Assembly (NCBI RefSeq): GCF_016863395.1
Contig: NZ_BOOU01000003.1
Location: forward strand, 1-64,000
Length of the DNA stretch: 64,000 nucleotides
Source of the DNA: Sphaerisporangium rufum
GTDB lineage: Bacteria > Actinomycetota > Actinomycetes > Streptosporangiales > Streptosporangiaceae
Direction of reading: 5' to 3'
Shown: one piece after another, positions 1-64,000 of the stretch
Position numbering within the stretch: the first letter of the stretch is position 1
Layout of the letters: each line of letters starts with the position of its first letter
Translations under genes and position numbers: made by a program
Notes under the pieces: model-generated
The model's database searches: none
What the model was told of the DNA's origin: nothing
The model's input: only the letters and a program-made list of their open reading frames with translations

Positions 1-29
1 TCAGACGCGGTGCGTGGTCAGACGCGGTG
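1..29. repeat. 12-bp direct repeat at the 3' end of a zinc-motif gene
   Basis: TCAGACGCGGTG occurs at 1-12 and again at 18-29. The second copy contains the stop codon of the minus-strand gene that ends at 18. It looks like a small tandem duplication just past or within the 3' end of that gene. No function is evident. Confidence 0.6.
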
Positions 30-326
30 CCGGGCGGCGGGCGCCTCGACGAAGTTCAGCAGCCCGTCCCCCTTACAGGTGCGGCAGGCCCCGCCGCACT
101 CCCCTTTTCCCGAGCCCCCGCAGGTACGGCAGGCGGCCACCCGGTCGAAGCGGGGGTCGCGGTAGCGGTGCCCGGTACCGAGCCGGCTGATCTCCCAGCC
201 CTGCACCCAGGCGAACCCGTCGATCTCGGCGAACACCGCGTCGCCGAGCCGGCGGCGGCGGGTGATGGCGTGCTCGCGGACGAGCGCCCACAGGCCGGCT
301 GATATCCCGGCGGGGCTGACATTCAT
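18..326 (-). CDS. Small protein with a DnaJ-type CxxCxGxG zinc motif
   Basis: A 102-residue protein. Near the C-terminus it has C66-x2-C69-GGSG, then C77, then C81-x2-C84-KGDG. These are two CxxCxGxG-like knuckles as in the DnaJ cysteine-rich domain, and could form one zinc site. There is no J domain, so it is not a DnaJ. The N-terminal 60 residues match no family I know. The ATG is preceded by GAGAGGA about 9 nt upstream, and it overlaps the stop codon of the upstream small gene as ATGA, which suggests translational coupling. Both genes diverge from the XRE regulator at 696, so they may belong to that regulatory unit. Function unknown. Confidence 0.7.
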   Translation of the reverse strand: MNVSPAGISAGLWALVREHAITRRRRLGDAVFAEIDGFAWVQGWEISRLGTGHRYRDPRFDRVAACRTCGGSGKGECGGACRTCKGDGLLNFVEAPAARHRV

Positions 327-511
327 CGAAGATCGTCCTCTCGCTCCAGGTGTGGGACTGCGGCCGAGCCCCCCGGCCCGGCGATGGTCACGGCGCCGTC
401 GTGGCCCGCGCTCGATCCGGCCGCGCCCCGTCCGCGCGGCGCCCCCGCCGGAGCCGCCACCGCGAGAGTCCGGTCGTCGGAGGCGGCGTTCGCGGCGTCG
501 GGGGCTACCAT
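323..511 (-). CDS. Hypothetical 62-residue Ala/Gly-rich protein coupled to the zinc-motif gene
   Basis: This short frame opens with ATG at 511, preceded by an AAGGG ribosome-binding site. Its TGA overlaps the ATG of the zinc-motif gene in an ATGA junction. Third codon positions are mostly G or C. The product is rich in Ala, Gly and Pro and ends in an acidic run (EREDD). It has no recognisable domain. The ribosome site and the stop-start overlap are the main reasons to believe it. It would be transcribed divergently from the XRE-DUF5753 gene, with palindromes between them at 548-559 and 602-616. It could be only a leader for the downstream gene. Confidence 0.45.
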   Translation of the reverse strand: MVAPDAANAASDDRTLAVAAPAGAPRGRGAAGSSAGHDGAVTIAGPGGSAAVPHLEREDDLR

Positions 512-547
512 TTCTTTACCCTTGCCCGTGCCACCGGCAAACGCCTT

Positions 548-559
548 TGGCAATTGCCA
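548..559. promoter_or_regulatory. 12-bp perfect palindrome between divergent genes
   Basis: TGGCAATTGCCA is fully symmetrical and lies between the minus-strand small gene (start 511) and the XRE-DUF5753 gene (start 696). The position fits an operator for the XRE protein or another dimeric repressor. The assignment is by position only. Confidence 0.4.
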
Positions 560-601
560 TAGGAAAGTGTCCCCGAAGGGTACGCCGGGGGTGACGGCGT
601 G

Positions 602-616
602 GCCAATAGGGTTGGC
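602..616. promoter_or_regulatory. Inverted repeat GCCAA-N5-TTGGC upstream of the XRE regulator
   Basis: GCCAA (602-606) and TTGGC (612-616) form a symmetrical pair 80 bp before the regulator start. The half-sites resemble those of the palindrome at 548-559 (TGGCAA/TTGCCA), so both could bind the same protein. Confidence 0.35.
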
Positions 617-695
617 TCCCGGCGGCCGACCGGTCCGCACCCCGGCGAGCGGCGGCGGACCGCCCGGGTGACCCTTCCAGAAGAGGTGAGCGCGG

Positions 696-1544
696 ATGGC
701 CGGGCCGAATCCGACCCTGCGGCGCCGCCAGCTCGCCACCCGGCTGCGCGAGCTGCGCAAGCAGGCGGGGCTCAGCATCGAGGAGGCCGCGCACCGCCTG
801 GAGTGCTCGCCCGCCAAGATCAGCAGGATCGAGACGGCCCAGCGGAGCGTCATCCCGCGCGACGTGCGCGACCTGTGCCTGATCTACCAAAGCGACGAGG
901 CCGAGGCCGAGGCGCTCATCACCATGGCGCGGGAGGCCCGGCAGACCGGCTGGTGGCAGGAGTACGAGGATCTCGACCTCGACCCCTACATCGGCCTGGA
1001 GGCCGAGGCCTCGGCGATCACGATGTACGAGACCACCACCGTGCCGAGCCTGCTGCAGACCGAGGACTACGCCCGCGAGGTGATCCGCGGCTGCCTGCCC
1101 CGGATCAAGCAGGAGGTGCTGGAGGAGCGGGTCGACGCCCGGCTGAAGCGCCAGCGGCTCCACCTGGGCGACCGGCCGCCCAACTGCTGGGTGCTGCTGG
1201 ACGAGTCAGTGCTGCACCGGCACGTCGGCGGCCGCGCGACCATGCGGGCCCAGCTGGCACGGGTGGTCGAACTGGCCGAGATGCCGCACATCATCGTGCA
1301 GGTGATCCCCTTCACCGTGGGCGCGCACATCGGGTTCGACAGCATGTTCATCCTGCTGGAGTTCCCCGGCGATCTGATCCCGGCCACCGTGTACGTGGAG
1401 TCGCTGATGGGGGACTTCTACCTGGAGAAGCCCCGGGAGCTGGAGCGGTTCCGCGAGGTCATCACCCACCTGCGCGCGGCAGCCCTCAACCCGCGCGACT
1501 CGGTCGCCCGGATCGCGGAGATGGGCCGTTCGTACGCCGGCTGA
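696..1544 (+). CDS. XRE-family helix-turn-helix regulator with DUF5753 domain
   Basis: A 282-residue protein. Residues about 12-66 form a Cro/C1-type helix-turn-helix (ATRLRELRKQAGLSIEEAA...SPAKISRIE). The rest matches DUF5753, a sensor-like domain found almost only in actinomycetes, with the characteristic WWQEYEDLD and LLQTEDYAR segments. Start: ATG at 696 after GAGGTGAG. Family knowledge: these regulators usually sit beside a small DUF397 protein and act in WhiJ-like pairs that influence development or secondary metabolism. Here two DUF397 genes follow (1908 and 2820). The ligand and targets cannot be read from the sequence. Confidence 0.93.
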   Translation: MAGPNPTLRRRQLATRLRELRKQAGLSIEEAAHRLECSPAKISRIETAQRSVIPRDVRDLCLIYQSDEAEAEALITMAREARQTGWWQEYEDLDLDPYIGLEAEASAITMYETTTVPSLLQTEDYAREVIRGCLPRIKQEVLEERVDARLKRQRLHLGDRPPNCWVLLDESVLHRHVGGRATMRAQLARVVELAEMPHIIVQVIPFTVGAHIGFDSMFILLEFPGDLIPATVYVESLMGDFYLEKPRELERFREVITHLRAAALNPRDSVARIAEMGRSYAG

Positions 1545-1568
1545 CCATCAGGGCACACCTCCGACAAA

Positions 1569-1615
1569 TGGCGATAAACACCCAATCAGCCTGTTGGGTC
1601 TGACATTAATCGCCA
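1569..1615 (+). terminator. Nested inverted repeats after the XRE gene
   Basis: TGGCGAT (1569-1575) pairs with ATCGCCA (1609-1615), enclosing a second hairpin ACCCAA (1580-1585)/TTGGGT (1594-1599). It lies 25 nt past the XRE stop codon, so it could be a weak terminator. The outer arms could also be an operator for the downstream promoter. No U-tract follows. Confidence 0.35.
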
Positions 1616-1713
1616 ACCCTTCCATATCGGGCAAAGGCTAACTTCCCGCCAGCCGAGGGGTGATGCCGCCGATAGAAGTGGCGAACTTCGACCAGCTCAG
1701 GCTGTTGATCATG

Positions 1714-1741
1714 TTGACATGTCCCCGATAGCTGCGATAAA
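1714..1741 (+). promoter_or_regulatory. Putative sigma-70-type promoter for the first DUF397 gene
   Basis: TTGACA at 1714-1719 is followed by a 16-nt spacer and GATAAA at 1736-1741. It sits in an AT-richer stretch of the otherwise featureless 363-bp gap (1545-1907). The DUF397 start is at 1908, so the transcript would have a leader of about 160 nt. A separate promoter would allow the small protein to be made independently of the regulator. Confidence 0.45.
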
Positions 1742-1907
1742 TGATCACCAGGAGCCCCCGCGCGCAGCGCCGGTCCACCCGGACCATGCCTGCTGCGGGG
1801 GCTCATGCCTATTTATCCGGCCCGATCACGTCGGTCGCGCCCGCGAAGGGCGGCGACCCAGGACGGGCGCGGCGCGGCGGGACGGCCTCGCTTTATCAGG
1901 AGAGACG

Positions 1908-2120
1908 ATGACGTCGCAGTACGTTTTGCGCTATTCCGGGCTGAACTGGAGAGCCGCCGGCCAATGCAACAACGGCACCTGCGTGGAGGTCGCCGAGCTT
2001 CCCGACGGCGGCGTCGGCATCCGCGACAACAAGGCCGGCGACGGCCCGGTGCTCGAATTCACCCTGGAGGAGTTCCGCAGCTTCGTCCAGGGCGTCAAGG
2101 CCGGCGAATTCGACCTGTGA
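1908..2120 (+). CDS. DUF397 domain protein (first of two)
   Basis: A 70-residue protein spanning one DUF397 domain. It shows the family pattern: a Trp near the start (NWRAAGQC), the core CVEVAELPDG, then GVGIRDNK and GPVLEFTLEEFRSFVQGVKAGEF. Family knowledge: DUF397 proteins are small partners of XRE-DUF5753 regulators in actinomycetes. Their biochemical role is not settled, and antitoxin-like behaviour has been proposed. Start: ATG at 1908 directly after AGGAGAG; an upstream in-frame extension has no ribosome site and is rejected. Transcribed in the same direction as the XRE gene. Confidence 0.9.
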   Translation: MTSQYVLRYSGLNWRAAGQCNNGTCVEVAELPDGGVGIRDNKAGDGPVLEFTLEEFRSFVQGVKAGEFDL

Positions 2121-2140
2121 GGCCGCCGGAGTGCCGCGAC

Positions 2141-2164
2141 GGCCGCCCGGACCGCGCGGCGGCC
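2141..2164 (+). terminator. GC-rich hairpin after the first DUF397 gene
   Basis: GGCCGCC (2141-2147) and GGCGGCC (2158-2164) form a 7-bp stem 20 nt past the stop codon. It is modest in strength and has no U-tract. Confidence 0.35.
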
Positions 2165-2819
2165 CGGCCGGACGGCCCGGCGATACCGGCGGCGGCCGCC
2201 CCGATGGGACCGGGCGGCTGACCTGACGGTCGGCGGTCGCGGGACGCGGTGACGCTACGAGCGCGCACGTCCCGCGGGAACGCTCCCCGAACGATGCGTG
2301 ACGGTGGAATCCCGATGAAACGCAGCCGAGCAGACGGCGCCGGACGCTAATTCCGGCAATACCGGCAATACCCGCCTTTCGGGTGCTCCCGGCGCCGTTT
2401 CCGACCTGCCGCCCGCCGCGCCCCGGCGGTTTCCCGCCCGCCCGCCCTGGCGCCACCGGCACGCGAGCCCCGTCGCCTCCTCGCTCCGACCGCCGCGGCG
2501 TGCCCCGCCGCGACCGGCGCCCGGCTTCGCCGGCCGGATGCGCGAATCCCTATTTTCCCCGAAACGGCTTCTCCGGTTATCCGGTCAGCGGCCGGACGTA
2601 ATCCTCGGTGCGGCTATTGATTGGTACATAAGGCGAACCGGCCCGCCCGCCGGCGAATGCCGTCCGGGCATCCGGCCGGAGCGTTCTGGGCCCCGCCCCC
2701 CATCATCGTCCGCGATGCCTTACCGGCACCCGTTTCATTTCCGCCGCCATCATCTATGATTTAACCGGTGCCAACGTCCCGACAGCGATTTCCGGTGAAT
2801 GTCCCGTGGAGGGAGACCG
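2165..2819. other. Non-coding stretch between the two DUF397 genes
   Basis: No convincing gene on either strand. The 9-bp unit CCGGCAATA is repeated back to back at 2353-2370, next to a small CCCG/CGGG hairpin. An AT-richer patch runs from about 2540 to 2660. TATGAT at 2755-2760 is a good -10 match for the second DUF397 gene (start 2820), but no clear -35 box precedes it. The distance suggests the second DUF397 gene is transcribed on its own. Confidence 0.4.
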
Positions 2820-3095
2820 ATGGCGGGCGGACCTGCTTTCCATGACGTGACATGGCATGCCGCGTGCAACAACGGCAGTTGCGTCGAGGTGGCCTACGAC
2901 GACGGATGGGTGGGCGTGCGTGACGGCAAGCGCGGCGACGGCCCGGTCCTCGTCTACTCCGGCCCGGAGTGGATCTCCTTCATCGACGCCGCCAAGGCCG
3001 GGCGGTTCGACCTCGACCGGATCGCGGCCGGCGGCCCCCGGGGCGACCACCACGGCCCCCGGAACGACGACCGGGACCACCGGGACGGCCCCTGA
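2820..3095 (+). CDS. DUF397 domain protein (second, with C-terminal tail)
   Basis: A 91-residue protein. Residues about 9-65 form a DUF397 domain (VTWHAACNNGSCVEVAYDDGW, then VRDGKRGDGPVL and the closing FIDAAKAGRFDL). About 20 charged residues rich in His, Asp, Arg and Gly follow, which is longer than the usual domain. Start: ATG at 2820 after GGAGGGAG. The HAACNNGSCVEVA segment closely parallels that of the first DUF397 protein (AGQCNNGTCVEVA), so the two look like paralogues from a local duplication. mscL starts 91 bp downstream and may share the transcript. Confidence 0.88.
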   Translation: MAGGPAFHDVTWHAACNNGSCVEVAYDDGWVGVRDGKRGDGPVLVYSGPEWISFIDAAKAGRFDLDRIAAGGPRGDHHGPRNDDRDHRDGP

Positions 3096-3186
3096 GCCAT
3101 CGGGGCGCCGGCCTGGTTTGCGGATCACCCGGCGGGTAGCCCGGAAGGCTCACCCTGGCGGCTCGCCTTCCCTGGAGGATACGAGG

Positions 3187-3615
3187 ATGGGCGGTTTCAA
3201 GAAGTTCCTGATGCGCGGCAACCTGGTGGAGCTCGCGGTGGCGGTCGTGATCGGCGCCACGTTCAGCGGGCTGGTGCAGGCCTTGGTGGCCGACCTGATC
3301 ACCCCGCTGATCGCCGCGGTGACCGGCGGGCGGCAGCCGGACTTCTCGAAGTACGTCTTCACCGTCAACGGAGCGGAGTTCAAGTACGGCGACTTCATCA
3401 ACCACCTGCTGACCTTCATGATCATCGCAGCGGTCATCTACTGGCTGGTGGTGATGCCGATGACCCGGTTGATCTCCTTCTTCGACCGCGACAAGCAGGC
3501 CACCGAGAAGAAGTGCCCGGAGTGCCTGAGCGACATCCCGCTGGAGGCCCGCCGCTGCGCCTTCTGCACCGCAGAGCTCAGCCGGGTGCCGGCGAACGAC
3601 CGGCCGCCGGCCTGA
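3187..3615 (+). CDS. mscL: Large-conductance mechanosensitive channel MscL with C-terminal zinc ribbon
   Basis: A 142-residue inner-membrane channel that opens under extreme membrane tension and releases solutes during hypo-osmotic shock. The start (FKKFLMRGNLVELAVAVVIG) is the canonical MscL N-terminus and first transmembrane helix. The second helix is around residues 73-92. After the usual cytoplasmic helix come C110-x2-C113 and C124-x2-C127, a zinc-ribbon-like knuckle (KKCPEC...RRCAFCT) that is absent from the Escherichia coli protein and is probably cytoplasmic. Start: ATG at 3187, eight bases after GGAGG. A strong terminator follows at 3625. Confidence 0.96.
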   Translation: MGGFKKFLMRGNLVELAVAVVIGATFSGLVQALVADLITPLIAAVTGGRQPDFSKYVFTVNGAEFKYGDFINHLLTFMIIAAVIYWLVVMPMTRLISFFDRDKQATEKKCPECLSDIPLEARRCAFCTAELSRVPANDRPPA

Positions 3616-3624
3616 GAGCGCCGC

Positions 3625-3655
3625 CCGGCCGCCCGCCCCGGCGGCGGGCGGCCGG
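3625..3655 (+). terminator. Terminator after mscL
   Basis: A perfect 13-bp GC stem (3625-3637 with 3643-3655) and a 5-nt loop, starting 10 nt past the mscL stop. Factor-independent terminators in high-GC actinomycetes often lack a U-tract, as here. Confidence 0.65.
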
Positions 3656-4027
3656 ACGGAAGAAGCCGTGGGAACGGTCCATTACCGCGACCTCCGACTT
3701 TCCCGCTGAACGGCTCACAATTCGCATTCGCGGACATAGGACGCGAGAACCTGTCATACCACACGAAACCCGATGAATTGGGTAACAGGCTGGTAACTTT
3801 TCCCCTGGCGCCGGCTCCGGCGGGTGGGCCGCCCCGGTCCGGGCCGAGCGACCCGAGCAGGCCTATCATCCCATTCTGCGGTATAGACCACTTCGGTCAC
3901 GGGTGCGACGGGAAGCCCGTCATCACCTCTTCTACCAGCAACTTCTGACTGGGACCTTTCATCCTCTGACATCTGACCGTAACATCGCTCGGGAGATCGG
4001 GCGTGGAACATTTACCCGAAACATCTG
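3656..4027. other. Non-coding upstream region of celR
   Basis: No supported gene. The stretch is AT-richer than its surroundings, particularly 3665-3800 and 3880-4027, as expected for a regulatory region. The only strong motifs are the promoter and operator at 4028-4070. Confidence 0.4.
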
Positions 4028-4057
4028 TTGACACCCAAGAAACACTGTTATTGTAAT
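4028..4057 (+). promoter_or_regulatory. celR promoter
   Basis: TTGACA (4028-4033), an 18-nt spacer, then TGTAAT (4052-4057). The match to the sigma-70 consensus is 6/6 and 5/6. The CelR operator begins on the last base of the -10 box, so bound CelR would block the transcription start. This predicts negative autoregulation. Confidence 0.75.
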
Positions 4058-4070
4058 GGGAGCGCTCCCA
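4057..4070. promoter_or_regulatory. CelR operator at celR
   Basis: TGGGAGCGCTCCCA, a perfect 14-bp palindrome. It is identical to the CelR box described in Thermobifida fusca, where cellobiose releases the repressor from cellulase promoters. It overlaps the -10 box and start region of the celR promoter, 37 bp before the start codon. Confidence 0.92.
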
Positions 4071-4107
4071 CGCCTTCGCGATATGCCTTGAAAGCGGAGG
4101 AAGCCGG

Positions 4108-5115
4108 ATGGCCGAACAGCCCACGCTTGCCCAGGTAGCAGCCGAAGCAGGGGTCTCCCCCGCCACGGCATCACGAGTGCTCACCGGTTCGGTCCGGGTG
4201 AGCACATCGACCCGCCGTCAGGTCCATGACGCCATGTCACGTCTGGGTTACGTACGGCATCGCGCACCGCGGGGCACCTCTGCCCGGCGGTCCGACCAGC
4301 TAGTCGCGGCGGTGATCTGCGAGCACACCCAACGCATGTTCTCCGAGCCGTTCTACGCGCGGCTCCTGTCCGCCGCGGACGAGGTGTTCACCGGGTACGG
4401 CATGCCCTTCGTGGTCATGACCGCCACCTCGGCCACCTCGACGATCGCGGCACCACCCCTGGTGACCGGATCTTTCGACGGAGTGCTGCTGGCCGGCGCC
4501 CGGGAGCGGCATCCCCTCGCCGTCACCCTGGCCGCGTCGGGCATCGCGGTACGCAGCGCCGGCCGGCCGCCGGACGGCATCGACCTCCCGTTCGTCGACA
4601 TGGACAACCGGGACGGTGCCCGTCAGGCGGCCGAACACCTGCTACTCACCAACCGGCGGGCCATCACGGTCATCGCCGGGCCGCCCACGCTTCCCGGAGC
4701 CCGGGACCGGCTGGACGGTTTCCTGCGAACCCTGCAGGCGGCCGGGATGACCGACGTCCCGGTGGCCTACGGGGACTTCACCCACGCCTCGGGGGCGCAC
4801 GCCATGCAGTGGCTGCTCCAGCGCTCCCCTCACCTCGACGCGGTCTTCGCCGCCTCCGACCCGATGGCGGCCGGGGCGATGCAGGCGCTGCGCCGGGCCG
4901 GGCGCCGGGTGCCGGACGACGTGGCGGTCATCGGTTTCGACGACGCCCCGCTGGCCCGGCACACCACGCCCACCCTGACCACCGTCCGCCAGCCGGTCGA
5001 GGAGCTCGCCATCCTCACCGCGCGCATGCTGCTCATGTCCATCACCAACCCCGACGACGTCCCGCACGGCAACCCCATACTTCCCACGGAGCTGGTGGTA
5101 CGTGAATCCACTTGA
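4108..5115 (+). CDS. celR: LacI-family cellulase regulator CelR
   Basis: A 335-residue repressor. Residues 5-55 are a LacI-type helix-turn-helix and hinge (TLAQVAAEAGVSPATASRVL). Residues 60-335 are a periplasmic-binding-protein-like sugar sensor. Family knowledge: CelR of Thermobifida binds TGGGAGCGCTCCCA and is released by cellobiose; similar regulators (CebR) act in Streptomyces. The same box lies at this gene's own promoter and at the GH48 gene, supporting the assignment. Start: ATG at 4108 after GGAGGAAG. The next gene, a Ser/Thr kinase, overlaps the 3' end or starts within 10 nt of it, so both probably share this autoregulated promoter. Confidence 0.93.
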   Translation: MAEQPTLAQVAAEAGVSPATASRVLTGSVRVSTSTRRQVHDAMSRLGYVRHRAPRGTSARRSDQLVAAVICEHTQRMFSEPFYARLLSAADEVFTGYGMPFVVMTATSATSTIAAPPLVTGSFDGVLLAGARERHPLAVTLAASGIAVRSAGRPPDGIDLPFVDMDNRDGARQAAEHLLLTNRRAITVIAGPPTLPGARDRLDGFLRTLQAAGMTDVPVAYGDFTHASGAHAMQWLLQRSPHLDAVFAASDPMAAGAMQALRRAGRRVPDDVAVIGFDDAPLARHTTPTLTTVRQPVEELAILTARMLLMSITNPDDVPHGNPILPTELVVREST

Positions 5116-6631
5116 TACCGGGGGCATGCAGGAAGGCGATGTGCTCACCCGCCGGTACCGGCTGGTCGAGCAGATCGCCACGGGGGGAATGTCCGCCATC
5201 TGGCGGGCATTCGACCAGTCGCTGCACCGGACGGTCGCCATCAAGGTGCTGGACGGCTGCATGTCCGACCACGGCGGGCGCGATCTCATCCGGCGGGAGG
5301 CGCGGGCCACCGCCCGCCTCATCCATCCGGACGCGATCGAGGTCTACGACTACGGCGAGACGGTCACCGACCGCGGACGGCTGGCCGCCTACGTCGTTAT
5401 GCGCCTGCTGGACGGCCGGCCGCTGTCCGAGCGGATCGACGAGGGGCCGCTGCCCTGGCGGGAGGCGGCGACCATCGGCCTCACCGTGGCCAAGGTGCTC
5501 GCCGCCGCCCACCAGCGCGGCATCGTGCACCGCGACGTCACCGCCGAGAACGTGCTGCTCACCCTGGAGGGCCCGAAGCTGCTGGACTTCGGCATCGCGG
5601 CCTTCGTCGGCGAGCAGGTCGACCAGCGTCTCGCCGACTACGGCACCCCGCCGTACGTCGCACCCGAGCGGCTCACCGGCGCCGCCGCGCACCCCGCGGT
5701 GGACGTGTACGCGCTCGGTGTGCTGATCTTCGAGATGCTGACCGGCGCTCCGCCCTACCCGGAGACGACCTGGGAGGCGGTCGAGTCGGCCTGCCGGACC
5801 GGCCCGCCGCCGGTGCCGGCGGACGTTCCCGGCCTGCCCCCGGAGATCTCCGAGCTGTGCGCGGGATGCCTGGCCCACGAGCCGGGGGCCAGGCCGAGCG
5901 CGCAGCACGTGGCGGACGTGCTCACCGCCGCACTACGGGAGCCGGAGACCCCGGCCGGCCCGTCCCCGTGGGCGCGGCGGGCGAGGATCGTGACCGTCGC
6001 CGCGGCCGTGCTGACCTCGTGGAGCGCCCTGCTGCTGTGGTTGCAGCCGGACTTCTCCGCGCCGGTCGTCGCGGCCTTCGACAGCTATCCACCCGCCACG
6101 CCGATGCCGTCCGCCGGCGGCCCGTCCACCCCCGGGGAACCAGGACCCCGGGAGACGGGCGGTGCCGCGTCACGGGCCTCCGCCGAACCGGTCGCCGACC
6201 GGCCGGAAAGGGAGCGCTCTCAGCCCACCGTCACCGTCACCGCGCCCGCGCCCCAGGCGGTCACCCCGCCGGAGGCCGGGAAGCCGAAGAAGTTCTCCGC
6301 GGGCGACGCCGGGCCGGCCGTGCGCCGCAGCCCGCGGGCCGCACCGGCGGCCACCGCACTGCCCAGCCTCGACCAGGCGGTGGGCAGGTTCAACGCGGCG
6401 CTGCGCGCGGGCGAATCGACTGGGGACATCCGCCCGGACGTCGCCCTGGACCTGCACCAGGTCCTGCGGAACACGCTGCGCGACTCCTCCGTCGACCCCG
6501 TCCAGGGACTCGACGACGTGCGCGGCAAGGTGGCCACCCGGTTCGAGGAGGGCGCGCTGTCCGCCGGCGCGCGGACCGAACTGGAGCAGGAACTCCGGCT
6601 GATCAGCACGATCCTGCAGAAAACGGCCTGA
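5102..6631 (+). CDS. Transmembrane Ser/Thr protein kinase co-transcribed with celR
   Basis: A 509-residue Hanks-type kinase. Residues about 19-275 hold the catalytic domain: glycine loop ATGGMSAIW, ATP-anchoring K48 (VAIK), H143-R144-D145 with N150, D162-FG and APE. One membrane helix lies near 295-317. A Pro/Thr-rich extracellular stretch follows, then a helical C-terminal domain (about 420-509) of no family I recognise. Oddity: the catalytic loop reads HRDVTAEN, with Thr where Ser/Thr kinases normally carry Lys, so activity may be altered. Start: GTG at 5102 overlaps celR by 14 nt and follows GGAGCTGGTGG; ATG at 5126 is an alternative. A strong terminator at 6650 closes the celR-kinase unit. 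Coupling to cellulose sensing is inference. Confidence 0.9.
   Translation: MNPLDTGGMQEGDVLTRRYRLVEQIATGGMSAIWRAFDQSLHRTVAIKVLDGCMSDHGGRDLIRREARATARLIHPDAIEVYDYGETVTDRGRLAAYVVMRLLDGRPLSERIDEGPLPWREAATIGLTVAKVLAAAHQRGIVHRDVTAENVLLTLEGPKLLDFGIAAFVGEQVDQRLADYGTPPYVAPERLTGAAAHPAVDVYALGVLIFEMLTGAPPYPETTWEAVESACRTGPPPVPADVPGLPPEISELCAGCLAHEPGARPSAQHVADVLTAALREPETPAGPSPWARRARIVTVAAAVLTSWSALLLWLQPDFSAPVVAAFDSYPPATPMPSAGGPSTPGEPGPRETGGAASRASAEPVADRPERERSQPTVTVTAPAPQAVTPPEAGKPKKFSAGDAGPAVRRSPRAAPAATALPSLDQAVGRFNAALRAGESTGDIRPDVALDLHQVLRNTLRDSSVDPVQGLDDVRGKVATRFEEGALSAGARTELEQELRLISTILQKTA
6209..6222. promoter_or_regulatory. CelR-like site inside the kinase gene
   Basis: AGGGAGCGCTCTCA matches the CelR box at 12 of 14 positions. 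It lies within the proline-rich part of the kinase gene, about 700 bp before the GH5 start. It may be an auxiliary site for the GH5 gene, which has no intact CelR box nearer by, or a chance match. Confidence 0.35.
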
Positions 6632-6649
6632 CCGGCCGGCACGTACCTC

Positions 6650-6690
6650 GGACCGGCCACCAGGCGTCCCCTCCGCCCGGTGGCCGGTCC
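6650..6690 (+). terminator. Terminator after the celR-kinase unit
   Basis: GGACCGGCCACC (6650-6661) pairs perfectly with GGTGGCCGGTCC (6679-6690) across a 17-nt loop, 18 nt past the kinase stop codon. It separates the celR-kinase unit from the GH5 gene. Confidence 0.7.
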
Positions 6691-6712
6691 GCCGTCCGGC
6701 CCGATCGCGGGC

Positions 6713-6723
6713 TGAAAGTTACA
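6713..6723. promoter_or_regulatory. GAAAGTT-type motif upstream of GH5
   Basis: TGAAAGTTACA differs by one base from the palindrome TGAAAGTTTCA found upstream of GH48 (10841-10851). It lies about 200 bp before the GH5 start codon. A possible -35 box (TTGACG, 6765-6770) lies downstream but no good -10 follows it. Confidence 0.4.
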
Positions 6724-6768
6724 TGACGCCGCGCAGGTCACCGCGCCGGCGGATCCGCTCCCGGTTGA

Positions 6769-8514
<1,746 letters not shown>

Positions 8515-8780
8515 GCGGCGATCTTCGCGGCCGGCCGTTCTTCTATATACCGCGCTTTTCTGACGCCATATTCGGAAATTCCAGGAGCATTCCGTAAAGC
8601 GATGAACGGCCGAGATCGGAGCCACGCACCCTCGGCCGGAGAAACGGCCGGTCCGCGGTTTCCCTGGTGGCGCATGTCGTAGCCGGAGCGAGAACACGCT
8701 GCTCAGTACGGTGACATGTCGGGGCGCGTCCGCCATCGACGCGCTTTCCACATGGTACTGACAATGCCGAGGAGCGTGTT

Positions 8781-10094
8781 ATGGAATATCGCGGATCGCG
8801 GACGCGGACGGTGCGGCGAATCACCCGGCCGCTGCTGGCCACGGCCACCGGAGCGGCCCTGCTGGCCCCCGGTCCGGCCGGCGCGGCGGCCCTGGCCGGC
8901 AGCGGGAGGGGCGAGCCGCCACCGCCGGCCCCCGCCGACCCGGGCCGGCCGCCCTCGACCGGCCGGCCTCCGGTGCGCCCGCTGGAGCCGGCGCCGCTCG
9001 GGAACCCGCCGCACCTCCTGCCGCCCGCCGAGGACCGGCCGCCCGTGGTGGCCCCGCTGGCCGACCGGCCGCCTGTCATGGCACCGCCGGCCGACCGGCC
9101 GCCTGTCATGGCACCGCCGGCCGACCGGCCGCCCGTGGTGGCCCCGCCGGCCGACCGGCCGTCCGGCGGCCGGGCACGTCCGGCGGGGGCGCTCGGCGCG
9201 GCCGGCCGGTTCGCCGTGCTGGCCGGAATCCCGCCCACGGCCGGCGGCCGCAACCGGGTGCTCGGCGATCTCGCGATCAGCCCGGGCCGCACAGCCGGTG
9301 GCCTGGACCCGGGCGAGGTGACCGGCGCGCGGCACCTGGGCGACGCGGCCGCCCGGCAGGCCCGCCGGGATTTCGCCGCCGCCTACGCCGACCTGAGCCG
9401 GCGGCGGGCGACCGGCACCATCACGCCGTCCCGGAGCCGCCCCGCGCTGCGACCGGGTGTGTACGTCTCCACCACCGGTGGCTTCACGCTCACCGGCAAC
9501 GTGACGCTGGACGCGCACGGCGATCCGGACGCGCTGTTCGTCTTCCGCGGCCGGTCGTTCACCACCGAACCCGGCAGTTCGATCACGCTGAGCGGCGCCG
9601 CGCAACCGTGCAATGTCATGGTCGTGACCGAGGACGTCGCCCGCCTGGGCGCCCGGTCCGACTTCCGCGGCACGCTGCTGGCGCGCGGCGGTGCGCGGCT
9701 CGGGACGGGCGCCAGGGTCGAGGGCCGGGTGCTCGCGGGGCGGGACGCGACCGTGTCGCTGCAGGGGAACACCATCACCACGCCGCCCTGTGCGGTACCG
9801 CTGGCCGGTCAGGCCACGGTGACCATCCTGGCGGTACTGGACCCGGCCAGTGGCAAGGACGCCGGCCCGCTGCGGCTGGTCGCCACGGTACGCGCCGCGG
9901 ACGGGCCACCGGCCGGCCAGGTCATCTTCACCCGGGACGGGATCGGCGTCGGCGCGGCCCGGCTCGACGCCCGGGGGCACGCCCGGTTCTCCCTGCCGGT
10001 GTCACCGGGACGCCATGAGATCACCGCCCGCTACGCGGGGTCGGCCGGTCACCACTCCAGCGTCTCGGCGCCCGTGGTCACGCGCCTGCGCTGA
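8781..10094 (+). CDS. Secreted DUF3494 ice-binding-like protein with Pro-rich repeats and Ig-like domain
   Basis: A 437-residue protein. Signal peptide about 1-36. A low-complexity Pro-rich region holds a ten-residue repeat, DRPPVMAPPA, at 85-128. Residues about 144-335 match DUF3494, the ice-binding-protein beta-solenoid (FAVLAG...LGDLAISPG...LRPGVYVSTTGGFTLTGNVTLDAHGDP as separated blocks, then FVFRG, TPPC). About 345-437 is an Ig-like repeat domain. Family knowledge: DUF3494 proteins bind ice or serve as surface adhesins. A role in ice binding seems odd among cellulases, and adhesion to a polysaccharide surface is an alternative; both are inference. Start: ATG at 8781 after GAGGAG. No LPXTG or CBM is visible. 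Confidence 0.9.
   Translation: MEYRGSRTRTVRRITRPLLATATGAALLAPGPAGAAALAGSGRGEPPPPAPADPGRPPSTGRPPVRPLEPAPLGNPPHLLPPAEDRPPVVAPLADRPPVMAPPADRPPVMAPPADRPPVVAPPADRPSGGRARPAGALGAAGRFAVLAGIPPTAGGRNRVLGDLAISPGRTAGGLDPGEVTGARHLGDAAARQARRDFAAAYADLSRRRATGTITPSRSRPALRPGVYVSTTGGFTLTGNVTLDAHGDPDALFVFRGRSFTTEPGSSITLSGAAQPCNVMVVTEDVARLGARSDFRGTLLARGGARLGTGARVEGRVLAGRDATVSLQGNTITTPPCAVPLAGQATVTILAVLDPASGKDAGPLRLVATVRAADGPPAGQVIFTRDGIGVGAARLDARGHARFSLPVSPGRHEITARYAGSAGHHSSVSAPVVTRLR
9033..9163. repeat. 30-bp in-frame tandem repeat in the ice-binding-like gene
   Basis: Four full units (9033-9062, 9063-9092, 9093-9122, 9123-9152) and a partial fifth encode DRPPVxAPxA. Units 2 and 3 are identical, and units 1 and 4 share GTGGTG in place of GTCATG. 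Recent slippage or duplication is likely, so copy number could vary between strains. Confidence 0.85.
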
Positions 10095-10111
10095 GCATCG
10101 GCCGCGGGCGG

Positions 10112-10133
10112 CGCCGTCCGCCGGCGGACGGCG
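10112..10133. terminator. Bidirectional terminator between convergent genes
   Basis: A perfect 22-bp GC palindrome centred at 10122/10123, between the end of the ice-binding-like gene (10094, plus strand) and the end of the DUF6158-like gene (10173, minus strand). It can fold as a hairpin in either transcript. Confidence 0.6.
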
Positions 10134-10172
10134 GACGGCGGCCGCCAGGGGGCGGACCGGCGAAGACGCCGG

Positions 10173-10382
10173 TCAGTTGCCGCTGGGATCCGGCGGGACG
10201 GCGGGCCCTTCCCCGGCGCGGCGCCGGTCGAACTCCTCCTCCAGTTCACCGGTGCGGACGGCGAACTCGTCGAGGGCGTCTTCGGAGCCGTGCAGCAGCG
10301 TCGCCATCCATGACTCCTCAAGCTGGCGAAGCTCATCGCGGAGGTCTCGCACGCTCAGGTTTCTCGGATCGGATCTGTTCAT
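10173..10382 (-). CDS. Small DUF6158-like protein
   Basis: A 69-residue acidic, helical protein (LSVRDLRDELRQLEES, LLHGSEDALDEF, RTGELEEEFDRRR). The LHGSEDAL and ELExEF pattern recalls DUF6158, a family of small actinomycete proteins of unknown function; this is from memory. Start: ATG at 10382 preceded by GGTGGA. An in-frame GTG eight codons earlier (10406) lacks a ribosome site. It is convergent with the ice-binding-like gene and divergent from GH48. Confidence 0.65.
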   Translation of the reverse strand: MNRSDPRNLSVRDLRDELRQLEESWMATLLHGSEDALDEFAVRTGELEEEFDRRRAGEGPAVPPDPSGN

Positions 10383-10840
10383 GGGTTCCACCCTGCACCC
10401 GGACACCGAGTGCCGTCACCCGCCACAAGGGCGGCATATGTCACAGCAAGGGATCCACACAGTGAGTGGATCTCCCGTCACTCAGCGCTCCGCGATCAGG
10501 GGAATGCCGTGCTGACCTGGGTGAACGTGAGATCGTTCCGGCCCGCGGCCGGCGGCGGCGCCGGCCGCCGATCGACGAGATGTGGCGTTGCTCACACTTT
10601 GTGAGCAAACTGTCCGCGATCTGTGACCGGCTGTCACCGGCCGGCTTACGGGCGCCGGCCCCGGTGGGGCCCGAACCGGCCCGCCCGGCAGACCACGCTT
10701 CTTTCGCCGATTCTCCGGATAGGCGGGTTATTTCTTGCGCCATCGGAGCCGCGAAGCGAGGTTTTCCGGCTTCCCGGGCCGGCGTCCCCGGCCGGCCGGA
10801 AGGGGCGGATCGGCGGGCCGCCACCACCACCGCCGGAACC
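10383..10840. other. Long non-coding region upstream of GH48
   Basis: No credible gene. It holds an imperfect hairpin (arms 10452-10458 and 10466-10472), a 21-bp near-palindrome at 10588-10608, and an otherwise unremarkable GC-rich stretch. With 10841-11085 it makes a gap of about 700 bp, the longest in the cellulase island. Confidence 0.4.
10588..10608. promoter_or_regulatory. Strong inverted repeat, arms TTGCTCACA / TGTGAGCAA
   Basis: Two perfect 9-bp arms separated by 3 bp (10588-10596 and 10600-10608). The form is typical of an operator for a dimeric repressor (GntR, TetR or similar) rather than a terminator, being AT-richer than the terminators here. It lies about 480 bp before GH48 and 205 bp upstream of the DUF6158-like gene, so its target is unclear. 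Confidence 0.55.
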
Positions 10841-10851
10841 TGAAAGTTTCA
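10841..10851. promoter_or_regulatory. GAAAGTTTC palindrome upstream of GH48
   Basis: TGAAAGTTTCA is an 11-bp palindrome about the central G, 95 bp before the GH48 -35 box. The same core stands upstream of GH3 (19326) and, with one change, GH5 (6713). The GAAA-N-TTTC arrangement recalls operators of xylanase genes in streptomycetes, so a second sugar-responsive regulator is plausible. Confidence 0.5.
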
Positions 10852-10945
10852 ACCATGCGGGGGCGCCGATTCGGGCCCGGAGGCGAGAACGGGCAGGCCG
10901 CCGCTGATGAGGCCGGACATCGGCGGAAATCTGCCGGACATGTCA

Positions 10946-10973
10946 TTGACATCTCTGCGCCGCTCACCAGAAT
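10946..10973 (+). promoter_or_regulatory. GH48 promoter
   Basis: TTGACA (10946-10951), a 16-nt spacer and CAGAAT (10968-10973). The CelR operator starts 7 bp downstream of the -10 box, over the expected start site. The leader to the GH48 ATG would be about 105 nt. Confidence 0.65.
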
Positions 10974-10979
10974 CCGATG

Positions 10980-10993
10980 TGGGAGCGCTCCCA
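10980..10993. promoter_or_regulatory. CelR operator at the GH48 promoter
   Basis: TGGGAGCGCTCCCA, a perfect copy of the CelR box, placed on the predicted transcription start of GH48. Binding would block transcription until cellobiose or a similar inducer is present. Confidence 0.92.
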
Positions 10994-11085
10994 TCAACTG
11001 ACCCCTTCCCCTCCCGGTCTCCGACCGACGCAGCGCGAACTTCCGTACCACTCATCACCCTTTCTCACTTTGGAGTACCTCCGGA

Positions 11086-14028
11086 ATGTCAACATCATCG
11101 GTAGGAGCGGGAGCGCTCCCACGATCGCGCGCGAAGCGTCGCGGCGTGTGGGTGGCGCTCACCGGCCTCGCGGCCGGCGTTTTCACCCTCCTGGCCTCCA
11201 CACCGGCCTCCGCCGCCGTCGCCTGCTCGGTCGACTACACCACCAACGACTGGGGCAGCGGCTTCACCGCCGACGTCAAGATCACCAACAAGGGTGACGC
11301 CTGGAACGGCTGGACCCTCGGCTTCAACTTCGCCGGCAACCAGCGGATCACCTCCGGCTGGAGCGCCACCTGGTCGCAGAGCGGCACCGCCGTCACCGCG
11401 CGGAACGCGAGCTGGAACGGCAACCTGAGCAACGGGCAGTCGACGAACATCGGCTTCCAGGGCACCTACAGCGGGACCAACGCCAAGCCGGCCTCGTTCA
11501 CGGTCAACGGCGTGACCTGCAACGGCGGGACCACCCCCACCCCGCAGCCGCCCACCGTGAGCCTGACCTCGCCGAGCGCGGGCCAGACGTTCACCGCGCC
11601 GGCCACCATCGGCCTGGCCGCGACCGCCGCCGACAGCGACGGCACGGTCAGCAAGGTCGACTTCTACAACGGCACCACGCTGCTCGGCTCGGACACCACC
11701 GCGCCGTACACCTACACCTGGACCGGGGTGGCCGCGGGCAGCTACTCGCTGACCGCCAAGGCGACCGACAACTCCGGCGCCAGCACCACCTCCTCCCCGG
11801 TGGGCGTCACGGTGGCCGGCACCTCCCAGCCCAGCATCGTGGTCAGCCCCAAGACGGTGGTCGTGGCCGAGGGCGGCGAGGCCACCGTCGGCGTGAAGCT
11901 CTCGCAGGCCCCGACCTCCACCGTCACGGTCGGCATCGCCAAGGCGTCGGGCGGCGACGCCGACCTCACGGTCTCGCCCGCCACGATGACCTTCACCACG
12001 TCGAACTGGAACACCGCGCAGAACGCGACCGTCAGCGCGGCCGAGGACGCCGACGAGACCTCCGGCAGCGCCACGTTCAACCTGTCCGCCTCCGGCTGGA
12101 CCGGTGACTCGTTCACCGCCACCGAGGCCGACAACGACGGCAGCAGCGGTGGCAACGAGTACGTGCAGCGGTTCACCACCATGTACAACAAGCTGCACGA
12201 CCCGGCGAACGGCTACTTCTCCCCCGAGGGCGTCCCCTACCACTCGGTGGAGACCCTGATGGTGGAGGCGCCGGACCACGGCCACGAGACCACCTCCGAG
12301 GCGTTCAGCTACTTCCTGTGGCTGGAGGCGGTGTACGGCCAGGTCACCGGCACGTGGACCAACTTCAACAACGCCTGGGCCACGATGGAGAAGTACATCA
12401 TCCCGGCCACGGCCGACCAGCCCACCAACTCGTACTACCAGGCGAGCAAGCCGGCCACCTACGCCGGCGAGTGGGACGACATCAAGCAGTACCCGTCGAA
12501 GCTGGACGGCGGCGTCTCGGTCGGCGTCGACCCGATCGCGGGCGAGCTGAAGAGCGCCTACGGCACCAGCGACATCTACGGCATGCACTGGCTGCTGGAC
12601 GTGGACAACACCTACGGGTTCGGCCGCTGCGGCGACGGCACCACCCGCCCCGCCTACATCAACACCTACCAGCGCGGCCCGGAGGAGTCGGTCTTCGAGA
12701 CCATCCCGCAGCCGTCCTGCGACGCCTTCAAGTTCGGTGGCCCGAACGGCTACCTGGACCTGTTCACCGGTGACGCCTCCTACGCCAAGCAGTGGAAGTA
12801 CACCAACGCCCCCGACGCCGACGCGCGCGCCATCCAGGTCGCTTACTGGGCGCACACCTGGGCCAAGGCGCAGGGCAAGGAGTCGCAGATCTCCGCCACG
12901 GTCGCCAAGGCCGCGAAGATGGGCGACTACCTCCGCTACGCGATGTACGACAAGTACTTCAAGAAGCAGGGCTGCACCAGCACCTCCTGCGCCGCGGGCA
13001 CCGGCAAGGACAGCTCCGCCTACCTGCTGTCCTGGTACTACGCCTGGGGCGGCGCGCTGGACACCTCCGCCGGCTGGGCCTGGCGGATCGGTTCCAGCCA
13101 CAACCACTCCGGCTACCAGAACCCGCTCGCCGCGTGGGCGCTGTCCAACGTGGACGTGCTCAAGCCCAAGGGTTCGACCGCGGTCACCGACTGGAGCACC
13201 AGCCTGACCCGCCAGATGGAGTTCTACCGCTGGCTGCAGTCGACCGAGGGCGCGATCGCCGGTGGCGCGACCAACAGCTGGCAGGGCCACTACGCGGCTC
13301 CGCCGGCCGGCACGCCGACCTTCTACGGCATGGCCTACGACTGGCAGCCGGTCTACCACGACCCGCCGTCCAACCAGTGGTTCGGCTTCCAGGCCTGGAC
13401 GATGGAGCGGGTGGCCGAGCTCTACTACGCCACCGGCAACGCCATGGCCAAGACGGTCCTCGACAAGTGGGTCGCCTGGGCGATGGCCAACACCACCATC
13501 GCCGCCGACGGCTCCTACCAGATGCCGTCGACCCTGCGGTGGACCGGCCAGCCGGACACCTGGAACGCCGCCAGCCCGGGTAACAACGCCGGCCTGCACG
13601 TCTCGGTCGTGGACTACACCACCGACGTCGGCGTGGCCGGTTCCTACGCCAAGGCTCTGATGTACTACGCCGCCAAGGCCAACAACACGGCGGCGAAGAA
13701 CATGGCCAAGGCGCTGCTGGACGGGGTCTGGAAGCACCAGGACAGCAAGGGTGTGTCGCTGCCGGAGACCAAGGCCGACTACAACCGCCTGGACGACCCG
13801 ATCTACGTCCCGGCCGGCTGGAGCGGCAAGATGCCGAACGGCGACCCGATCAACTCCAGCTCGACCTTCATCTCCATCCGCTCGTTCTACAAGAACGACC
13901 CGGACTGGCCGAAGGTCCAGGCCTACCTGAACGGCACGGGCCCGGCCCCGACGTTCAACTACCACCGGTTCTGGGCGCAGGTCGACGTCGCCGTCGCCCT
14001 CGCCGAGTACGGCCGGCTGTTCCCCTGA
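11086..14028 (+). CDS. Secreted CBM2-Ig-GH48 processive cellobiohydrolase
   Basis: A 980-residue exocellulase that releases cellobiose from cellulose chain ends; it is a hallmark of strong cellulose degraders. Signal peptide 1-43 (ASA cut). CBM2 about 46-146. Bacterial Ig-like domain about 153-246. A second beta-sandwich about 250-348 resembling Calx-beta. GH48 catalytic domain about 352-980. The catalytic acid is E405 in [10 protein letters not shown]. The carbohydrate-binding module is N-terminal here, unlike the other cellulases in the island. Start: ATG at 11086 with GGAG ten bases upstream. A second CelR box (11108-11121) lies within codons 8-12. GH9 follows 237 bp downstream beyond a set of stem-loops. 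Confidence 0.97.
11108..11121. promoter_or_regulatory. Second CelR operator, inside the GH48 coding region
   Basis: CGGGAGCGCTCCCA matches the CelR box at 13 of 14 positions and lies 22 nt after the GH48 start codon, within the signal-peptide codons. It is 128 bp centre to centre from the promoter operator. The spacing would allow looping or a roadblock. Coding constraint alone (Ala-Gly-Ala-Leu-Pro) does not require this exact sequence. Confidence 0.7.
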
Positions 14029-14036
14029 TCCGGCCG

Positions 14037-16611
<2,575 letters not shown>

Positions 16612-16623
16612 CCCCTTGAACGT

Positions 16624-16690
16624 GGTCTCGACAAGCCCTGGGAGCGCGAGACCGCGGCCCGGCCGGGCCTCCCGCGAAGCCCGGCCGGGC
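16624..16690 (+). terminator. Terminator region after GH9
   Basis: GGTCTCG (16624-16630) pairs with CGAGACC (16647-16653). Two copies of the palindrome GCCCGGCCGGGC (16657-16668 and 16679-16690) follow and can pair with each other. The region starts 13 nt after the GH9 stop. Confidence 0.6.
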
Positions 16691-16825
16691 ACCCTTCCCA
16701 GCCGCGCCGTCCCCTGCGGACGGGGTCACAGCACTCTGTACCAAGAGTGAGATTCTGTGAAAACCCGCAATAAATGATCGTTCTTTGCTCAGAATCGAGT
16801 TGACGCGTTCGGGCGAGGGACGGGA

Positions 16826-17401
16826 GTGGCGGTGGCGCGCGCCGGCCGGGTGTTGATCATCTCTGGCATCATCGCACTGGCGGCGGGCTCGGCACCGCTG
16901 CTCGTGGTGGATCACGGCCCGGAGCGGGTGGTGCCCATCGCCCTGGCCATCGCCGGCGGCGGGCGCACCGCGGAGTGGCCCGGCGGGGCCATCCCCTACG
17001 TGTGGGGCGGCGGCCACGGCGATGACGCCGGCCCTTCCCTGGGCACCTGCGAGGGATACAGCGGCAGCGTCCGCCCCTGCCCGGCGGCCACCACCCGCGG
17101 CCTGGACTGCTCGGGGCTGGTCCGCTGGGTGTACCGCCTGGCCTTCGACCGGGACGTGCTCGGCGGCGGCACCACCGACGACCACGTCCGCCGGTTGCGG
17201 CGCGTCCCGACGGCCGCCGCCCGCCCCGGCGATCTCGTCTTCTTCGGCAAGGTGCGCAAGCGGACGGTGCGGACCCACCACGTCGGGATCTACATCGGTG
17301 GCGGCATGATGATCAACGCGCTGCGCACCGGCACCACCATCCGCACCGACCCGGTGACCGTGCTGCCCGACCTCGCCGGCTACTACCGCTACGAAGGCTG
17401 A
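16826..17401 (+). CDS. Secreted or membrane-anchored NlpC/P60 peptidase
   Basis: A 191-residue protein with a hydrophobic N-terminal segment (about 8-27, signal or anchor) and an NlpC/P60 cysteine-peptidase domain. Nucleophile C95 lies in GLDCSGLVRWVY and catalytic H152 in HHVGIYIGGG. Such enzymes cut peptide links in peptidoglycan stem peptides. The spacing between the N-terminal segment and the Cys contains a Gly-rich insert (YVWGGGHGDD) common in this family. Start: GTG at 16826 after GAGGGACGGGAG; a second GTG at 16832 is possible. Follows the cellulase genes but has its own AT-rich upstream region. Convergent with the gene ending at 17429. Confidence 0.9.
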   Translation: MAVARAGRVLIISGIIALAAGSAPLLVVDHGPERVVPIALAIAGGGRTAEWPGGAIPYVWGGGHGDDAGPSLGTCEGYSGSVRPCPAATTRGLDCSGLVRWVYRLAFDRDVLGGGTTDDHVRRLRRVPTAAARPGDLVFFGKVRKRTVRTHHVGIYIGGGMMINALRTGTTIRTDPVTVLPDLAGYYRYEG

Positions 17402-17428
17402 CCGCCGCCCTGCCCGGAGCCCGACAAC

Positions 17429-18733
17429 TCAGCCGAGCAGCTGGTTCTCGACCTGGTGCTCGATCACCTTCTCCGACACCTGGAAATGCTCGGCAAGGGT
17501 GCCCAGGTCCTCCTGTGTCATCGTCTCCACCGGCGTCCCGGCGATCTCCCGGATACCGGCGGCCGGCGCCAGCAACTCGGCGGCGAACGCCCGTTCCACC
17601 TGCTGACGGTCGGTCGCGGCGGTGGTGACGAGGAAGAGCGGTTCCGGTTCCCACACGTGGTGCCAGAGCGCCCGGGAGAGCGTGAACCGCCGGGAACCGG
17701 CCGCCCGTCCGCTCGCCACCACCACGGACGGTCCCCTTTCCTCCGCCGCTCCGCCGACGGCCTGCAGGCCACGATCGACGGCGGGCCGTTCTACGGCGGC
17801 GACATACGCGTCGAGCGGGAAGACGTCCTCGTCCGGAACGCCGGCCGCACGGCGCACCATTCGCGCCTGGGCCCATCCCTTCTCCCACGGCCGATGCCCT
17901 GGCGACGGCCGTGGAACGCCCATCGCCGGACGGAGATCCAGCGCCGCGGGGGCGTTCCGTGCCGTTCCGATCTCCGTGCGAGCGCGCTGTATCCACTCCA
18001 GTGCCTCGGCCATGCGCACCGGGTCGACGGCGTCCAGGAAGTCACCGAACATCGCCGGCGGCATCTCGCCGGCGGCAGCGATGATCAGATCCTCGTACGG
18101 TCCCGCCTCGGCGTATGGATCCAGACCCAGCCGGGCCGCCGCGAGGCAGAATTCCACTTCCTCCGGCTCCGCCTGCTGGATGGCGGCCCACTCCTTCTCC
18201 AGGGGAGTATCGGAGATCCCCTTTTCGGCGAGCCGCGTCAGGACGGCGGAGATCAGATGGCCCAACTCCTCCGTGATCGATGGGCCGTCGACGAACGCCT
18301 CTCCCCGGGACAGGAAGCGAATCGGCCGGGTCGCCGGCACGTGGCGATCCTCGCGCCAGAGCAGATGCGTCTGACCCCCCTCTGGAATGATCAGCAACTC
18401 CGGCCACAGGAACCCGTCACCGCTGGCGCGCACGCAGTGCCGGCGGAGCATCTGGGGGTCATGCCAGATGCCCGACCGCACTCCCAGCGTCCGGGCGGGG
18501 CGGGCATCGGCCCGCAAGAACCACCAGTTGTAGGCCAGCCACTCCGCGATCGGATAAAGCGGGCAATAGACGGACCGCCGGGAGCTTCCTGAGGGAATGT
18601 CCTCCACCAGGGTGATGTGGTCGCCGCCCACCGCGATCTCGATCCGTGCCCAGGTGACGCGATGTTCCGGCAACCGCACCGGAGGTGGCGCCTCCCACTC
18701 CCAGCGGATTCTCAACTCCGGCGTCGTTGTCAC
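17429..18733 (-). CDS. Large protein with degenerate ImmA/IrrE-like C-terminus
   Basis: A 434-residue protein. The C-terminal 100 residues follow the ImmA/IrrE metallopeptidase pattern: RRFTLSRALWHHV where the family has FTLAHELGH, then VERAFAAELLAPAAGI matching the usual AFAAELLMP, then a closing LAEHFQVSEKVIEHQV helix pair. The zinc-binding HExxH is absent (SRALWHH), so it is probably inactive as a protease or a binding version of the fold. The N-terminal 300 residues match no family I know. Start: GTG at 18733 overlaps the stop of the upstream gene as GTGA, preferred over a longer frame beginning at 18766. The two genes form a coupled module. Function unknown. Confidence 0.75.
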   Translation of the reverse strand: MTTTPELRIRWEWEAPPPVRLPEHRVTWARIEIAVGGDHITLVEDIPSGSSRRSVYCPLYPIAEWLAYNWWFLRADARPARTLGVRSGIWHDPQMLRRHCVRASGDGFLWPELLIIPEGGQTHLLWREDRHVPATRPIRFLSRGEAFVDGPSITEELGHLISAVLTRLAEKGISDTPLEKEWAAIQQAEPEEVEFCLAAARLGLDPYAEAGPYEDLIIAAAGEMPPAMFGDFLDAVDPVRMAEALEWIQRARTEIGTARNAPAALDLRPAMGVPRPSPGHRPWEKGWAQARMVRRAAGVPDEDVFPLDAYVAAVERPAVDRGLQAVGGAAEERGPSVVVASGRAAGSRRFTLSRALWHHVWEPEPLFLVTTAATDRQQVERAFAAELLAPAAGIREIAGTPVETMTQEDLGTLAEHFQVSEKVIEHQVENQLLG

Positions 18734-19131
18734 CGTCCACCGTCCTCGCCGAATGTCTCCGGCCACTCCTCCGGACCGAGCGGGTATCCCTTGTACTGCC
18801 CGAGTTCCCTATTGACCAGTCTCGCCTCGTACACGACATCGTTCACGCGATGCCATGCGTACCGAGGGAAGTCTCCCTCCCAAGGCGCACCCACGTTGCC
18901 CTGCGCGACCGTCTCGCGCAACCACTCGGTTATCCGCGCTGGATCAGCGAGTTTCGGGTCATATTTGCTCGCGTCCGCCCGCAGCCTGGGCTGCCCGGCG
19001 AACGAAGGATACGACTTGTGCTCAGCGCTGCCAACGTAGGAGACGCGCTCGGCGAGTTCCTTCAGCGCCACACCTTCCGGCGGTGAGGTGCGGACCCGAC
19101 GGAGCGGACGGCGACGATGGGGGGCGCGCAT
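18730..19131 (-). CDS. Hypothetical partner protein of the ImmA/IrrE-like gene
   Basis: A 133-residue protein with a basic N-terminus and a compact body rich in Tyr and Trp (ERVSYVGSAEHKSYPSF, DPARITEWLRETV, GAPWEGDFPRYAWH, VVYEARLVN, YKGYPL). It seems to be a conserved small family, but I know no function. Its stop codon overlaps the start of the ImmA/IrrE-like gene. The start is uncertain: ATG at 19131 has no clear ribosome site, and a GTG at 19071 would remove the basic N-terminus. The AT-rich upstream region (19132-19325) probably holds its promoter. Confidence 0.65.
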   Translation of the reverse strand: MRAPHRRRPLRRVRTSPPEGVALKELAERVSYVGSAEHKSYPSFAGQPRLRADASKYDPKLADPARITEWLRETVAQGNVGAPWEGDFPRYAWHRVNDVVYEARLVNRELGQYKGYPLGPEEWPETFGEDGGR

Positions 19132-19325
19132 GGGGTCACTATTACCGGCGGCCGGGCGACGGTGCAGCTGAAAATGGTTTTAGCCACCTATGTCTGTTCA
19201 CTCGTATGTAGTAAATAATGCTCCTTTAGCGATGGTTCGGGAGAGTCATCGGCTTCACCATCATTTGTCATATGTCCTGTTGGCCGAAGGGGCACCGCCG
19301 GAAGGGCGGTTCGGGGTTGGCCGGG
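19132..19325. other. AT-rich divergent intergenic region
   Basis: The region between the minus-strand two-gene module (start 19131) and GH3 (start 19431) is markedly AT-richer than its surroundings. It contains an imperfect inverted repeat at 19167-19184 (GCTGAAAA / TTTTAGC). No gene is supported. The composition may mark a boundary of acquired DNA or simply two promoters. Confidence 0.4.
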
Positions 19326-19336
19326 TGAAAGTTTCC
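19326..19336. promoter_or_regulatory. GAAAGTTTC motif upstream of GH3
   Basis: TGAAAGTTTCC repeats the core seen before GH48 (10841) and GH5 (6713). It stands 40 bp upstream of a candidate GH3 -35 box. No CelR box was found in front of GH3, so this motif is the best candidate for its sugar-responsive control. Confidence 0.5.
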
Positions 19337-19376
19337 GGTGGGTTCGCAGGTGGGCGGGGGTGGCTGCGGGGTGGAT

Positions 19377-19406
19377 TTGACCGGGGGAAACGGCCGTTCC
19401 TACGGT
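19377..19406 (+). promoter_or_regulatory. Candidate GH3 promoter
   Basis: TTGACC (19377-19382), an 18-nt spacer and TACGGT (19401-19406), a common actinomycete -10 form. The leader to the ATG would be about 18 nt and includes the GGAGG ribosome site. Confidence 0.45.
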
Positions 19407-19430
19407 CGCGGCGACAGCGAGGAGGCGAAC

Positions 19431-21710
19431 ATGGGTGTCGTTGACCGCTCCCGCCGGTGGGCCGGCAGGTTGAAGATCTCCGTGCTGGTGGTGCTGACGC
19501 TGGCGACGTTCGGCGTGGTGGAGCCGGGCCGGCCGGCGACGGCGGTGGGCGTGCTGCCGTACCAGGATCCGGGCCTCGGCGTGGCCGCCCGGGTGGACGA
19601 CCTGCTGGGCCGGATGTCGCTGGACGACAAGGTCGGGCAGATGACGCAGGCGGAGCGGGCCGCGCTGAACCCGGTGTCGGACCTGGCGACCTACCGCATC
19701 GGGTCGGTGCTGTCGGGCGGCGGCTCGGTACCGTCCCCGAACTCGCCGGCCGGCTGGGCGGACATGTACGACAGCTTCCAGCGGCAGGCGCTGTCCACCC
19801 CGCTGGGCATCCCGATGATCTACGGGGTGGACGCCGTGCACGGCCACAACAACATGGTGGGTGCGACGATCTTCCCGCACAACATCGGGCTGGGCGCGAC
19901 GCGCGACCCCGACCTGGTGCGGCGGGTGGGCCGGGCCACCGCCGAGGAGGTGACGGCCTCCGGCGCCGACTGGACCTTCGCGCCGTGCCTGTGCGTGGCC
20001 CGGGACGACCGGTGGGGGCGCACCTACGAGTCGTTCGGCGAGGACCCGCAGCCGGTGAGCCAGATGGCGGACATCGTCACCGGCTTCCAGGGGCCCTCGC
20101 TCGGCGGCCCGGCCTCGGTGCTGGCCACCGCCAAGCACTACGTGGGCGACGGCGGCACCACCGGCGGCAAGGACCAAGGCGACACCCGGCTGAGCGAGGC
20201 CGACCTGCGGGCGATCCACCTGCCGCCGTTCCGCGCCGCCGTCCAGCGGGGCGTCGGCTCGGTCATGATCTCCTTCAGCAGCTGGAACGGCCAGAAGCTG
20301 CACGGCCACCGGTACCTCATCACCGACGTGCTCAAGGGCGAGCTGGGCTTCTCCGGGTTCGTGGTGACGGACTGGGCGGGCATCGACCAGCTGGACGGCG
20401 CCACCGGCTTCACCGCCGCCGAGGTCACCACCGCGATCAACGCGGGGATCGACATGGTGATGGTGCCGACCGACTACAAGAAGTTCATCTCGCTGCTGAA
20501 GTCGGAGGTGCAGGCCGGGCGGGTGCCGATGTCGCGGATCGACGACGCCAACCGGCGCATCCTCACCAAGAAGTTCGAGCTCGGCATGTTCGAGAAGCCG
20601 CTGGCCGACCGGTCGTACGCCGGGACGGTGGGCGGCACCGCGCACCGGGCCCTCGCCCGCGAGGCGGTGCGCGCGTCGCAGGTGCTGCTGAAGAACGACG
20701 GCGGGCTGCTGCCGCTGCCGAAGAGCGGCGGCAAGATCTTCGTGGCCGGCAAGAACGCCGACGACATCGGCAACCAGAGCGGTGGCTGGACGATCACCTG
20801 GCAGGGCTCGTCCGGCCCGATCACTCCCGGCACCACGATCCTGCAGGGCATCCGGGAGAAGGCCGGATCGGGGACCACCGTCACCTACAGCCGGGACGGC
20901 AGCGGCATCGACTCCTCCTACCGGGCGGCCGTCGCGGTGGTGGGCGAGACACCGTACGCCGAGGGAGAGGGCGACCGCACGTCGCTGGCCCTGGACTCCG
21001 CCGACCTGGCCACGATCTCCCGGCTCCGCGCGGCCGGGGTGCCGGTGGTCGTCGTGCTGGTGGCCGGGCGGCCGATGGACATCGCCGGGCAGATCGGCGG
21101 CTGGCACGCCGCGGTGGCGGCGTGGTTGCCGGGCACCGAGGGCGGCGGGGTGGCCGACGTGCTGTTCGGCGACCACGCGCCCACCGGAAGGCTGCCGATG
21201 ACCTGGATGGGCTCTATAGGCCAGCAGCCGATCAACGTGGGCGACGGCAAGCAGCCGCTGTTCCCCTACGGCCACGGGCTGACCTACGGCACCCCCACCC
21301 CGACGCCCACACCCACGCCGACGCCGACCCCCACGCCGACGCCGAGCGTGAGCCCCACCCCGAGCCCGACCCCCACGCCCACCGGTGGGGCCTTCGGGTG
21401 CCGGGTGACCTACAAGGTGAGCAGCCAGTGGCAGGGCGGCTTCAACGGTGACGTGACGATCGGGGTGACCGGCGCCGCGGTCGACGGCTGGACGCTCGGT
21501 TTCGCCTTCCCCGGCGACCAGCGGGTCTCCAACGCCTGGAACGCCCGCGTCACCCAGAGCGGCGCCCAGGTCACCGCGACCGACAGCGGTTACAACGCGC
21601 GGATCCCGGCGGGCGGCGGTACCTCGTTCGGCTTCACCGCGGCCTTCGCGGGGACCAATTCCCCGCCGGCCGCCTTCACGCTGAACGGGGTGCGCTGCTC
21701 CACGGCCTGA
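19431..21710 (+). CDS. Secreted GH3 beta-glucosidase-type enzyme with C-terminal CBM2
   Basis: A 759-residue enzyme. Signal peptide about 1-37. The GH3 N-terminal barrel contains VDAVHGHNN, KHYVGDGGT and nucleophile D314 in VVTDWAG. The second GH3 domain follows (LLKNDGGLLPLP, LPGTEGGGVADVLFG). A Thr-Pro/Ser linker (about 620-651) leads to CBM2 (about 653-759). GH3 enzymes hydrolyse cellobiose or short beta-glucans from the non-reducing end. Secretion plus a cellulose-binding module is unusual, since many bacterial beta-glucosidases are intracellular; exo-glucanase activity on longer chains is possible. Start: ATG at 19431 after GGAGG; an upstream in-frame start lacks a ribosome site. Confidence 0.94.
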   Translation: MGVVDRSRRWAGRLKISVLVVLTLATFGVVEPGRPATAVGVLPYQDPGLGVAARVDDLLGRMSLDDKVGQMTQAERAALNPVSDLATYRIGSVLSGGGSVPSPNSPAGWADMYDSFQRQALSTPLGIPMIYGVDAVHGHNNMVGATIFPHNIGLGATRDPDLVRRVGRATAEEVTASGADWTFAPCLCVARDDRWGRTYESFGEDPQPVSQMADIVTGFQGPSLGGPASVLATAKHYVGDGGTTGGKDQGDTRLSEADLRAIHLPPFRAAVQRGVGSVMISFSSWNGQKLHGHRYLITDVLKGELGFSGFVVTDWAGIDQLDGATGFTAAEVTTAINAGIDMVMVPTDYKKFISLLKSEVQAGRVPMSRIDDANRRILTKKFELGMFEKPLADRSYAGTVGGTAHRALAREAVRASQVLLKNDGGLLPLPKSGGKIFVAGKNADDIGNQSGGWTITWQGSSGPITPGTTILQGIREKAGSGTTVTYSRDGSGIDSSYRAAVAVVGETPYAEGEGDRTSLALDSADLATISRLRAAGVPVVVVLVAGRPMDIAGQIGGWHAAVAAWLPGTEGGGVADVLFGDHAPTGRLPMTWMGSIGQQPINVGDGKQPLFPYGHGLTYGTPTPTPTPTPTPTPTPTPSVSPTPSPTPTPTGGAFGCRVTYKVSSQWQGGFNGDVTIGVTGAAVDGWTLGFAFPGDQRVSNAWNARVTQSGAQVTATDSGYNARIPAGGGTSFGFTAAFAGTNSPPAAFTLNGVRCSTA
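21290..21384. repeat. Thr-Pro linker repeat in the GH3 gene
   Basis: Degenerate repeats of ACG/CCC codon pairs encoding Pro-Thr, broken by Ser-Val-Ser. It joins the catalytic part to CBM2. Same type as the GH9 linker at 16201-16302. Confidence 0.8.
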
Positions 21711-21729
21711 TCCGCAGGCGGCCGCCCAG

Positions 21730-21760
21730 GCCCGCCGGCCCGGCCGGCGGGCCGGCGGGC
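21730..21760 (+). terminator. Terminator after GH3
   Basis: A perfect 13-bp stem (21730-21742 with 21748-21760) and a 5-nt loop, about 20 nt past the GH3 stop codon. Confidence 0.65.
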
Positions 21761-21791
21761 GTAGCCCTCCGCATACGGGGCAATGGGTCCA

Positions 21792-21811
21792 GCGCCGGAG
21801 ATCTCCGGCGC
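21792..21811. promoter_or_regulatory. 20-bp perfect palindrome upstream of the helicase gene
   Basis: Arms GCGCCGGAGA and TCTCCGGCGC meet without a spacer, 53 bp before the helicase start. A wider pair, GGCGCGC (21807-21813) and GCGCGCC (21834-21840), follows. With no spacer it is a poor RNA hairpin, so an operator is more likely than a terminator. Confidence 0.45.
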
Positions 21812-21864
21812 GCGCCAGGCGTGACGAGCGCCGGCGCGCCGAGGGACTACAGAGACGGATCGCC

Positions 21865-23538
21865 ATGGATCTGGTGAAGAGGGCCACCCGGCGGTACGGG
21901 CGCAAGGCACGCTCGCTGCACAAGGTGGCCCGCGAGGCGTTCGGCTGGCACGAACTGCGGCCCGGCCAGCAGGAGGCGATGGAGCACCTGCTCGACGGCC
22001 ACGACGTGCTGGTCGTCATGCCCACCGGGAGCGGCAAGTCGGCGGTCTACCAGATACCGGCGCTGCTGCTGGACGGACCGACCATCGTGGTGTCCCCGCT
22101 GATCGCCCTGCAGCGCGACCAGGTGGCCGGGCTGCGGGGCGTGGAGGCCGGCGGTGCCGTCGCGGTCAACTCGGCGCAGTCGGACGGCAAGAGCGACGCC
22201 TCGCTGGACAAGATCCGCGCCGGCCAGGCGGAGTTCGTCTTCCTGGCGCCCGAGCAACTGGTCAAGCCGGAGACGATCGACCGGCTGCGCGAAGCGCGAC
22301 CGTCCCTGATCGCCATCGACGAGGCGCACTGCGTGTCCGCCTGGGGACACGACTTCCGCCCCGACTACCTGCGCCTGGGCAAGGCCATCGAGGCGCTCGG
22401 CCACCCGCCGGTGGCCGCGCTGACCGCCACCGCCGCCCCGCTGGTCCGCGACGACATCCTCGCCTCCCTCGGACTCGGCGACGCGCGGGTGATCGTCCGC
22501 GGGTTCGACCGGCCGAACATCGACCTGCAGGTGCGCCGCTTCGTCGACAAGGAGTCCAAGCGGCGGGCCCTGGTCGAGGACGCGGCGTCCCGGCCCGGGC
22601 TGGGCCTGATCTATGTCGCGACCCGGCGGGCCGCCGAGGAGTACGCGGCGGCGCTGCGCGAGGCGGGCCGGCGCGCGGAGTACTACCACGCGGGGATGAA
22701 GGCGGCCGAGCGGCACCGGGTGCACGAGCGGTTCCGCGACGGCGAGCTCGACACGGTGGTGGCCACGTCGGCGTTCGGGATGGGCATCGACCAGCCTCAG
22801 GTCCGGTACGTGCTGCACTCCGATCCGCCCGAGTCGCTCGACTCCTACTACCAGGAGATCGGCCGGGCCGGGCGGGACGGCGAGCCGGCCGAGGCCGTGC
22901 TGTTCTACCGGCCGGAGGACCTGGGCATTCGCCGGTTCTTCGCCGGCAGCCGGGTGGACGAGGACCTGCTGCGGCGGGTGGCGACGCTGGTGCACGAGCA
23001 CGGCGGGACCGTCCCGGCGCGCGAGCTGCGGGAGCTGCTGGACGTCGGCCCGTCCAAGCTCACCGGCCTGGTCAACCTGCTGGAGCGGGTGGGTGCGGTG
23101 GCGGTGACCCGGCGCGGTGACCTGCGGCCCGACCCCGACGGGCCGGATCCGGACCGGGCGGCCGCCGAGGCGGTCGAGCTGGACGCGACCCGGCGGCGGG
23201 TGGACGAGTCGCGGATCGACATGATGCGGGCCTACGCCGAGACCACCGGGTGCCGGCGGCGGCTGCTGCTGGAGTACTTCGGGGAGCCGTTCGAGCGGGC
23301 GTGCGGGAACTGCGACACCTGCCGCTCCGGGACGGCCGCGGCGGGCCGGCCGGCGGCCGCGGCCGCGGCGGACGGGCCGTTCGCAATGCACGCCAAGGTG
23401 CGGCACAGCGCGTGGGGGCCGGGCGTGGTGATGAGCCGGGATCCCGACCGGGTGACCGTGATGTTCGAGGAGGTCGGCTACAAGACCCTCTCCCTGGAGG
23501 CCGTGGAGCGCGACGGCCTGCTCACCCTGGCCGAGTGA
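21865..23538 (+). CDS. recQ: RecQ-family ATP-dependent DNA helicase
   Basis: A 557-residue 3'-5' DNA helicase. Walker A is G55-SGKS in MPTGSGKSA. The DEAH box is at 152-155, followed by CVSAWGHDFRPDY, the RecQ aromatic-rich loop. The helicase C-domain has TSAFGMGIDQP and QEIGRAGRDG. A zinc-binding and winged-helix part ends with YFGEPFERACGNCDTC. The last 50 residues form a DUF3553-type tail (VRHSAWGPGVVM, EEVGYKTLS), as seen on some UvrD and RecQ proteins. No HRDC domain. Start: ATG at 21865; the ribosome site is weak (GAGACGG). It probably acts in recombination or replication-fork repair. Followed by a bidirectional terminator. Confidence 0.93.
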   Translation: MDLVKRATRRYGRKARSLHKVAREAFGWHELRPGQQEAMEHLLDGHDVLVVMPTGSGKSAVYQIPALLLDGPTIVVSPLIALQRDQVAGLRGVEAGGAVAVNSAQSDGKSDASLDKIRAGQAEFVFLAPEQLVKPETIDRLREARPSLIAIDEAHCVSAWGHDFRPDYLRLGKAIEALGHPPVAALTATAAPLVRDDILASLGLGDARVIVRGFDRPNIDLQVRRFVDKESKRRALVEDAASRPGLGLIYVATRRAAEEYAAALREAGRRAEYYHAGMKAAERHRVHERFRDGELDTVVATSAFGMGIDQPQVRYVLHSDPPESLDSYYQEIGRAGRDGEPAEAVLFYRPEDLGIRRFFAGSRVDEDLLRRVATLVHEHGGTVPARELRELLDVGPSKLTGLVNLLERVGAVAVTRRGDLRPDPDGPDPDRAAAEAVELDATRRRVDESRIDMMRAYAETTGCRRRLLLEYFGEPFERACGNCDTCRSGTAAAGRPAAAAAADGPFAMHAKVRHSAWGPGVVMSRDPDRVTVMFEEVGYKTLSLEAVERDGLLTLAE

Positions 23539-23543
23539 CGGAA

Positions 23544-23585
23544 CGGCGGAGCCCCGGCGGTGACGTCACCGCCGGGGCTCCGCCG
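23544..23585. terminator. 42-bp perfect palindrome, bidirectional terminator
   Basis: A continuous 42-bp perfect palindrome centred between 23564 and 23565. It lies between the convergent ends of recQ (23538) and the PAP2 gene (23603). In either RNA it folds into a very stable hairpin, so it can terminate both transcripts. Confidence 0.75.
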
Positions 23586-23602
23586 GGTGCGGCGGGACCG
23601 GG

Positions 23603-24340
23603 TCAGCCGGTCAGCGCGCTCGGCTCCGGCCGGCGGCCGCCGGGCCGCCAGGGGGTGCCGAGGATGGCGTAGGCGGCGACGGCCACGCAGACGAAGCCGA
23701 GCACCAGGCCCCAGCTCACGTCGCTCAGGTGGTGCATGCCGCGGTAGAGCCGGGACACCGCCACGATGAGCGGGGCGGCCAGGCCGAGCACCCACCACAG
23801 CACCCGCAGCGCGGTGTGGCGGTGGGTGTGCAGGGCCAGGACGACGGCCATCCCGACGTAGAAGCCGACCGCGGCGCTGGTGTGTCCGGAGGGGAAGCTG
23901 GAGGTGGGCGGCGCCGGGTCCAGGTGGTGGACGCCGGGCCGGGGACGCTCCACGAAGTAGGTGGCCAGCAGGAAGACCAGGTTCTGGCTCCACACGGCCA
24001 CCACCAGGAAGACCGACTCGCGCCAGCGCTTGAAGACCAGCCGGAAGGCGATCGCCGCGATGGCGGTGAGCACGATGATCACGGGGGTGTCCGACAGCAT
24101 GGAGCCGTAGTGCGTGAGATCGTTCAGCAGCGGCGTTCGGTCCTGCTCGAACGCCTCGTTCAACGCCACCTCGCCGGACACCTCGGCGTGCAGCGGCTTC
24201 ATTATCAGCCAGCCCAGCCCGAGCGTCACGGCGGCGAGCAGCGCCAGGGGGAGCAGGATGAAGCGGGCCACCGCGGCCACCTTCTCCGTCCAGCCCGCGC
24301 GGCCGGACGTCCGTGACGCCGCTTCAACGTCGCTGACCAT
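23603..24340 (-). CDS. PAP2-family membrane phosphatase (first)
   Basis: A 245-residue integral membrane protein. It carries the three-part PAP2 phosphatase signature: VERPRPGV, then SFPSGHTSA, then SRLYRGMHHLSDV. Five to six membrane helices surround these motifs. Such enzymes remove phosphate from lipid phosphates (phosphatidate, undecaprenyl pyrophosphate) on the outer face of the membrane. Start: ATG at 24340 after GAAGGGACG, preferred over a start 16 codons earlier. It overlaps the 3' end of the second PAP2 gene, so the two are co-transcribed. Confidence 0.9.
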   Translation of the reverse strand: MVSDVEAASRTSGRAGWTEKVAAVARFILLPLALLAAVTLGLGWLIMKPLHAEVSGEVALNEAFEQDRTPLLNDLTHYGSMLSDTPVIIVLTAIAAIAFRLVFKRWRESVFLVVAVWSQNLVFLLATYFVERPRPGVHHLDPAPPTSSFPSGHTSAAVGFYVGMAVVLALHTHRHTALRVLWWVLGLAAPLIVAVSRLYRGMHHLSDVSWGLVLGFVCVAVAAYAILGTPWRPGGRRPEPSALTG

Positions 24341-25136
24341 ATGCACGTCCCTTCGGTGAAATATCATCTTTGGCCTCCGGCTCGACACCTTCCCGGTGCG
24401 GCTCGGCCGGCCGGCGCCCGATCTCCCGGCGCCACGTCTCGAATGCGGCGGTCGTCGCCGCGACCACGGCGACGCCGAACACCACGCCCGCCGTCACGTC
24501 GCTCACCCAGTGCACCCCGAGCGCCACCCGGGTGTAGGCGACGCTCAGCACCAGCAGCGCGCCGATGATCCAGGCGGCCACCCGCTGCCGGCGGCCGAGC
24601 AGCGGCAGGATCAGCAGGATCAGGATCCCGACGCCGAGCGTCACGTTGACCGCATGCCCGGACGGGAAGGACGCGCCGGGCGCCAGGTCCACCGGGTCCG
24701 GCAGGTGCGGCCGGGCGCGGGCGACCACCACCTTGAGCGCCAGGCCGAGCAGCCCGCCGACGGTGATCGTGGTGAGGGCCCAGATCGCCAGGCGCGGCGC
24801 CCGCCGGTACAGCAGCCAGGCCGCGGCCAGGCAGACCAGCACCCGCCAGGTGTTGGGGCCGAACACGTCGGTCCAGACCGACAGCAGGCGCACCCAGGCG
24901 GGGTGCTCCAGCGCGTAGGCGTGCAAGGTGCGGGCGACGCTCTCGTCCAGGTCGTTCAGCGGCTCGAACGCGGTCTCCACCAGCACCAGCAGCAGCGTGA
25001 ACGGCACCAGCACCAGGAACAGCGCGCCGGAGGCCAGCGTCAGCCGCAGGCCGAGCCGCCGGTCCCGGTCCGTCCGCCGGCCGAACCAGCGCCGGCCGAA
25101 GCCACCGGCCGGTCCCGCCGTTCGCATCGCTTTCAT
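24324..25136 (-). CDS. PAP2-family membrane phosphatase (second)
   Basis: A 270-residue membrane protein with the PAP2 motifs KVVVARARPHL, SFPSGHAVN and TRVALGVHWVSDV. Helices lie between and around them. The C-terminal tail is charged. Start: ATG at 25136 after GGAAGGGG; an in-frame extension to 25298 reads as low-complexity Pro/Arg and is rejected. Overlaps the downstream PAP2 gene by 17 nt. The two proteins are only moderately alike, so they may act on different lipids. The operon also encodes a diacylglycerol kinase-like enzyme, which makes the reverse type of product. Confidence 0.9.
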   Translation of the reverse strand: MKAMRTAGPAGGFGRRWFGRRTDRDRRLGLRLTLASGALFLVLVPFTLLLVLVETAFEPLNDLDESVARTLHAYALEHPAWVRLLSVWTDVFGPNTWRVLVCLAAAWLLYRRAPRLAIWALTTITVGGLLGLALKVVVARARPHLPDPVDLAPGASFPSGHAVNVTLGVGILILLILPLLGRRQRVAAWIIGALLVLSVAYTRVALGVHWVSDVTAGVVFGVAVVAATTAAFETWRREIGRRPAEPHREGVEPEAKDDISPKGRAYGQRR

Positions 25137-25185
25137 GAAGAACCCCTTCCCCCGGTTCCGCCGCCGGGCGGGCCGTTCGGCGCGC

Positions 25186-26223
25186 TCATGTCCCCACCCG
25201 CTCCTCCGGCTCGTTCGCGGGCCAGCCGGTCCCGGTGGACTGGGTGGCGTGCTGCCCGCCCTGCCGGGCACCGGGACCGGGATCGGGGGTGATCGCACCG
25301 CCCGCCCCGCCCCGGCAGGCCTCCAGCTGGGCCGCGAACGCCAGGCCGAGGAACAGGGCCACCGAGCTGAGCAGCGACCAGAGCATCAGCGCCATCACCG
25401 CGGTCAGCGGGCCGTAGGTGCGGCCGAAGGACCCGTTGTTCTCGATGTACAGGGTGAGTGCCCAGCTGAACAGGGTCCACAACGTCAGCGAGACGACGGC
25501 GCCGATCGCCAGCCAGCTGTGGCCGGGCTGCTTGCGCCGGGGGGCGGCCCGGAACAGCACCGAGGCCGACAGCACGGCCAGCAGGAAACCGACCGGCCAC
25601 CGCGCCAGCATCCAGGCGATCTCGGCGGTGTCGTCCCAGTCGTACACCTCGGCCAGGGCGGTGCCGAGCGACCGGCCGCCCACCATGATCACGAAGCCCA
25701 GGGTCATGAACGAACCCGCGGTGACCGCCATGGCGATCGCCTTGGCGTATTTGAGCTTGAACGGCGTGTCGCGCTCCACCCCGTAGATGCGGTTGGCGCC
25801 CCGCTCCACCTGCGCCATGGCCGTGGTGAGGGCGACCACCGCGGTCACCAGGCCGAACAGCAGCGCGATGGCGCCGCCGTCGTCGGCGTGCCGCCGGCTG
25901 GCGGCCAGCGCGTTCTCCACGACGTCCGCCCCGGACAGCGGCACGACCTCGTGGATGACCAGTTGCACCACCTTGCCGAGCCGCTCCTGGTGCAGCACCG
26001 AGCTCAGCCCCACCGCGGCGATGCCCGCCGGGATGACCGCCAGGCAGATCTGGAAGGCGAGGGCCCGGGAGTTGCTGAACCCGTCGCCGTAACGGAAGCG
26101 GGTGAAGGAGTCGCGTACCAGGTGCCAGCCGCCGTACCGGCGCATGGTCACCCAGGCGTCGTCGGCGCCGAGCTCCTCGCCGCTCATGGTCCGGGTCTCC
26201 GGGACCGTGGTGGCGGTGCCCAC
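25186..26223 (-). CDS. YihY/BrkB-family inner membrane protein
   Basis: A 345-residue protein with six predicted membrane helices and the family pattern: NSRALAFQICLAVIPAGIA near the first helix, GANRIYGVE, and YGPLTAVMALMLW in the last third. Function is not established; the family was once mis-annotated as ribonuclease BN. The C-terminal tail is cytoplasmic and low-complexity. Start: GTG at 26223, 3 nt after the stop of the upstream lipid kinase gene; ATG at residue 13 is an alternative. Sits in a lipid-metabolism operon, so a membrane-lipid role is plausible but unproven. Confidence 0.88.
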   Translation of the reverse strand: MGTATTVPETRTMSGEELGADDAWVTMRRYGGWHLVRDSFTRFRYGDGFSNSRALAFQICLAVIPAGIAAVGLSSVLHQERLGKVVQLVIHEVVPLSGADVVENALAASRRHADDGGAIALLFGLVTAVVALTTAMAQVERGANRIYGVERDTPFKLKYAKAIAMAVTAGSFMTLGFVIMVGGRSLGTALAEVYDWDDTAEIAWMLARWPVGFLLAVLSASVLFRAAPRRKQPGHSWLAIGAVVSLTLWTLFSWALTLYIENNGSFGRTYGPLTAVMALMLWSLLSSVALFLGLAFAAQLEACRGGAGGAITPDPGPGARQGGQHATQSTGTGWPANEPEERVGT

Positions 26224-26226
26224 CGG

Positions 26227-27120
26227 TCAGCTCTCCGACCCGCGCGGCACGCGCAGCAGCAGCGCGCCCGGGCGGGTCTCGATGCTCATGTGGCTACCGT
26301 GGCCGATGGTGTCGCCGTCGCACTCGTGCAGGACGGGCGGCACCACGTCCACCTCGACCCGGGCGGCGGTGTACCGCTCGACGCGGCGGTCGTAGCGGCG
26401 GGACCTGGTCAGCACGTGGCCGACCACCCGTAGCCAGTCCGACGGGCGGCGCGGCGCGAGGACCAGGACGTCCAGCTCGCCGTCGTCCGGCCGGGCGTCC
26501 GGCAGCAGGCTGAGGCCGCCCTGGAGGCGGCCGACGTTGCCGACGAGCACCATCATCGCGCGCCGGCGCAGCGTCACCCGGCCGTCCAGGCGGAGCGTGA
26601 CGTCGAACGGCTTGTCCCGCAGGTGCTTGACGATGCTGCCCGCGTAGGCGAGCCAGCCGATGCGCCGCTTGGCGCCCTCGCTGGTGCTCTCGGCCATCGC
26701 GGCGTCCAGCCCGATGCCGGCCATCACCACGAACGGCCGGCCGTCGATCACGCCGGCGTCGATGGCCCGGGTGTCGCCCTCCACTCCGGCGGCGACCGCC
26801 TCGGCCAGGGTGCCGGGCAGCGACAGGTTGCGGACCAGCAGGTTCCCGGTGCCGACCGGCAGCACGGCGAGCGGCACGCCGGTGTCCAGCAGGCCCTCGG
26901 CGCAGGCGCGGACGGTGCCGTCGCCGCCGGAGGAGAAGACCAGGTCGGCTCCTTCGGCCAGCGCCTGCTTCACCATGCCGACGCCGGGGTCCTCGGCGGT
27001 GGTCTCGAACCACAGGGGTTCGTCCCAGCCGTGGCGGGCCAGCTCGGCCGCCACGGCCTCGCGGTGCCGATCCATCTCGGCGACCTTCGTTGGGTTCACG
27101 ATCACAGCAGCTCGGGGCAC
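26227..27120 (-). CDS. Diacylglycerol kinase-family lipid kinase
   Basis: A 297-residue soluble kinase of the DagK/LCB5 family. Residues 1-130 hold the catalytic domain, with the nucleotide-binding SSGGDGTV motif and the PVGTGNLLVRNLSLP loop. The C-terminal half is the family beta-sandwich (VGNVGRLQGGLSLLPDARPDDG). It phosphorylates diacylglycerol or a similar lipid, recycling it to phosphatidate. Start: GTG at 27120 with a weak ribosome site. First gene of a four-gene operon with YihY and two PAP2 phosphatases, consistent with membrane lipid turnover. Confidence 0.9.
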   Translation of the reverse strand: MPRAAVIVNPTKVAEMDRHREAVAAELARHGWDEPLWFETTAEDPGVGMVKQALAEGADLVFSSGGDGTVRACAEGLLDTGVPLAVLPVGTGNLLVRNLSLPGTLAEAVAAGVEGDTRAIDAGVIDGRPFVVMAGIGLDAAMAESTSEGAKRRIGWLAYAGSIVKHLRDKPFDVTLRLDGRVTLRRRAMMVLVGNVGRLQGGLSLLPDARPDDGELDVLVLAPRRPSDWLRVVGHVLTRSRRYDRRVERYTAARVEVDVVPPVLHECDGDTIGHGSHMSIETRPGALLLRVPRGSES

Positions 27121-27192
27121 GGCGTTCCGTACTACCCGCTTCGCCGCGCTTTGAACGGGCCGTCACGCCAGATCGGGGGCGCGTTCCGGCGG

Positions 27193-27930
27193 TCAGCCGG
27201 CGGGCGGCACCTCGGCGACCACGCAGCTGATGTTGTCCGGGCCGCCGCCCTGCCGGGCCAGCTCGATGAGCCGGTCCGCCGCGGCGCCGAGATCGGCCGG
27301 CCCGGTCAGCGTCTCGTGCAGCGCCTCCGGCCCGACGACGCCGCTGAGCCCGTCGGAGCAGATCAGGTAGCGGTCACCGGGCCGGGCCTCCCGCATGGAC
27401 AGGTCGGGCTCGACCGAGCCGCTGCCGCCGAGGGCGCGCATGAGCAGGGAGCGGCGCGGGTGCGCCGCGGCCTGCTCGGCGGTCATCTGCCCGTCGTCCA
27501 CCAGCGACTGGACCAGGGTGTGGTCGCGGGTGATCTGATAGAGGCAGCCGTCGCGCAGCATGTAGGCCCGGGAGTCGCCGATGTGGGCGAGGGCGAACCC
27601 CATGCCGTCCCACAGCATGGCGGTCAGCGTGGTGCCCATGCCGGTGAGCCGGGGGTCGCGCTCGGCCATCTCCTTCAGCTGCCGGCCCGCCTCGGTGATC
27701 GCGGCCTCCAGCGCGCCCAGCGGGTCGGCGCCCGGCGGATCGCCGTCCAGCGCCGACAGCGCCGCGATGACCGTCGCGCTGGCCACCTCGCCGTGGCTGT
27801 GCCCGCCCATGCCGTCGGCGACGGCGAGCAGCCGCGGCCCGGCGTACACCGAGTCCTCGTTCAGCGAGCGGCGCAGGCCCACGTCGGTGCGGGCCGCGTA
27901 GCGCAAGGTGAACGACGCGTTGTTTGACAT
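27193..27930 (-). CDS. PP2C-family Ser/Thr protein phosphatase
   Basis: A 245-residue metal-dependent phosphatase like PstP of mycobacteria but without its membrane anchor. Motifs: RTDVGLRRSLNEDS, VADGMGGHSHGEVAS (metal-binding Asp), HIGDSRAYM, TRDHTL, LICSDGLSG and GGGPDNISCVV. It reverses phosphorylation by Hanks-type kinases; two such kinases are encoded in this window (5102 and 30013). Start: ATG at 27930, giving the usual N-terminus; a GTG 11 codons upstream would add a Cys-rich stretch. Divergent from the DNA methylase gene, sharing a short AT-rich promoter region at 27931-28030. Confidence 0.92.
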   Translation of the reverse strand: MSNNASFTLRYAARTDVGLRRSLNEDSVYAGPRLLAVADGMGGHSHGEVASATVIAALSALDGDPPGADPLGALEAAITEAGRQLKEMAERDPRLTGMGTTLTAMLWDGMGFALAHIGDSRAYMLRDGCLYQITRDHTLVQSLVDDGQMTAEQAAAHPRRSLLMRALGGSGSVEPDLSMREARPGDRYLICSDGLSGVVGPEALHETLTGPADLGAAADRLIELARQGGGPDNISCVVAEVPPAG

Positions 27931-28046
27931 GAGCTCAGTAAAGCATTGGTTGAAACACTTCACAAGTATATGATTGGTGGATCGCCGCCGCCCGGTGCCA
28001 TCTCCGGCGGCGACGGGTCGCGGAGCCGAAAGGAGATGTGCCGCCG

Positions 28047-29972
28047 ATGGGACAGGACGCCACGTTGAACGCGGGCGACATCGCCCGGCTCGCCGACGTC
28101 GGACGTGCCGCCGTCAGCAACTGGCGGCGCCGGTACGACGACTTCCCCCAGCCGGTGGGCGGCACGGCCGCGAGTCCGCTGTTCTCCCTGCCCGAGATCG
28201 AGGACTGGCTGCGCCGTAATGGCAAATCGTATGAGATGTCGCTGGGAGATCGGGCCTGGCAGGCGCTGAAGACCGCCGGGGACGATCTGCGTCTGGGCGA
28301 GCTGGTCGGCTGCGCCGGCGCCTTCCTGCTCTACCTGGCGCGCGAACCGGCCGCCGCGCGCCGCGCCGCCCGGGCGGCCGATCCGGCCGCGGTGCTGCGC
28401 CGGGACGCGGCCCGCGCCACCGCCGACCTCCCGGTCCGGCCGGACTGGAGCCTGGTCGGCGCCGGGCGGTACGCCCTGCTGGCCGACCTGGCCGCCGAAC
28501 AGGGGCCGGCCGCGGCCTTCGAGCTGCTGTGCGAGCGCTACGCCGAGGCCCACTCGCGGCAGCTGTCGGTCACCCGCCCGGACATCGTCGCGCTGCTGGC
28601 CGGGCTGGCCCGGCTGGAAGGGCAGGGCGGCACCGTGCTGGACCCGGCCTGCGGCGTCGGCGCCCTGCTGCTGCCGCTGGCCGGGGCGCGGCTGCTCGGC
28701 CAGGAGAGCGGCGAGGCGGCCGCGCTGGTCGCCGCCGCGCGCCTGCTGCTCGGCGGGGCGCGCGCCGAGATCGCCGCCGGCGACTCGCTGCGCGCCGACG
28801 GCTTTCCCGGCCGGCGGGCCGACATCGTGCTGTGCGACCCGCCGTTCAACGAGCGCGCCTGGGGTTACGAGGAGCTGACCGGCGACCCGCGGTGGGAGTA
28901 CGGCCTGCCGCCGCGCGGCGAGCCGGAGCTCGCCTGGGTCCAGCACTGCCTGGCGCACGTCCGGCCCGGCGGGCTGGTCGCCATCCTCATGCCGTCCGCC
29001 GCGGCCGGCCGGCGGCCCGGCAAGCGCATCCGCGGCAACCTGCTGCGGGCCGGCGCGCTGCGCGCGGTGGTGGCCCTGGGGCCCGGCGGGCCGGACCTGT
29101 GGCTGCTGCGCCGCCCGGAGCCGGGCGCGCGCCAGCCGTCCACCATGCTCGTCGCCGAGGCCGGTGACGAGCCGTCCGGCGTGCTGGACGCCTGGCGGGC
29201 CTTCGGCGCCGCCCCGGAGGCCGAGCCGCCCGGCGGCCGGGCGGTCCGCATCATCGACCTGCTGGACGACGAGATCGACCTGACCCCGGCCCGCTACCGG
29301 CCGCGGCACCCGAAGGAGGATCCGGCCCGCGCCTACGCCGCCGCCCGGGAGCGGTTCCAGGCGGCGGCCGCCGCGCTCGGCGGATCCCCGCCGCGGCTGG
29401 CCGCCCGCGCCGGCGACCTGCCGACCACGACCGTCGGCGAGCTGGTCCGGGCCGGGCTGGTCGGCTTCCACCAGGGTCCGGCCCGGCCGGCCGCCGGGCA
29501 CGGCGACCTGCCCATGCTGACCGTGGCGGACGTGGTGGCGGGCGGCCCGCCGTCCGGCCGCACCCGCCACGACCCCGGGCAGGTCGTGCTGGAGCCCGGT
29601 GACGTGGTCGCCACCGCCTCGGCCACCGAGTGCGCCGCGCGCACGGTGACCGAGGGCGGCGCGGTGCTCGGCCCGCAACTCCACCTGTACCGGGTGGACC
29701 CCGAGCGGCTGGACCCCGACTTCCTGGCCGGCCACCTGCGGTACGCCGGTACCGCCGGGACGGGCCGGGCCCATCCCGGCGCCAGCCGGGTCGACGCCCG
29801 CCGGGTGCGCATCCCCCGGCTCCCGCTGGCCGAGCAGCGGGCGCACGGCCGCGCGTTCCGCGAGCTGCTGGAGCTGGACGACCGGCTGCGCGAAACGAGC
29901 GCGCTGGGGCGGAAGCTGGTCGGGCTAGGCTTTGACGGGCTGGCCGGCGGTCATCTCCGGCCCGACGGCTGA
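28047..29972 (+). CDS. N6-adenine DNA methylase with N-terminal HTH and HsdS-like C-terminus
   Basis: A 641-residue protein. Residues about 6-40 form a MerR/AlpA-like helix-turn-helix (LNAGDIARLADVGRAAVSNWRRR). The SAM-binding motif is around D199 (VLDPACGVGALLL). The catalytic motif is D264-PPF. This is the gamma-class N6-adenine arrangement of type I HsdM enzymes. The last 120 residues (LPLAEQRAHGRAFRELLELDDRL) resemble the coiled-coil end of a specificity subunit, so one chain may both recognise and methylate DNA. No restriction gene is nearby. Start: ATG at 28047, 11 nt after AGGAG; GTG at 28038 is closer but too near that site. The kinase at 30013 follows by 40 nt. Confidence 0.88.
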   Translation: MGQDATLNAGDIARLADVGRAAVSNWRRRYDDFPQPVGGTAASPLFSLPEIEDWLRRNGKSYEMSLGDRAWQALKTAGDDLRLGELVGCAGAFLLYLAREPAAARRAARAADPAAVLRRDAARATADLPVRPDWSLVGAGRYALLADLAAEQGPAAAFELLCERYAEAHSRQLSVTRPDIVALLAGLARLEGQGGTVLDPACGVGALLLPLAGARLLGQESGEAAALVAAARLLLGGARAEIAAGDSLRADGFPGRRADIVLCDPPFNERAWGYEELTGDPRWEYGLPPRGEPELAWVQHCLAHVRPGGLVAILMPSAAAGRRPGKRIRGNLLRAGALRAVVALGPGGPDLWLLRRPEPGARQPSTMLVAEAGDEPSGVLDAWRAFGAAPEAEPPGGRAVRIIDLLDDEIDLTPARYRPRHPKEDPARAYAAARERFQAAAAALGGSPPRLAARAGDLPTTTVGELVRAGLVGFHQGPARPAAGHGDLPMLTVADVVAGGPPSGRTRHDPGQVVLEPGDVVATASATECAARTVTEGGAVLGPQLHLYRVDPERLDPDFLAGHLRYAGTAGTGRAHPGASRVDARRVRIPRLPLAEQRAHGRAFRELLELDDRLRETSALGRKLVGLGFDGLAGGHLRPDG

Positions 29973-30012
29973 GGTGCGGCCTTCCCCGAGCGAACCCCCA
30001 GGAGAGGCACGA

Positions 30013-30906
<894 letters not shown>

Positions 30907-30993
30907 CCGGCCGCCGCGCCGCGCCGCGCCGCGCGGGCCGGCCGATCGGGTATACCGGGATCGTCCGCCGCCGGCCGGAAGGAGAGTGACAGC

Positions 30994-32067
30994 GTGCGCC
31001 GCCGCCTGGAAAGGCTCGCCTCGATGGCGCCGTCGATCCTGCAGTGCTCGGTGGGCGCCGCGCTGGCCTGGTTCATCGCCCGGGAGTTCCTCGGGCACCC
31101 GCGGCCGTTCTTCGCCCCCATCGCCGTGGTCATCTGCGTGGGGGTCGCGGTCGGGCGGCGCGTCCGCCGGACGGCCGAGATGGTGGCGGGCGTCAGCCTC
31201 GGCATCGGGGTGGGCGACCTGCTGGTCGCCTGGATCGGCTCCGGCGCCTGGCAGATCGCCCTGGTGGTGGCGCTGGCGATGGCGATCGCGGTGCTGCTGG
31301 ACGAGGGCGGGGTGTTCGCGCTGCAGGCCGGCACCTCGGCCGTCCTGGTCGCCACCCTGCTGCCGCCCAGCGGCGTCGGCGGCCTCCAGCGCATGGTGGA
31401 CGCGCTCACCGGCGGGCTGGTGGCGCTGGCCATGGTGGCCCTGCTGCCCGCCGACCCGGTCGCCCTGGTCCACCGGCGCGGGCGCGTGGTGCTGGACGAG
31501 CTGGCCGACGCGCTGGAGGGGGCCGCGCAGGCGATCGCTTCCGCCGACCTTTCGCTGGCCGGTGACTGCCTGGACAAGGCGCGCGGCTCGCAGAAGGCGG
31601 TCGAGGACCTGCGCGCGGCGCTGGTGTCCGGCCGGGAGATCGCGTTGATCAGCCCGCTGCACTGGCGGGCCCGCGGCCGGCTGGCCCGCTACCAGGCGGC
31701 GAGCACGCCGCTCGACCACGCGCTGCGCAACACCCGGGTCCTGCTGCGCCGCACCATCGCCGCGCTGCGCGACCGCGAACCCATGTCGCCCGAGCTGCCC
31801 GACCGGCTGCGCGGCCTGGCGGAGGCCACCCGGCTGCTGCGCGACGAGCTCGCCGCCGGGGCGGACCCGGTGCGCGCCCGGCGCGGCGCCCTGGCCGTCG
31901 CCGACGGGCTGCGCGCCTCCGGCTCCCGGCACGCGGGCATCTCCACCCAGGTGGTGGCCGCCCAGCTCCGCTCCATCATCGTGGACCTGCTGGTCGCCGC
32001 GGGCACCGGCCGGGCCGCCGCCGCCGCGGCGCTGCCCGCGGAGGCCGGCCCGGGCGACTCCGGCTGA
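30994..32067 (+). CDS. FUSC/ArAE-type membrane transport protein
   Basis: A 357-residue protein. The N-terminal half has five or six membrane helices with the ArAE pattern (FFAPIAVVICVGVAVGRRVRR, GVGDLLVAWIGSG, AGTSAVLVATLLPP). The C-terminal half is cytoplasmic and helical (LADALEGAAQAIASADLSLA). Relatives export aromatic acids or similar compounds, but the substrate cannot be read here. Start: GTG at 30994 after GGAAGGAG. It lies 87 nt after the kinase gene, possibly in the same unit, and ends 15 nt before the convergent flavohaemoglobin gene. Confidence 0.85.
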   Translation: MRRRLERLASMAPSILQCSVGAALAWFIAREFLGHPRPFFAPIAVVICVGVAVGRRVRRTAEMVAGVSLGIGVGDLLVAWIGSGAWQIALVVALAMAIAVLLDEGGVFALQAGTSAVLVATLLPPSGVGGLQRMVDALTGGLVALAMVALLPADPVALVHRRGRVVLDELADALEGAAQAIASADLSLAGDCLDKARGSQKAVEDLRAALVSGREIALISPLHWRARGRLARYQAASTPLDHALRNTRVLLRRTIAALRDREPMSPELPDRLRGLAEATRLLRDELAAGADPVRARRGALAVADGLRASGSRHAGISTQVVAAQLRSIIVDLLVAAGTGRAAAAAALPAEAGPGDSG

Positions 32068-32082
32068 GCGGCCGGACGCGGC

Positions 32083-33222
32083 TCAGGCGGTGTGGACCAG
32101 CGGCGCGGCGGCGCCACCGGGGTCGTACTCGGTGTGGATCATTCTGGGCGGCACGCCGAGGCCGCGCAGCTGGCCCACGGTCACCCGCACCATGTCCGGC
32201 GAGCCGCAGACGTACACGTCCCCGTCCAGGGTCACCCGGTGGTTCTGCACCGCGTCGATCACCCGCTCGCGCCGCGGGTCGGCCGGGTCGTCCGACACCG
32301 CCTTGACCACTCGCAGCCGCCGGTGCGCGGAGCGCAGGGCCATCAGATCGGGCAGATCGTAGGCGTCGGTGTGCCGGCGGACGCCGTGGAACAGGTCGAT
32401 GTTCGGCCGCTCCGGCAGCCACATCGACTCCTCGACCATTGCCTTGAGCGGCGCCAGGCCGGTGCCGCCCGCGATGAACACCAGGTGCCGGGTGCTGGCC
32501 CGGTCCAGCAGCATGGCGCCGCGCGGCGGGCCGAGCAGCACGGTGTCGCCGGGCCGGGTGTGGTGGGCCAGCGCCGTGCTCACCCAGCCGCCCGGCACCA
32601 CCCGCACATGGAAGGTCAGCCGGTTGTCCGGCCGCGGAGCGTTGGCGATCGAGTACTGCCGCCACACCTTCGGCCAGACCGGCGTCTGCAGCGTGGCGTA
32701 CTGCCCCGCCCGGTACGGGTAGCGCTCGCGCGGCTCGACGGTGACCACCACGAGCTCCCGACCGCGCATCTCGTGCCCGACCACCACGGCCGGCCACACC
32801 GCGGGCGTGTGGGCCGCCTCCTGCTCGGCCGCGTGCACCATGACGTCGGCGACGAACCGGTAGGCGTCGATCCACGCGGCGTCGTACACCGCCCGCCACG
32901 CCGGGCCGACCTCGGCCCGCATCGCGTGCACCAGGCACCGGCCGACGGCCGGGTAGTGCTCGGGCAGCACCCCGTACTTGCGGTGGTCACGCGCCAGCTG
33001 GCCCAGGTACTCGGTGAGCCCGGGACCGTCCTCCAGGTTGAGCACCACCTGGGTGAGGGCGTGCAGCAGCCGGTCCCGCTGGGCGTTCATCGCCGGCGGG
33101 AACATCTCCCGCAGCTGCGGATGGTCGGCGAACAGCTTGGCGTAGAAGTGCACGCCGATCCGGTCGGCGACCGGCGCCACCACGTTCCAGCTCTGGCGGA
33201 TCACCGCGATGTCGACGGGCAT
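32083..33222 (-). CDS. Flavohaemoglobin-type nitric oxide dioxygenase
   Basis: A 379-residue cytoplasmic protein. Residues about 1-137 are a globin domain with FYAKLF (Tyr in the haem pocket), MNAQRDRLL (Gln) and the proximal His in the EHYPAVGRCLVHAM segment. The FAD domain (about 150-250) has RQYSIANAP. The NAD domain (about 255-379) has IAGGTGLAPLKAM and YVCGSPDM. These enzymes turn nitric oxide and oxygen into nitrate using NAD(P)H. Slightly shorter than Hmp of Escherichia coli (about 396). Start: ATG at 33222 after GGAGTG. The PPOX gene ends 4 nt upstream, so both are co-transcribed. Confidence 0.92.
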   Translation of the reverse strand: MPVDIAVIRQSWNVVAPVADRIGVHFYAKLFADHPQLREMFPPAMNAQRDRLLHALTQVVLNLEDGPGLTEYLGQLARDHRKYGVLPEHYPAVGRCLVHAMRAEVGPAWRAVYDAAWIDAYRFVADVMVHAAEQEAAHTPAVWPAVVVGHEMRGRELVVVTVEPRERYPYRAGQYATLQTPVWPKVWRQYSIANAPRPDNRLTFHVRVVPGGWVSTALAHHTRPGDTVLLGPPRGAMLLDRASTRHLVFIAGGTGLAPLKAMVEESMWLPERPNIDLFHGVRRHTDAYDLPDLMALRSAHRRLRVVKAVSDDPADPRRERVIDAVQNHRVTLDGDVYVCGSPDMVRVTVGQLRGLGVPPRMIHTEYDPGGAAAPLVHTA

Positions 33223-33226
33223 GGCA

Positions 33227-33949
33227 TCACTCCGGTGGCCGGGCGACTGCCGCGCGGCCGGTGTCCTGGCCGGTCACCCCGGCCGCCTTGGCGGCGGTGA
33301 CGCCGAAGTGGTCCTCACCGGGCGGCCGCCGGCGCTGGGCCGTGCGCCGGTCCTGGCGGGCGAGCAGCGGGATGTGCTTGGAGCAGTGGATGTAGGCCTC
33401 CTCGACCTCGACCGCGACCCACCGGTCCGTCCGGCGGCCGGGTGCGGTCCGGTCCTCGTCCTCCAGCCCGAACCGGGCGGCGGCATCGTACGCCGTAATG
33501 ATCGTAGCCGCCCCGTTCACATGCAGGCCCACCCGGTCGGTGAAGAAGTCCATGAACAGCAGGCTGATGTGCGGGTTCTCCATGATGTTCCCCATGCCGG
33601 CCAGCACCCCGTTGCCCCGGTACTCGGGGTAGATCAGGCGGTCGTCGCCGAGTACGCGGACGAAGCCGGGCGGGCCGGCGCGGAAGGAGGTGTCGCAGTT
33701 GCCCCGGGCGTCCGCGGTGCCGACGAACACCATCTCCTGCCGGGCGACGAACTCCACCATCTCGGGGGTCAGCCGGTCGGTCATCTGCCGGTCGTAGAAG
33801 CGCGTCGCCCGCTCGCGAGTGCCGAAGAGCTCCTGCAGGACGTGCTCGCCGTTCGATCCGGGCAGGCCGTCGCCGCCATGATCGCCGCCATGATCGCCGC
33901 CCTGCGACCGCTCGCGTTCCTGGCCATCGTCCGCCGCATGCCGGCCCAT
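33227..33949 (-). CDS. Pyridoxamine 5'-phosphate oxidase-family protein
   Basis: A 240-residue protein with a split-barrel flavin-binding fold of the PPOX class (RLTPEMVEFVARQEMVFVGTAD, GPPGFVRVLGDDRL, YRGNGVLAGMGNIMENPHI). The N-terminus is acidic and His-rich with a GGDHGGDH repeat. The C-terminus carries AYIHCSKHIPLL, seen in relatives that use FMN or F420. Probably an oxidoreductase; the substrate is unknown. Start: ATG at 33949 directly after GAGGGGAG, preferred over an upstream ATG at 34021 with a poor ribosome site. It is the first gene of a two-gene unit with flavohaemoglobin, which suggests nitrosative or oxidative stress. Confidence 0.85.
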   Translation of the reverse strand: MGRHAADDGQERERSQGGDHGGDHGGDGLPGSNGEHVLQELFGTRERATRFYDRQMTDRLTPEMVEFVARQEMVFVGTADARGNCDTSFRAGPPGFVRVLGDDRLIYPEYRGNGVLAGMGNIMENPHISLLFMDFFTDRVGLHVNGAATIITAYDAAARFGLEDEDRTAPGRRTDRWVAVEVEEAYIHCSKHIPLLARQDRRTAQRRRPPGEDHFGVTAAKAAGVTGQDTGRAAVARPPE

Positions 33950-34241
33950 CGGGCTCCCCTCGCCGTCGCGCTCGCGCTTCGTCTCCGTGACCGGCCCGCC
34001 ACCGGGCAGGGCCGGCCCCATGCACCATTCGTCACTTTAATGAACAAGGTCATCATCAGTCAGCCCTCTCGATGGGATCTTCTGACTGGACCGGTCATCC
34101 GGCTCCGCCGGCCCGGGCCGCGACGGGACCTCGCCCGGGCGGGGGCGGCGGTGACCGGACCGGCGCGTGCGGCCGCACCGTCCCGTTTGACCGGGTCACG
34201 GGGGGTAAGGAAGGCGGAACCCGTGATCGTGAGGAGCGCAG

Positions 34242-35195
34242 ATGACCACCTTCGGGTACTTCCTGTCCAGCGAGGAGCACGAGCCGAAAGAACTGGTACG
34301 GCAGGCGAAGATGGCGGAGCGGGCCGGCTTCCGGAGCCTGTGGATCTCCGACCACTTCCATCCGTGGATCGACGAGCAGGGGCACAGCCCGTTCGTCTGG
34401 TCGGTCATCGGCGCGGTCGCCGAGGCCACCTCGCTGCCCATCACCACCGCGGTGACCTGCCCGCTGGTGCGCATCCACCCGGCGATCATCGCGCAGGCGG
34501 CGGCCACCACCGCCTCGCTCACCGGCGGCCGCTTCCGGCTCGGCGTCGGCACCGGCGAGGCGCTCAACGAGCACATCATCGACACCCGCTGGCCGCCGGC
34601 CGCCGAGCGGCTGGAGATGCTGGAGGAGGCGGTCGGCCTGATGCGGCGGTTGTGGACCGGCGAGCTGGTCACCCATCGCGGCACCCACTACAAGGTGGAC
34701 ACCGCGCGGCTGTACACGCTGCCGGACGAGCCCCCGCCGGTGTACATCTCCGGCTTCGGCGACAAGTCGATCGAGTTGGCGGGCCGGATCGGCGACGGTT
34801 ACATCAGCACCGGGCCGTCCGCCGAGTCCGTGGCGAAGTTCCATGCCGCGGGCGGCGAGGGCAAGCCGGTCCAGGGCGGGCTGAAAGTCTGCCACGCCCC
34901 CGACGCCGCGCAGGCCCGCACGACGGTGCACCGCCTGTGGCCCAACCAGGGCATCCAGGGCGAGGCCGCCCAGCTGCTGCCGTTGCCCCGCCACTTCGAG
35001 CAGCTCGCCGAGATGGTCACCGAGGAGCAGGCCGCCGGCGGCACCCCCTGCGGCCCGGACCCCGAGGAGCACGTCAAGGCGATCACCGAGTACGTCGAGG
35101 CCGGCTTCGACGAGGTCTACGTCAGCCAGATCGGCCCCGACCAGGACGCCTTCTTCGACTTCTACGCCAAGGAGGTCCTCCCCCGCCTGGGTTAG
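34242..35195 (+). CDS. LLM-class F420-dependent oxidoreductase
   Basis: A 317-residue TIM-barrel enzyme of the luciferase-like monooxygenase class. Typical segments: FGYFLSSEEHEP, MAERAGFRSLWISDHFHPW, GRFRLGVGTGEALNEHI, PVYISGFGDKSIELAGRIGDGYI, and the C-terminal EYVEAGFDEVYVSQIGP. It closely follows the subfamily related to F420-dependent glucose-6-phosphate dehydrogenase (TIGR03557 type). It transfers hydride to or from coenzyme F420; the substrate is unknown. Start: ATG at 34242 after GAGGAGCG. A strong terminator at 35220 follows, so it is a single-gene unit. Confidence 0.9.
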   Translation: MTTFGYFLSSEEHEPKELVRQAKMAERAGFRSLWISDHFHPWIDEQGHSPFVWSVIGAVAEATSLPITTAVTCPLVRIHPAIIAQAAATTASLTGGRFRLGVGTGEALNEHIIDTRWPPAAERLEMLEEAVGLMRRLWTGELVTHRGTHYKVDTARLYTLPDEPPPVYISGFGDKSIELAGRIGDGYISTGPSAESVAKFHAAGGEGKPVQGGLKVCHAPDAAQARTTVHRLWPNQGIQGEAAQLLPLPRHFEQLAEMVTEEQAAGGTPCGPDPEEHVKAITEYVEAGFDEVYVSQIGPDQDAFFDFYAKEVLPRLG

Positions 35196-35219
35196 CCCGC
35201 CCCTGGGCCGGCCCGCCCG

Positions 35220-35261
35220 GCAGGCGCCGGGCGGCGACGCCTCCGGCCGCCCGGCGCCTGC
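35220..35261 (+). terminator. Terminator after the F420-type oxidoreductase gene
   Basis: A perfect 16-bp stem (35220-35235 with 35246-35261) and a 10-nt loop, 25 nt past the stop codon. It isolates the oxidoreductase gene from the sugar importer operon. Confidence 0.72.
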
Positions 35262-35281
35262 TCAGCCCGCGTTTCCGCTGG

Positions 35282-35310
35282 TTTACTCCGCCGGAGCAGG
35301 GAAGTACGAG
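35282..35310 (+). promoter_or_regulatory. Promoter of the sugar importer operon with embedded palindrome
   Basis: TTTACT (35282-35287), a 17-nt spacer and TACGAG (35305-35310). Between them CTCCGCCGGAG (35286-35296) is an 11-bp palindrome about the central C, well placed for a LacI- or GntR-type repressor. It does not resemble the CelR box, so this importer is probably under a different regulator. Confidence 0.4.
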
Positions 35311-35343
35311 TCGGTCAAGCAGGAAGTAGAGAAAGGTACGGCC

Positions 35344-36705
35344 TTGACCGGTTCGCGAGTGTGCCGTACAGCGGTGGCCGTCGTCCTGGCCGGCGGGCTC
35401 GCCGCCTGCGGCGGGGTGGGTTCGTCCGGCGGCGGCACCGGCGGTGCGAGCAGCGGCGGCGAGGGCGGCGCGCTGACCACCATGGGTTTCGGATTTCCGG
35501 ACGAGATCGCCACCGTCCGGGTGGACGCCTTCAAGAAGGCCTATCCGGACGTGCGGCTGGCGGTCAACGAGGGGCAGTTCGACGAGCAGGCGTTCCTGTC
35601 GGCCGTGGCGGCCGGCAACCCGCCGGACGTGGTCTACCTGCCGCGCGACAAGATCGGCGGCTACGCGGCGCGCGGCGCGATCCAGCCGCTGGACGAGTGC
35701 GTGGCCACCGAGCGCATCGCCACCGGCGACTTCTACCCGGCCGCCCAGCAGCAGGTGAAGTACGCCGGCAAATGGTACGCCGTGCCGGAGTTCTACAACT
35801 CCATCATCCTGCTGGTCAACGACAAGGCCGCCAAGGACGCCGGGGTGGACCCCAAGTCCATCGACACCTCCGACTGGGACGGGCTGGCGAAGCTGGCCGA
35901 GAAGATGACCAGGCGGGACGGGAACCGGATCAAGCGGTTCGGTTTCTATCCCAAGCTGCCGGAGTTCCTGCCGCTGTGGGCCAAGGCCAACGGCGCCGAC
36001 ATCCTCTCGGCCGACGGGCGCACCGCCCACCTTTCCGACCCCAAGGTGGTCGAGGCGCTGGAGTACGCCACCGGCCTGGTCAAGGCGCAGGGCGGCTGGA
36101 CCGGGCTGAAGGCCTTCACCGACACCTTCGACTACTTCGGCGCGGAGAACCCCTTCACCAAGGACCAGATCGGCATGATGCCGACCGAGCAGTACCTGGT
36201 CAGCTCGATGGCGGGCACCTCGCCGGACGCCGGCATCACCGTGCTGCCGTTCAAGGGCCGCGACGGGCGGCCGGTCAACAACGTGGGCGGCAACGCCTGG
36301 GTGATGCCGAAGGGCGCCAAGAACCCGCAGGCCGCCTGCCGGTGGATGAAGACCATGACCGCCAAGGACACCTGGATCGCCGCCGCCCGGGCCCGCGCCG
36401 ACAAGCGGGCCAAGGAAGGCAAGATCAATATCGGCACCTACACCGGCAACGCCGCCGCCGACGAGGTGATCTTCTCCCAGATCGTCAAGCCGAGCGGCAA
36501 GCCGGCCTACGACGACGCGGTCAAGGTGATCCGGTCGGTGCAGCAGGCCGGGTTCGTGGTCCCGCAGTCGGCCGCCGCCGCCGAGTTCGTCAAGACCTGG
36601 CAGGACGCCTCGACCCGGGTGCTGCTCGGCCGGCAGGACGCGGCCGGCTCGCTGGACAAGGCCCAGCGCGACGCGCAACGCGCCCTGGACGAGGCCGCGC
36701 AGTGA
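35344..36705 (+). CDS. Extracellular sugar-binding lipoprotein of an ABC importer
   Basis: A 453-residue lipoprotein. The signal peptide ends in a lipobox with C22 (VLAGGLAAC), so the mature protein is lipid-anchored outside the membrane. The body is a family-1 solute-binding protein (VRVDAFKKAYPDVRL, GNPPDVVYLPRDKIGGY, KWYAVPEFYNS, NVGGNAWVMPKGAKNP). It captures a sugar or oligosaccharide for the two permeases that follow. Start: TTG at 35344 with AAAGG 8 nt upstream. Its stop overlaps the GTG of the first permease (GTGA). The sugar cannot be deduced. Confidence 0.92.
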   Translation: MTGSRVCRTAVAVVLAGGLAACGGVGSSGGGTGGASSGGEGGALTTMGFGFPDEIATVRVDAFKKAYPDVRLAVNEGQFDEQAFLSAVAAGNPPDVVYLPRDKIGGYAARGAIQPLDECVATERIATGDFYPAAQQQVKYAGKWYAVPEFYNSIILLVNDKAAKDAGVDPKSIDTSDWDGLAKLAEKMTRRDGNRIKRFGFYPKLPEFLPLWAKANGADILSADGRTAHLSDPKVVEALEYATGLVKAQGGWTGLKAFTDTFDYFGAENPFTKDQIGMMPTEQYLVSSMAGTSPDAGITVLPFKGRDGRPVNNVGGNAWVMPKGAKNPQAACRWMKTMTAKDTWIAAARARADKRAKEGKINIGTYTGNAAADEVIFSQIVKPSGKPAYDDAVKVIRSVQQAGFVVPQSAAAAEFVKTWQDASTRVLLGRQDAAGSLDKAQRDAQRALDEAAQ

Positions 36706-37643
36706 CGACCGCCGCGCCGGCCGGTCGCCGGGTGCGCCGGCTGCGGCCGGAGACCCGGTGGGCGTACATCTTCATGGTGCCGTGGCTAGTGGGCCTGCTG
36801 GTCTTCCAGCTCGGCCCGATGATCGCCAGCCTGGCGCTCTCCTTCGCCGACTACGACCTGATCTCCGCCCCCCGGTTCACCGGCCTGGACAACTACGCCC
36901 GCATGCTGGAGGACGACAAGGTGGCCCGGGCGGTGGGCAACACCGCGCTCTACACCGCGCTGCACGTACCGCTGGCCGTCGTGCTGGCGCTGGTGCTGGC
37001 GCTGGTCCTCAACCGGATCACCGGCCGGGCGGCCGGCGCGTTCCGCACGATCTTCTACCTGCCGTCGATGACCCCGTACGTCGCGGTCGGCGTGCTGTTC
37101 CTGTTCCTGCTCAACGGCCAGGCCGGCATGGTGAACGACTTCCTGGCGCTGTTCGGGATCTCCGGCCCGCAGTGGACCACCGACCCGGACTGGATCCTGC
37201 CCGGCATCGTGCTGATGTCGCTGTGGAACCTCGGCTCCACCACGATCATCCTGTTCGCCGCGCTGCGCAACGTGCCGCGCGAGCTGGCCGAGGCCGCCAT
37301 GATCGACGGCGCCGGCCCCTGGCAGCGGTTCCGCTCGGTGACGCTGCCGATGATCAGCTCGGCGCTGTTCTTCGTGGTCATCATCAACACGATCACGTCG
37401 CTGCAGATGTTCGACCAGGTCTACACGATGTTCTTCGGCAACCAGATCGCCCAGCAGTCCTCCGGCGACGCGGCGCTGTTCTACGTCGTCTACCTGTTCC
37501 AGCAGGCCTTCCAGTTCCTGCACATGGGATACGCCTCCGCGCTCGCCTGGCTGCTGTTCCTGGTGATCGCGGTGATCACGCTGATCCAGGTGAAGGTGGG
37601 GAACCGGCTGGTGTATTACGAGGCCGAGGAGCACGCCGGATGA
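36702..37643 (+). CDS. Sugar ABC transporter permease (MalF type)
   Basis: A 313-residue permease with six membrane helices, beginning at WAYIFMVPWLVGLLVFQLGP. The cytoplasmic coupling loop is ELAEAAMIDGAGPWQRFRSVTLP (EAA motif), which docks to an ATPase. Start: GTG at 36702, overlapping the binding-protein stop. Its stop overlaps the ATG of the next permease (ATGA). Earlier in-frame starts fall inside the binding-protein gene and are not used. Confidence 0.93.
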   Translation: MTTAAPAGRRVRRLRPETRWAYIFMVPWLVGLLVFQLGPMIASLALSFADYDLISAPRFTGLDNYARMLEDDKVARAVGNTALYTALHVPLAVVLALVLALVLNRITGRAAGAFRTIFYLPSMTPYVAVGVLFLFLLNGQAGMVNDFLALFGISGPQWTTDPDWILPGIVLMSLWNLGSTTIILFAALRNVPRELAEAAMIDGAGPWQRFRSVTLPMISSALFFVVIINTITSLQMFDQVYTMFFGNQIAQQSSGDAALFYVVYLFQQAFQFLHMGYASALAWLLFLVIAVITLIQVKVGNRLVYYEAEEHAG

Positions 37644-38560
37644 CCACCACCCTGCACCCCGCCGAACCGGCCGTCCAGGCGCCCGCGGCCGCGCGCGGCG
37701 GCGGCGACGGGACCGCCGACACCGCGGCGCGCGGCACCCGCAAGGTGTTCTTCCTGACCATTCTGGCCGCCGCCTCGGCCCTGTTCCTCTACCCGTTCGT
37801 CTGGCTGGTGGTCGCCTCGCTCAAGCCGCGGGACCGGACGTTCGCCGACCCGTTCCTGCCCTGGCCGAGGCCGTTCGCGCCGGGCAACTACGCGGCGGTG
37901 TTCGAGGCGGCGCCGGTGCTGACCTGGCTGGTCAACTCGCTGGTGGTCGGGATCGCCGCCGCGCTGGCGGTCACCCTGTCCAGCGCCTTCGTGGCGTTCG
38001 GCTTCGCCTACTTCCGCTTCCCGGGCCGCGGGCTGCTGTTCGGCAGCGTGCTGGCCACGATGATGCTGCCCGGGGCGGTGACCCTGGTGCCGACGTACCT
38101 GATCTGGAACTCGGTGGGGCTGACCGGCACCCAGGTGCCGCTGTGGGCGGCCAACCTGTTCGGCTCGGCGTTCTACATCTTCCTGCTCCGGCAGTTCCTG
38201 CTGGGCGTCCCCCGGTACGTGTTCGAGGCGGCCCGGGTGGACGGCGCGTCGTACTTCGACCTGTTCTGGCGGATCGCGCTGCCGCTGTCCCGGCCGGCGT
38301 TGATCATCGCGTTCATCTTCGAGCTCAAGGCGAGCTGGTTCGAGCTGATGAAGCCGCTGATCTACCTGCAGGACCCCGGGCTGTACACGCTGCCGCGCGG
38401 GCTGAAGGCGATCGTCGACACCTTCTACCAGGGCGGCGATCCCAAGTGGGAGATCGTGCTGGCGGCCAGCGTGATCACCACGCTGCCGCTGATGGTGATC
38501 TTCTTCATCGGCCAGCGGTACTTCGTGGAGGGCATCGCCACCACCGGCCGGCGCGGCTGA
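37640..38560 (+). CDS. Sugar ABC transporter permease (MalG type)
   Basis: A 306-residue permease. About 35 low-complexity residues precede the first helix (VFFLTILAAASALFLYPFVW). The EAA coupling loop is YVFEAARVDGASYFDLFWRIALP. It pairs with the preceding MalF-type subunit. No ATPase gene follows; family knowledge is that many actinomycete sugar importers share the single ATPase MsiK encoded elsewhere. A GC palindrome at 38561-38578 terminates the unit. Confidence 0.93.
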   Translation: MTTTLHPAEPAVQAPAAARGGGDGTADTAARGTRKVFFLTILAAASALFLYPFVWLVVASLKPRDRTFADPFLPWPRPFAPGNYAAVFEAAPVLTWLVNSLVVGIAAALAVTLSSAFVAFGFAYFRFPGRGLLFGSVLATMMLPGAVTLVPTYLIWNSVGLTGTQVPLWAANLFGSAFYIFLLRQFLLGVPRYVFEAARVDGASYFDLFWRIALPLSRPALIIAFIFELKASWFELMKPLIYLQDPGLYTLPRGLKAIVDTFYQGGDPKWEIVLAASVITTLPLMVIFFIGQRYFVEGIATTGRRG

Positions 38561-38578
38561 CGGCACCGGCCGGTGCCG
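38561..38578. terminator. Palindrome between convergent genes
   Basis: An 18-bp perfect palindrome (arms CGGCACCGG/CCGGTGCCG) directly after the permease stop (38560), before the convergent acetyltransferase gene ending at 38597. It could terminate in both directions. Confidence 0.5.
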
Positions 38579-38596
38579 GTCGTCATGGGCCGGCCG

Positions 38597-39103
38597 TCAC
38601 CGGCGCCACTCGCGGTCGAGGATGCTCATGTCCGCCGCGGACCACCACTCCCCCTCCACCAGGGTCATCTCACGCCGGACGCCCTCGTGCCGGAAGCCGA
38701 GCCGCTCGTACAGCCGGGTGGCACCGGTGTTGTGCAGGTAGACGCCGAGGTCCACCCGGTGCGCCCCCATCTCCTCGAACGCGACGCGCAGCGCCTCGCC
38801 CACCATGGCGGCGCCGGCGCCGCGCCCGCGCCCGGCCGGCGCGACGATGACCAGGCCGAGCCGGACGACCCAGCCGGGCCGGTCGGGCAGCAGCGTCACC
38901 AGCCCGAGCGGCGGGCCGTCCCCCTCGACGGCGACGAACATCCGGCGGCCCGGCTGCGCCGCCCGCAGGGCGAGCAGCTGGCCGGCGTCGAACGGCCAGC
39001 CGAACCCGCTGTTGCCCGACCAGGTGGCCAGCGCCGCCGGGCCGTCCACCCAGGACGCCACCGCGGCGGCGTCCTCCGGCCGGAAACCCCGTATTTCGAT
39101 CAT
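38597..39103 (-). CDS. GNAT-family N-acetyltransferase (RimJ-like)
   Basis: A 168-residue acetyltransferase using acetyl-CoA. The family core is present: RLGLVIVAPAGRGRGAGAAMVGEAL (pyrophosphate-binding loop) and VDLGVYLHNTGATRLYERLGFRHEG. The arrangement fits the RimJ/RimL-like group that acetylates protein N-termini or small amines. The substrate is unknown. Start: ATG at 39103 with a poor ribosome site. Stands alone. Confidence 0.88.
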   Translation of the reverse strand: MIEIRGFRPEDAAAVASWVDGPAALATWSGNSGFGWPFDAGQLLALRAAQPGRRMFVAVEGDGPPLGLVTLLPDRPGWVVRLGLVIVAPAGRGRGAGAAMVGEALRVAFEEMGAHRVDLGVYLHNTGATRLYERLGFRHEGVRREMTLVEGEWWSAADMSILDREWRR

Positions 39104-39176
39104 CGGGCTTTTGTAGCAAACCCGCCGGCCGCCGGGAACCGGCCCCCTGCGGTGCGCGGCCCCGGCGAAGGCCGGC

Positions 39177-39386
39177 TCAGGCGTTCCGGAGCCGGCCGCT
39201 GCGCTCCTGCAGCTCGTCGATGAGCCGGGAGGCGTCGGCCTTGGACAGGTCGTCCGGCACCTCCTGGCCGGCCTCGCGGGCGAGGGTGCGCAGGTAGGAC
39301 TCCTGCGGCCCGGTCATGGGCTCGTCACCCGTCGCCCACTCCTCCGGGTCCTTCTCCACCGGTCCGTGCTCCACGTCGCTCGCCAT
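39177..39386 (-). CDS. DUF3072 small protein
   Basis: A 69-residue protein with the DUF3072 pattern: EEWATGDEPMTGPQESYLRTLAREAGQ, then DDLSKADASRLIDELQ. The predicted helical pair resembles a small DNA- or protein-binding fold, but no function is known. Start: ATG at 39386 after GGGGGAG. Transcribed away from the leader-peptide region at 39489. Confidence 0.88.
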   Translation of the reverse strand: MASDVEHGPVEKDPEEWATGDEPMTGPQESYLRTLAREAGQEVPDDLSKADASRLIDELQERSGRLRNA

Positions 39387-39488
39387 GTCGCTCCCCCTTC
39401 GTCCTCACTCCGTCTCGAACGGGAGTTCGCTACCCGGATCGTCCAGCGTCTAACCGGCCACTATTCCCGATAAAACAAGTAGGAAATG

Positions 39489-39518
39489 TTGACTAGGCCG
39501 GCGGGGCACGCGTACAGT
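39489..39518 (+). promoter_or_regulatory. Promoter of the leader peptide
   Basis: TTGACT (39489-39494), an 18-nt spacer and TACAGT (39513-39518). The expected start site is at 39525-39526, on or next to the ATG of the leader peptide, so the transcript is probably leaderless. Confidence 0.6.
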
Positions 39519-39525
39519 CATCGGC

Positions 39526-39600
39526 ATGAGCAAGGGCAAGCACCTGACCAGGCGCCCGCACGTGGACTTCTGCCACGTCGCCAGCGCGCAGTGTCGCTGA
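39526..39600 (+). CDS. Cysteine-type leader peptide (cis-acting attenuator)
   Basis: A 24-codon frame, too short for most gene finders. It ends in RRPHVDFCHVASAQC-R, matching the RRxHVDxxRxSSAxC signature of actinomycete leader peptides placed before sulfur-uptake and cysteine genes. Family knowledge: ribosome stalling at Cys codons when cysteine is scarce changes downstream RNA folding or transcription. Two Cys codons (16 and 23) are present. The transcript is probably leaderless. The gene it should control, a sulfonate-type transporter operon, is here reduced to a truncated binding protein (39794-40132). It is directly followed by a long GC-rich spacer (39601-39793) with no clear gene. Confidence 0.8.
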   Translation: MSKGKHLTRRPHVDFCHVASAQCR

Positions 39601-39793
39601 TCCGATCGCGGTCCCCGCAGCCTCCCTCTCCGCCCCGGGCGAGCGCCCACCGGCGCCCCACCGGCGCCCGCGCCCCGGCGCCCCGCGTGGCCGACGCCGC
39701 CCGCGCGCCCCCCGCACGAACCACCCTCCGGCATGCCCCGCCGCCCGCCGCGGCCGCGCGAGCATGCCCGCTCTCCGACGAGGACCACCCACC

Positions 39794-40132
39794 GTGCTCA
39801 AAATCAGACAACTCGTGCCCCCACTCCTGCTGCTCGCCGCCGCCGGCTGCGCCTCGGCCGAAGGCAAGGCCGGCCCGGGCGGCACGGAGGTGACCGAACT
39901 GCGCTACCAGGGCTCCGCCGGCGCGGTCACCTTCCCCGAACTTGCCGCCGACCTCGGTTATCTCGGCGACGTCAAGCTGAAGTGGATCGGCGACACCACC
40001 TCCGGGCCGCAGGACATCCAGTCGGTCGCGACCGGCCAGACCGAATTCGGCGGTACCCGCGCCTGCCGTACCCGCCCCACCGCATCGGCGGTATCGCCCC
40101 GGGCGGGACGGCGGATTACCGTACCGGGGTGA
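39794..40132 (+). pseudogene. Truncated sulfonate/taurine/nitrate-type ABC binding protein
   Basis: The frame starts at GTG 39794 with a lipoprotein signal (LLLAAAGC). It then follows the SsuA/TauA-type binding proteins (ELRYQGSAG, FPELAADLGYLGDVKLKWIGDTTSGPQ split over two blocks, QSVATGQTEFGG), where a normal protein would run on for about 250 more residues. After FGG (about 40055) the sequence changes to a Pro/Arg-rich tail unrelated to the family and ends at 40132 in a GTGA overlap with the sensor kinase gene. A deletion fused the front of the transporter operon to the upstream edge of the kinase. No permease or ATPase remains in the window. Confidence 0.78.
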
Positions 40133-41235
40133 GGACAGTGGCCCTGGTGTGCGGGATGGCCGTACTCGTGGTGGGCACATCGGTGCTCGCCTATGGCAAC
40201 CAGCCGGCGGCCAGGCCGCTCGACCCGGCCGGGTACGCCCTGCTCCTGGCCGCCGTCGCGAGCCTGGCGTGGCTGCCATCTCGGCCGGACCGGGCGCTGG
40301 CCGGAAGCGTGGCGGCGGCGGTGGCCTACTTCGCGTCCGGGTATGCCTACGCGCTGTGGCCGGCGCCCGCCCTGGTGGCGACGTCCGCCGCGATCTCATC
40401 CGGCCGCCGGGCGGTGGGGTGGGCGGGAGCCGGGGTGCTGGTCGCCGTCCCGGTGGGTGCCGTGAGCCTCGCTCCCCGACTCGACGGCATCGTCGGAGTG
40501 GTCCTGTGGACGTCGCTGGTGCTGGTGGTCACCCTGTCCGCCGAGGTGTCGCGGACCCGCCGGGCCTACGTCGCCCTCATCGAGGAGCGGGCGGCGGCGG
40601 CCGAGCGCGACCGCGCCGAGGAGGCGCTCCGCCTGGCCCAGGAGGAGCGCCTCAAGGTCGCCCGGGAACTGCACGACGTCACCTCGCACACGGTGTCGGT
40701 GATCGCGCTGCACGCCGCGGTGGCCGCCGAGGCGGTGGACCGGGCGGGCGGGCCGCCGGAGGCGGCCGAGGCGCTGCTGGTGATCCGCCGGGCCAGCCGG
40801 GAGGCGCTCGCCGAGATGAAGGCGGTGCTGGGGGTGTTGCGGCCCGGCGGCACCCGCCCGCAGCCGGGCTCGGCGGAGCTGCCGGAGCTGCTGGCCACCG
40901 CCACCGTGCCGGTCGCCTTCGAGACGACCGGTGCGCGGCGACCCCTGCCGCCCGCCGTCGACCTGACCGTCTACCGGGTCGTGCAGGAGGCGCTGACCAA
41001 CACGATGCGGCATGCCGCCGCGAGCCGGGTGACCGTCGCGCTCGACTACGCGGCGGACGCGGTCGAGGTCCGGATCGACGACGACGGCCGCGGCGGCGAC
41101 GCGCCGTGGGGGCACGGCCTGACCGGGATGGCCGAGCGGGTCGGCGCGGCCGGCGGTGAGTTCAGCGTGGGTGAGCGTCCCGGCGGTGGCTTCCGGGTGG
41201 CCGCGCGGCTGCCCGCCGAGAGAATGGGACCGTGA
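40129..41235 (+). CDS. Two-component sensor histidine kinase (NarL-partner type)
   Basis: A 368-residue membrane kinase. Five or six N-terminal helices (residues about 5-138) form the sensor. A short coiled linker leads to the HisKA_3 box with phospho-accepting H182 (ARELHDVTSHTVSVIALH). A HATPase domain follows (VVQEALTNTMRHA, DDGRGG, GHGLTGMAERV). The large periplasmic sensor of some relatives is missing, so it may sense within the membrane. Start: GTG at 40129, overlapping the truncated binding-protein frame. Its stop overlaps the response regulator start (GTGA). Confidence 0.93.
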   Translation: MRTVALVCGMAVLVVGTSVLAYGNQPAARPLDPAGYALLLAAVASLAWLPSRPDRALAGSVAAAVAYFASGYAYALWPAPALVATSAAISSGRRAVGWAGAGVLVAVPVGAVSLAPRLDGIVGVVLWTSLVLVVTLSAEVSRTRRAYVALIEERAAAAERDRAEEALRLAQEERLKVARELHDVTSHTVSVIALHAAVAAEAVDRAGGPPEAAEALLVIRRASREALAEMKAVLGVLRPGGTRPQPGSAELPELLATATVPVAFETTGARRPLPPAVDLTVYRVVQEALTNTMRHAAASRVTVALDYAADAVEVRIDDDGRGGDAPWGHGLTGMAERVGAAGGEFSVGERPGGGFRVAARLPAERMGP

Positions 41236-41885
41236 TAACGGTCCTGCTGGCCGACGACCAGCCACTCGTCCGCGCCGGCCTGCGCGCGCTGCTCGGCAGC
41301 GAGAGCGATCTGAGCGTCATCGGTGAGGCCGAGGACGGGGCTCAGGCCGTACGGTTGACCGCGGAGCTCGCACCCGACGTGGTGCTGATGGACATCCGCA
41401 TGCCGCGCATGGACGGCCTGGAGGCCACCAGGCGGCTGGCCGGCGGCCGGGCCAGGGTGGTCGTGGTCACCACCTTCGACCTCGACGAGTACGTCTACGC
41501 CGCGCTGCGCGCCGGAGCCGGCGGCTTCGTGGTCAAGGACGCCGAACCGGCCGAGATCCGCCATGCCGTACGGGTCGCCGCGCGGGGGGACGCCCTGCTG
41601 TCGCCCGCCGTGACCAGGCGGCTGATCGAGCGGTTCGCCGCCCTGGACGAGCCGCGGCTGGGCGCCGAACGGCTGGCGCCGCTGACCGCCCGCGAGCGCG
41701 AGGTGCTGACCGGGGTGACCCGGGGGCTCGGCAACGTCGAGCTGGCCGAGCGGCTGTTCATGAGCCCGGCCACGGTGAAGACCCACGTCAACCGCATGAT
41801 GGCCAAACTGGGGGTGCACGACCGCGCCCAGCTGGTGGTGATCGGCTACGAGACGGGATTGGTCCGTCCCGGAGACGGCGGCTGA
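41232..41885 (+). CDS. LuxR/NarL-family response regulator
   Basis: A 217-residue regulator. Receiver domain 1-118 with phosphorylation site D54 (VVLMDIRMPRMDG). LuxR-type helix-turn-helix about 150-210 (LTAREREVLTGVTRGLGNVELAERLFMS split around the turn, TVKTHVNRMMAKL). Partner of the upstream kinase by the GTGA overlap at 41232. The MMPL transporter 138 bp downstream on the same strand is a likely target. Confidence 0.95.
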   Translation: MITVLLADDQPLVRAGLRALLGSESDLSVIGEAEDGAQAVRLTAELAPDVVLMDIRMPRMDGLEATRRLAGGRARVVVVTTFDLDEYVYAALRAGAGGFVVKDAEPAEIRHAVRVAARGDALLSPAVTRRLIERFAALDEPRLGAERLAPLTAREREVLTGVTRGLGNVELAERLFMSPATVKTHVNRMMAKLGVHDRAQLVVIGYETGLVRPGDGG

Positions 41886-42023
41886 GCCGCGTTCGTGCGT
41901 ACCGGGCCGATGCCGCCGGCCGCGGAACCGGACCGGGCCGCCGCGGGTACCGCGGATGGGGTAGCCGGCCACCAGCAACCGGTGGACGCGGGCCGCCGGC
42001 CGCGCTCCCTAGCGTTCGGCGAC

Positions 42024-44045
42024 ATGACGCGTTTCCTGCTCGACCGGCGATGGCCGGTCCTTGTGTTGTGGGCGGTGCTGACGGCCGCGCTGGCCGCGGG
42101 TGCCGCCGCCTTCCCCGGCCCGAGCCACGACGACTTCACCCTGCCGGGCTCGGAGAGCGGGCGGGCCGCCGGCCTGCTGGGCGGCCCGCCGCCGGAGTCA
42201 CCCGGCACGCTGGTGGTCTCCGGCGCCGACCCCGGCGCGGTGCGGCTGTCACTCGCGCGGATCACCGCCCGCCTCGGCGCGGTCGACGGGGTCACGACCC
42301 GGCCGGGGCCGGCCAGCGACGATGGGCGGGTGGCCACGGCGGGCATCGACTACCCGGACGCCGAGACCGCGTACCGGATCAAGAACATGGGGCTGTCCGC
42401 GCCCGGTGTCCAGGTGGACCTGGCGGGCGACGACTTCGCGGACTTCACGCCCGGCGGGTTGACCGAGGGCGTCGGGCTGCTGGCCGCGGCGGTGATCCTG
42501 CTGCTGGCGTTCCGCTCCCTCCTCGCCATGCTGCTGCCGATCGTGATCGGCGTCGTCGGCGTGGTGTGCGGCAGGTCGATGCTGACCCTGCTGGGGCACC
42601 TGGTCCCCACGCCGGGCTTCGCCGGCTATCTGACGATCATGCTGGGGCTCGGGGTGGGCATCGACTACGCCCTGCTCGTCGTCACCCGCTTCCGCACTTC
42701 GCTGCGGGAGAGGCTGGCGGTGGAGCCGGCGATCGAGGCGGCGATGCGGACCGCCGGCCGGTCGGTGCTGTACGCCGGGATCACGGTGATCCTCACCGCG
42801 GCGGGCATCCTCTTCCTCGGACCCGAGCAGGGCGGCGGCATCGCGCTGGCCGCCGGATGCGGCGTGCTCATGGTCATGCTGGCCGCCCTGACGCTGCTGC
42901 CGGTGCTGCTGCGCCTGATCGGGCGGCGGATCGACCGGCGGGCGGCGCGGGACGGCCGCCGGACACCGCCGGCCGCGCGGTGGGGCGCGGTGGTGCAGCG
43001 GCGGCCGTGGACCACGGGGCTGATCGCGCTCGGGGTGCTGCTGATCCTTGCCGCCCCGGCGCTCGACCTGCGGGTGGGCTGGTCGGACGCCGGCAACCGG
43101 CCGGTCACCGATACCACCCGCCGGGCCCACGACACCCTGGCCCGCGCCTTCGGGGCCGGCGCGGGCGGCCCGCTCATCCTGGTCACCGCCGAGAAGGGCG
43201 ACGGCGCCCCCGGCGGGTGCGCGGCCCCGCTGGCGGCGGCCTGCGCGCGGGCCGAGGGCATCCCGGGGGTGGCCAAGGTGCTTCCCGCCGGCGAGCAGGC
43301 CGCGCTGGTCGTACCTGACACCGGTCCCCAGGACGCCAGGACGGCCCGGCTGCTCCACCGGCTGCGCGCCGACCTGCCCGCGCACGTGCTGGTGACCGGC
43401 TCGACGGCGGCCGCCGCCGACTACGCCGCCCACACCGCCGCCCGGCTGCCGTGGATGGTCGGCGCGGTGCTGGCCGCCTCGATCCTGCTGCTGCTCATGA
43501 TGTTCCGCAGCGTCGTGGTGCCGCTGAAGGCCATCGCCGTCAACCTGCTGTCCATCGGCGCGGCCTACGGCGTGTGCGTCGCCGTCTTCCAGTGGGACGT
43601 GCTGGGGCGCGGCACCGGCGGCCCGATCGACGCCTGGGTGCCGACGATGCTCTTCGTCATCATGTTCGGCCTGTCGATGGATTACGAGGTCTTCCTGCTC
43701 TCCCGGATCCGCGAGGAGTACCTGCGCACCGGCGACAACGGTCGCGCGGTGCGCGAAGGGCTGGCCGGGACGGCCCGGGTGATCTCCGCGGCGGCGGCCA
43801 TCATGTTCTGCGTCTTCGCCGCCTTCGGCGCCTTCGACGACCGGGCGCTGCAGATCATGGGCGTGGGCCTGGCCGCCGCCGTCCTGCTGGACGCGACGGT
43901 GGTGCGGCTGGTGCTGGTACCCGCGGCCATGCAGGTGCTCGGCGACCGCAACTGGTGGTGGCCCGGGGACCGGCGGGCGGCGGAACCGGCGACCGCGCCG
44001 CCCGCCGCTCCGGCCGCGCCGCCCGCCGCTCGCGGCCCGTGGTGA
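42024..44045 (+). CDS. MMPL-family membrane transporter
   Basis: A 673-residue RND-type transporter with two repeats of membrane helices. The first block is LTEGVGLLAAAVILLLAFRS and GLGVGIDYALLVVTRFR. The second is MFGLSMDYEVFLLSRIREEYL. Asp residues within these GxxxDY motifs carry protons. Relatives export lipids or amphipathic drugs. The first 130 residues include an outer porter domain. Start: ATG at 42024 has no ribosome site; a TAGCGT box 9 nt upstream suggests a leaderless transcript. Frames further upstream are less likely. Placed after a two-component system, a common actinomycete arrangement for export control. Confidence 0.92.
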   Translation: MTRFLLDRRWPVLVLWAVLTAALAAGAAAFPGPSHDDFTLPGSESGRAAGLLGGPPPESPGTLVVSGADPGAVRLSLARITARLGAVDGVTTRPGPASDDGRVATAGIDYPDAETAYRIKNMGLSAPGVQVDLAGDDFADFTPGGLTEGVGLLAAAVILLLAFRSLLAMLLPIVIGVVGVVCGRSMLTLLGHLVPTPGFAGYLTIMLGLGVGIDYALLVVTRFRTSLRERLAVEPAIEAAMRTAGRSVLYAGITVILTAAGILFLGPEQGGGIALAAGCGVLMVMLAALTLLPVLLRLIGRRIDRRAARDGRRTPPAARWGAVVQRRPWTTGLIALGVLLILAAPALDLRVGWSDAGNRPVTDTTRRAHDTLARAFGAGAGGPLILVTAEKGDGAPGGCAAPLAAACARAEGIPGVAKVLPAGEQAALVVPDTGPQDARTARLLHRLRADLPAHVLVTGSTAAAADYAAHTAARLPWMVGAVLAASILLLLMMFRSVVVPLKAIAVNLLSIGAAYGVCVAVFQWDVLGRGTGGPIDAWVPTMLFVIMFGLSMDYEVFLLSRIREEYLRTGDNGRAVREGLAGTARVISAAAAIMFCVFAAFGAFDDRALQIMGVGLAAAVLLDATVVRLVLVPAAMQVLGDRNWWWPGDRRAAEPATAPPAAPAAPPAARGPW

Positions 44046-44066
44046 TTCGTCGCGGTGATACGTCGC
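44041..44066. repeat. 13-bp tandem repeat at the end of the MMPL gene
   Basis: GGTGATTCGTCGC (44041-44053) and GGTGATACGTCGC (44054-44066) differ at one base. The first copy includes the MMPL stop codon, so the duplication is just past the coding end. No function is evident. Confidence 0.5.
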
Positions 44067-44105
44067 GGCGAGTGCCGCCGGCGCCGGCCCGCCGGGTTCG
44101 CCGGG

Positions 44106-45374
44106 TCAGCCGGTCGCGGCCCGCTCGGCGCCGACCAGCCGGACGCACACGGCGAGCCCGGCGATCGCCGCCTCCAGGTCCGGCAGGCTCGGGAAGGTGG
44201 GGGCGATGCGGATCGTCCGGTCCGCCGGATCCTTGCCGTACGGGTGGGTGGCGCCCGCCGGGGTGAGCACGATGCCGGCCTCGCCGGCGCGCCGCACCAC
44301 CTCGCGGGCGCACCCTTCCGGGACCTCCAGGGCCAGGAAGTAGCCGCCCCGCGGGGTCGTCCAGGACGCCAGTCCGGTGCCGCCCAGCTCGGCGGCCAGG
44401 ATCCGCTCGACCGCGTCGAACTTGGGACGCAGCAGCTCGCGCTGGCGTCGCATGTGGTCGTGCAACCCGGCCTCGTCCCGCAGGAACAGCGCGTGCCGCA
44501 GCTGGTTGACCTTGTCCGGGCCGATGGTCCGCCGGGACACGCGGTCCAGCCACCAGTCGACGTTGGCCGGCGAGCCGCCGATGAAACCGACGCCGGCGCC
44601 GGCCAGCGTGACCTTGGAGGTGGAGCCGAAGACCAGGGCGCGGTCGGGGTCGGCGCCGGCCGCGCAGGCGGCGAGCAGATCGGCCAGCCCGGCCGGCTCG
44701 CCGGTCAGATGGTGCACGGCGTAGGCGTTGTCCCAGAAGATCCGGAAGTCCGGGGCGGCCGTCCGCATCTCCGCCAGCCGGCGGACGACGTCGTCACCGT
44801 AGGTCTCGCCGCTGGGGTTGCTGTATTTGGGCACGCACCAGATGCCCTTGACCGCCGGGTCGGCGCCGGCCAGCCGCTCCGCGGCGTCCATGTCCGGTCC
44901 GGCGCCGGTCATCGGCACCGGGATCATCTCGATGCCGTACCGCTCGCAGATGGCGAAGTGCCGGTCGTAGCCGGGGACCGGGCACAGGAAGGCCACCCGC
45001 TCCTCCTCGGCCCAGCGGCGCGGCGAACCGGGCACCCCGGCCAGCAACGCCTGCACGACGACGTCGTGCATCAGTTCCAGGCTGGAGTTGCCGGCGGCCA
45101 GCAGCCGGTCGGCCGGCACCTGCAGCGGGCCGCTGAAGATCTCCCGCAGTTCCGGTAGCCCGCGCGGCCCGCCGTAATTGCGGCAGTCCGTCCCGTCGGC
45201 CGCCCGGTACACCGGGCCGGGCAGTTCCAGCAGCCCGGCGGACAGGTCCAGCTGGTCCGGCGCGGGCTTGCCCCGGGTGAGATCCAGCCGCAGCCCGCGC
45301 GCCGCCAGCTCCGCGTACTCGCGCCGGGCGCGGTCCACCGGCGGCACCCCGTCCCGCACGTCGATCGATGTCAT
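44106..45374 (-). CDS. PLP-dependent aminotransferase (class I/II)
   Basis: A 422-residue pyridoxal-phosphate enzyme. It follows the aspartate aminotransferase subgroup PF12897 (LTRGKPAPDQLDLS, RNYGGPRGLPELREIF, YDRHFAICERYGIEM, PKYSNPSGETY). The cofactor lysine is in STSKVTLAGAGVGF. TPRGGYFLALEVP and RIAPTFPS are the usual C-terminal motifs. It exchanges amino groups between an amino acid and 2-oxoglutarate; the exact amino acid is not certain. Start: ATG at 45374 after GGAGGAAA; an ATG seven codons earlier lacks a ribosome site. Confidence 0.92.
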   Translation of the reverse strand: MTSIDVRDGVPPVDRARREYAELAARGLRLDLTRGKPAPDQLDLSAGLLELPGPVYRAADGTDCRNYGGPRGLPELREIFSGPLQVPADRLLAAGNSSLELMHDVVVQALLAGVPGSPRRWAEEERVAFLCPVPGYDRHFAICERYGIEMIPVPMTGAGPDMDAAERLAGADPAVKGIWCVPKYSNPSGETYGDDVVRRLAEMRTAAPDFRIFWDNAYAVHHLTGEPAGLADLLAACAAGADPDRALVFGSTSKVTLAGAGVGFIGGSPANVDWWLDRVSRRTIGPDKVNQLRHALFLRDEAGLHDHMRRQRELLRPKFDAVERILAAELGGTGLASWTTPRGGYFLALEVPEGCAREVVRRAGEAGIVLTPAGATHPYGKDPADRTIRIAPTFPSLPDLEAAIAGLAVCVRLVGAERAATG

Positions 45375-45453
45375 CGGTTTCCTCCGAGTTCGCACCGCAG
45401 CCGACGATACCGTCCCCGGCGCGGGCCCGCCGGGCGTCCGGCGCGCCGGCCGG

Positions 45454-47397
45454 TCAGCGGCCCGGCCGGGACGGCGCGGGGGCGCCGCCGAACGCGGTGA
45501 GGAAGCGGTCGCGGAAGGTGTCCATCGGCCAGACCGGCGCCCCCGGGCCGGGCCGCAGGCCGTCCTGCCAGCCCCAGCCGGAGATCCGGTCCAGCACCGC
45601 CCGGTCCTTGGCCACGATGGTGATCGGCACGTCCCGGCTCGCCCCCGGCCCGGTGACCAGCGGCGCGGGCTGGTGGTCGCCGAGAAAGACCAGCACCAGG
45701 TCGTCGTCGCCGTACCGCTCCACGTACGAGAGCAGGCCGGTCAGCGAGTACTCGATGGAGCGCCGGTACTCGGCGCGCACCCGGGCCGGGTCGCTCCACA
45801 CCTGGTCGGGGTCCTGGCCGGCGGCGCGGATGGACCGGAACACCGAGCCGTCGCCGAGTTCGTCCCAGCCGACCATCCGGGGGATCGGCGCCCACGGGGC
45901 GTGGCTGGAGACCAGCGCGACCTCGGCCATGACCGGCGGGTGGTCCTTCTTCGCGCGCTCGGCACGCTGGAAGCTCTCCAGGGTGAACTGGTCGGGGACG
46001 GTGCCCCAGTTGAAGCCCGGCCCCCGGTAGCCGAGGTTCCACGACGCGTACACCTGGTCGTACCCGAAGAACGCCCCCTCCGGCCAGGCCCGGGTGACGC
46101 CCGGCATCACGCCGACGGTCCGCCAGCCGGCCCGCCGGAACGCGCCGTTGAGGGTGAGCCGGTCGCTCTCGACCGTCGCCTGGTAGCGCTGCTGGTCGTT
46201 CACCCAGCGGCCGGACAGCAGGGTGGCGTGCGCCAGCCAGCTGCCGCCGCCGATGGTCGGGGAGGTGAGGAAGCCGCTGCGCGCGGCGTACCCGGCGGCA
46301 CGCAGCCGGCGGTCACCCTCGGCGAGCACCGCGCCGACCCCGCCGGCGAACTCCTGGTCCTGCACCGCGTCCCGGCCGTAGCTCTCGACGAAGGCGAGCA
46401 GGACGTCCTTGCCGCGCAGGCCGGCCAGCAGCGCCTCCCCCGGCGTGGCGCGGAACGGGTCCTGGCGCAGCGCCGCCTGGAACTCCTCCTGGTCGCGCAG
46501 GCTGGTGCGCACCTGGAGCAGCCGGTCGGCGGCCAGCGCGGCGACCGGCGTGCCCGGCGCCAGCTGGGCGCCCAGCAGTGCGCAGATCACCCAGGTGACG
46601 GCGAGCACGCCCAGCGCGCCGGCCGACGCGGTCCGGCGCCGGGCCGCGGCGCCCGCCAGGCGCAGCGCCGACCACGTCATCAGCACCAGCACGGCGACGG
46701 CCAGCAGCACCGCCCCGGCCACCGCGCCGACGGCGCCGGCCGGGCCGGCGGACTCGGCCACGAAGTCCACCCCGGCCCGCAGGAAGTACCAGTCGGACAC
46801 CAGGTTGAACGGCCGGGCCAGCACCGACTGGAAGCCCAGGTCGGCCGCCTTCACAATGGCCAGCAGGCCGATCACCGCCCCGGCGGCCGCGGCCACCGCC
46901 CGGCGGGCGCGGCCCCGCAGTGCCAGGATCAGGACGCCGGCCAGCAGCGCCTCGGCCGGGAGCCGGACGAACCCGGCGGCGGTCAGCGCGTCGGGCCGGT
47001 CCGGCGCCAGCAACGCGAACGCCACCAGCAGGCCCGCCACCGGCGTGCCGGCCCGCCGCAGTGTCCGCCGCAGTGTCCGCCGCAGTACCCGCCGCGCCGA
47101 TCCCCGCCCCGCGGACGGGGGCGCCACGTCCGGCGCGGGCTCGCTGTTGGACTTGGCGTCGGGCAGCGGCCCGGCGACGTCCGACGCGGGTCCGGCGTCG
47201 GACACGCGTTCGGCGTCGGACACGGGTCCGGCGTCGGTGGACGCGGATCCCGCGTCGGTGGACGCGGGTCCGGCGGCGTCCGGTGCGGCGGCGTCCGGCG
47301 GCCCGGAGCTCCGCTCGCCGGCGGGAGGAGCGCCCTCCGGTCCGGTACGCCCGGCGGCGGCCGGCCGGTGCCGGTGGTATCGCGTGAAGACCGACAA
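45454..47397 (-). CDS. LTA-synthase/sulfatase-like membrane protein
   Basis: About 647 residues. A Ser/Asp/Ala/Pro-rich cytoplasmic N-terminus precedes five or so membrane helices (roughly residues 115-310). An extracellular alkaline-phosphatase-superfamily domain follows, with LLAFVESYGRDAV, TSPTIGGGSWLAHATLLSG (nucleophile region) and VFLGDHQPAP (metal ligands). This resembles LtaS-type enzymes that transfer glycerol-phosphate or phospholipid head groups. The actinomycete substrate is uncertain. Start uncertain: TTG at 47397 follows AGAAGGG; an earlier GTG at 47538 would add 47 residues that read like non-coding sequence. Divergent from the subtilase gene. Confidence 0.75.
   Translation of the reverse strand: MSVFTRYHRHRPAAAGRTGPEGAPPAGERSSGPPDAAAPDAAGPASTDAGSASTDAGPVSDAERVSDAGPASDVAGPLPDAKSNSEPAPDVAPPSAGRGSARRVLRRTLRRTLRRAGTPVAGLLVAFALLAPDRPDALTAAGFVRLPAEALLAGVLILALRGRARRAVAAAAGAVIGLLAIVKAADLGFQSVLARPFNLVSDWYFLRAGVDFVAESAGPAGAVGAVAGAVLLAVAVLVLMTWSALRLAGAAARRRTASAGALGVLAVTWVICALLGAQLAPGTPVAALAADRLLQVRTSLRDQEEFQAALRQDPFRATPGEALLAGLRGKDVLLAFVESYGRDAVQDQEFAGGVGAVLAEGDRRLRAAGYAARSGFLTSPTIGGGSWLAHATLLSGRWVNDQQRYQATVESDRLTLNGAFRRAGWRTVGVMPGVTRAWPEGAFFGYDQVYASWNLGYRGPGFNWGTVPDQFTLESFQRAERAKKDHPPVMAEVALVSSHAPWAPIPRMVGWDELGDGSVFRSIRAAGQDPDQVWSDPARVRAEYRRSIEYSLTGLLSYVERYGDDDLVLVFLGDHQPAPLVTGPGASRDVPITIVAKDRAVLDRISGWGWQDGLRPGPGAPVWPMDTFRDRFLTAFGGAPAPSRPGR
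47053..47088. repeat. 12-bp tandem repeat in the LTA-synthase-like gene
   Basis: Three copies of CCGCCGCAGTGT (the last ending TAC), encoding RRTL units on the minus strand just before the first membrane helix. A longer degenerate repeat in the Ser/Asp/Ala-rich N-terminus lies at about 47160-47290. Both regions are prone to slippage. Confidence 0.7.
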
Positions 47398-47620
47398 CCC
47401 GTGGCCCTTCTCTGCGCGGCTCCACGCGGAGCCTGGTGGCGCGGCGGTGGGCCGGCGCCGGGTGGCGGTCACCGTCCCGGATCGCCACCTCTGGCGGGAA
47501 ATCCTGGTACACCAGGTCGGCGAAATCCGGCAAACCACGAACCGTAGCCGGTAAATGGCGTTATGCAGCCATCGAGAGGCCGGCAGAGGTTGTTGCGAAT
47601 GTCACACCTTCATAGCGAAG

Positions 47621-47638
47621 TGCGCCAGATGTGGCGCA
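47621..47638. promoter_or_regulatory. Inverted repeat upstream of the subtilase gene
   Basis: TGCGCCA (47621-47627) and TGGCGCA (47632-47638) flank a GATG spacer, 58 bp before the subtilase start. It is a candidate operator in the divergent region between the subtilase and the LTA-synthase-like gene. Confidence 0.4.
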
Positions 47639-47695
47639 TTGCCCGGATCTTCGCGAACGATGAGCCGGCATGACGTCAACTCACCGGAGGTGCGT

Positions 47696-49417
47696 GTGAA
47701 ACGCGTCCTCGTCGTAACCGCCGCGGCGGCCGTGATCGCCACAACCATGGCGCTCCCCGCACAGGCCGTCCGAACGACGGCCGCAGCCGCGACGACGACC
47801 CAGTACGTGGTCCTCTACAAGGAGGGTGCCGCGGCCGCGGACGCCCGCAAGGCGATCGAGTCGGCGGGCGGCACCGTCGTCAAGGTGAACACCGCCGTGG
47901 GGCTCGCCACGGTCACCGCCACCGACGCCGGCTTCGCCGAGGCGGTGCGCGCGAGCGCGGCCGTCCAGGGCGTCGCCCGCGACCGGGTCATCGGCACCGC
48001 GCCCGACCTGGTGAAGAGCAAGCGTGAGGCGCGCGGCGCCAAGCGCGACGCCGACGTCGAGAAGGAGGGCCGCGGCGGCAAGGGCCGGCCGGAGCGTCCT
48101 CGCCCGACGAAGGACGAGCCGCTGTCGGACCTGCAGTGGGACATGAAGCAGATCCACGCGCCGCAGGCCCACGCCTACGAGCAGGGCGACCGCAAGGTCC
48201 TGGTCGGCGTGATCGACACCGGTGTCGACGGCTCCCACCCCGACATCGCGCCCAACTTCGACCGCAGGCTCAGCCGCAACTTCACCGTGGACATCCCCGC
48301 GGACGCCAACGGCGACCCGATCGACGGACCGTGTGAAGAGGAGCCGGACCGGTCCTGCCAGGACCCGAGCGACGTGGACGAGGACGGCCACGGCACGCAC
48401 GTCGCCTCCTCGATCGCCTCCCCGATCAACAAGCTCGGCATCGCGGGCGTGGCGCCCAAGGTGACGATCGTCAACCTGCGCGCCGGCCAGGACTCGGGCT
48501 ACTTCTTCCTCCCGGCGACCGTCGACGCGCTCACCTACGCGGGCGACCACGGCATCGACGTGGTCAACATGAGCTACTACATCGACCCGTGGCTGTTCAA
48601 CTGCGTGGACAACCCCGCCGACTCCGCCGAGGACCGGCAGGAGCAGGCCACCATCATCGCCGCCACCCAGCGGGCGCTGAACTACGCGCACCGCCGCGGC
48701 GTGACCATGGTCGCCGCGGCCGGCAACCAGGCCATCGACTACACCAAGACCAACGTCGACGCCTCCAGCCCCGACTTCGCGAGCGAGCCGGGCGAGGTGC
48801 CGCGCGATCGCACCATCCCGGCGAGCTGCCTGTCGCTGCCGGGCGAGGGCGAGCACGTCATCTCGGTGTCCGCCACGGGCATCAGCAAGCGCAAGGCGTA
48901 CTACTCCTCCTACGGCAACGGCTACGTCGACGTGGCCGCCCCCGGCGGCGACGCCTACGACACCCCCGACAACACCCGCGACATCACCAAGACGACCCTG
49001 TCGGCCTATCCCGAGTCGCTGGCCAGGGCCAACGGCGAGATCGACGAGAACGGCGAGCCCACCGTCGATTACGTGGTGAAGGACTGCCGGGGCGCCACCT
49101 GCGCGTACTACCAGTACCTGCAGGGCACCTCGATGGCCTCGCCGCGGGCCGCGGGCGTCGCCGCGCTGATCGTCAGCAAGTACGGCCAGCGTGACCGGCG
49201 TGGCGGCATGACCATGTCGCCGGACCGGGTCGAGCAGATCATGAAGAGCACCGCCACCCCGACGGCCTGCCCCAACCCGCCCGCCTACACCTACACCCGG
49301 CAGTTGCCGACCGGCCAGACCGCCACCGCCACCCACGTGTGCGAGGGCACCACCGCCGCCAACGGCTTCTACGGCGCGGGCATCGTCGACGCGCTGCGCG
49401 CCGTCACCCGCCGCTGA
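47696..49417 (+). CDS. Secreted subtilisin-family (S8) serine protease
   Basis: A 573-residue extracellular protease. Signal peptide 1-24 (AQA). Inhibitor I9-like propeptide about 35-105. A charged Lys/Arg-rich linker. Catalytic domain about 160-573 with D174 (VIDTGVDGSHPD), H232 (GHGTHVASS) and S479 (GTSMASPRAAG). The oxyanion Asn is in AAAGNQ. The catalytic domain has paired Cys (PCEEEPDRSC, DCRGATC), typical of secreted enzymes. Start: GTG at 47696 after GGAGG; longer frames lack a signal peptide. A terminator at 49430 follows. Confidence 0.94.
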   Translation: MKRVLVVTAAAAVIATTMALPAQAVRTTAAAATTTQYVVLYKEGAAAADARKAIESAGGTVVKVNTAVGLATVTATDAGFAEAVRASAAVQGVARDRVIGTAPDLVKSKREARGAKRDADVEKEGRGGKGRPERPRPTKDEPLSDLQWDMKQIHAPQAHAYEQGDRKVLVGVIDTGVDGSHPDIAPNFDRRLSRNFTVDIPADANGDPIDGPCEEEPDRSCQDPSDVDEDGHGTHVASSIASPINKLGIAGVAPKVTIVNLRAGQDSGYFFLPATVDALTYAGDHGIDVVNMSYYIDPWLFNCVDNPADSAEDRQEQATIIAATQRALNYAHRRGVTMVAAAGNQAIDYTKTNVDASSPDFASEPGEVPRDRTIPASCLSLPGEGEHVISVSATGISKRKAYYSSYGNGYVDVAAPGGDAYDTPDNTRDITKTTLSAYPESLARANGEIDENGEPTVDYVVKDCRGATCAYYQYLQGTSMASPRAAGVAALIVSKYGQRDRRGGMTMSPDRVEQIMKSTATPTACPNPPAYTYTRQLPTGQTATATHVCEGTTAANGFYGAGIVDALRAVTRR

Positions 49418-49429
49418 TCCTGCACCCCG

Positions 49430-49461
49430 ACGGGGTCCGTCCCACCCGGGACGGGCCCCGT
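49430..49461 (+). terminator. Terminator after the subtilase gene
   Basis: A 14-bp stem (49430-49443 with 49448-49461, one G-T pair) and a 4-nt loop, 12 nt past the subtilase stop codon. Confidence 0.7.
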
Positions 49462-49580
49462 TCCATCGCGCCCGCACCACCGCCGCGCTCCCGCCAGGCT
49501 GGCGCGGTGCGGCGCGCATGACCCGGATCCAGCGTGGCGCGCCCCGGACGGTCGCCGGGGGCAGGCGGGCCGGCGGTGGT

Positions 49581-50777
49581 CTACGCCCGCGTCTGGACGG
49601 CCGGGTCCGGCACGGCCCGGCCGGGCACGACGCGGCGGCGCCGGACCGGCATGCCGAGCATCGGGTGGACGACGCTCCAGGCGGCGCCCGCGCAGACCAT
49701 CTCCTTGACGACCGCGGCGAGCCGGCCGGTCAGCACCGCCGGCCGGGCGTGGTCGTCGGCGGTGACCGACTGGATCAGGCCCGCCCTGCGCCCCAGCGAG
49801 ATGCACCGGATGTAGTAGCGCAGCGGCGCGTTCGGGAGCTTCCCGCCGGTCAGCCGGGCCGCGATCGCGTCGGCGGCCTGCCAGGCGATCGGGATCCCCG
49901 AGGCGCAGGACATCCGCAGCGGCCGGCCCCCGGCGCCCATCGCCCAGGCGGCGTCACCGGCGGCGTACACGTCCGGATGCGATACCGAGCGCATCGTCCC
50001 GTCCACCACGATCCGTCCGGTGTCGGTGACCTCCAGCGTGGTCGCCGCCGCGATCGGATGCACCGCGAAGCCGGTCGCCCAGACGGTGACCTCGGCCGGG
50101 ATGACCGCGCCACCGGCGGTGACCACCCGGCCGGCCTCGACGGCGGTCACGGTCACCTGCTCGTGCACGGTGATCCCGAGCCCGCCGACGACCTTCCGCA
50201 GGTGCTCGCGCCCCTTCGGCGCGAGCCCGTCGCCGAGCGTGCCCTGAGCGACGACGGCGATGTCGAGGTCCGGCCGGGCCTCGGCGATCTCGGTCACCGC
50301 CTCCAGGCCGGTGAGGCCGCCGCCGACCACGACGACGGTCCGCCCGGCCTCGAGGCGGTTCAGGCGCTCGCGCAGCCGGAGCGCCCCCGGCCGGCCGGCG
50401 ATCTCGTAGGCGTGCTCGGCGACCCCCGGCACGCCCTGGTCGTGCCCGGCGCTGCCGAGGGCGTAGACGAGGGTGTCGTAGCCCAGCTCTTCGGTGCCGC
50501 CCCCGTCCTGGACGGTGACGGTCCGGCGGTCCACGTCGATGCCGGTGACCGTCGCGTACCTTGCTTCGACGCCGGTGCCCGCGAACATCTCGTCCAGCGG
50601 CCGGCGCCTGAGGTCCTGGCCGGCCGCCAGCTGGTGCATGCGGACGCGTTCCACGAAGTCGGGTTCGGCGTTGACCAGGGTGATGGCGACGTCCTGGCGG
50701 CGCAGCCGCCGGGTGAGGCGGCCGGCGGCCACGGCCCCGGCGTATCCGGCGCCCAGCACGACGATGCGGTGCGGCAT
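49581..50777 (-). CDS. FAD-dependent pyridine nucleotide-disulphide-type oxidoreductase (NDH-2-like)
   Basis: A 398-residue flavoenzyme. FAD-binding GxGxxG at the N-terminus (IVVLGAGYAGAVAAGRL). NAD(P)-binding GxGxxG in the middle (VVVVGGGLTGLEAVTEI). Closing FAD segment DVYAAGDAAW. The layout resembles type II NADH dehydrogenases; the acceptor is unknown. Start: ATG at 50777 with AAGGAA upstream. It follows the ECF41-type sigma factor by 103 bp on the same strand, and this sigma class usually controls a neighbouring oxidoreductase or decarboxylase. The palindrome at 50847-50866 lies between them. Confidence 0.92.
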   Translation of the reverse strand: MPHRIVVLGAGYAGAVAAGRLTRRLRRQDVAITLVNAEPDFVERVRMHQLAAGQDLRRRPLDEMFAGTGVEARYATVTGIDVDRRTVTVQDGGGTEELGYDTLVYALGSAGHDQGVPGVAEHAYEIAGRPGALRLRERLNRLEAGRTVVVVGGGLTGLEAVTEIAEARPDLDIAVVAQGTLGDGLAPKGREHLRKVVGGLGITVHEQVTVTAVEAGRVVTAGGAVIPAEVTVWATGFAVHPIAAATTLEVTDTGRIVVDGTMRSVSHPDVYAAGDAAWAMGAGGRPLRMSCASGIPIAWQAADAIAARLTGGKLPNAPLRYYIRCISLGRRAGLIQSVTADDHARPAVLTGRLAAVVKEMVCAGAAWSVVHPMLGMPVRRRRVVPGRAVPDPAVQTRA

Positions 50778-50846
50778 TTCCTTGGCTCCTGTCTGTCGCG
50801 GTTCACCACCTGAACCGGGCGGGCCGCCGGTTCCTGACAGGAGCGC

Positions 50847-50866
50847 GGTGTGAAGCGCCTCACACC
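50847..50866. promoter_or_regulatory. Near-palindrome between sigma factor and oxidoreductase genes
   Basis: GGTGTGA (50847-50853) and TCACACC (50860-50866) are perfect arms around AGCGCC. It lies 70 bp before the oxidoreductase start and 14 bp after the end of the sigma gene. The known ECF41 promoter has TGTCACA at -35; only a partial match (TGTCAGG) is present nearby on the minus strand. The element may be an operator for the oxidoreductase gene. Confidence 0.4.
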
Positions 50867-50880
50867 ACCGCCGGGCGGGT

Positions 50881-51825
50881 TCAGAAGATGGTGGCCAGCG
50901 GTTCCCCGTGGTCGGTGGCGGCCCAGTGTGCCGTCGCCCGCCGAAGCTTGTCCGGGTTGACCTGGTGGCGGAACGCGGCGATGCCCTCGGCGGTGACCTC
51001 CAGGCACATGACGCCGACGACCTGGCCGGCCACCACGGCCACCACGGCCGGGTCGCCGTTGGCGGTGCCCGCGTAGAGCGCGGGCCGTCCACCGACCAGG
51101 GCGCGCTTGGCCGCGCCGGGCCGGAACAGCCCCCACAGGAAGCGCGCGACCGCGGTGGCACCCTCGAACGCCTTGGCGCGGGCCGGGACCTTCCCGCCGC
51201 CGTCGCCGATCGCGACCGCGTCCGTGGTGAGCAGGCGGACCAGCGTCTCGATCCGGCCGTCGGCGGCGGCCGCCAGAAACTCCTCGACGATCCGCCGGGC
51301 CGCCGCCCGGTCGACCTCGGTCCGGGCCCGGCCGTCCGCCAGGTGCTTCTTCGCGCGGTGGAGGATCTGCTGGCTGGCGACCTCGGTGATGCCCAGGACG
51401 GCGGCGATCTCCCGGTGCGAGTGGTCGAAGGCCTCCCGCAGCACGTAGACCGCCCGCTCGCCGGGCGAGAGGCGCTCCATCAGGGTGAGGACGGCGTACG
51501 AGACCGACTCGCGCTGCTCGGCGGTCTCGGCCGGGCCGAGCATCGGATCGCCCGCCAGCAGCGGTTCGGGCAGCCACTCACCCACATAGGTCTCCCGGCG
51601 CGCCCGCGCGGAGGTGAGCTGGTTGAGGCACAGATTGGTCAGGACCCTGGTCAGCCAGGCCTCGGGCGTCTCGATCCGGGCGACCTCGGCGGCCTGCCAG
51701 CGCAGGAACGTCTCCTGCACGGCGTCCTCGGCCTCGGCCGCCGAGCCGAGCAGGCGGTAGGCGATGGCCGCGAGCCGCGGCCGGGCGGCCTCGAACCGGT
51801 CGACATCGTCCGCCGTCAGGGGCAT
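50881..51825 (-). CDS. ECF41-type (SigJ-like) RNA polymerase sigma factor
   Basis: A 314-residue extracytoplasmic-function sigma factor. Sigma region 2 is about 10-75 (AYRLLGSAAEAEDAVQETF) and region 4 about 110-165. A SnoaL-like domain occupies about 175-314. It carries the ECF41 hallmarks: WLPEP (84-88) in the linker, DGGGK (208-212) and NPDKL (290-294). Family knowledge: this C-terminal extension replaces an anti-sigma factor and controls activity. The usual target is an adjacent gene; here the FAD oxidoreductase downstream is the obvious candidate. Start: ATG at 51825. Confidence 0.93.
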   Translation of the reverse strand: MPLTADDVDRFEAARPRLAAIAYRLLGSAAEAEDAVQETFLRWQAAEVARIETPEAWLTRVLTNLCLNQLTSARARRETYVGEWLPEPLLAGDPMLGPAETAEQRESVSYAVLTLMERLSPGERAVYVLREAFDHSHREIAAVLGITEVASQQILHRAKKHLADGRARTEVDRAAARRIVEEFLAAAADGRIETLVRLLTTDAVAIGDGGGKVPARAKAFEGATAVARFLWGLFRPGAAKRALVGGRPALYAGTANGDPAVVAVVAGQVVGVMCLEVTAEGIAAFRHQVNPDKLRRATAHWAATDHGEPLATIF

Positions 51826-52334
51826 GCCGCGATCCTAGCCCGCGCGCCGCGGGCCGCCCCGCCGAGATCCCCCGCGCCGGCCGCCCGCCAGGCCGCGCGG
51901 CGGTCCCCGCCGGCCGGCCCGGCTGGACGCTGCGGCGGTAACTTCCGTCGAAACGACGGTAACTTTCATCGGACCGCGCGGGCGACGGCGGTCGCCACCT
52001 CCGCGCCGACCGGCCACGGGACCGGATCGGACCGGGCCGGCACCTGGCGAGGCGGGTGGCGATCTCTTGACAGGCCGCGTCATGGTCATGTTTGCTCCCG
52101 CTGCACGATCGACCCACCGCGTCCGGGACGAGAGGAGACGCCGGCATCTTCATGCGTTGACGTTGGGAACCACTTATCGGCGTGCCGTGGAAGCTCCGAT
52201 CGGCCGGAGTTCCGCCGCACCGCGACCTACCAGACCGGCCAGGCACCGCCGGGACGAAGATCAGCGAATTCGGGGCGACGGATCGTCCCCCGCCCAGCCA
52301 TGCTGCGTTTTCGAACACGGCGGGAGCCACTTGA
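51826..52334. other. Non-coding region between sigma factor and CE1 esterase genes
   Basis: No supported gene in 509 bp. At 51936-51944 and 51957-51965, CGGTAACTT is repeated in direct orientation 21 bp apart (two helical turns), with a CCGTCG-AAA-CGACGG inverted repeat (51945-51959) between them. On the minus strand the second copy reads TGAAAGTTAC, the motif seen before GH5. TTGACG at 52157-52162 is a possible -35 box for the esterase but no good -10 follows. Confidence 0.45.
51936..51968. promoter_or_regulatory. Paired CGGTAACTT repeats with GAAAGTTAC element
   Basis: Two direct CGGTAACTT copies (51936-51944, 51957-51965) on one face of the helix. Read on the minus strand, 51959-51968 gives TGAAAGTTAC, identical to 6713-6722 before GH5. 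Located between divergent genes, the sigma factor and a CBM13-bearing esterase. A regulator binding site is likely by form. Confidence 0.45.
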
Positions 52335-53681
<1,347 letters not shown>

Positions 53682-53724
53682 CGGTCCGTCCCTGACCGCT
53701 AGGACCACGCCACCGGCAAAGCAA

Positions 53725-53765
53725 GTGAAGGGCCGGATCGGCCGACCGCCGATCCGGCCCTTCAC
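53725..53765 (+). terminator. Terminator after the CE1 esterase gene
   Basis: A perfect 18-bp stem (53725-53742 with 53748-53765) and a 5-nt loop, 43 nt past the stop codon. It is among the strongest hairpins in the window. Confidence 0.75.
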
Positions 53766-53902
53766 CGCTCCCGCGCTCCTATCGCGGCCCGGCCGGCCGG
53801 ACGCGCCGGTGATCCGCCTCCGCACCGGTCCCGGCGGCCGGCGGGCCCGGCGTGCCCCGTACGCTGGCGAAGAAGGAGAGATTTTCCGAGGGGAGCGGGG
53901 TC

Positions 53903-54271
53903 ATGAACGCACGAGGGCACGAGATCGAGGTCACGCCGAAGTCGGAGCGGGTCGTGGTGCGGGTCGACGACGTGGTCGTCGCCACCTCCTCCCACCCGGT
54001 CGTGCTGACCGAGACGGGCGCGCCGCCGCGCTACTACCTGCCGCGGGCGGACGTGAAGATGGAGATGCTCACCCCGTCGCCGACGACGTCGCACTGCCCG
54101 TTCAAGGGCGACGCCACCTACTGGTCGGTCCAGACCGGTGGAAGGGTGGCCGAGGACGCGGTGTGGTCTTACGAGGAGCCGTTCCCCCGGGTGAAGGAGA
54201 TCGCCGGGCTGGTCGCCTTCTGGACCGAGAAGCCGGGCGTCACCCTGGAGGTCGACGGCCGGACCCGGTGA
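53903..54271 (+). CDS. DUF427 domain protein
   Basis: A 122-residue cytoplasmic protein of the DUF427 family: VVVRVDDVVVATSSHPVVL, PPRYYLPRADVKMEML, PSPTTSHCPFKGDATYWSV, VAFWTEKPGVTLEVDG. These cover the family's beta-barrel fold. Function is unknown; some members are fused to or adjacent to acyl-CoA or nucleotide enzymes. Start: ATG at 53903 after GAGGGGAG. Convergent with the DUF1905 gene. Confidence 0.9.
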   Translation: MNARGHEIEVTPKSERVVVRVDDVVVATSSHPVVLTETGAPPRYYLPRADVKMEMLTPSPTTSHCPFKGDATYWSVQTGGRVAEDAVWSYEEPFPRVKEIAGLVAFWTEKPGVTLEVDGRTR

Positions 54272-54287
54272 CCCGTCACCCGCGCGC

Positions 54288-54590
54288 TCACAGGTCGAGG
54301 AGCTCGACGGTCACGGTCGCGACGTCACCCACGTCGAGGCCCTCGGCGGTACGGACGGCTCGCTTGATCGGCAGGGCATAGGTCCCGCGCGCGCCGTCCG
54401 GGAAGATCGAGGTCCGCCACGTGGTCCTGCCCACGGTGACCCGGACCCGTAGCGAACCGAACCCGCGGCGCCGCCCGCCCGCCAGATCACCGATCTCCTC
54501 GGCCGCGTCGACGGGCAGGCTGACGAAGGTCCAGGTATCGGCCCGCCGGGCGTCCCACAGCCACAGCTCCGCGTCGAACACGATCACCAT
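54288..54590 (-). CDS. DUF1905 domain protein
   Basis: A 100-residue protein covering one DUF1905 domain (FDAELWLWD, WTFVSLPVDAAEEI, RVRVTVGRTTWRTSIFPDG, YALPIKRAVRTAEGL, VTVELLDL), a small beta-barrel of unknown function. Often encoded near stress or antibiotic-resistance genes. Start: ATG at 54590 with a weak ribosome site. Stands between DUF427 and the PucR gene. Confidence 0.88.
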   Translation of the reverse strand: MVIVFDAELWLWDARRADTWTFVSLPVDAAEEIGDLAGGRRRGFGSLRVRVTVGRTTWRTSIFPDGARGTYALPIKRAVRTAEGLDVGDVATVTVELLDL

Positions 54591-54693
54591 GCGGCCATCA
54601 TGGCACCACGGTCCGACGGTTCCGGCAGCCGTACCGCGCCCGGACGACGCTCCGGGGCGGCACCGGCCGGACGGCCCCGGCGGTCGGCGGATC

Positions 54694-56370
54694 TCACGGC
54701 GCGGGCGGCGGGGCGTCGCGGAGCACCCGGAGTTGCACCATCAGGGCGAGGCGCTGGTCGGGGTCGGCGAGATCGCACTCGCCGACCTCGGTGACCCGCC
54801 GGAGCCGGTACCGGAAGGTGTTCTGGTGGACGCCGACCGATCCGGCGGCCGCCGCGACGTCGCCGAAGGCGTCCAGCCAGGCGCGGAGGGTCTCGACCAG
54901 GTCGCCGCGGTGCCGGCGGTCGTAGTCGATCAGCCGGCCCAGCGCCCCGGTCGGCCGGTCGCCGCGCGCCATGGCGAGGTCGCGCAGTTCCGAGATCAGC
55001 GTCTCGCCCTGCAGCTCGTCGAACCGGCCGATCCGCCGGTGCAGGCGTCCGTCGCGGAGCACCCGCAGCACCCGGTCCACACAGGACCGGCTGTGCGCCA
55101 CTCCGGGCAGGTCGCGCGCCACCGGACCGGCGGCGGCGATCGGCGGCGACCGGTCGCCCACCCGGTCCAGGAAGCCCTGCAGGATCCGCACGGCGCGAGT
55201 CTCGCCCTGGTCGGCCGCGCCGCCGGTCATCGGCACCAGCCCGTAGGCGACCGCGCCGATCGCCGCCGCCGCGGACCGGGGGTGGACCGCGGACAGGTGC
55301 AGGGCGAACGCGTCGCCGAGCCACTGCCGGTCATGGACCACCGCCGCGCCGTCGGAGAGGTCGTGCCGCGGGCCCCGCTCGTCGAGGGCCACCCCCAGCA
55401 CCAGCAGCGGCCGTCCGGACAGCCCGAGCCGGTCCAGGGCCTCACCGGCGCCGGCGCCCCCCTCCAGCGCGGCGCCGAGCAGGTCGGCGCGCACGCGCCG
55501 CTGCACGTCGGCGCCGGCCCGGACCCGCAGCATGTGCAGCGCGACCAGCTTGGCCGACTCGCGCAGCGCCGCCGCGCGCTCCTCGCTGAGACCGCCCGGC
55601 ACCGCCGCCCAGATGGAGCCGAGCACCTCGTCGCCCGCGCGCACCGAGATGGCGACGCGGGGCACCGTGAAGCCGCCGATCCCGTCGGAGACCGGCTCGA
55701 TGAAGACCGGATGGTCGCTGCGGAGCAGATCCCGGAACACCCCGCGCTCGTGCAGGACGCGGGCGTAGCGTTCCGGAACCTGCCGGCCAAGGATGGTCTC
55801 CACCCGGGAGGGGTCGGCCTCGTCCTGGCGGCCGGAGAAGGCCAGGACCCGGGAGTTGCGGTCCTCGATGGTGATCGGCGCGTCCAGCAGCGCCGCGATC
55901 GCGTTGGCGACGGCGAACAGGTCACCGGCGGGCAGCCCGCCGAGCGACTCCTCCTCGGCCGCCCCGGCCCCGGTGCCCTGGGCCAGCAGGGAGCGGAGCA
56001 TCTCGCCGAGGTGTCCCCACGGGGCGCCGCGGCGCAGGCCGAGCACGGCGACCGCCGCCTGGTCGGCGGCGGCCCGCACCTCCTCGGTCAGCGGGACCGG
56101 CGCGCGCAGCACCAGCGCGGCCGCCTGCTGGTCGCCCAGCGTGCGCAGCAGCGCGGCGATGTCCCCCGGAGCGTGCAACCCGACCCCGAGCACCAGGGCG
56201 CCGGGCGGCGGCATCGGCCGGTCCAGCGGGTCGTGGAAGACGACGGCGCTGATCTCGCCGGGCCGGTCCGGATCGCCGTGCGCCAGCTCGAGCAGGGTCG
56301 CGCCGAGGTCGGCCACGACCCGCCCGAGGTTCGCGCGGGGACGCGCGGCGCCGGCGTGCTTCACGCTCAC
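54694..56370 (-). CDS. PucR-family transcriptional regulator
   Basis: A 558-residue regulator. The N-terminal half contains a PucR-type sensor region. A GGDEF-like/CdaR middle domain lies about 290-420. The C-terminal HTH_30 helix-turn-helix is YRLRRVTE preceded by SVGVHQNTFRY. Family knowledge: PucR/CdaR proteins control purine, sugar-acid or amino-acid catabolism in response to small molecules. It follows the D-peptide operon on the same strand with a 91-bp gap, which holds a 19-bp palindrome (56425-56443). It therefore probably controls that operon or itself. Start: GTG at 56370; another GTG two codons on is possible. Confidence 0.88.
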   Translation of the reverse strand: MSVKHAGAARPRANLGRVVADLGATLLELAHGDPDRPGEISAVVFHDPLDRPMPPPGALVLGVGLHAPGDIAALLRTLGDQQAAALVLRAPVPLTEEVRAAADQAAVAVLGLRRGAPWGHLGEMLRSLLAQGTGAGAAEEESLGGLPAGDLFAVANAIAALLDAPITIEDRNSRVLAFSGRQDEADPSRVETILGRQVPERYARVLHERGVFRDLLRSDHPVFIEPVSDGIGGFTVPRVAISVRAGDEVLGSIWAAVPGGLSEERAAALRESAKLVALHMLRVRAGADVQRRVRADLLGAALEGGAGAGEALDRLGLSGRPLLVLGVALDERGPRHDLSDGAAVVHDRQWLGDAFALHLSAVHPRSAAAAIGAVAYGLVPMTGGAADQGETRAVRILQGFLDRVGDRSPPIAAAGPVARDLPGVAHSRSCVDRVLRVLRDGRLHRRIGRFDELQGETLISELRDLAMARGDRPTGALGRLIDYDRRHRGDLVETLRAWLDAFGDVAAAAGSVGVHQNTFRYRLRRVTEVGECDLADPDQRLALMVQLRVLRDAPPPAP

Positions 56371-56406
56371 ACCGTAAACGTGCTCCCGCGCCGCCGACCA
56401 GTCGGG

Positions 56407-56448
56407 TCCGACGGATCCGCCGGTTCGGATTCGTCGAATCCGACGGAT
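56407..56448. promoter_or_regulatory. Palindrome and direct repeats upstream of the PucR gene
   Basis: TCGGATTCG-T-CGAATCCGA (56425-56443) is a 19-bp perfect palindrome. TCCGACGGAT occurs as a direct repeat at 56407-56416 and 56439-56448, 32 bp apart. All lie in the 91-bp gap between the racemase and PucR genes. It is the best candidate binding site for PucR. Confidence 0.55.
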
Positions 56449-56461
56449 TCCCGCCGGCCGG

Positions 56462-57568
56462 TCAGGCAGTGAGCCACTCGGTCGAGGTGGTCACCTCGGC
56501 CAGCCGGTCCGGGACCGGCACCACCCCCAGCCCGGGGCCGGCGGGCACCTGGAGGTGGCCGCCGTCCAGCACGAACGGTTCGGTGATGTCCGAGGCGTAG
56601 TACCGCCCGGAGGCCGAGGTGTCGCCGGGCAGCGTGCAGCCGGGCAACGCGGCGAGCGCGAGGTTGGCGGCCCGGCCGAGGCCGGTCTCCAGCATGCCGC
56701 CGCACCACGCCGGCACGCCGGCGGCCACGCACACGTCGTGGATCCGGCGCGCTTCCAGGTAGCCGCCCACCCGGCCGGGTTTGATGTTGACCACCTCGCA
56801 GGCGCCGAGCCGGATCGCCGCCGCGGCGTCCCGGGCCGAGGCGATGGACTCGTCCAGGCAGATCGGCGTCCGGACCAGCCGGGCCAGCTCCACGTGGCCG
56901 AGCAGGTCCTCCTCGTCCAAGGGCTGCTCGATCAGCAGCAGGTCGAAGTCGTCCAGCCGGGCCAGGTGCCGGGCGTCGGCCCGGGTGTAGGCGGTGTTGG
57001 CGTCCACCTGGAGCAGCAGGCCGGCGCCGAACCGCTCGCGGACCGCGCGGACCGGCTCCACGTCCCAGCCGGGCTCGATCTTGAGCTTGATCCGGAGGTA
57101 GCCTTCGGCCAGGTAGCCCTCGACGGCGTCCAGGAGCTCGGGAACGCCGTCCATGATCCCGACCGAGACGCCGCAGGGCACCCGGTCGCGTACCGCGCCG
57201 AGCTCGCGGCCGAACGAGCGGCCCTCGGCGCGCAGCTCGGCGTCCAGGATCGCCATCTCCAGCGCCGCCTTGGCCATCCGGTGCCCCTTGACCGGCGCCA
57301 GAACGCCGGCGACCGCGTGCGCCCCGGGCGGTGCGGCCGCCAGCACCGCCGGTACCAGGAACCGGCGCAGCACGTCCGCGGCCGCGTCCACGTATTCGGC
57401 GGAGTAGTAGGGGCCGGTCATCGCCACGCACTCCCCCCAGCCTTCGGTGTCGCCGGCCACCGCGCGCACCAGCAGGACGTCGCGGGCGGTCTGGGTGCCG
57501 AACGAGGTGCGGAACGGCGCGACCAGTGGCATGGAGATCCGTCGCAGCTCGATGCCGGTGAGCTTCAT
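56462..57568 (-). CDS. N-acylamino-acid racemase-type enolase-superfamily enzyme
   Basis: A 368-residue enzyme of the muconate-lactonizing branch of the enolase superfamily. All active-site residues of the o-succinylbenzoate synthase/N-succinylamino-acid racemase (NSAR) family are present: K161 and K163 (RIKLKIE), metal ligands D189 (VDAN), E214 (IEQP) and D239 (CLDES), and K263 (NIKPGRVGG). It interconverts N-succinyl D- and L-amino acids, or makes o-succinylbenzoate if menaquinone genes were near; none are. Start: ATG at 57568 after GGAGGG, overlapping the stop of the acyltransferase gene (ATGA). Neighbour enzymes favour the racemase reading. Confidence 0.9.
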   Translation of the reverse strand: MKLTGIELRRISMPLVAPFRTSFGTQTARDVLLVRAVAGDTEGWGECVAMTGPYYSAEYVDAAADVLRRFLVPAVLAAAPPGAHAVAGVLAPVKGHRMAKAALEMAILDAELRAEGRSFGRELGAVRDRVPCGVSVGIMDGVPELLDAVEGYLAEGYLRIKLKIEPGWDVEPVRAVRERFGAGLLLQVDANTAYTRADARHLARLDDFDLLLIEQPLDEEDLLGHVELARLVRTPICLDESIASARDAAAAIRLGACEVVNIKPGRVGGYLEARRIHDVCVAAGVPAWCGGMLETGLGRAANLALAALPGCTLPGDTSASGRYYASDITEPFVLDGGHLQVPAGPGLGVVPVPDRLAEVTTSTEWLTA

Positions 57569-58437
57569 GATTCCCTCCGTACGATGTACCGGCCGGCCCG
57601 GTCGAAGCCGTCGATCCGGCCGCCGGCGGCGGTCAGGCCGGTGAGCGTCTCGCGCAGCGCGAGCCGCCAGCGCCGGGCCAGCCCCGGGTCGGCGGTGCGC
57701 AGCGCCGCGATGTCCCGGGGCACCGCGACCAGCGAGGTGACGCCGTCCAGCCTGCCGGGGAGCGGGCCGCCGTCCTCGGCGATGCCCAGCGCGAGCACCG
57801 CGCCGGCCCGCCGCTCGTCTGCGGTGAGCCCGCCGGCGCCGCCGCCGAGGGCGGCGCGGCCCACCGCCTCGTCCCGCAGCCGCCAGCGCACCAGCAGCCG
57901 GTCGGACTCGGCGTCGCCGTTGATGGCGTCGGCCATCGGCCCGTAGAAGTCGGGCAGGTACTCGACCGGCCGGGCGGCGAGTTTCACCAGGTTGAAGTAG
58001 GCGTTCCGGGCCACCAGCGGGTCGAACGTCCAGTCGATCTCGCCGACGTCCCGCTGCAACGCCCACGCCCGCTGGTGCAGCTTGAGCGCGAACCCGACGC
58101 TGCGCCCGGCCGCGGCCGGGGCGACGCCGGCGATGTGGCTGTGCAGGGCGCCGCCCGCCGGGGCGAAGAAGCCCACGCACGCGCCGACCAGGCGGCCGCC
58201 GTCGAACGCGCCGGCCACGTAGTTGCCCGCCTTGGTGAAGGCACGCAGCAGCTCGACGGTCACCGGCGGGTTCGCCGCGCGGCCCCAGATGCCGGCGAAC
58301 AGGCCGACCACACCGGTGAGCTCGGGAATGCCGGTGAGGTCGCGGACCGAGACGCCGGACGCCCGGGCGGCGGCCGCCGCGGCCCGCGCCGCGTGTTCCA
58401 GCACCGGTTCCGCGGGCGCCACGCTGATATCGGTCAC
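57565..58437 (-). CDS. GNAT-type acyltransferase of the COG3375 group
   Basis: A 290-residue protein. The acetyltransferase core is GACVGFFAPAGGALHSHIAGVAPAAAGRSVGFALK, given here as adjoining blocks, followed by QRAWALQRDVGEIDWTFDPL and ARPVEYLPDFYGPM. It matches the COG3375 group, whose genes often stand next to N-acylamino-acid racemases. In the Geobacillus pathway a GNAT enzyme adds succinyl to D-amino acids; that role is inferred here. Start: GTG at 58437 after AGGAGCAGGA. Its stop overlaps the racemase start, and the M20 gene lies 32 nt upstream. Confidence 0.8.
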   Translation of the reverse strand: MTDISVAPAEPVLEHAARAAAAAARASGVSVRDLTGIPELTGVVGLFAGIWGRAANPPVTVELLRAFTKAGNYVAGAFDGGRLVGACVGFFAPAGGALHSHIAGVAPAAAGRSVGFALKLHQRAWALQRDVGEIDWTFDPLVARNAYFNLVKLAARPVEYLPDFYGPMADAINGDAESDRLLVRWRLRDEAVGRAALGGGAGGLTADERRAGAVLALGIAEDGGPLPGRLDGVTSLVAVPRDIAALRTADPGLARRWRLALRETLTGLTAAGGRIDGFDRAGRYIVRRES

Positions 58438-58469
58438 GGCGTTCCTGCTCCTTGCCTCGTCCGGGGTGG

Positions 58470-59600
58470 TCACGGCCGGGTCCCGGCCGGTGTGGCGGGC
58501 GGGATCGGCGCGGCCGCGAGCAGTTCTTCGATCAGGGCGCGGGCCAGCGCGGTCCGCGCGGGCATCTCCTCGGCGAGCACGTGCTCGTCGGCGGCGTGCG
58601 CGCCGCCGCCGACCGCGCCGAGTCCGTCCAGGGTCGGGGTGCCGGCGCCGGCGGTGAGGTTGCCGTCGGAGGCGCCGCCGACCGCCGCCCGGGCCGGTCC
58701 GGCCAGGCCGCGGTCCGCGGCGATCCGGCACAGCGCCGCGTAGAGGGACGCCGAGGCGGCCGCCTCCAGCGGCGGCCGGCTCGGCCCGCCGATCGTCTCG
58801 ACGCGCGCGCCGGGCAGCACGGGCCGCAGCGCGCGGATCGCCCGGTCGACCCGGTGCTGTTCCGCCACGGTCCAGGCCCGCACGTCGACGTCGAACGCCC
58901 CCGCGGCCGGCACGGTGTTGGCGGTGGTGCCGGCGCCGGCGGTGGTCGGGGTGACCGTGGTCCCGGCCCGCCGGTCGGCCAGCGCGGCGACGGCGAGCAC
59001 CTGGTGGGCGAGCTCGGTGGTGGCGTTGACCCCGCGGTCGGGCTCCAGTCCGGCGTGCGCGGCCCGCCCGGTCACCCGGACCTCGTACCGCGCGGCGCCC
59101 TTGCGCTCGGTCTTCAGGGCGCCGCCGGGTGCCGACGCCTCGAACACCAGGGCGGCCGCCGCGGCCCGGGCCTCCCGCTCGATCAGTCCGGCGGAGCTGG
59201 GCGAGCCGATCTCCTCGTCCCCGGTCACCAGCAGGGTGACGCCGTCCAGGCCGGCGGCGGCGTGGAAGGCCATGACCAGGCCGGCCTTCATGTCGAAGCA
59301 CCCGGGCCCGCGCAGCACCCCGTCCTCGACGGTGCACGGGTGGCTCGCCAGGGTGCCGAGCGGCCAGACGGTGTCGTGGTGGCCGACCAGCAGCACCCGG
59401 GACGGCGCGGTGCCGAGCCGCCAGCGCAGGTGGGTCCGGCCGTCCAGCACGATCTTCTCGGGTGCGGCGCCGAGCCGGGCGGCGCCGACCCGGGCCACGA
59501 CCTTGGCCGAGCGGGCGACCGCGGCCAGGTCGGTGGACGGCGACTCGCACTCGATCAGGATCCGCGCGTCGGCGAGCAGGTCGCCGAGGGCCGGCGTCAT
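58470..59600 (-). CDS. M20-family metallo-hydrolase
   Basis: A 376-residue zinc enzyme of the M20 (ArgE/DapE/CPG2) family. Metal ligands: H74 or H75 with D76 in HHDTVWPLG, D103 in GCFDMKAG, and the E129-E130 pair in TGDEEIGSPSS. A dimerisation lid domain covers about 180-290 (GRAAHAGLEPDRGVNA). It removes an acyl group from, or cuts, N-acyl-L-amino acids or dipeptides. Beside an acyltransferase and an acylamino-acid racemase, the likely reaction is release of the L-amino acid. Start: ATG at 59600, overlapping the stop of the fusion peptidase (ATGA). Confidence 0.9.
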   Translation of the reverse strand: MTPALGDLLADARILIECESPSTDLAAVARSAKVVARVGAARLGAAPEKIVLDGRTHLRWRLGTAPSRVLLVGHHDTVWPLGTLASHPCTVEDGVLRGPGCFDMKAGLVMAFHAAAGLDGVTLLVTGDEEIGSPSSAGLIEREARAAAAALVFEASAPGGALKTERKGAARYEVRVTGRAAHAGLEPDRGVNATTELAHQVLAVAALADRRAGTTVTPTTAGAGTTANTVPAAGAFDVDVRAWTVAEQHRVDRAIRALRPVLPGARVETIGGPSRPPLEAAASASLYAALCRIAADRGLAGPARAAVGGASDGNLTAGAGTPTLDGLGAVGGGAHAADEHVLAEEMPARTALARALIEELLAAAPIPPATPAGTRP

Positions 59601-62600
59601 CGGTCCACCTTCGGGGTGGCCCGCACACCGAAGTGCAGGTACCGCTCGCCGGCCGGCAGCTCGTAGAAGGTGACCGGCATCCAGGTCTCCGTCCCGGGCG
59701 GCCGGACGGCGAACACGCCCGGACCGGCCGCGACCAGCGGGTACTCGTCCACCGGGTCCGGGATCGCCGCGGCGATCGGGCCGGTCACGGTGGTGCGGAG
59801 CAGCGGTCCGGCCGGGCCGTCCTCGACCTCCATCCGCACCCCGGCCCGCTCGTAGCCGCCGGTGTAGGGCGTCACGTCGGCCGGCACCGGCTCGGCCGGC
59901 GGCGCGAAGGGCGGGGGCATCGTGACGCCGGCGACCTCGGCGAAGATCTCCCGGTACAGGTCCTGGTAGAGGTCGCGGGCGTGGCCGCCGTTGGTGAGCA
60001 GGGCGACGGCCAGGCCCTGCTCGGGGAGCACGCGCAGGAACGCCGACTGGCCGAGCGTGTTGCCGTCGTGGCCGATCAGGCGGTGCCCGTCCCAGCCGAA
60101 CCGGATCCAGCCGAGCCCCCACGAGTCGCCGAGGACCTTGTCGTCGGGCAGGTCCGCCTGGTGGGCGGCCATGGCGGCGGCGCTCTCCTCGCCGAGAACC
60201 CGGGTGCCGCCGGCGGTGAGCCCGCCGGTCAGGTGCAGGCGCGCGAACGCCAGCACATCGGCGGCGGTCGAGGTGATCAGGCCGGCCGGGCCGATCGAGC
60301 GGGGCAGCGTCCAGGCGGACGCCGGCACCGGCTCGCCGTCGCGCAGGTCGTGGCCGACCGCGGCGGCGAACAGCAGGGCCTCCTCGGGCAGGGTCACCGT
60401 GTGCGTCAGCCCCAGCGGGACGCACAGCCGGTCGCGCAGCGCCTGGTCCCAGGTCTGCCCGGTGACCTTCTCGATCATGCGGCCGATCAGCGAGTACCCC
60501 GAGTTGCAGTAGGAGAAGGTGGCGCCCACCGGGTGGTTCTGGCCGGCCTCCCCCAGCAGCTCGACGTACTTCTCCAGGCAGTCGTCGCCGCGGCCGGTGT
60601 CGGTGAAGACGTCGCCGTCGATGCCGCTGGTGTGGTCGAGCAGGTGCCGGAGCGTGACCGACTTGGTGACCTCCGGACCGGCGAGCCGCAGCTCGGGCAG
60701 CACGTCCGCGACCGGGGCGTCCAGCGCGAGCAGTCCCTCGTCGACCAGGGCCATGGCCAGGGTCGCGGTCCAGACCTTGGTGATCGAGCCGATCTGGAAC
60801 AGCGACCGGGTGCCGGCGGGCGCGCCGGTGCGCACGTTCAGGACGCCGTGCGCGGTCTCGACCAGCTCGTCGTCCAGGCCGCCGGCCCCGACACGCAGGA
60901 TGCCGAGCTGCGCGCCGGGCACCTGGTGCCGCTCGGCGAGCCGGGCCAGCCGCCGCTGCCAGTGCGCGCCGTCGACGCGCGGCCGGCCGGCCCGGCGGGT
61001 GTGCTGTTCGAGCCAGTCCAGCACCCGGCGGTTGAAGTCGAGGCGCTCGGAGGGCCGGCCGAGCAGGATGAAGACGTGCGAGGCGCCGGGGTAGACCACC
61101 AGCCGGGCCGGCACGCCCCGCTCGCGCAGCGCGGTGTGCCACTGCTGGGCCTGCCCGAGCGGGCAGCGCAGGTCGGCGGCGCCGTGCAGCAGCAACGTCG
61201 GCGTCCGGACGCCGGCCACCCGGGTGAGCGGCGACATGGCGGCGTACCGCTCCGGCCGCTCCCACGGGGTGCCGCCGAGCTCGTAGCGGCTGAGGAAGTG
61301 GCAGTCGTCGCTGGAGCCGCCCATGCTGACCAGGTCGCTGACCGTGCCGCCCGCGACGGCCGCGGCGAACCGGTCGTCGTGCGCGGTCAGCCGGCAGGTC
61401 ATGAAGCCGCCGTAGCTGTAGCCGGCCACCGCCAGCCGGCCGGGGTCGGCGAACCCCTCGGCTACCAGCCGGTCGAGCGGTTCGAGGAGGTCGGCGGTGT
61501 CCGCCACGCCCCAGGCGCCGCGTACGCCGTCGTAGAACGCCTCGCCGTACCCGTCGCTGCCGCGCGGATTCACCGTCAGCACCGCCCAGCCGCGCTCGAC
61601 CAGTTCCTGGTGGTAGAGATGGATCTCGTCGGCGGCCGCGTTCCACGCGTTGTGCGGGCCGCCGTGCACGTCGAGCAGCACCGGCCGCGGCCCGCCGCCG
61701 CGCGCGGGATCGTGCATGAGCCAGGCCTGCACCTTCGTACCGTCGGAGATGGTGAACCAGCGCTCCTCGCGGGGGTACGGCTCCACCTCGGCGAGCGCAG
61801 CGCCATGATCGGTCAGCACCGTCTCGGCCCCGGTCGCCAGGTCCACCAGCGCGATCTCGCCGAACGACGTCGGGGTGGCCAGCGCGACCGCGGCACGGCC
61901 GGCACCGACCGACAGCCCGGAGACGACCCGGCCGGCCCCGGCCACCACCGGGCGCGGGTCGTCGCCGTCCGGGCCCACCGACCACAGGTGGGTGCAGCCG
62001 TGGTCACGCAGGCAGAACAGCACCCGGCCGGCGTGCTCGTGCGGCGGGCCGCCGGGATAGGCCGGCGCGCCGGGCATCACGTTGCGGTCGAGGGCGCCGG
62101 TGAGCTCGGTGACCTCGCCGTCGCCGGCGCCGACGCGGTACAGGCGGGTGTGCCCGACCGGGTCGCCGGACCAGCCGGTCACCAGCAGCGCCGATCCGCC
62201 GGCGGCCCAGTCCACGGTGGCGGCCACCCCGCCGGCGAAGGCGAGCACCCGCGGCCTGGCGTGCGGCGCGTCCACCTCCAGCAGGTGCACCGGAGTGCGG
62301 TGGCGCAGGTCGCCGTCCGGGCCGGCGCCGCGGGTGAAGGCGAGGACGGTGCCGTCCGGGGACCAGGCGGGAACACCGGCGCCGTGCGGCCCGTCGGTCA
62401 GCCGCCGCAGCCCGCGGCCGTCCAGGTCGAGGACGTGCAGTTGCGGACGCACCGAGCCGTGCATCCCCACCCCGTCGGCCTGGTAGTCGAGGCCGTCGGA
62501 GACCATCGGCCCCGGCGCGCCGCCCGCCGGATCGACCGGCGCGGTGAAGGCGAGCCGGCGGCCGTCCGGGCTCCAGCGCGGTGCCCCGGCGCCGAGCGGC

Positions 62601-62902
62601 AGATCGGTGACCCGCTCCGGCTCCCCGCCGCCGGCGTCGAGCACGGCGACCTGCCCGTCGCGCAGGAAGGCGAGACGGCGGCCGTCCGGCGACCAGGCGG
62701 GCGCGGTGTCGGCCGGGCCGGGGGTGAGGCGGCGGGGGGCGTCGCCGCCGGTGCCGGCCAGCCACAGCTCCTCGACGGCCCGGTCCCGGCCGGCGTCCAT
62801 GGTCCGCAGCACGTAGGCGACCCGGCTCCCGTCCGGCGACAGCGCCGGTTGCGACGGCACCGCCAGGGCGGTCAGATCGTCGATGCGCGGTCGTCGGCTC
62901 AT
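59597..62902 (-). CDS. Fusion of S9 prolyl-oligopeptidase and S12-type serine hydrolase
   Basis: An 1101-residue two-part enzyme. Residues about 1-400 form a WD-like beta-propeller with repeated APAWSPDGRRLAF units. About 400-655 is an S9 alpha/beta hydrolase with nucleophile S496 (AGYSYGGFM) and a His in GASHVFI. A short linker joins it to an S12 (class C beta-lactamase/D-aminopeptidase-like) domain, about 665-1000, with S706-x-x-K709 (IGSITK), Y798-C-N800 and a HDG motif. About 100 further residues follow. No signal peptide, so it works in the cytoplasm. S9 enzymes cut short peptides and S12 relatives act on D-residue peptides. The fusion is unusual and its frame is intact. Overlaps its neighbours on both sides by 4 nt. 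Confidence 0.9.
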   Translation of the reverse strand: MSRRPRIDDLTALAVPSQPALSPDGSRVAYVLRTMDAGRDRAVEELWLAGTGGDAPRRLTPGPADTAPAWSPDGRRLAFLRDGQVAVLDAGGGEPERVTDLPLGAGAPRWSPDGRRLAFTAPVDPAGGAPGPMVSDGLDYQADGVGMHGSVRPQLHVLDLDGRGLRRLTDGPHGAGVPAWSPDGTVLAFTRGAGPDGDLRHRTPVHLLEVDAPHARPRVLAFAGGVAATVDWAAGGSALLVTGWSGDPVGHTRLYRVGAGDGEVTELTGALDRNVMPGAPAYPGGPPHEHAGRVLFCLRDHGCTHLWSVGPDGDDPRPVVAGAGRVVSGLSVGAGRAAVALATPTSFGEIALVDLATGAETVLTDHGAALAEVEPYPREERWFTISDGTKVQAWLMHDPARGGGPRPVLLDVHGGPHNAWNAAADEIHLYHQELVERGWAVLTVNPRGSDGYGEAFYDGVRGAWGVADTADLLEPLDRLVAEGFADPGRLAVAGYSYGGFMTCRLTAHDDRFAAAVAGGTVSDLVSMGGSSDDCHFLSRYELGGTPWERPERYAAMSPLTRVAGVRTPTLLLHGAADLRCPLGQAQQWHTALRERGVPARLVVYPGASHVFILLGRPSERLDFNRRVLDWLEQHTRRAGRPRVDGAHWQRRLARLAERHQVPGAQLGILRVGAGGLDDELVETAHGVLNVRTGAPAGTRSLFQIGSITKVWTATLAMALVDEGLLALDAPVADVLPELRLAGPEVTKSVTLRHLLDHTSGIDGDVFTDTGRGDDCLEKYVELLGEAGQNHPVGATFSYCNSGYSLIGRMIEKVTGQTWDQALRDRLCVPLGLTHTVTLPEEALLFAAAVGHDLRDGEPVPASAWTLPRSIGPAGLITSTAADVLAFARLHLTGGLTAGGTRVLGEESAAAMAAHQADLPDDKVLGDSWGLGWIRFGWDGHRLIGHDGNTLGQSAFLRVLPEQGLAVALLTNGGHARDLYQDLYREIFAEVAGVTMPPPFAPPAEPVPADVTPYTGGYERAGVRMEVEDGPAGPLLRTTVTGPIAAAIPDPVDEYPLVAAGPGVFAVRPPGTETWMPVTFYELPAGERYLHFGVRATPKVDR

Positions 62903-63645
62903 GGCCTGCTCCTTCGTGTCGTTCGCCCGGGTACGGCGGCGAGCAGTTCGCGGGTGTATTCGTGACCGGGTTCGGTGAGCACACGTGCGGCGGGTCCCTG
63001 CTCGACGAGCCGGCCGCGCCGCATGACCGCGACGTGCGAGGCGACGTAGCGGACGACCGCGAGGTTGTGCGAGATGAACAGCATCGACAGGCCCAGCTCG
63101 CGCTGGAGCTCGCGGACCAGGTTGAGCACCGCGCCCTGGACCGAGACGTCCAGCGCGGAGGTGATCTCGTCTGCGACGATCACCCGGGGGCGCGCCGCGA
63201 GCGCCCGCGCCAGCGCGACCCGCTGCCGCTGGCCGCCCGACAGCCGGGCCGGCACGGCGCCGGCACAGGCCGGGTTCAGGTGCACCAGCTCCAGCAGCCG
63301 CTCGACCTCGGCCCGCCGGTCGGCGCGGGACCCGCCCGGCGGCATCGCCTCGGCCACGCTCGCCCCGACCGTCATCCGCGGGTCCAGCGACGAATACGGG
63401 TCCTGGAAGACCATCTGCAGCGGGCGCGAGCGGCCCCGGGCCGGGACCGGCACGCCGCCGAGGGTGATCCGGCCGCCGGCGATCGGGGCCAGGCCGACGG
63501 CCGCCCGGGCCAGCGTGGACTTGCCCGAGCCGGACTCGCCGACCAGCCCGACCACCGCGCCCGGCGGCACCGCGAGGCTGACCCCGTCGACGGCGGCCGT
63601 CCGTCCGTAGCGGACCGTGACGTCGTCGAATCGCAGCTCGCTCAT
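62899..63645 (-). CDS. Dipeptide/oligopeptide ABC transporter ATPase (DppF type)
   Basis: A 248-residue ATPase. Walker A GESGSGKST, Q-loop VFQDPYSSLDP, signature LSGGQRQRVALARAL, Walker B VIVADEITSALDVS and switch His in ISHNLAVVRYVA. The FQDPYSSLDPR and HEYTRELL segments are typical of the DppF/OppF subunit. Start: ATG at 63645, just past the 3' end of the adjacent ATPase gene; the long upstream frame overlaps that gene and is rejected. Its stop overlaps the fusion peptidase start (ATGA). Supplies energy for peptide uptake with the upstream DppD-type subunit. Confidence 0.92.
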   Translation of the reverse strand: MSELRFDDVTVRYGRTAAVDGVSLAVPPGAVVGLVGESGSGKSTLARAAVGLAPIAGGRITLGGVPVPARGRSRPLQMVFQDPYSSLDPRMTVGASVAEAMPPGGSRADRRAEVERLLELVHLNPACAGAVPARLSGGQRQRVALARALAARPRVIVADEITSALDVSVQGAVLNLVRELQRELGLSMLFISHNLAVVRYVASHVAVMRRGRLVEQGPAARVLTEPGHEYTRELLAAVPGRTTRRSRP

Positions 63646-64000
63646 GGCGACTCCACCAGCTCGTCGTAGTCCCGGCCGGCCGGTGCCGGCAGCGGCTCGC
63701 CCGCGTGCCAGCACGCCACCCGGTGGCCTGGCGGACCGTCCGGCCCGGCCACCAGCGGCGGATCCTCGGCCCGGCAGCGGGCGCCGGCCAGCGGGCACCG
63801 ATCGGCGTACGCGCAGCCGCGGGGCACGTCGGCCGGGTCGACCGGGCGCCCCGGGATCGTCGCGAGCGGCTCGGCCAGGTCGGTCGTCATGTCGGGCACC
63901 GCGTCGACCAGCGCCCGGGTGTAGGGGTGCCGGGCCGCGGTGACCAGGTCGGCGGCCGGCAGGTCCTCGACGATCCGGCCGGCGTACATCACCAGGATCC
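63642..64000 (-). CDS. Dipeptide/oligopeptide ABC transporter ATPase (DppD type), 5' end outside the window
   Basis: Only the C-terminal 119 or so residues are in the window, reading in from 64000. They begin ILVMYAGRIVEDLPAADL, continue with HPYTRALVDAVPD and end in the oligopeptide/dipeptide ATPase C-terminal domain, with the Cys cluster CAYADRCPLAGARC and C of RVACWH that binds an iron-sulfur cluster or metal in this family. Its stop overlaps the DppF-type start (ATGA). The rest of the importer (ATPase core, permeases and binding protein) would lie beyond the window. Confidence 0.9.
   Translation of the reverse strand, partial: ILVMYAGRIVEDLPAADLVTAARHPYTRALVDAVPDMTTDLAEPLATIPGRPVDPADVPRGCAYADRCPLAGARCRAEDPPLVAGPDGPPGHRVACWHAGEPLPAPAGRDYDELVESP

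Follow-up and report, generated by a model that had tools for sequence, protein, structure and literature searches.

A truncated sulfonate-acquisition operon adjoining a probably acquired kinase–regulator–MMPL operon in Sphaerisporangium rufum

Cysteine leaders and the sulfonate operon

Actinobacterial cysteine leaders, among them those described by the NCBIfam families NF042934 (putative leader peptide) and NF042933 (Ms5788A Cys-rich leader) and the mycobacterial leaderless polycysteine sORFs, are short leaderless ORFs with cysteine near the end that stand at the head of sulfur operons. They lack obvious terminators, and Rho has been proposed as the agent of control (Seliverstov 2005, PMC1262725), whilst a later study (Canestrari 2020, cited through PMC9031893 and PMC13236596) is quoted for the view that translation may be the level at which cysteine leaders act. 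Two other systems bear on the locus described here: the Ssu/Tau-type organosulfur operon, and a NarL-type two-component system with an MMPL transporter that is found in Nonomuraea and relatives.

The DNA analysed, hereafter the window, comprises bases 1–64000 of a 168,259 bp contig of Sphaerisporangium rufum, the source genome being a draft of 7.80 Mb in 173 contigs with a completeness of 99.28%. Judged from its sequence, the locus probably represents what is left of the 5' end of an operon for sulfonate acquisition, adjoining an acquired kinase–regulator–MMPL operon that has its own promoter. The front end begins as follows:

39478–39525, + strand: predicted leader promoter, with the AGTAGGAAATGTTGACT block, −35 box TTGACT (39489–39494), a spacer of 18 and −10 box TACAGT (39513–39518)
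39526–39600, + strand: leader peptide ORF MSKGKHLTRRPHVDFCHVASAQCR, 24 codons and TGA, recognised by its resemblance to NF042934 and by the core found in relatives
39601–39793, + strand: untranslated C-rich, G-poor stretch (C 56%, G 28.5%) without an intrinsic terminator, a candidate Rho-loading region

A preliminary description of this DNA had proposed a probably leaderless 24-codon peptide with an RRPHVDFC...C signature. The position of the ORF agrees with this: only 7 nt separate TACAGT from the ATG, at which transcription is predicted to start, and TTGACT-18-TACAGT is the sole promoter-like site in the 1 kb from 39300 to 40300 (0.0 expected from shuffles). Leaders in relatives are preceded by a matching block, AGTAGGAAA.TGTTGACTT, with TTGACT, TANNNT, about 7 nt and ATG, and leader and promoter are conserved together in Sphaerisporangium, Nonomuraea and other Streptosporangiaceae. 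The signature itself holds in part. Across 22 loci (window included) the core HVDF[CG]HVASAQCR is almost constant and Cys23 is present in every case; the pattern search that gave these loci had Cys23 as a requirement, but the residue is found also in leaders retrieved by DNA similarity alone. The first cysteine of the signature, by contrast, is not conserved, residue 16 being Cys in seven of the 22 loci and Gly in the other 15. Within its own genome the leader pattern matches once, at the present locus.

The leader thus has a start about 7 nt past a −10 box and a conserved Cys codon near its stop, as expected of a leaderless cysteine attenuator. It differs from the described cysteine leaders in having a single conserved Cys (codon 23) and no Cys run, and it scores below the curated cut-offs: 25 bits (E=1e-5) for NF042934, just short of 27, and 19.2 bits for NF042933, where the cut-off is 45. 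A second difference lies downstream. In congeners and other relatives the leader heads working sulfur-acquisition genes, whereas in the window it is followed by a truncated gene, the only sulfur gene left to it being this fragment, and then by a non-sulfur operon.

Comparison with relatives, the check put forward in the preliminary description, recovered the intact sulfonate operon and set the end of the truncation at 40053. The order in Streptosporangiaceae is leader, binding lipoprotein (about 340 residues), ATPase, permease, LLM-type monooxygenase and FMN/flavin reductases. Leader, promoter and the first 86–87 lipoprotein residues are common to the Ssu/Tau-type operon and the window, but every part downstream of these is missing from the latter. 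In congeners, FMN reductase and TauD-like genes are also headed by the same leader class (L047, L049, L051, L052, L054, L055), and this makes organosulfur acquisition the candidate regulon.

How might such a leader act? No intrinsic terminator or terminator-like site is present in 39300–40300, no attenuator fold was found (MFE z-score −0.59, with no unusual fold), and no Rfam match was obtained in 34000–48000. The gap between leader and lipoprotein is also C-rich and G-poor in relatives (C 40–52%, G 14–34%), so that a terminator-free, C-rich gap fits the published view of action through Rho or at the level of translation. Its length varies from about 43 to 266 nt: eight loci, nearly all from Nonomuraea (L131, L132, L133, L137, L154, L155, L185, L189), have 43–56 nt from leader stop to lipoprotein start, and elsewhere the distance is 120–270 nt. 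Gaps this short in eight loci place a long attenuator RNA outside the conserved mechanism. In relatives, then, the leader mRNA would have no 5' untranslated part and would be translated at once; when cysteine is low the ribosome would slow at Cys codon 23 and the sulfonate genes would be expressed. By analogy with the mycobacterial case, this control probably operates via Rho or coupled translation.

The truncation at position 40053

Beyond the gap the window contains a fragment of the lipoprotein gene and a join to other DNA:

39794–40053, + strand: truncated 5' part of the gene for a sulfonate-type ABC binding lipoprotein, 86–87 residues with the lipobox Cys, from the conserved GTG
40053–40058, no strand assigned: junction, with sulfonate-operon homology ending at 40053 and kinase-upstream homology starting at 40057–40059
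39764–40132, + strand: chimeric 122-codon ORF that begins with the lipoprotein fragment and closes with the TGA within GTGA at the kinase start (39794–40132 from the conserved GTG)

Relatives match 39478–40053 with 70–74% DNA identity (E down to 5e-88), well outside what chance would give. When 39980–40140 was used as query, sulfonate homology stopped at 40053 (±1 base) in about 90 genomes of the family, and it stops at the same point in a dozen genomes and in the congeners from a wider DNA comparison. A few genomes, for example G200 and G192, match from 40057–40059 onward, and there a kinase relative follows. Among about 340 other genomes of the family none matches both halves of the join. 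In some other genomes there are weak matches of short length (E 1e-5 to 1e-3) that overlap it, but these resemble the random similarity expected between GC-rich sequences. Taken together, the two homology limits define a truncated operon, much as the preliminary description had read the letters: a sulfonate-type binding lipoprotein for some 85 residues, and unrelated sequence after that.

The fragment, at 86–87 of about 340 residues, falls well short of a full-length solute-binding protein. It nevertheless keeps 28 of the 30 residues that are invariant in eight relatives, and its mean identity to them (63%) lies within their mutual range of 53–70%. This lack of decay implies either a recent break or some constraint that continues to act on the fragment.

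The earlier claim that the transporter has been lost is borne out by the assembly, which contains no close counterpart of the rest of the binding lipoprotein (best E 0.001), of the permease (best 34%) or of the monooxygenase (best 32%, E 2e-8). A rearrangement that moved the remainder to another place in the genome was rejected, since the assembly did not yield it; since the draft is in 173 contigs, the lost genes could sit in an assembly gap. On this evidence everything beyond codon 86–87 of the binding lipoprotein would be missing in the strain, which leaves the leader without a working sulfur gene to control.

Origin and promoter of the kinase operon

The DNA to the right of the join consists of a promoter region and three genes, the latter identified by their domains and relatives:

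40059–40128, + strand: predicted native kinase promoter region, with inverted repeat CACCGCATCGGCGGTA (40078–40093), −10 box TACCGT (40117–40122) and 6 nt to the GTG
40129–41235, + strand: sensor histidine kinase (HisKA_3, HATPase_c)
41232–41885, + strand: NarL/LuxR-type response regulator
41895–44045, + strand: MMPL-family transporter

The set has its relatives outside the genus. Over its N-terminal 239 residues the kinase is 57–71% identical to relatives in many Nonomuraea and in a small number of other genera; elsewhere in Sphaerisporangium the best kinases reach about 41–43%, and no close relative of the set is present in ten congeners. The set as a whole shows 59–80% identity in Nonomuraea and others, and the order kinase, regulator, MMPL is kept in all five genomes taken. 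Gene order, level of identity, a predicted leaderless promoter and an operator-like repeat are thus common to the window and the Nonomuraea-type operon. The upstream neighbour is not: here it is the truncated sulfur operon, whilst in several Nonomuraea it is an ORF of about 480–500 codons that ends in the same RTGA.

The preliminary description attributed the arrangement to a deletion. That account is not supported as it stands: the set is conserved in Nonomuraea and others, and none of ten congeners has a close relative of it, so that acquisition or replacement is needed in addition to a deletion. A simple deletion joining two loci already linked in an ancestor was rejected, because in Nonomuraea genomes that have both, the sulfonate and kinase loci are on different contigs or megabases apart. 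The kinase set was probably acquired and not merely brought nearer by a deletion. The likely history is that the set was gained next to or into the sulfonate operon and that the distal part of the operon was lost, in either order.

The right-hand limit of the foreign or unique DNA may be at about 45430, its left being 40054. For an aminotransferase gene (44106–45395) downstream of the MMPL gene, ten congeners gave no DNA match of any size worth noting, and the next gene (45454–47538) matches four of the ten at 69–75%. The aminotransferase was considered as a member of the acquired set and rejected, since in the five relatives taken it does not adjoin the MMPL gene.

Might the join be an error, with a chimeric contig at 40053 uniting the sulfonate locus with a distant locus or a contaminant? 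It is found in a single draft genome of 173 contigs and is absent from about 340 other genomes of the family, and the genes to its right belong to other genera. Neither side of it is repeated in its own genome, however, so there is no repeat to mislead an assembler; the outer flanks are typical of the genus (34800–38560 is 78–86% and 45431–47060 69–75% identical to congeners); and the missing remainder of the operon is on no other contig. An assembly error is therefore possible but not favoured, and we give it only a small chance.

The kinase operon probably brought its own leaderless promoter and operator-like repeat. Window positions 40059–40134 are 78% identical (E 2e-9) to the region that precedes a kinase gene of Nonomuraea. 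The window and all 24 readable relatives have a TANNNT box, mostly TACCGT, at a distance of 6 nt (twice 7 nt) from the kinase start codon, and in most of the relatives the box is preceded by an inverted repeat of the form ATACCGC-N2..4-GCGGTAT. The repeat at 40078–40093 and its counterparts are a candidate site for the NarL-type regulator. In several Nonomuraea (L101, L102, L103, L106, L110, L112, L113) the final codons of the upstream ORF of about 480–500 codons contain the kinase promoter. The −10 box is thus strictly placed at the kinase start codon even where the DNA encodes the end of an upstream gene, and since box and repeat are retained in non-coding DNA and ORF ends alike, a leaderless promoter accompanied by an operator is the best interpretation. 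From this promoter the kinase operon is probably transcribed.

Possible read-through from the leader into the kinase

As the preliminary description stated, the frame that begins in the lipoprotein ends in GTGA with the sensor kinase, its TGA (40130–40132) overlapping the kinase GTG (40129). None of the relatives compared over the join carries the short frame as a protein. A real new lipoprotein of 122 codons, such as an accessory sensor for the kinase, would be consistent with an open frame that retains start, signal peptide and lipobox Cys and with the invariant residues counted above. Its last 25 residues, however, derive from the promoter region, it is known from one genome only, and at about a quarter of a binding protein it is below the size of known ligand-binding folds. 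We consider this reading very improbable.

The overlap was further taken as a sign of new coupling between leader and kinase, and here the comparison speaks against it. RTGA is present at the kinase start in 17 of 24 relatives, and the overlap occurs in relatives without a leader at that place, so that the GTGA is, on sequence comparison, an old, ancestral feature of the start codon. Moreover, past the join none of the three frames has a stop before 40130, giving the lipoprotein frame a chance of about one in three of ending in that TGA.

A wider proposal is that the kinase, regulator and MMPL genes have come to be driven or modulated from the leader promoter and its attenuator, cysteine shortage raising kinase expression. 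Promoter and leader are indeed intact, with TTGACT/TACAGT and HVDFCHVASAQCR retained, and an undamaged leader and promoter would be expected if selection had kept read-through. The stretch 39300–40300 is free of terminator-like sites, and the chimeric ORF ends at the kinase start. Against this, a conserved kinase promoter lies just downstream of the join, the RTGA is shared with relatives, several of which have long upstream ORFs ending there, and termination in it is the one-in-three accident already mentioned. Rewiring of this kind appears unlikely.

With a conserved −10 box, an operator-like repeat and an ancestral GTGA of its own, the kinase operon is probably self-promoted, and leader and gene fragment are most likely a promoter-bearing remnant. 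Read-through into the kinase may nevertheless occur, for the leader promoter appears to be active and a terminator was not found. Transcripts from the leader promoter may enter the kinase operon and be coupled to it via the GTGA overlap, as a secondary input at most; should the leader work via Rho or coupling, a part of the kinase mRNA could come under the influence of cysteine, which we consider unlikely. Capture of promoter and attenuator, by which a cysteine-responsive leader joined to the acquired two-component/MMPL operon adds sulfur status as an input, is likewise unlikely.

For the family, the comparison shows that in Streptosporangiaceae the HVD[FL]-type cysteine leader is conserved in front of operons for sulfonate, taurine and FMN reductase. 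In S. rufum it offers a well-resolved truncation of one such operon beside a probably acquired operon, with ends fixed to a few bases, and an experiment of nature on the fate of an amino-acid attenuator that has lost its operon, which may turn into a new regulator or persist as debris.
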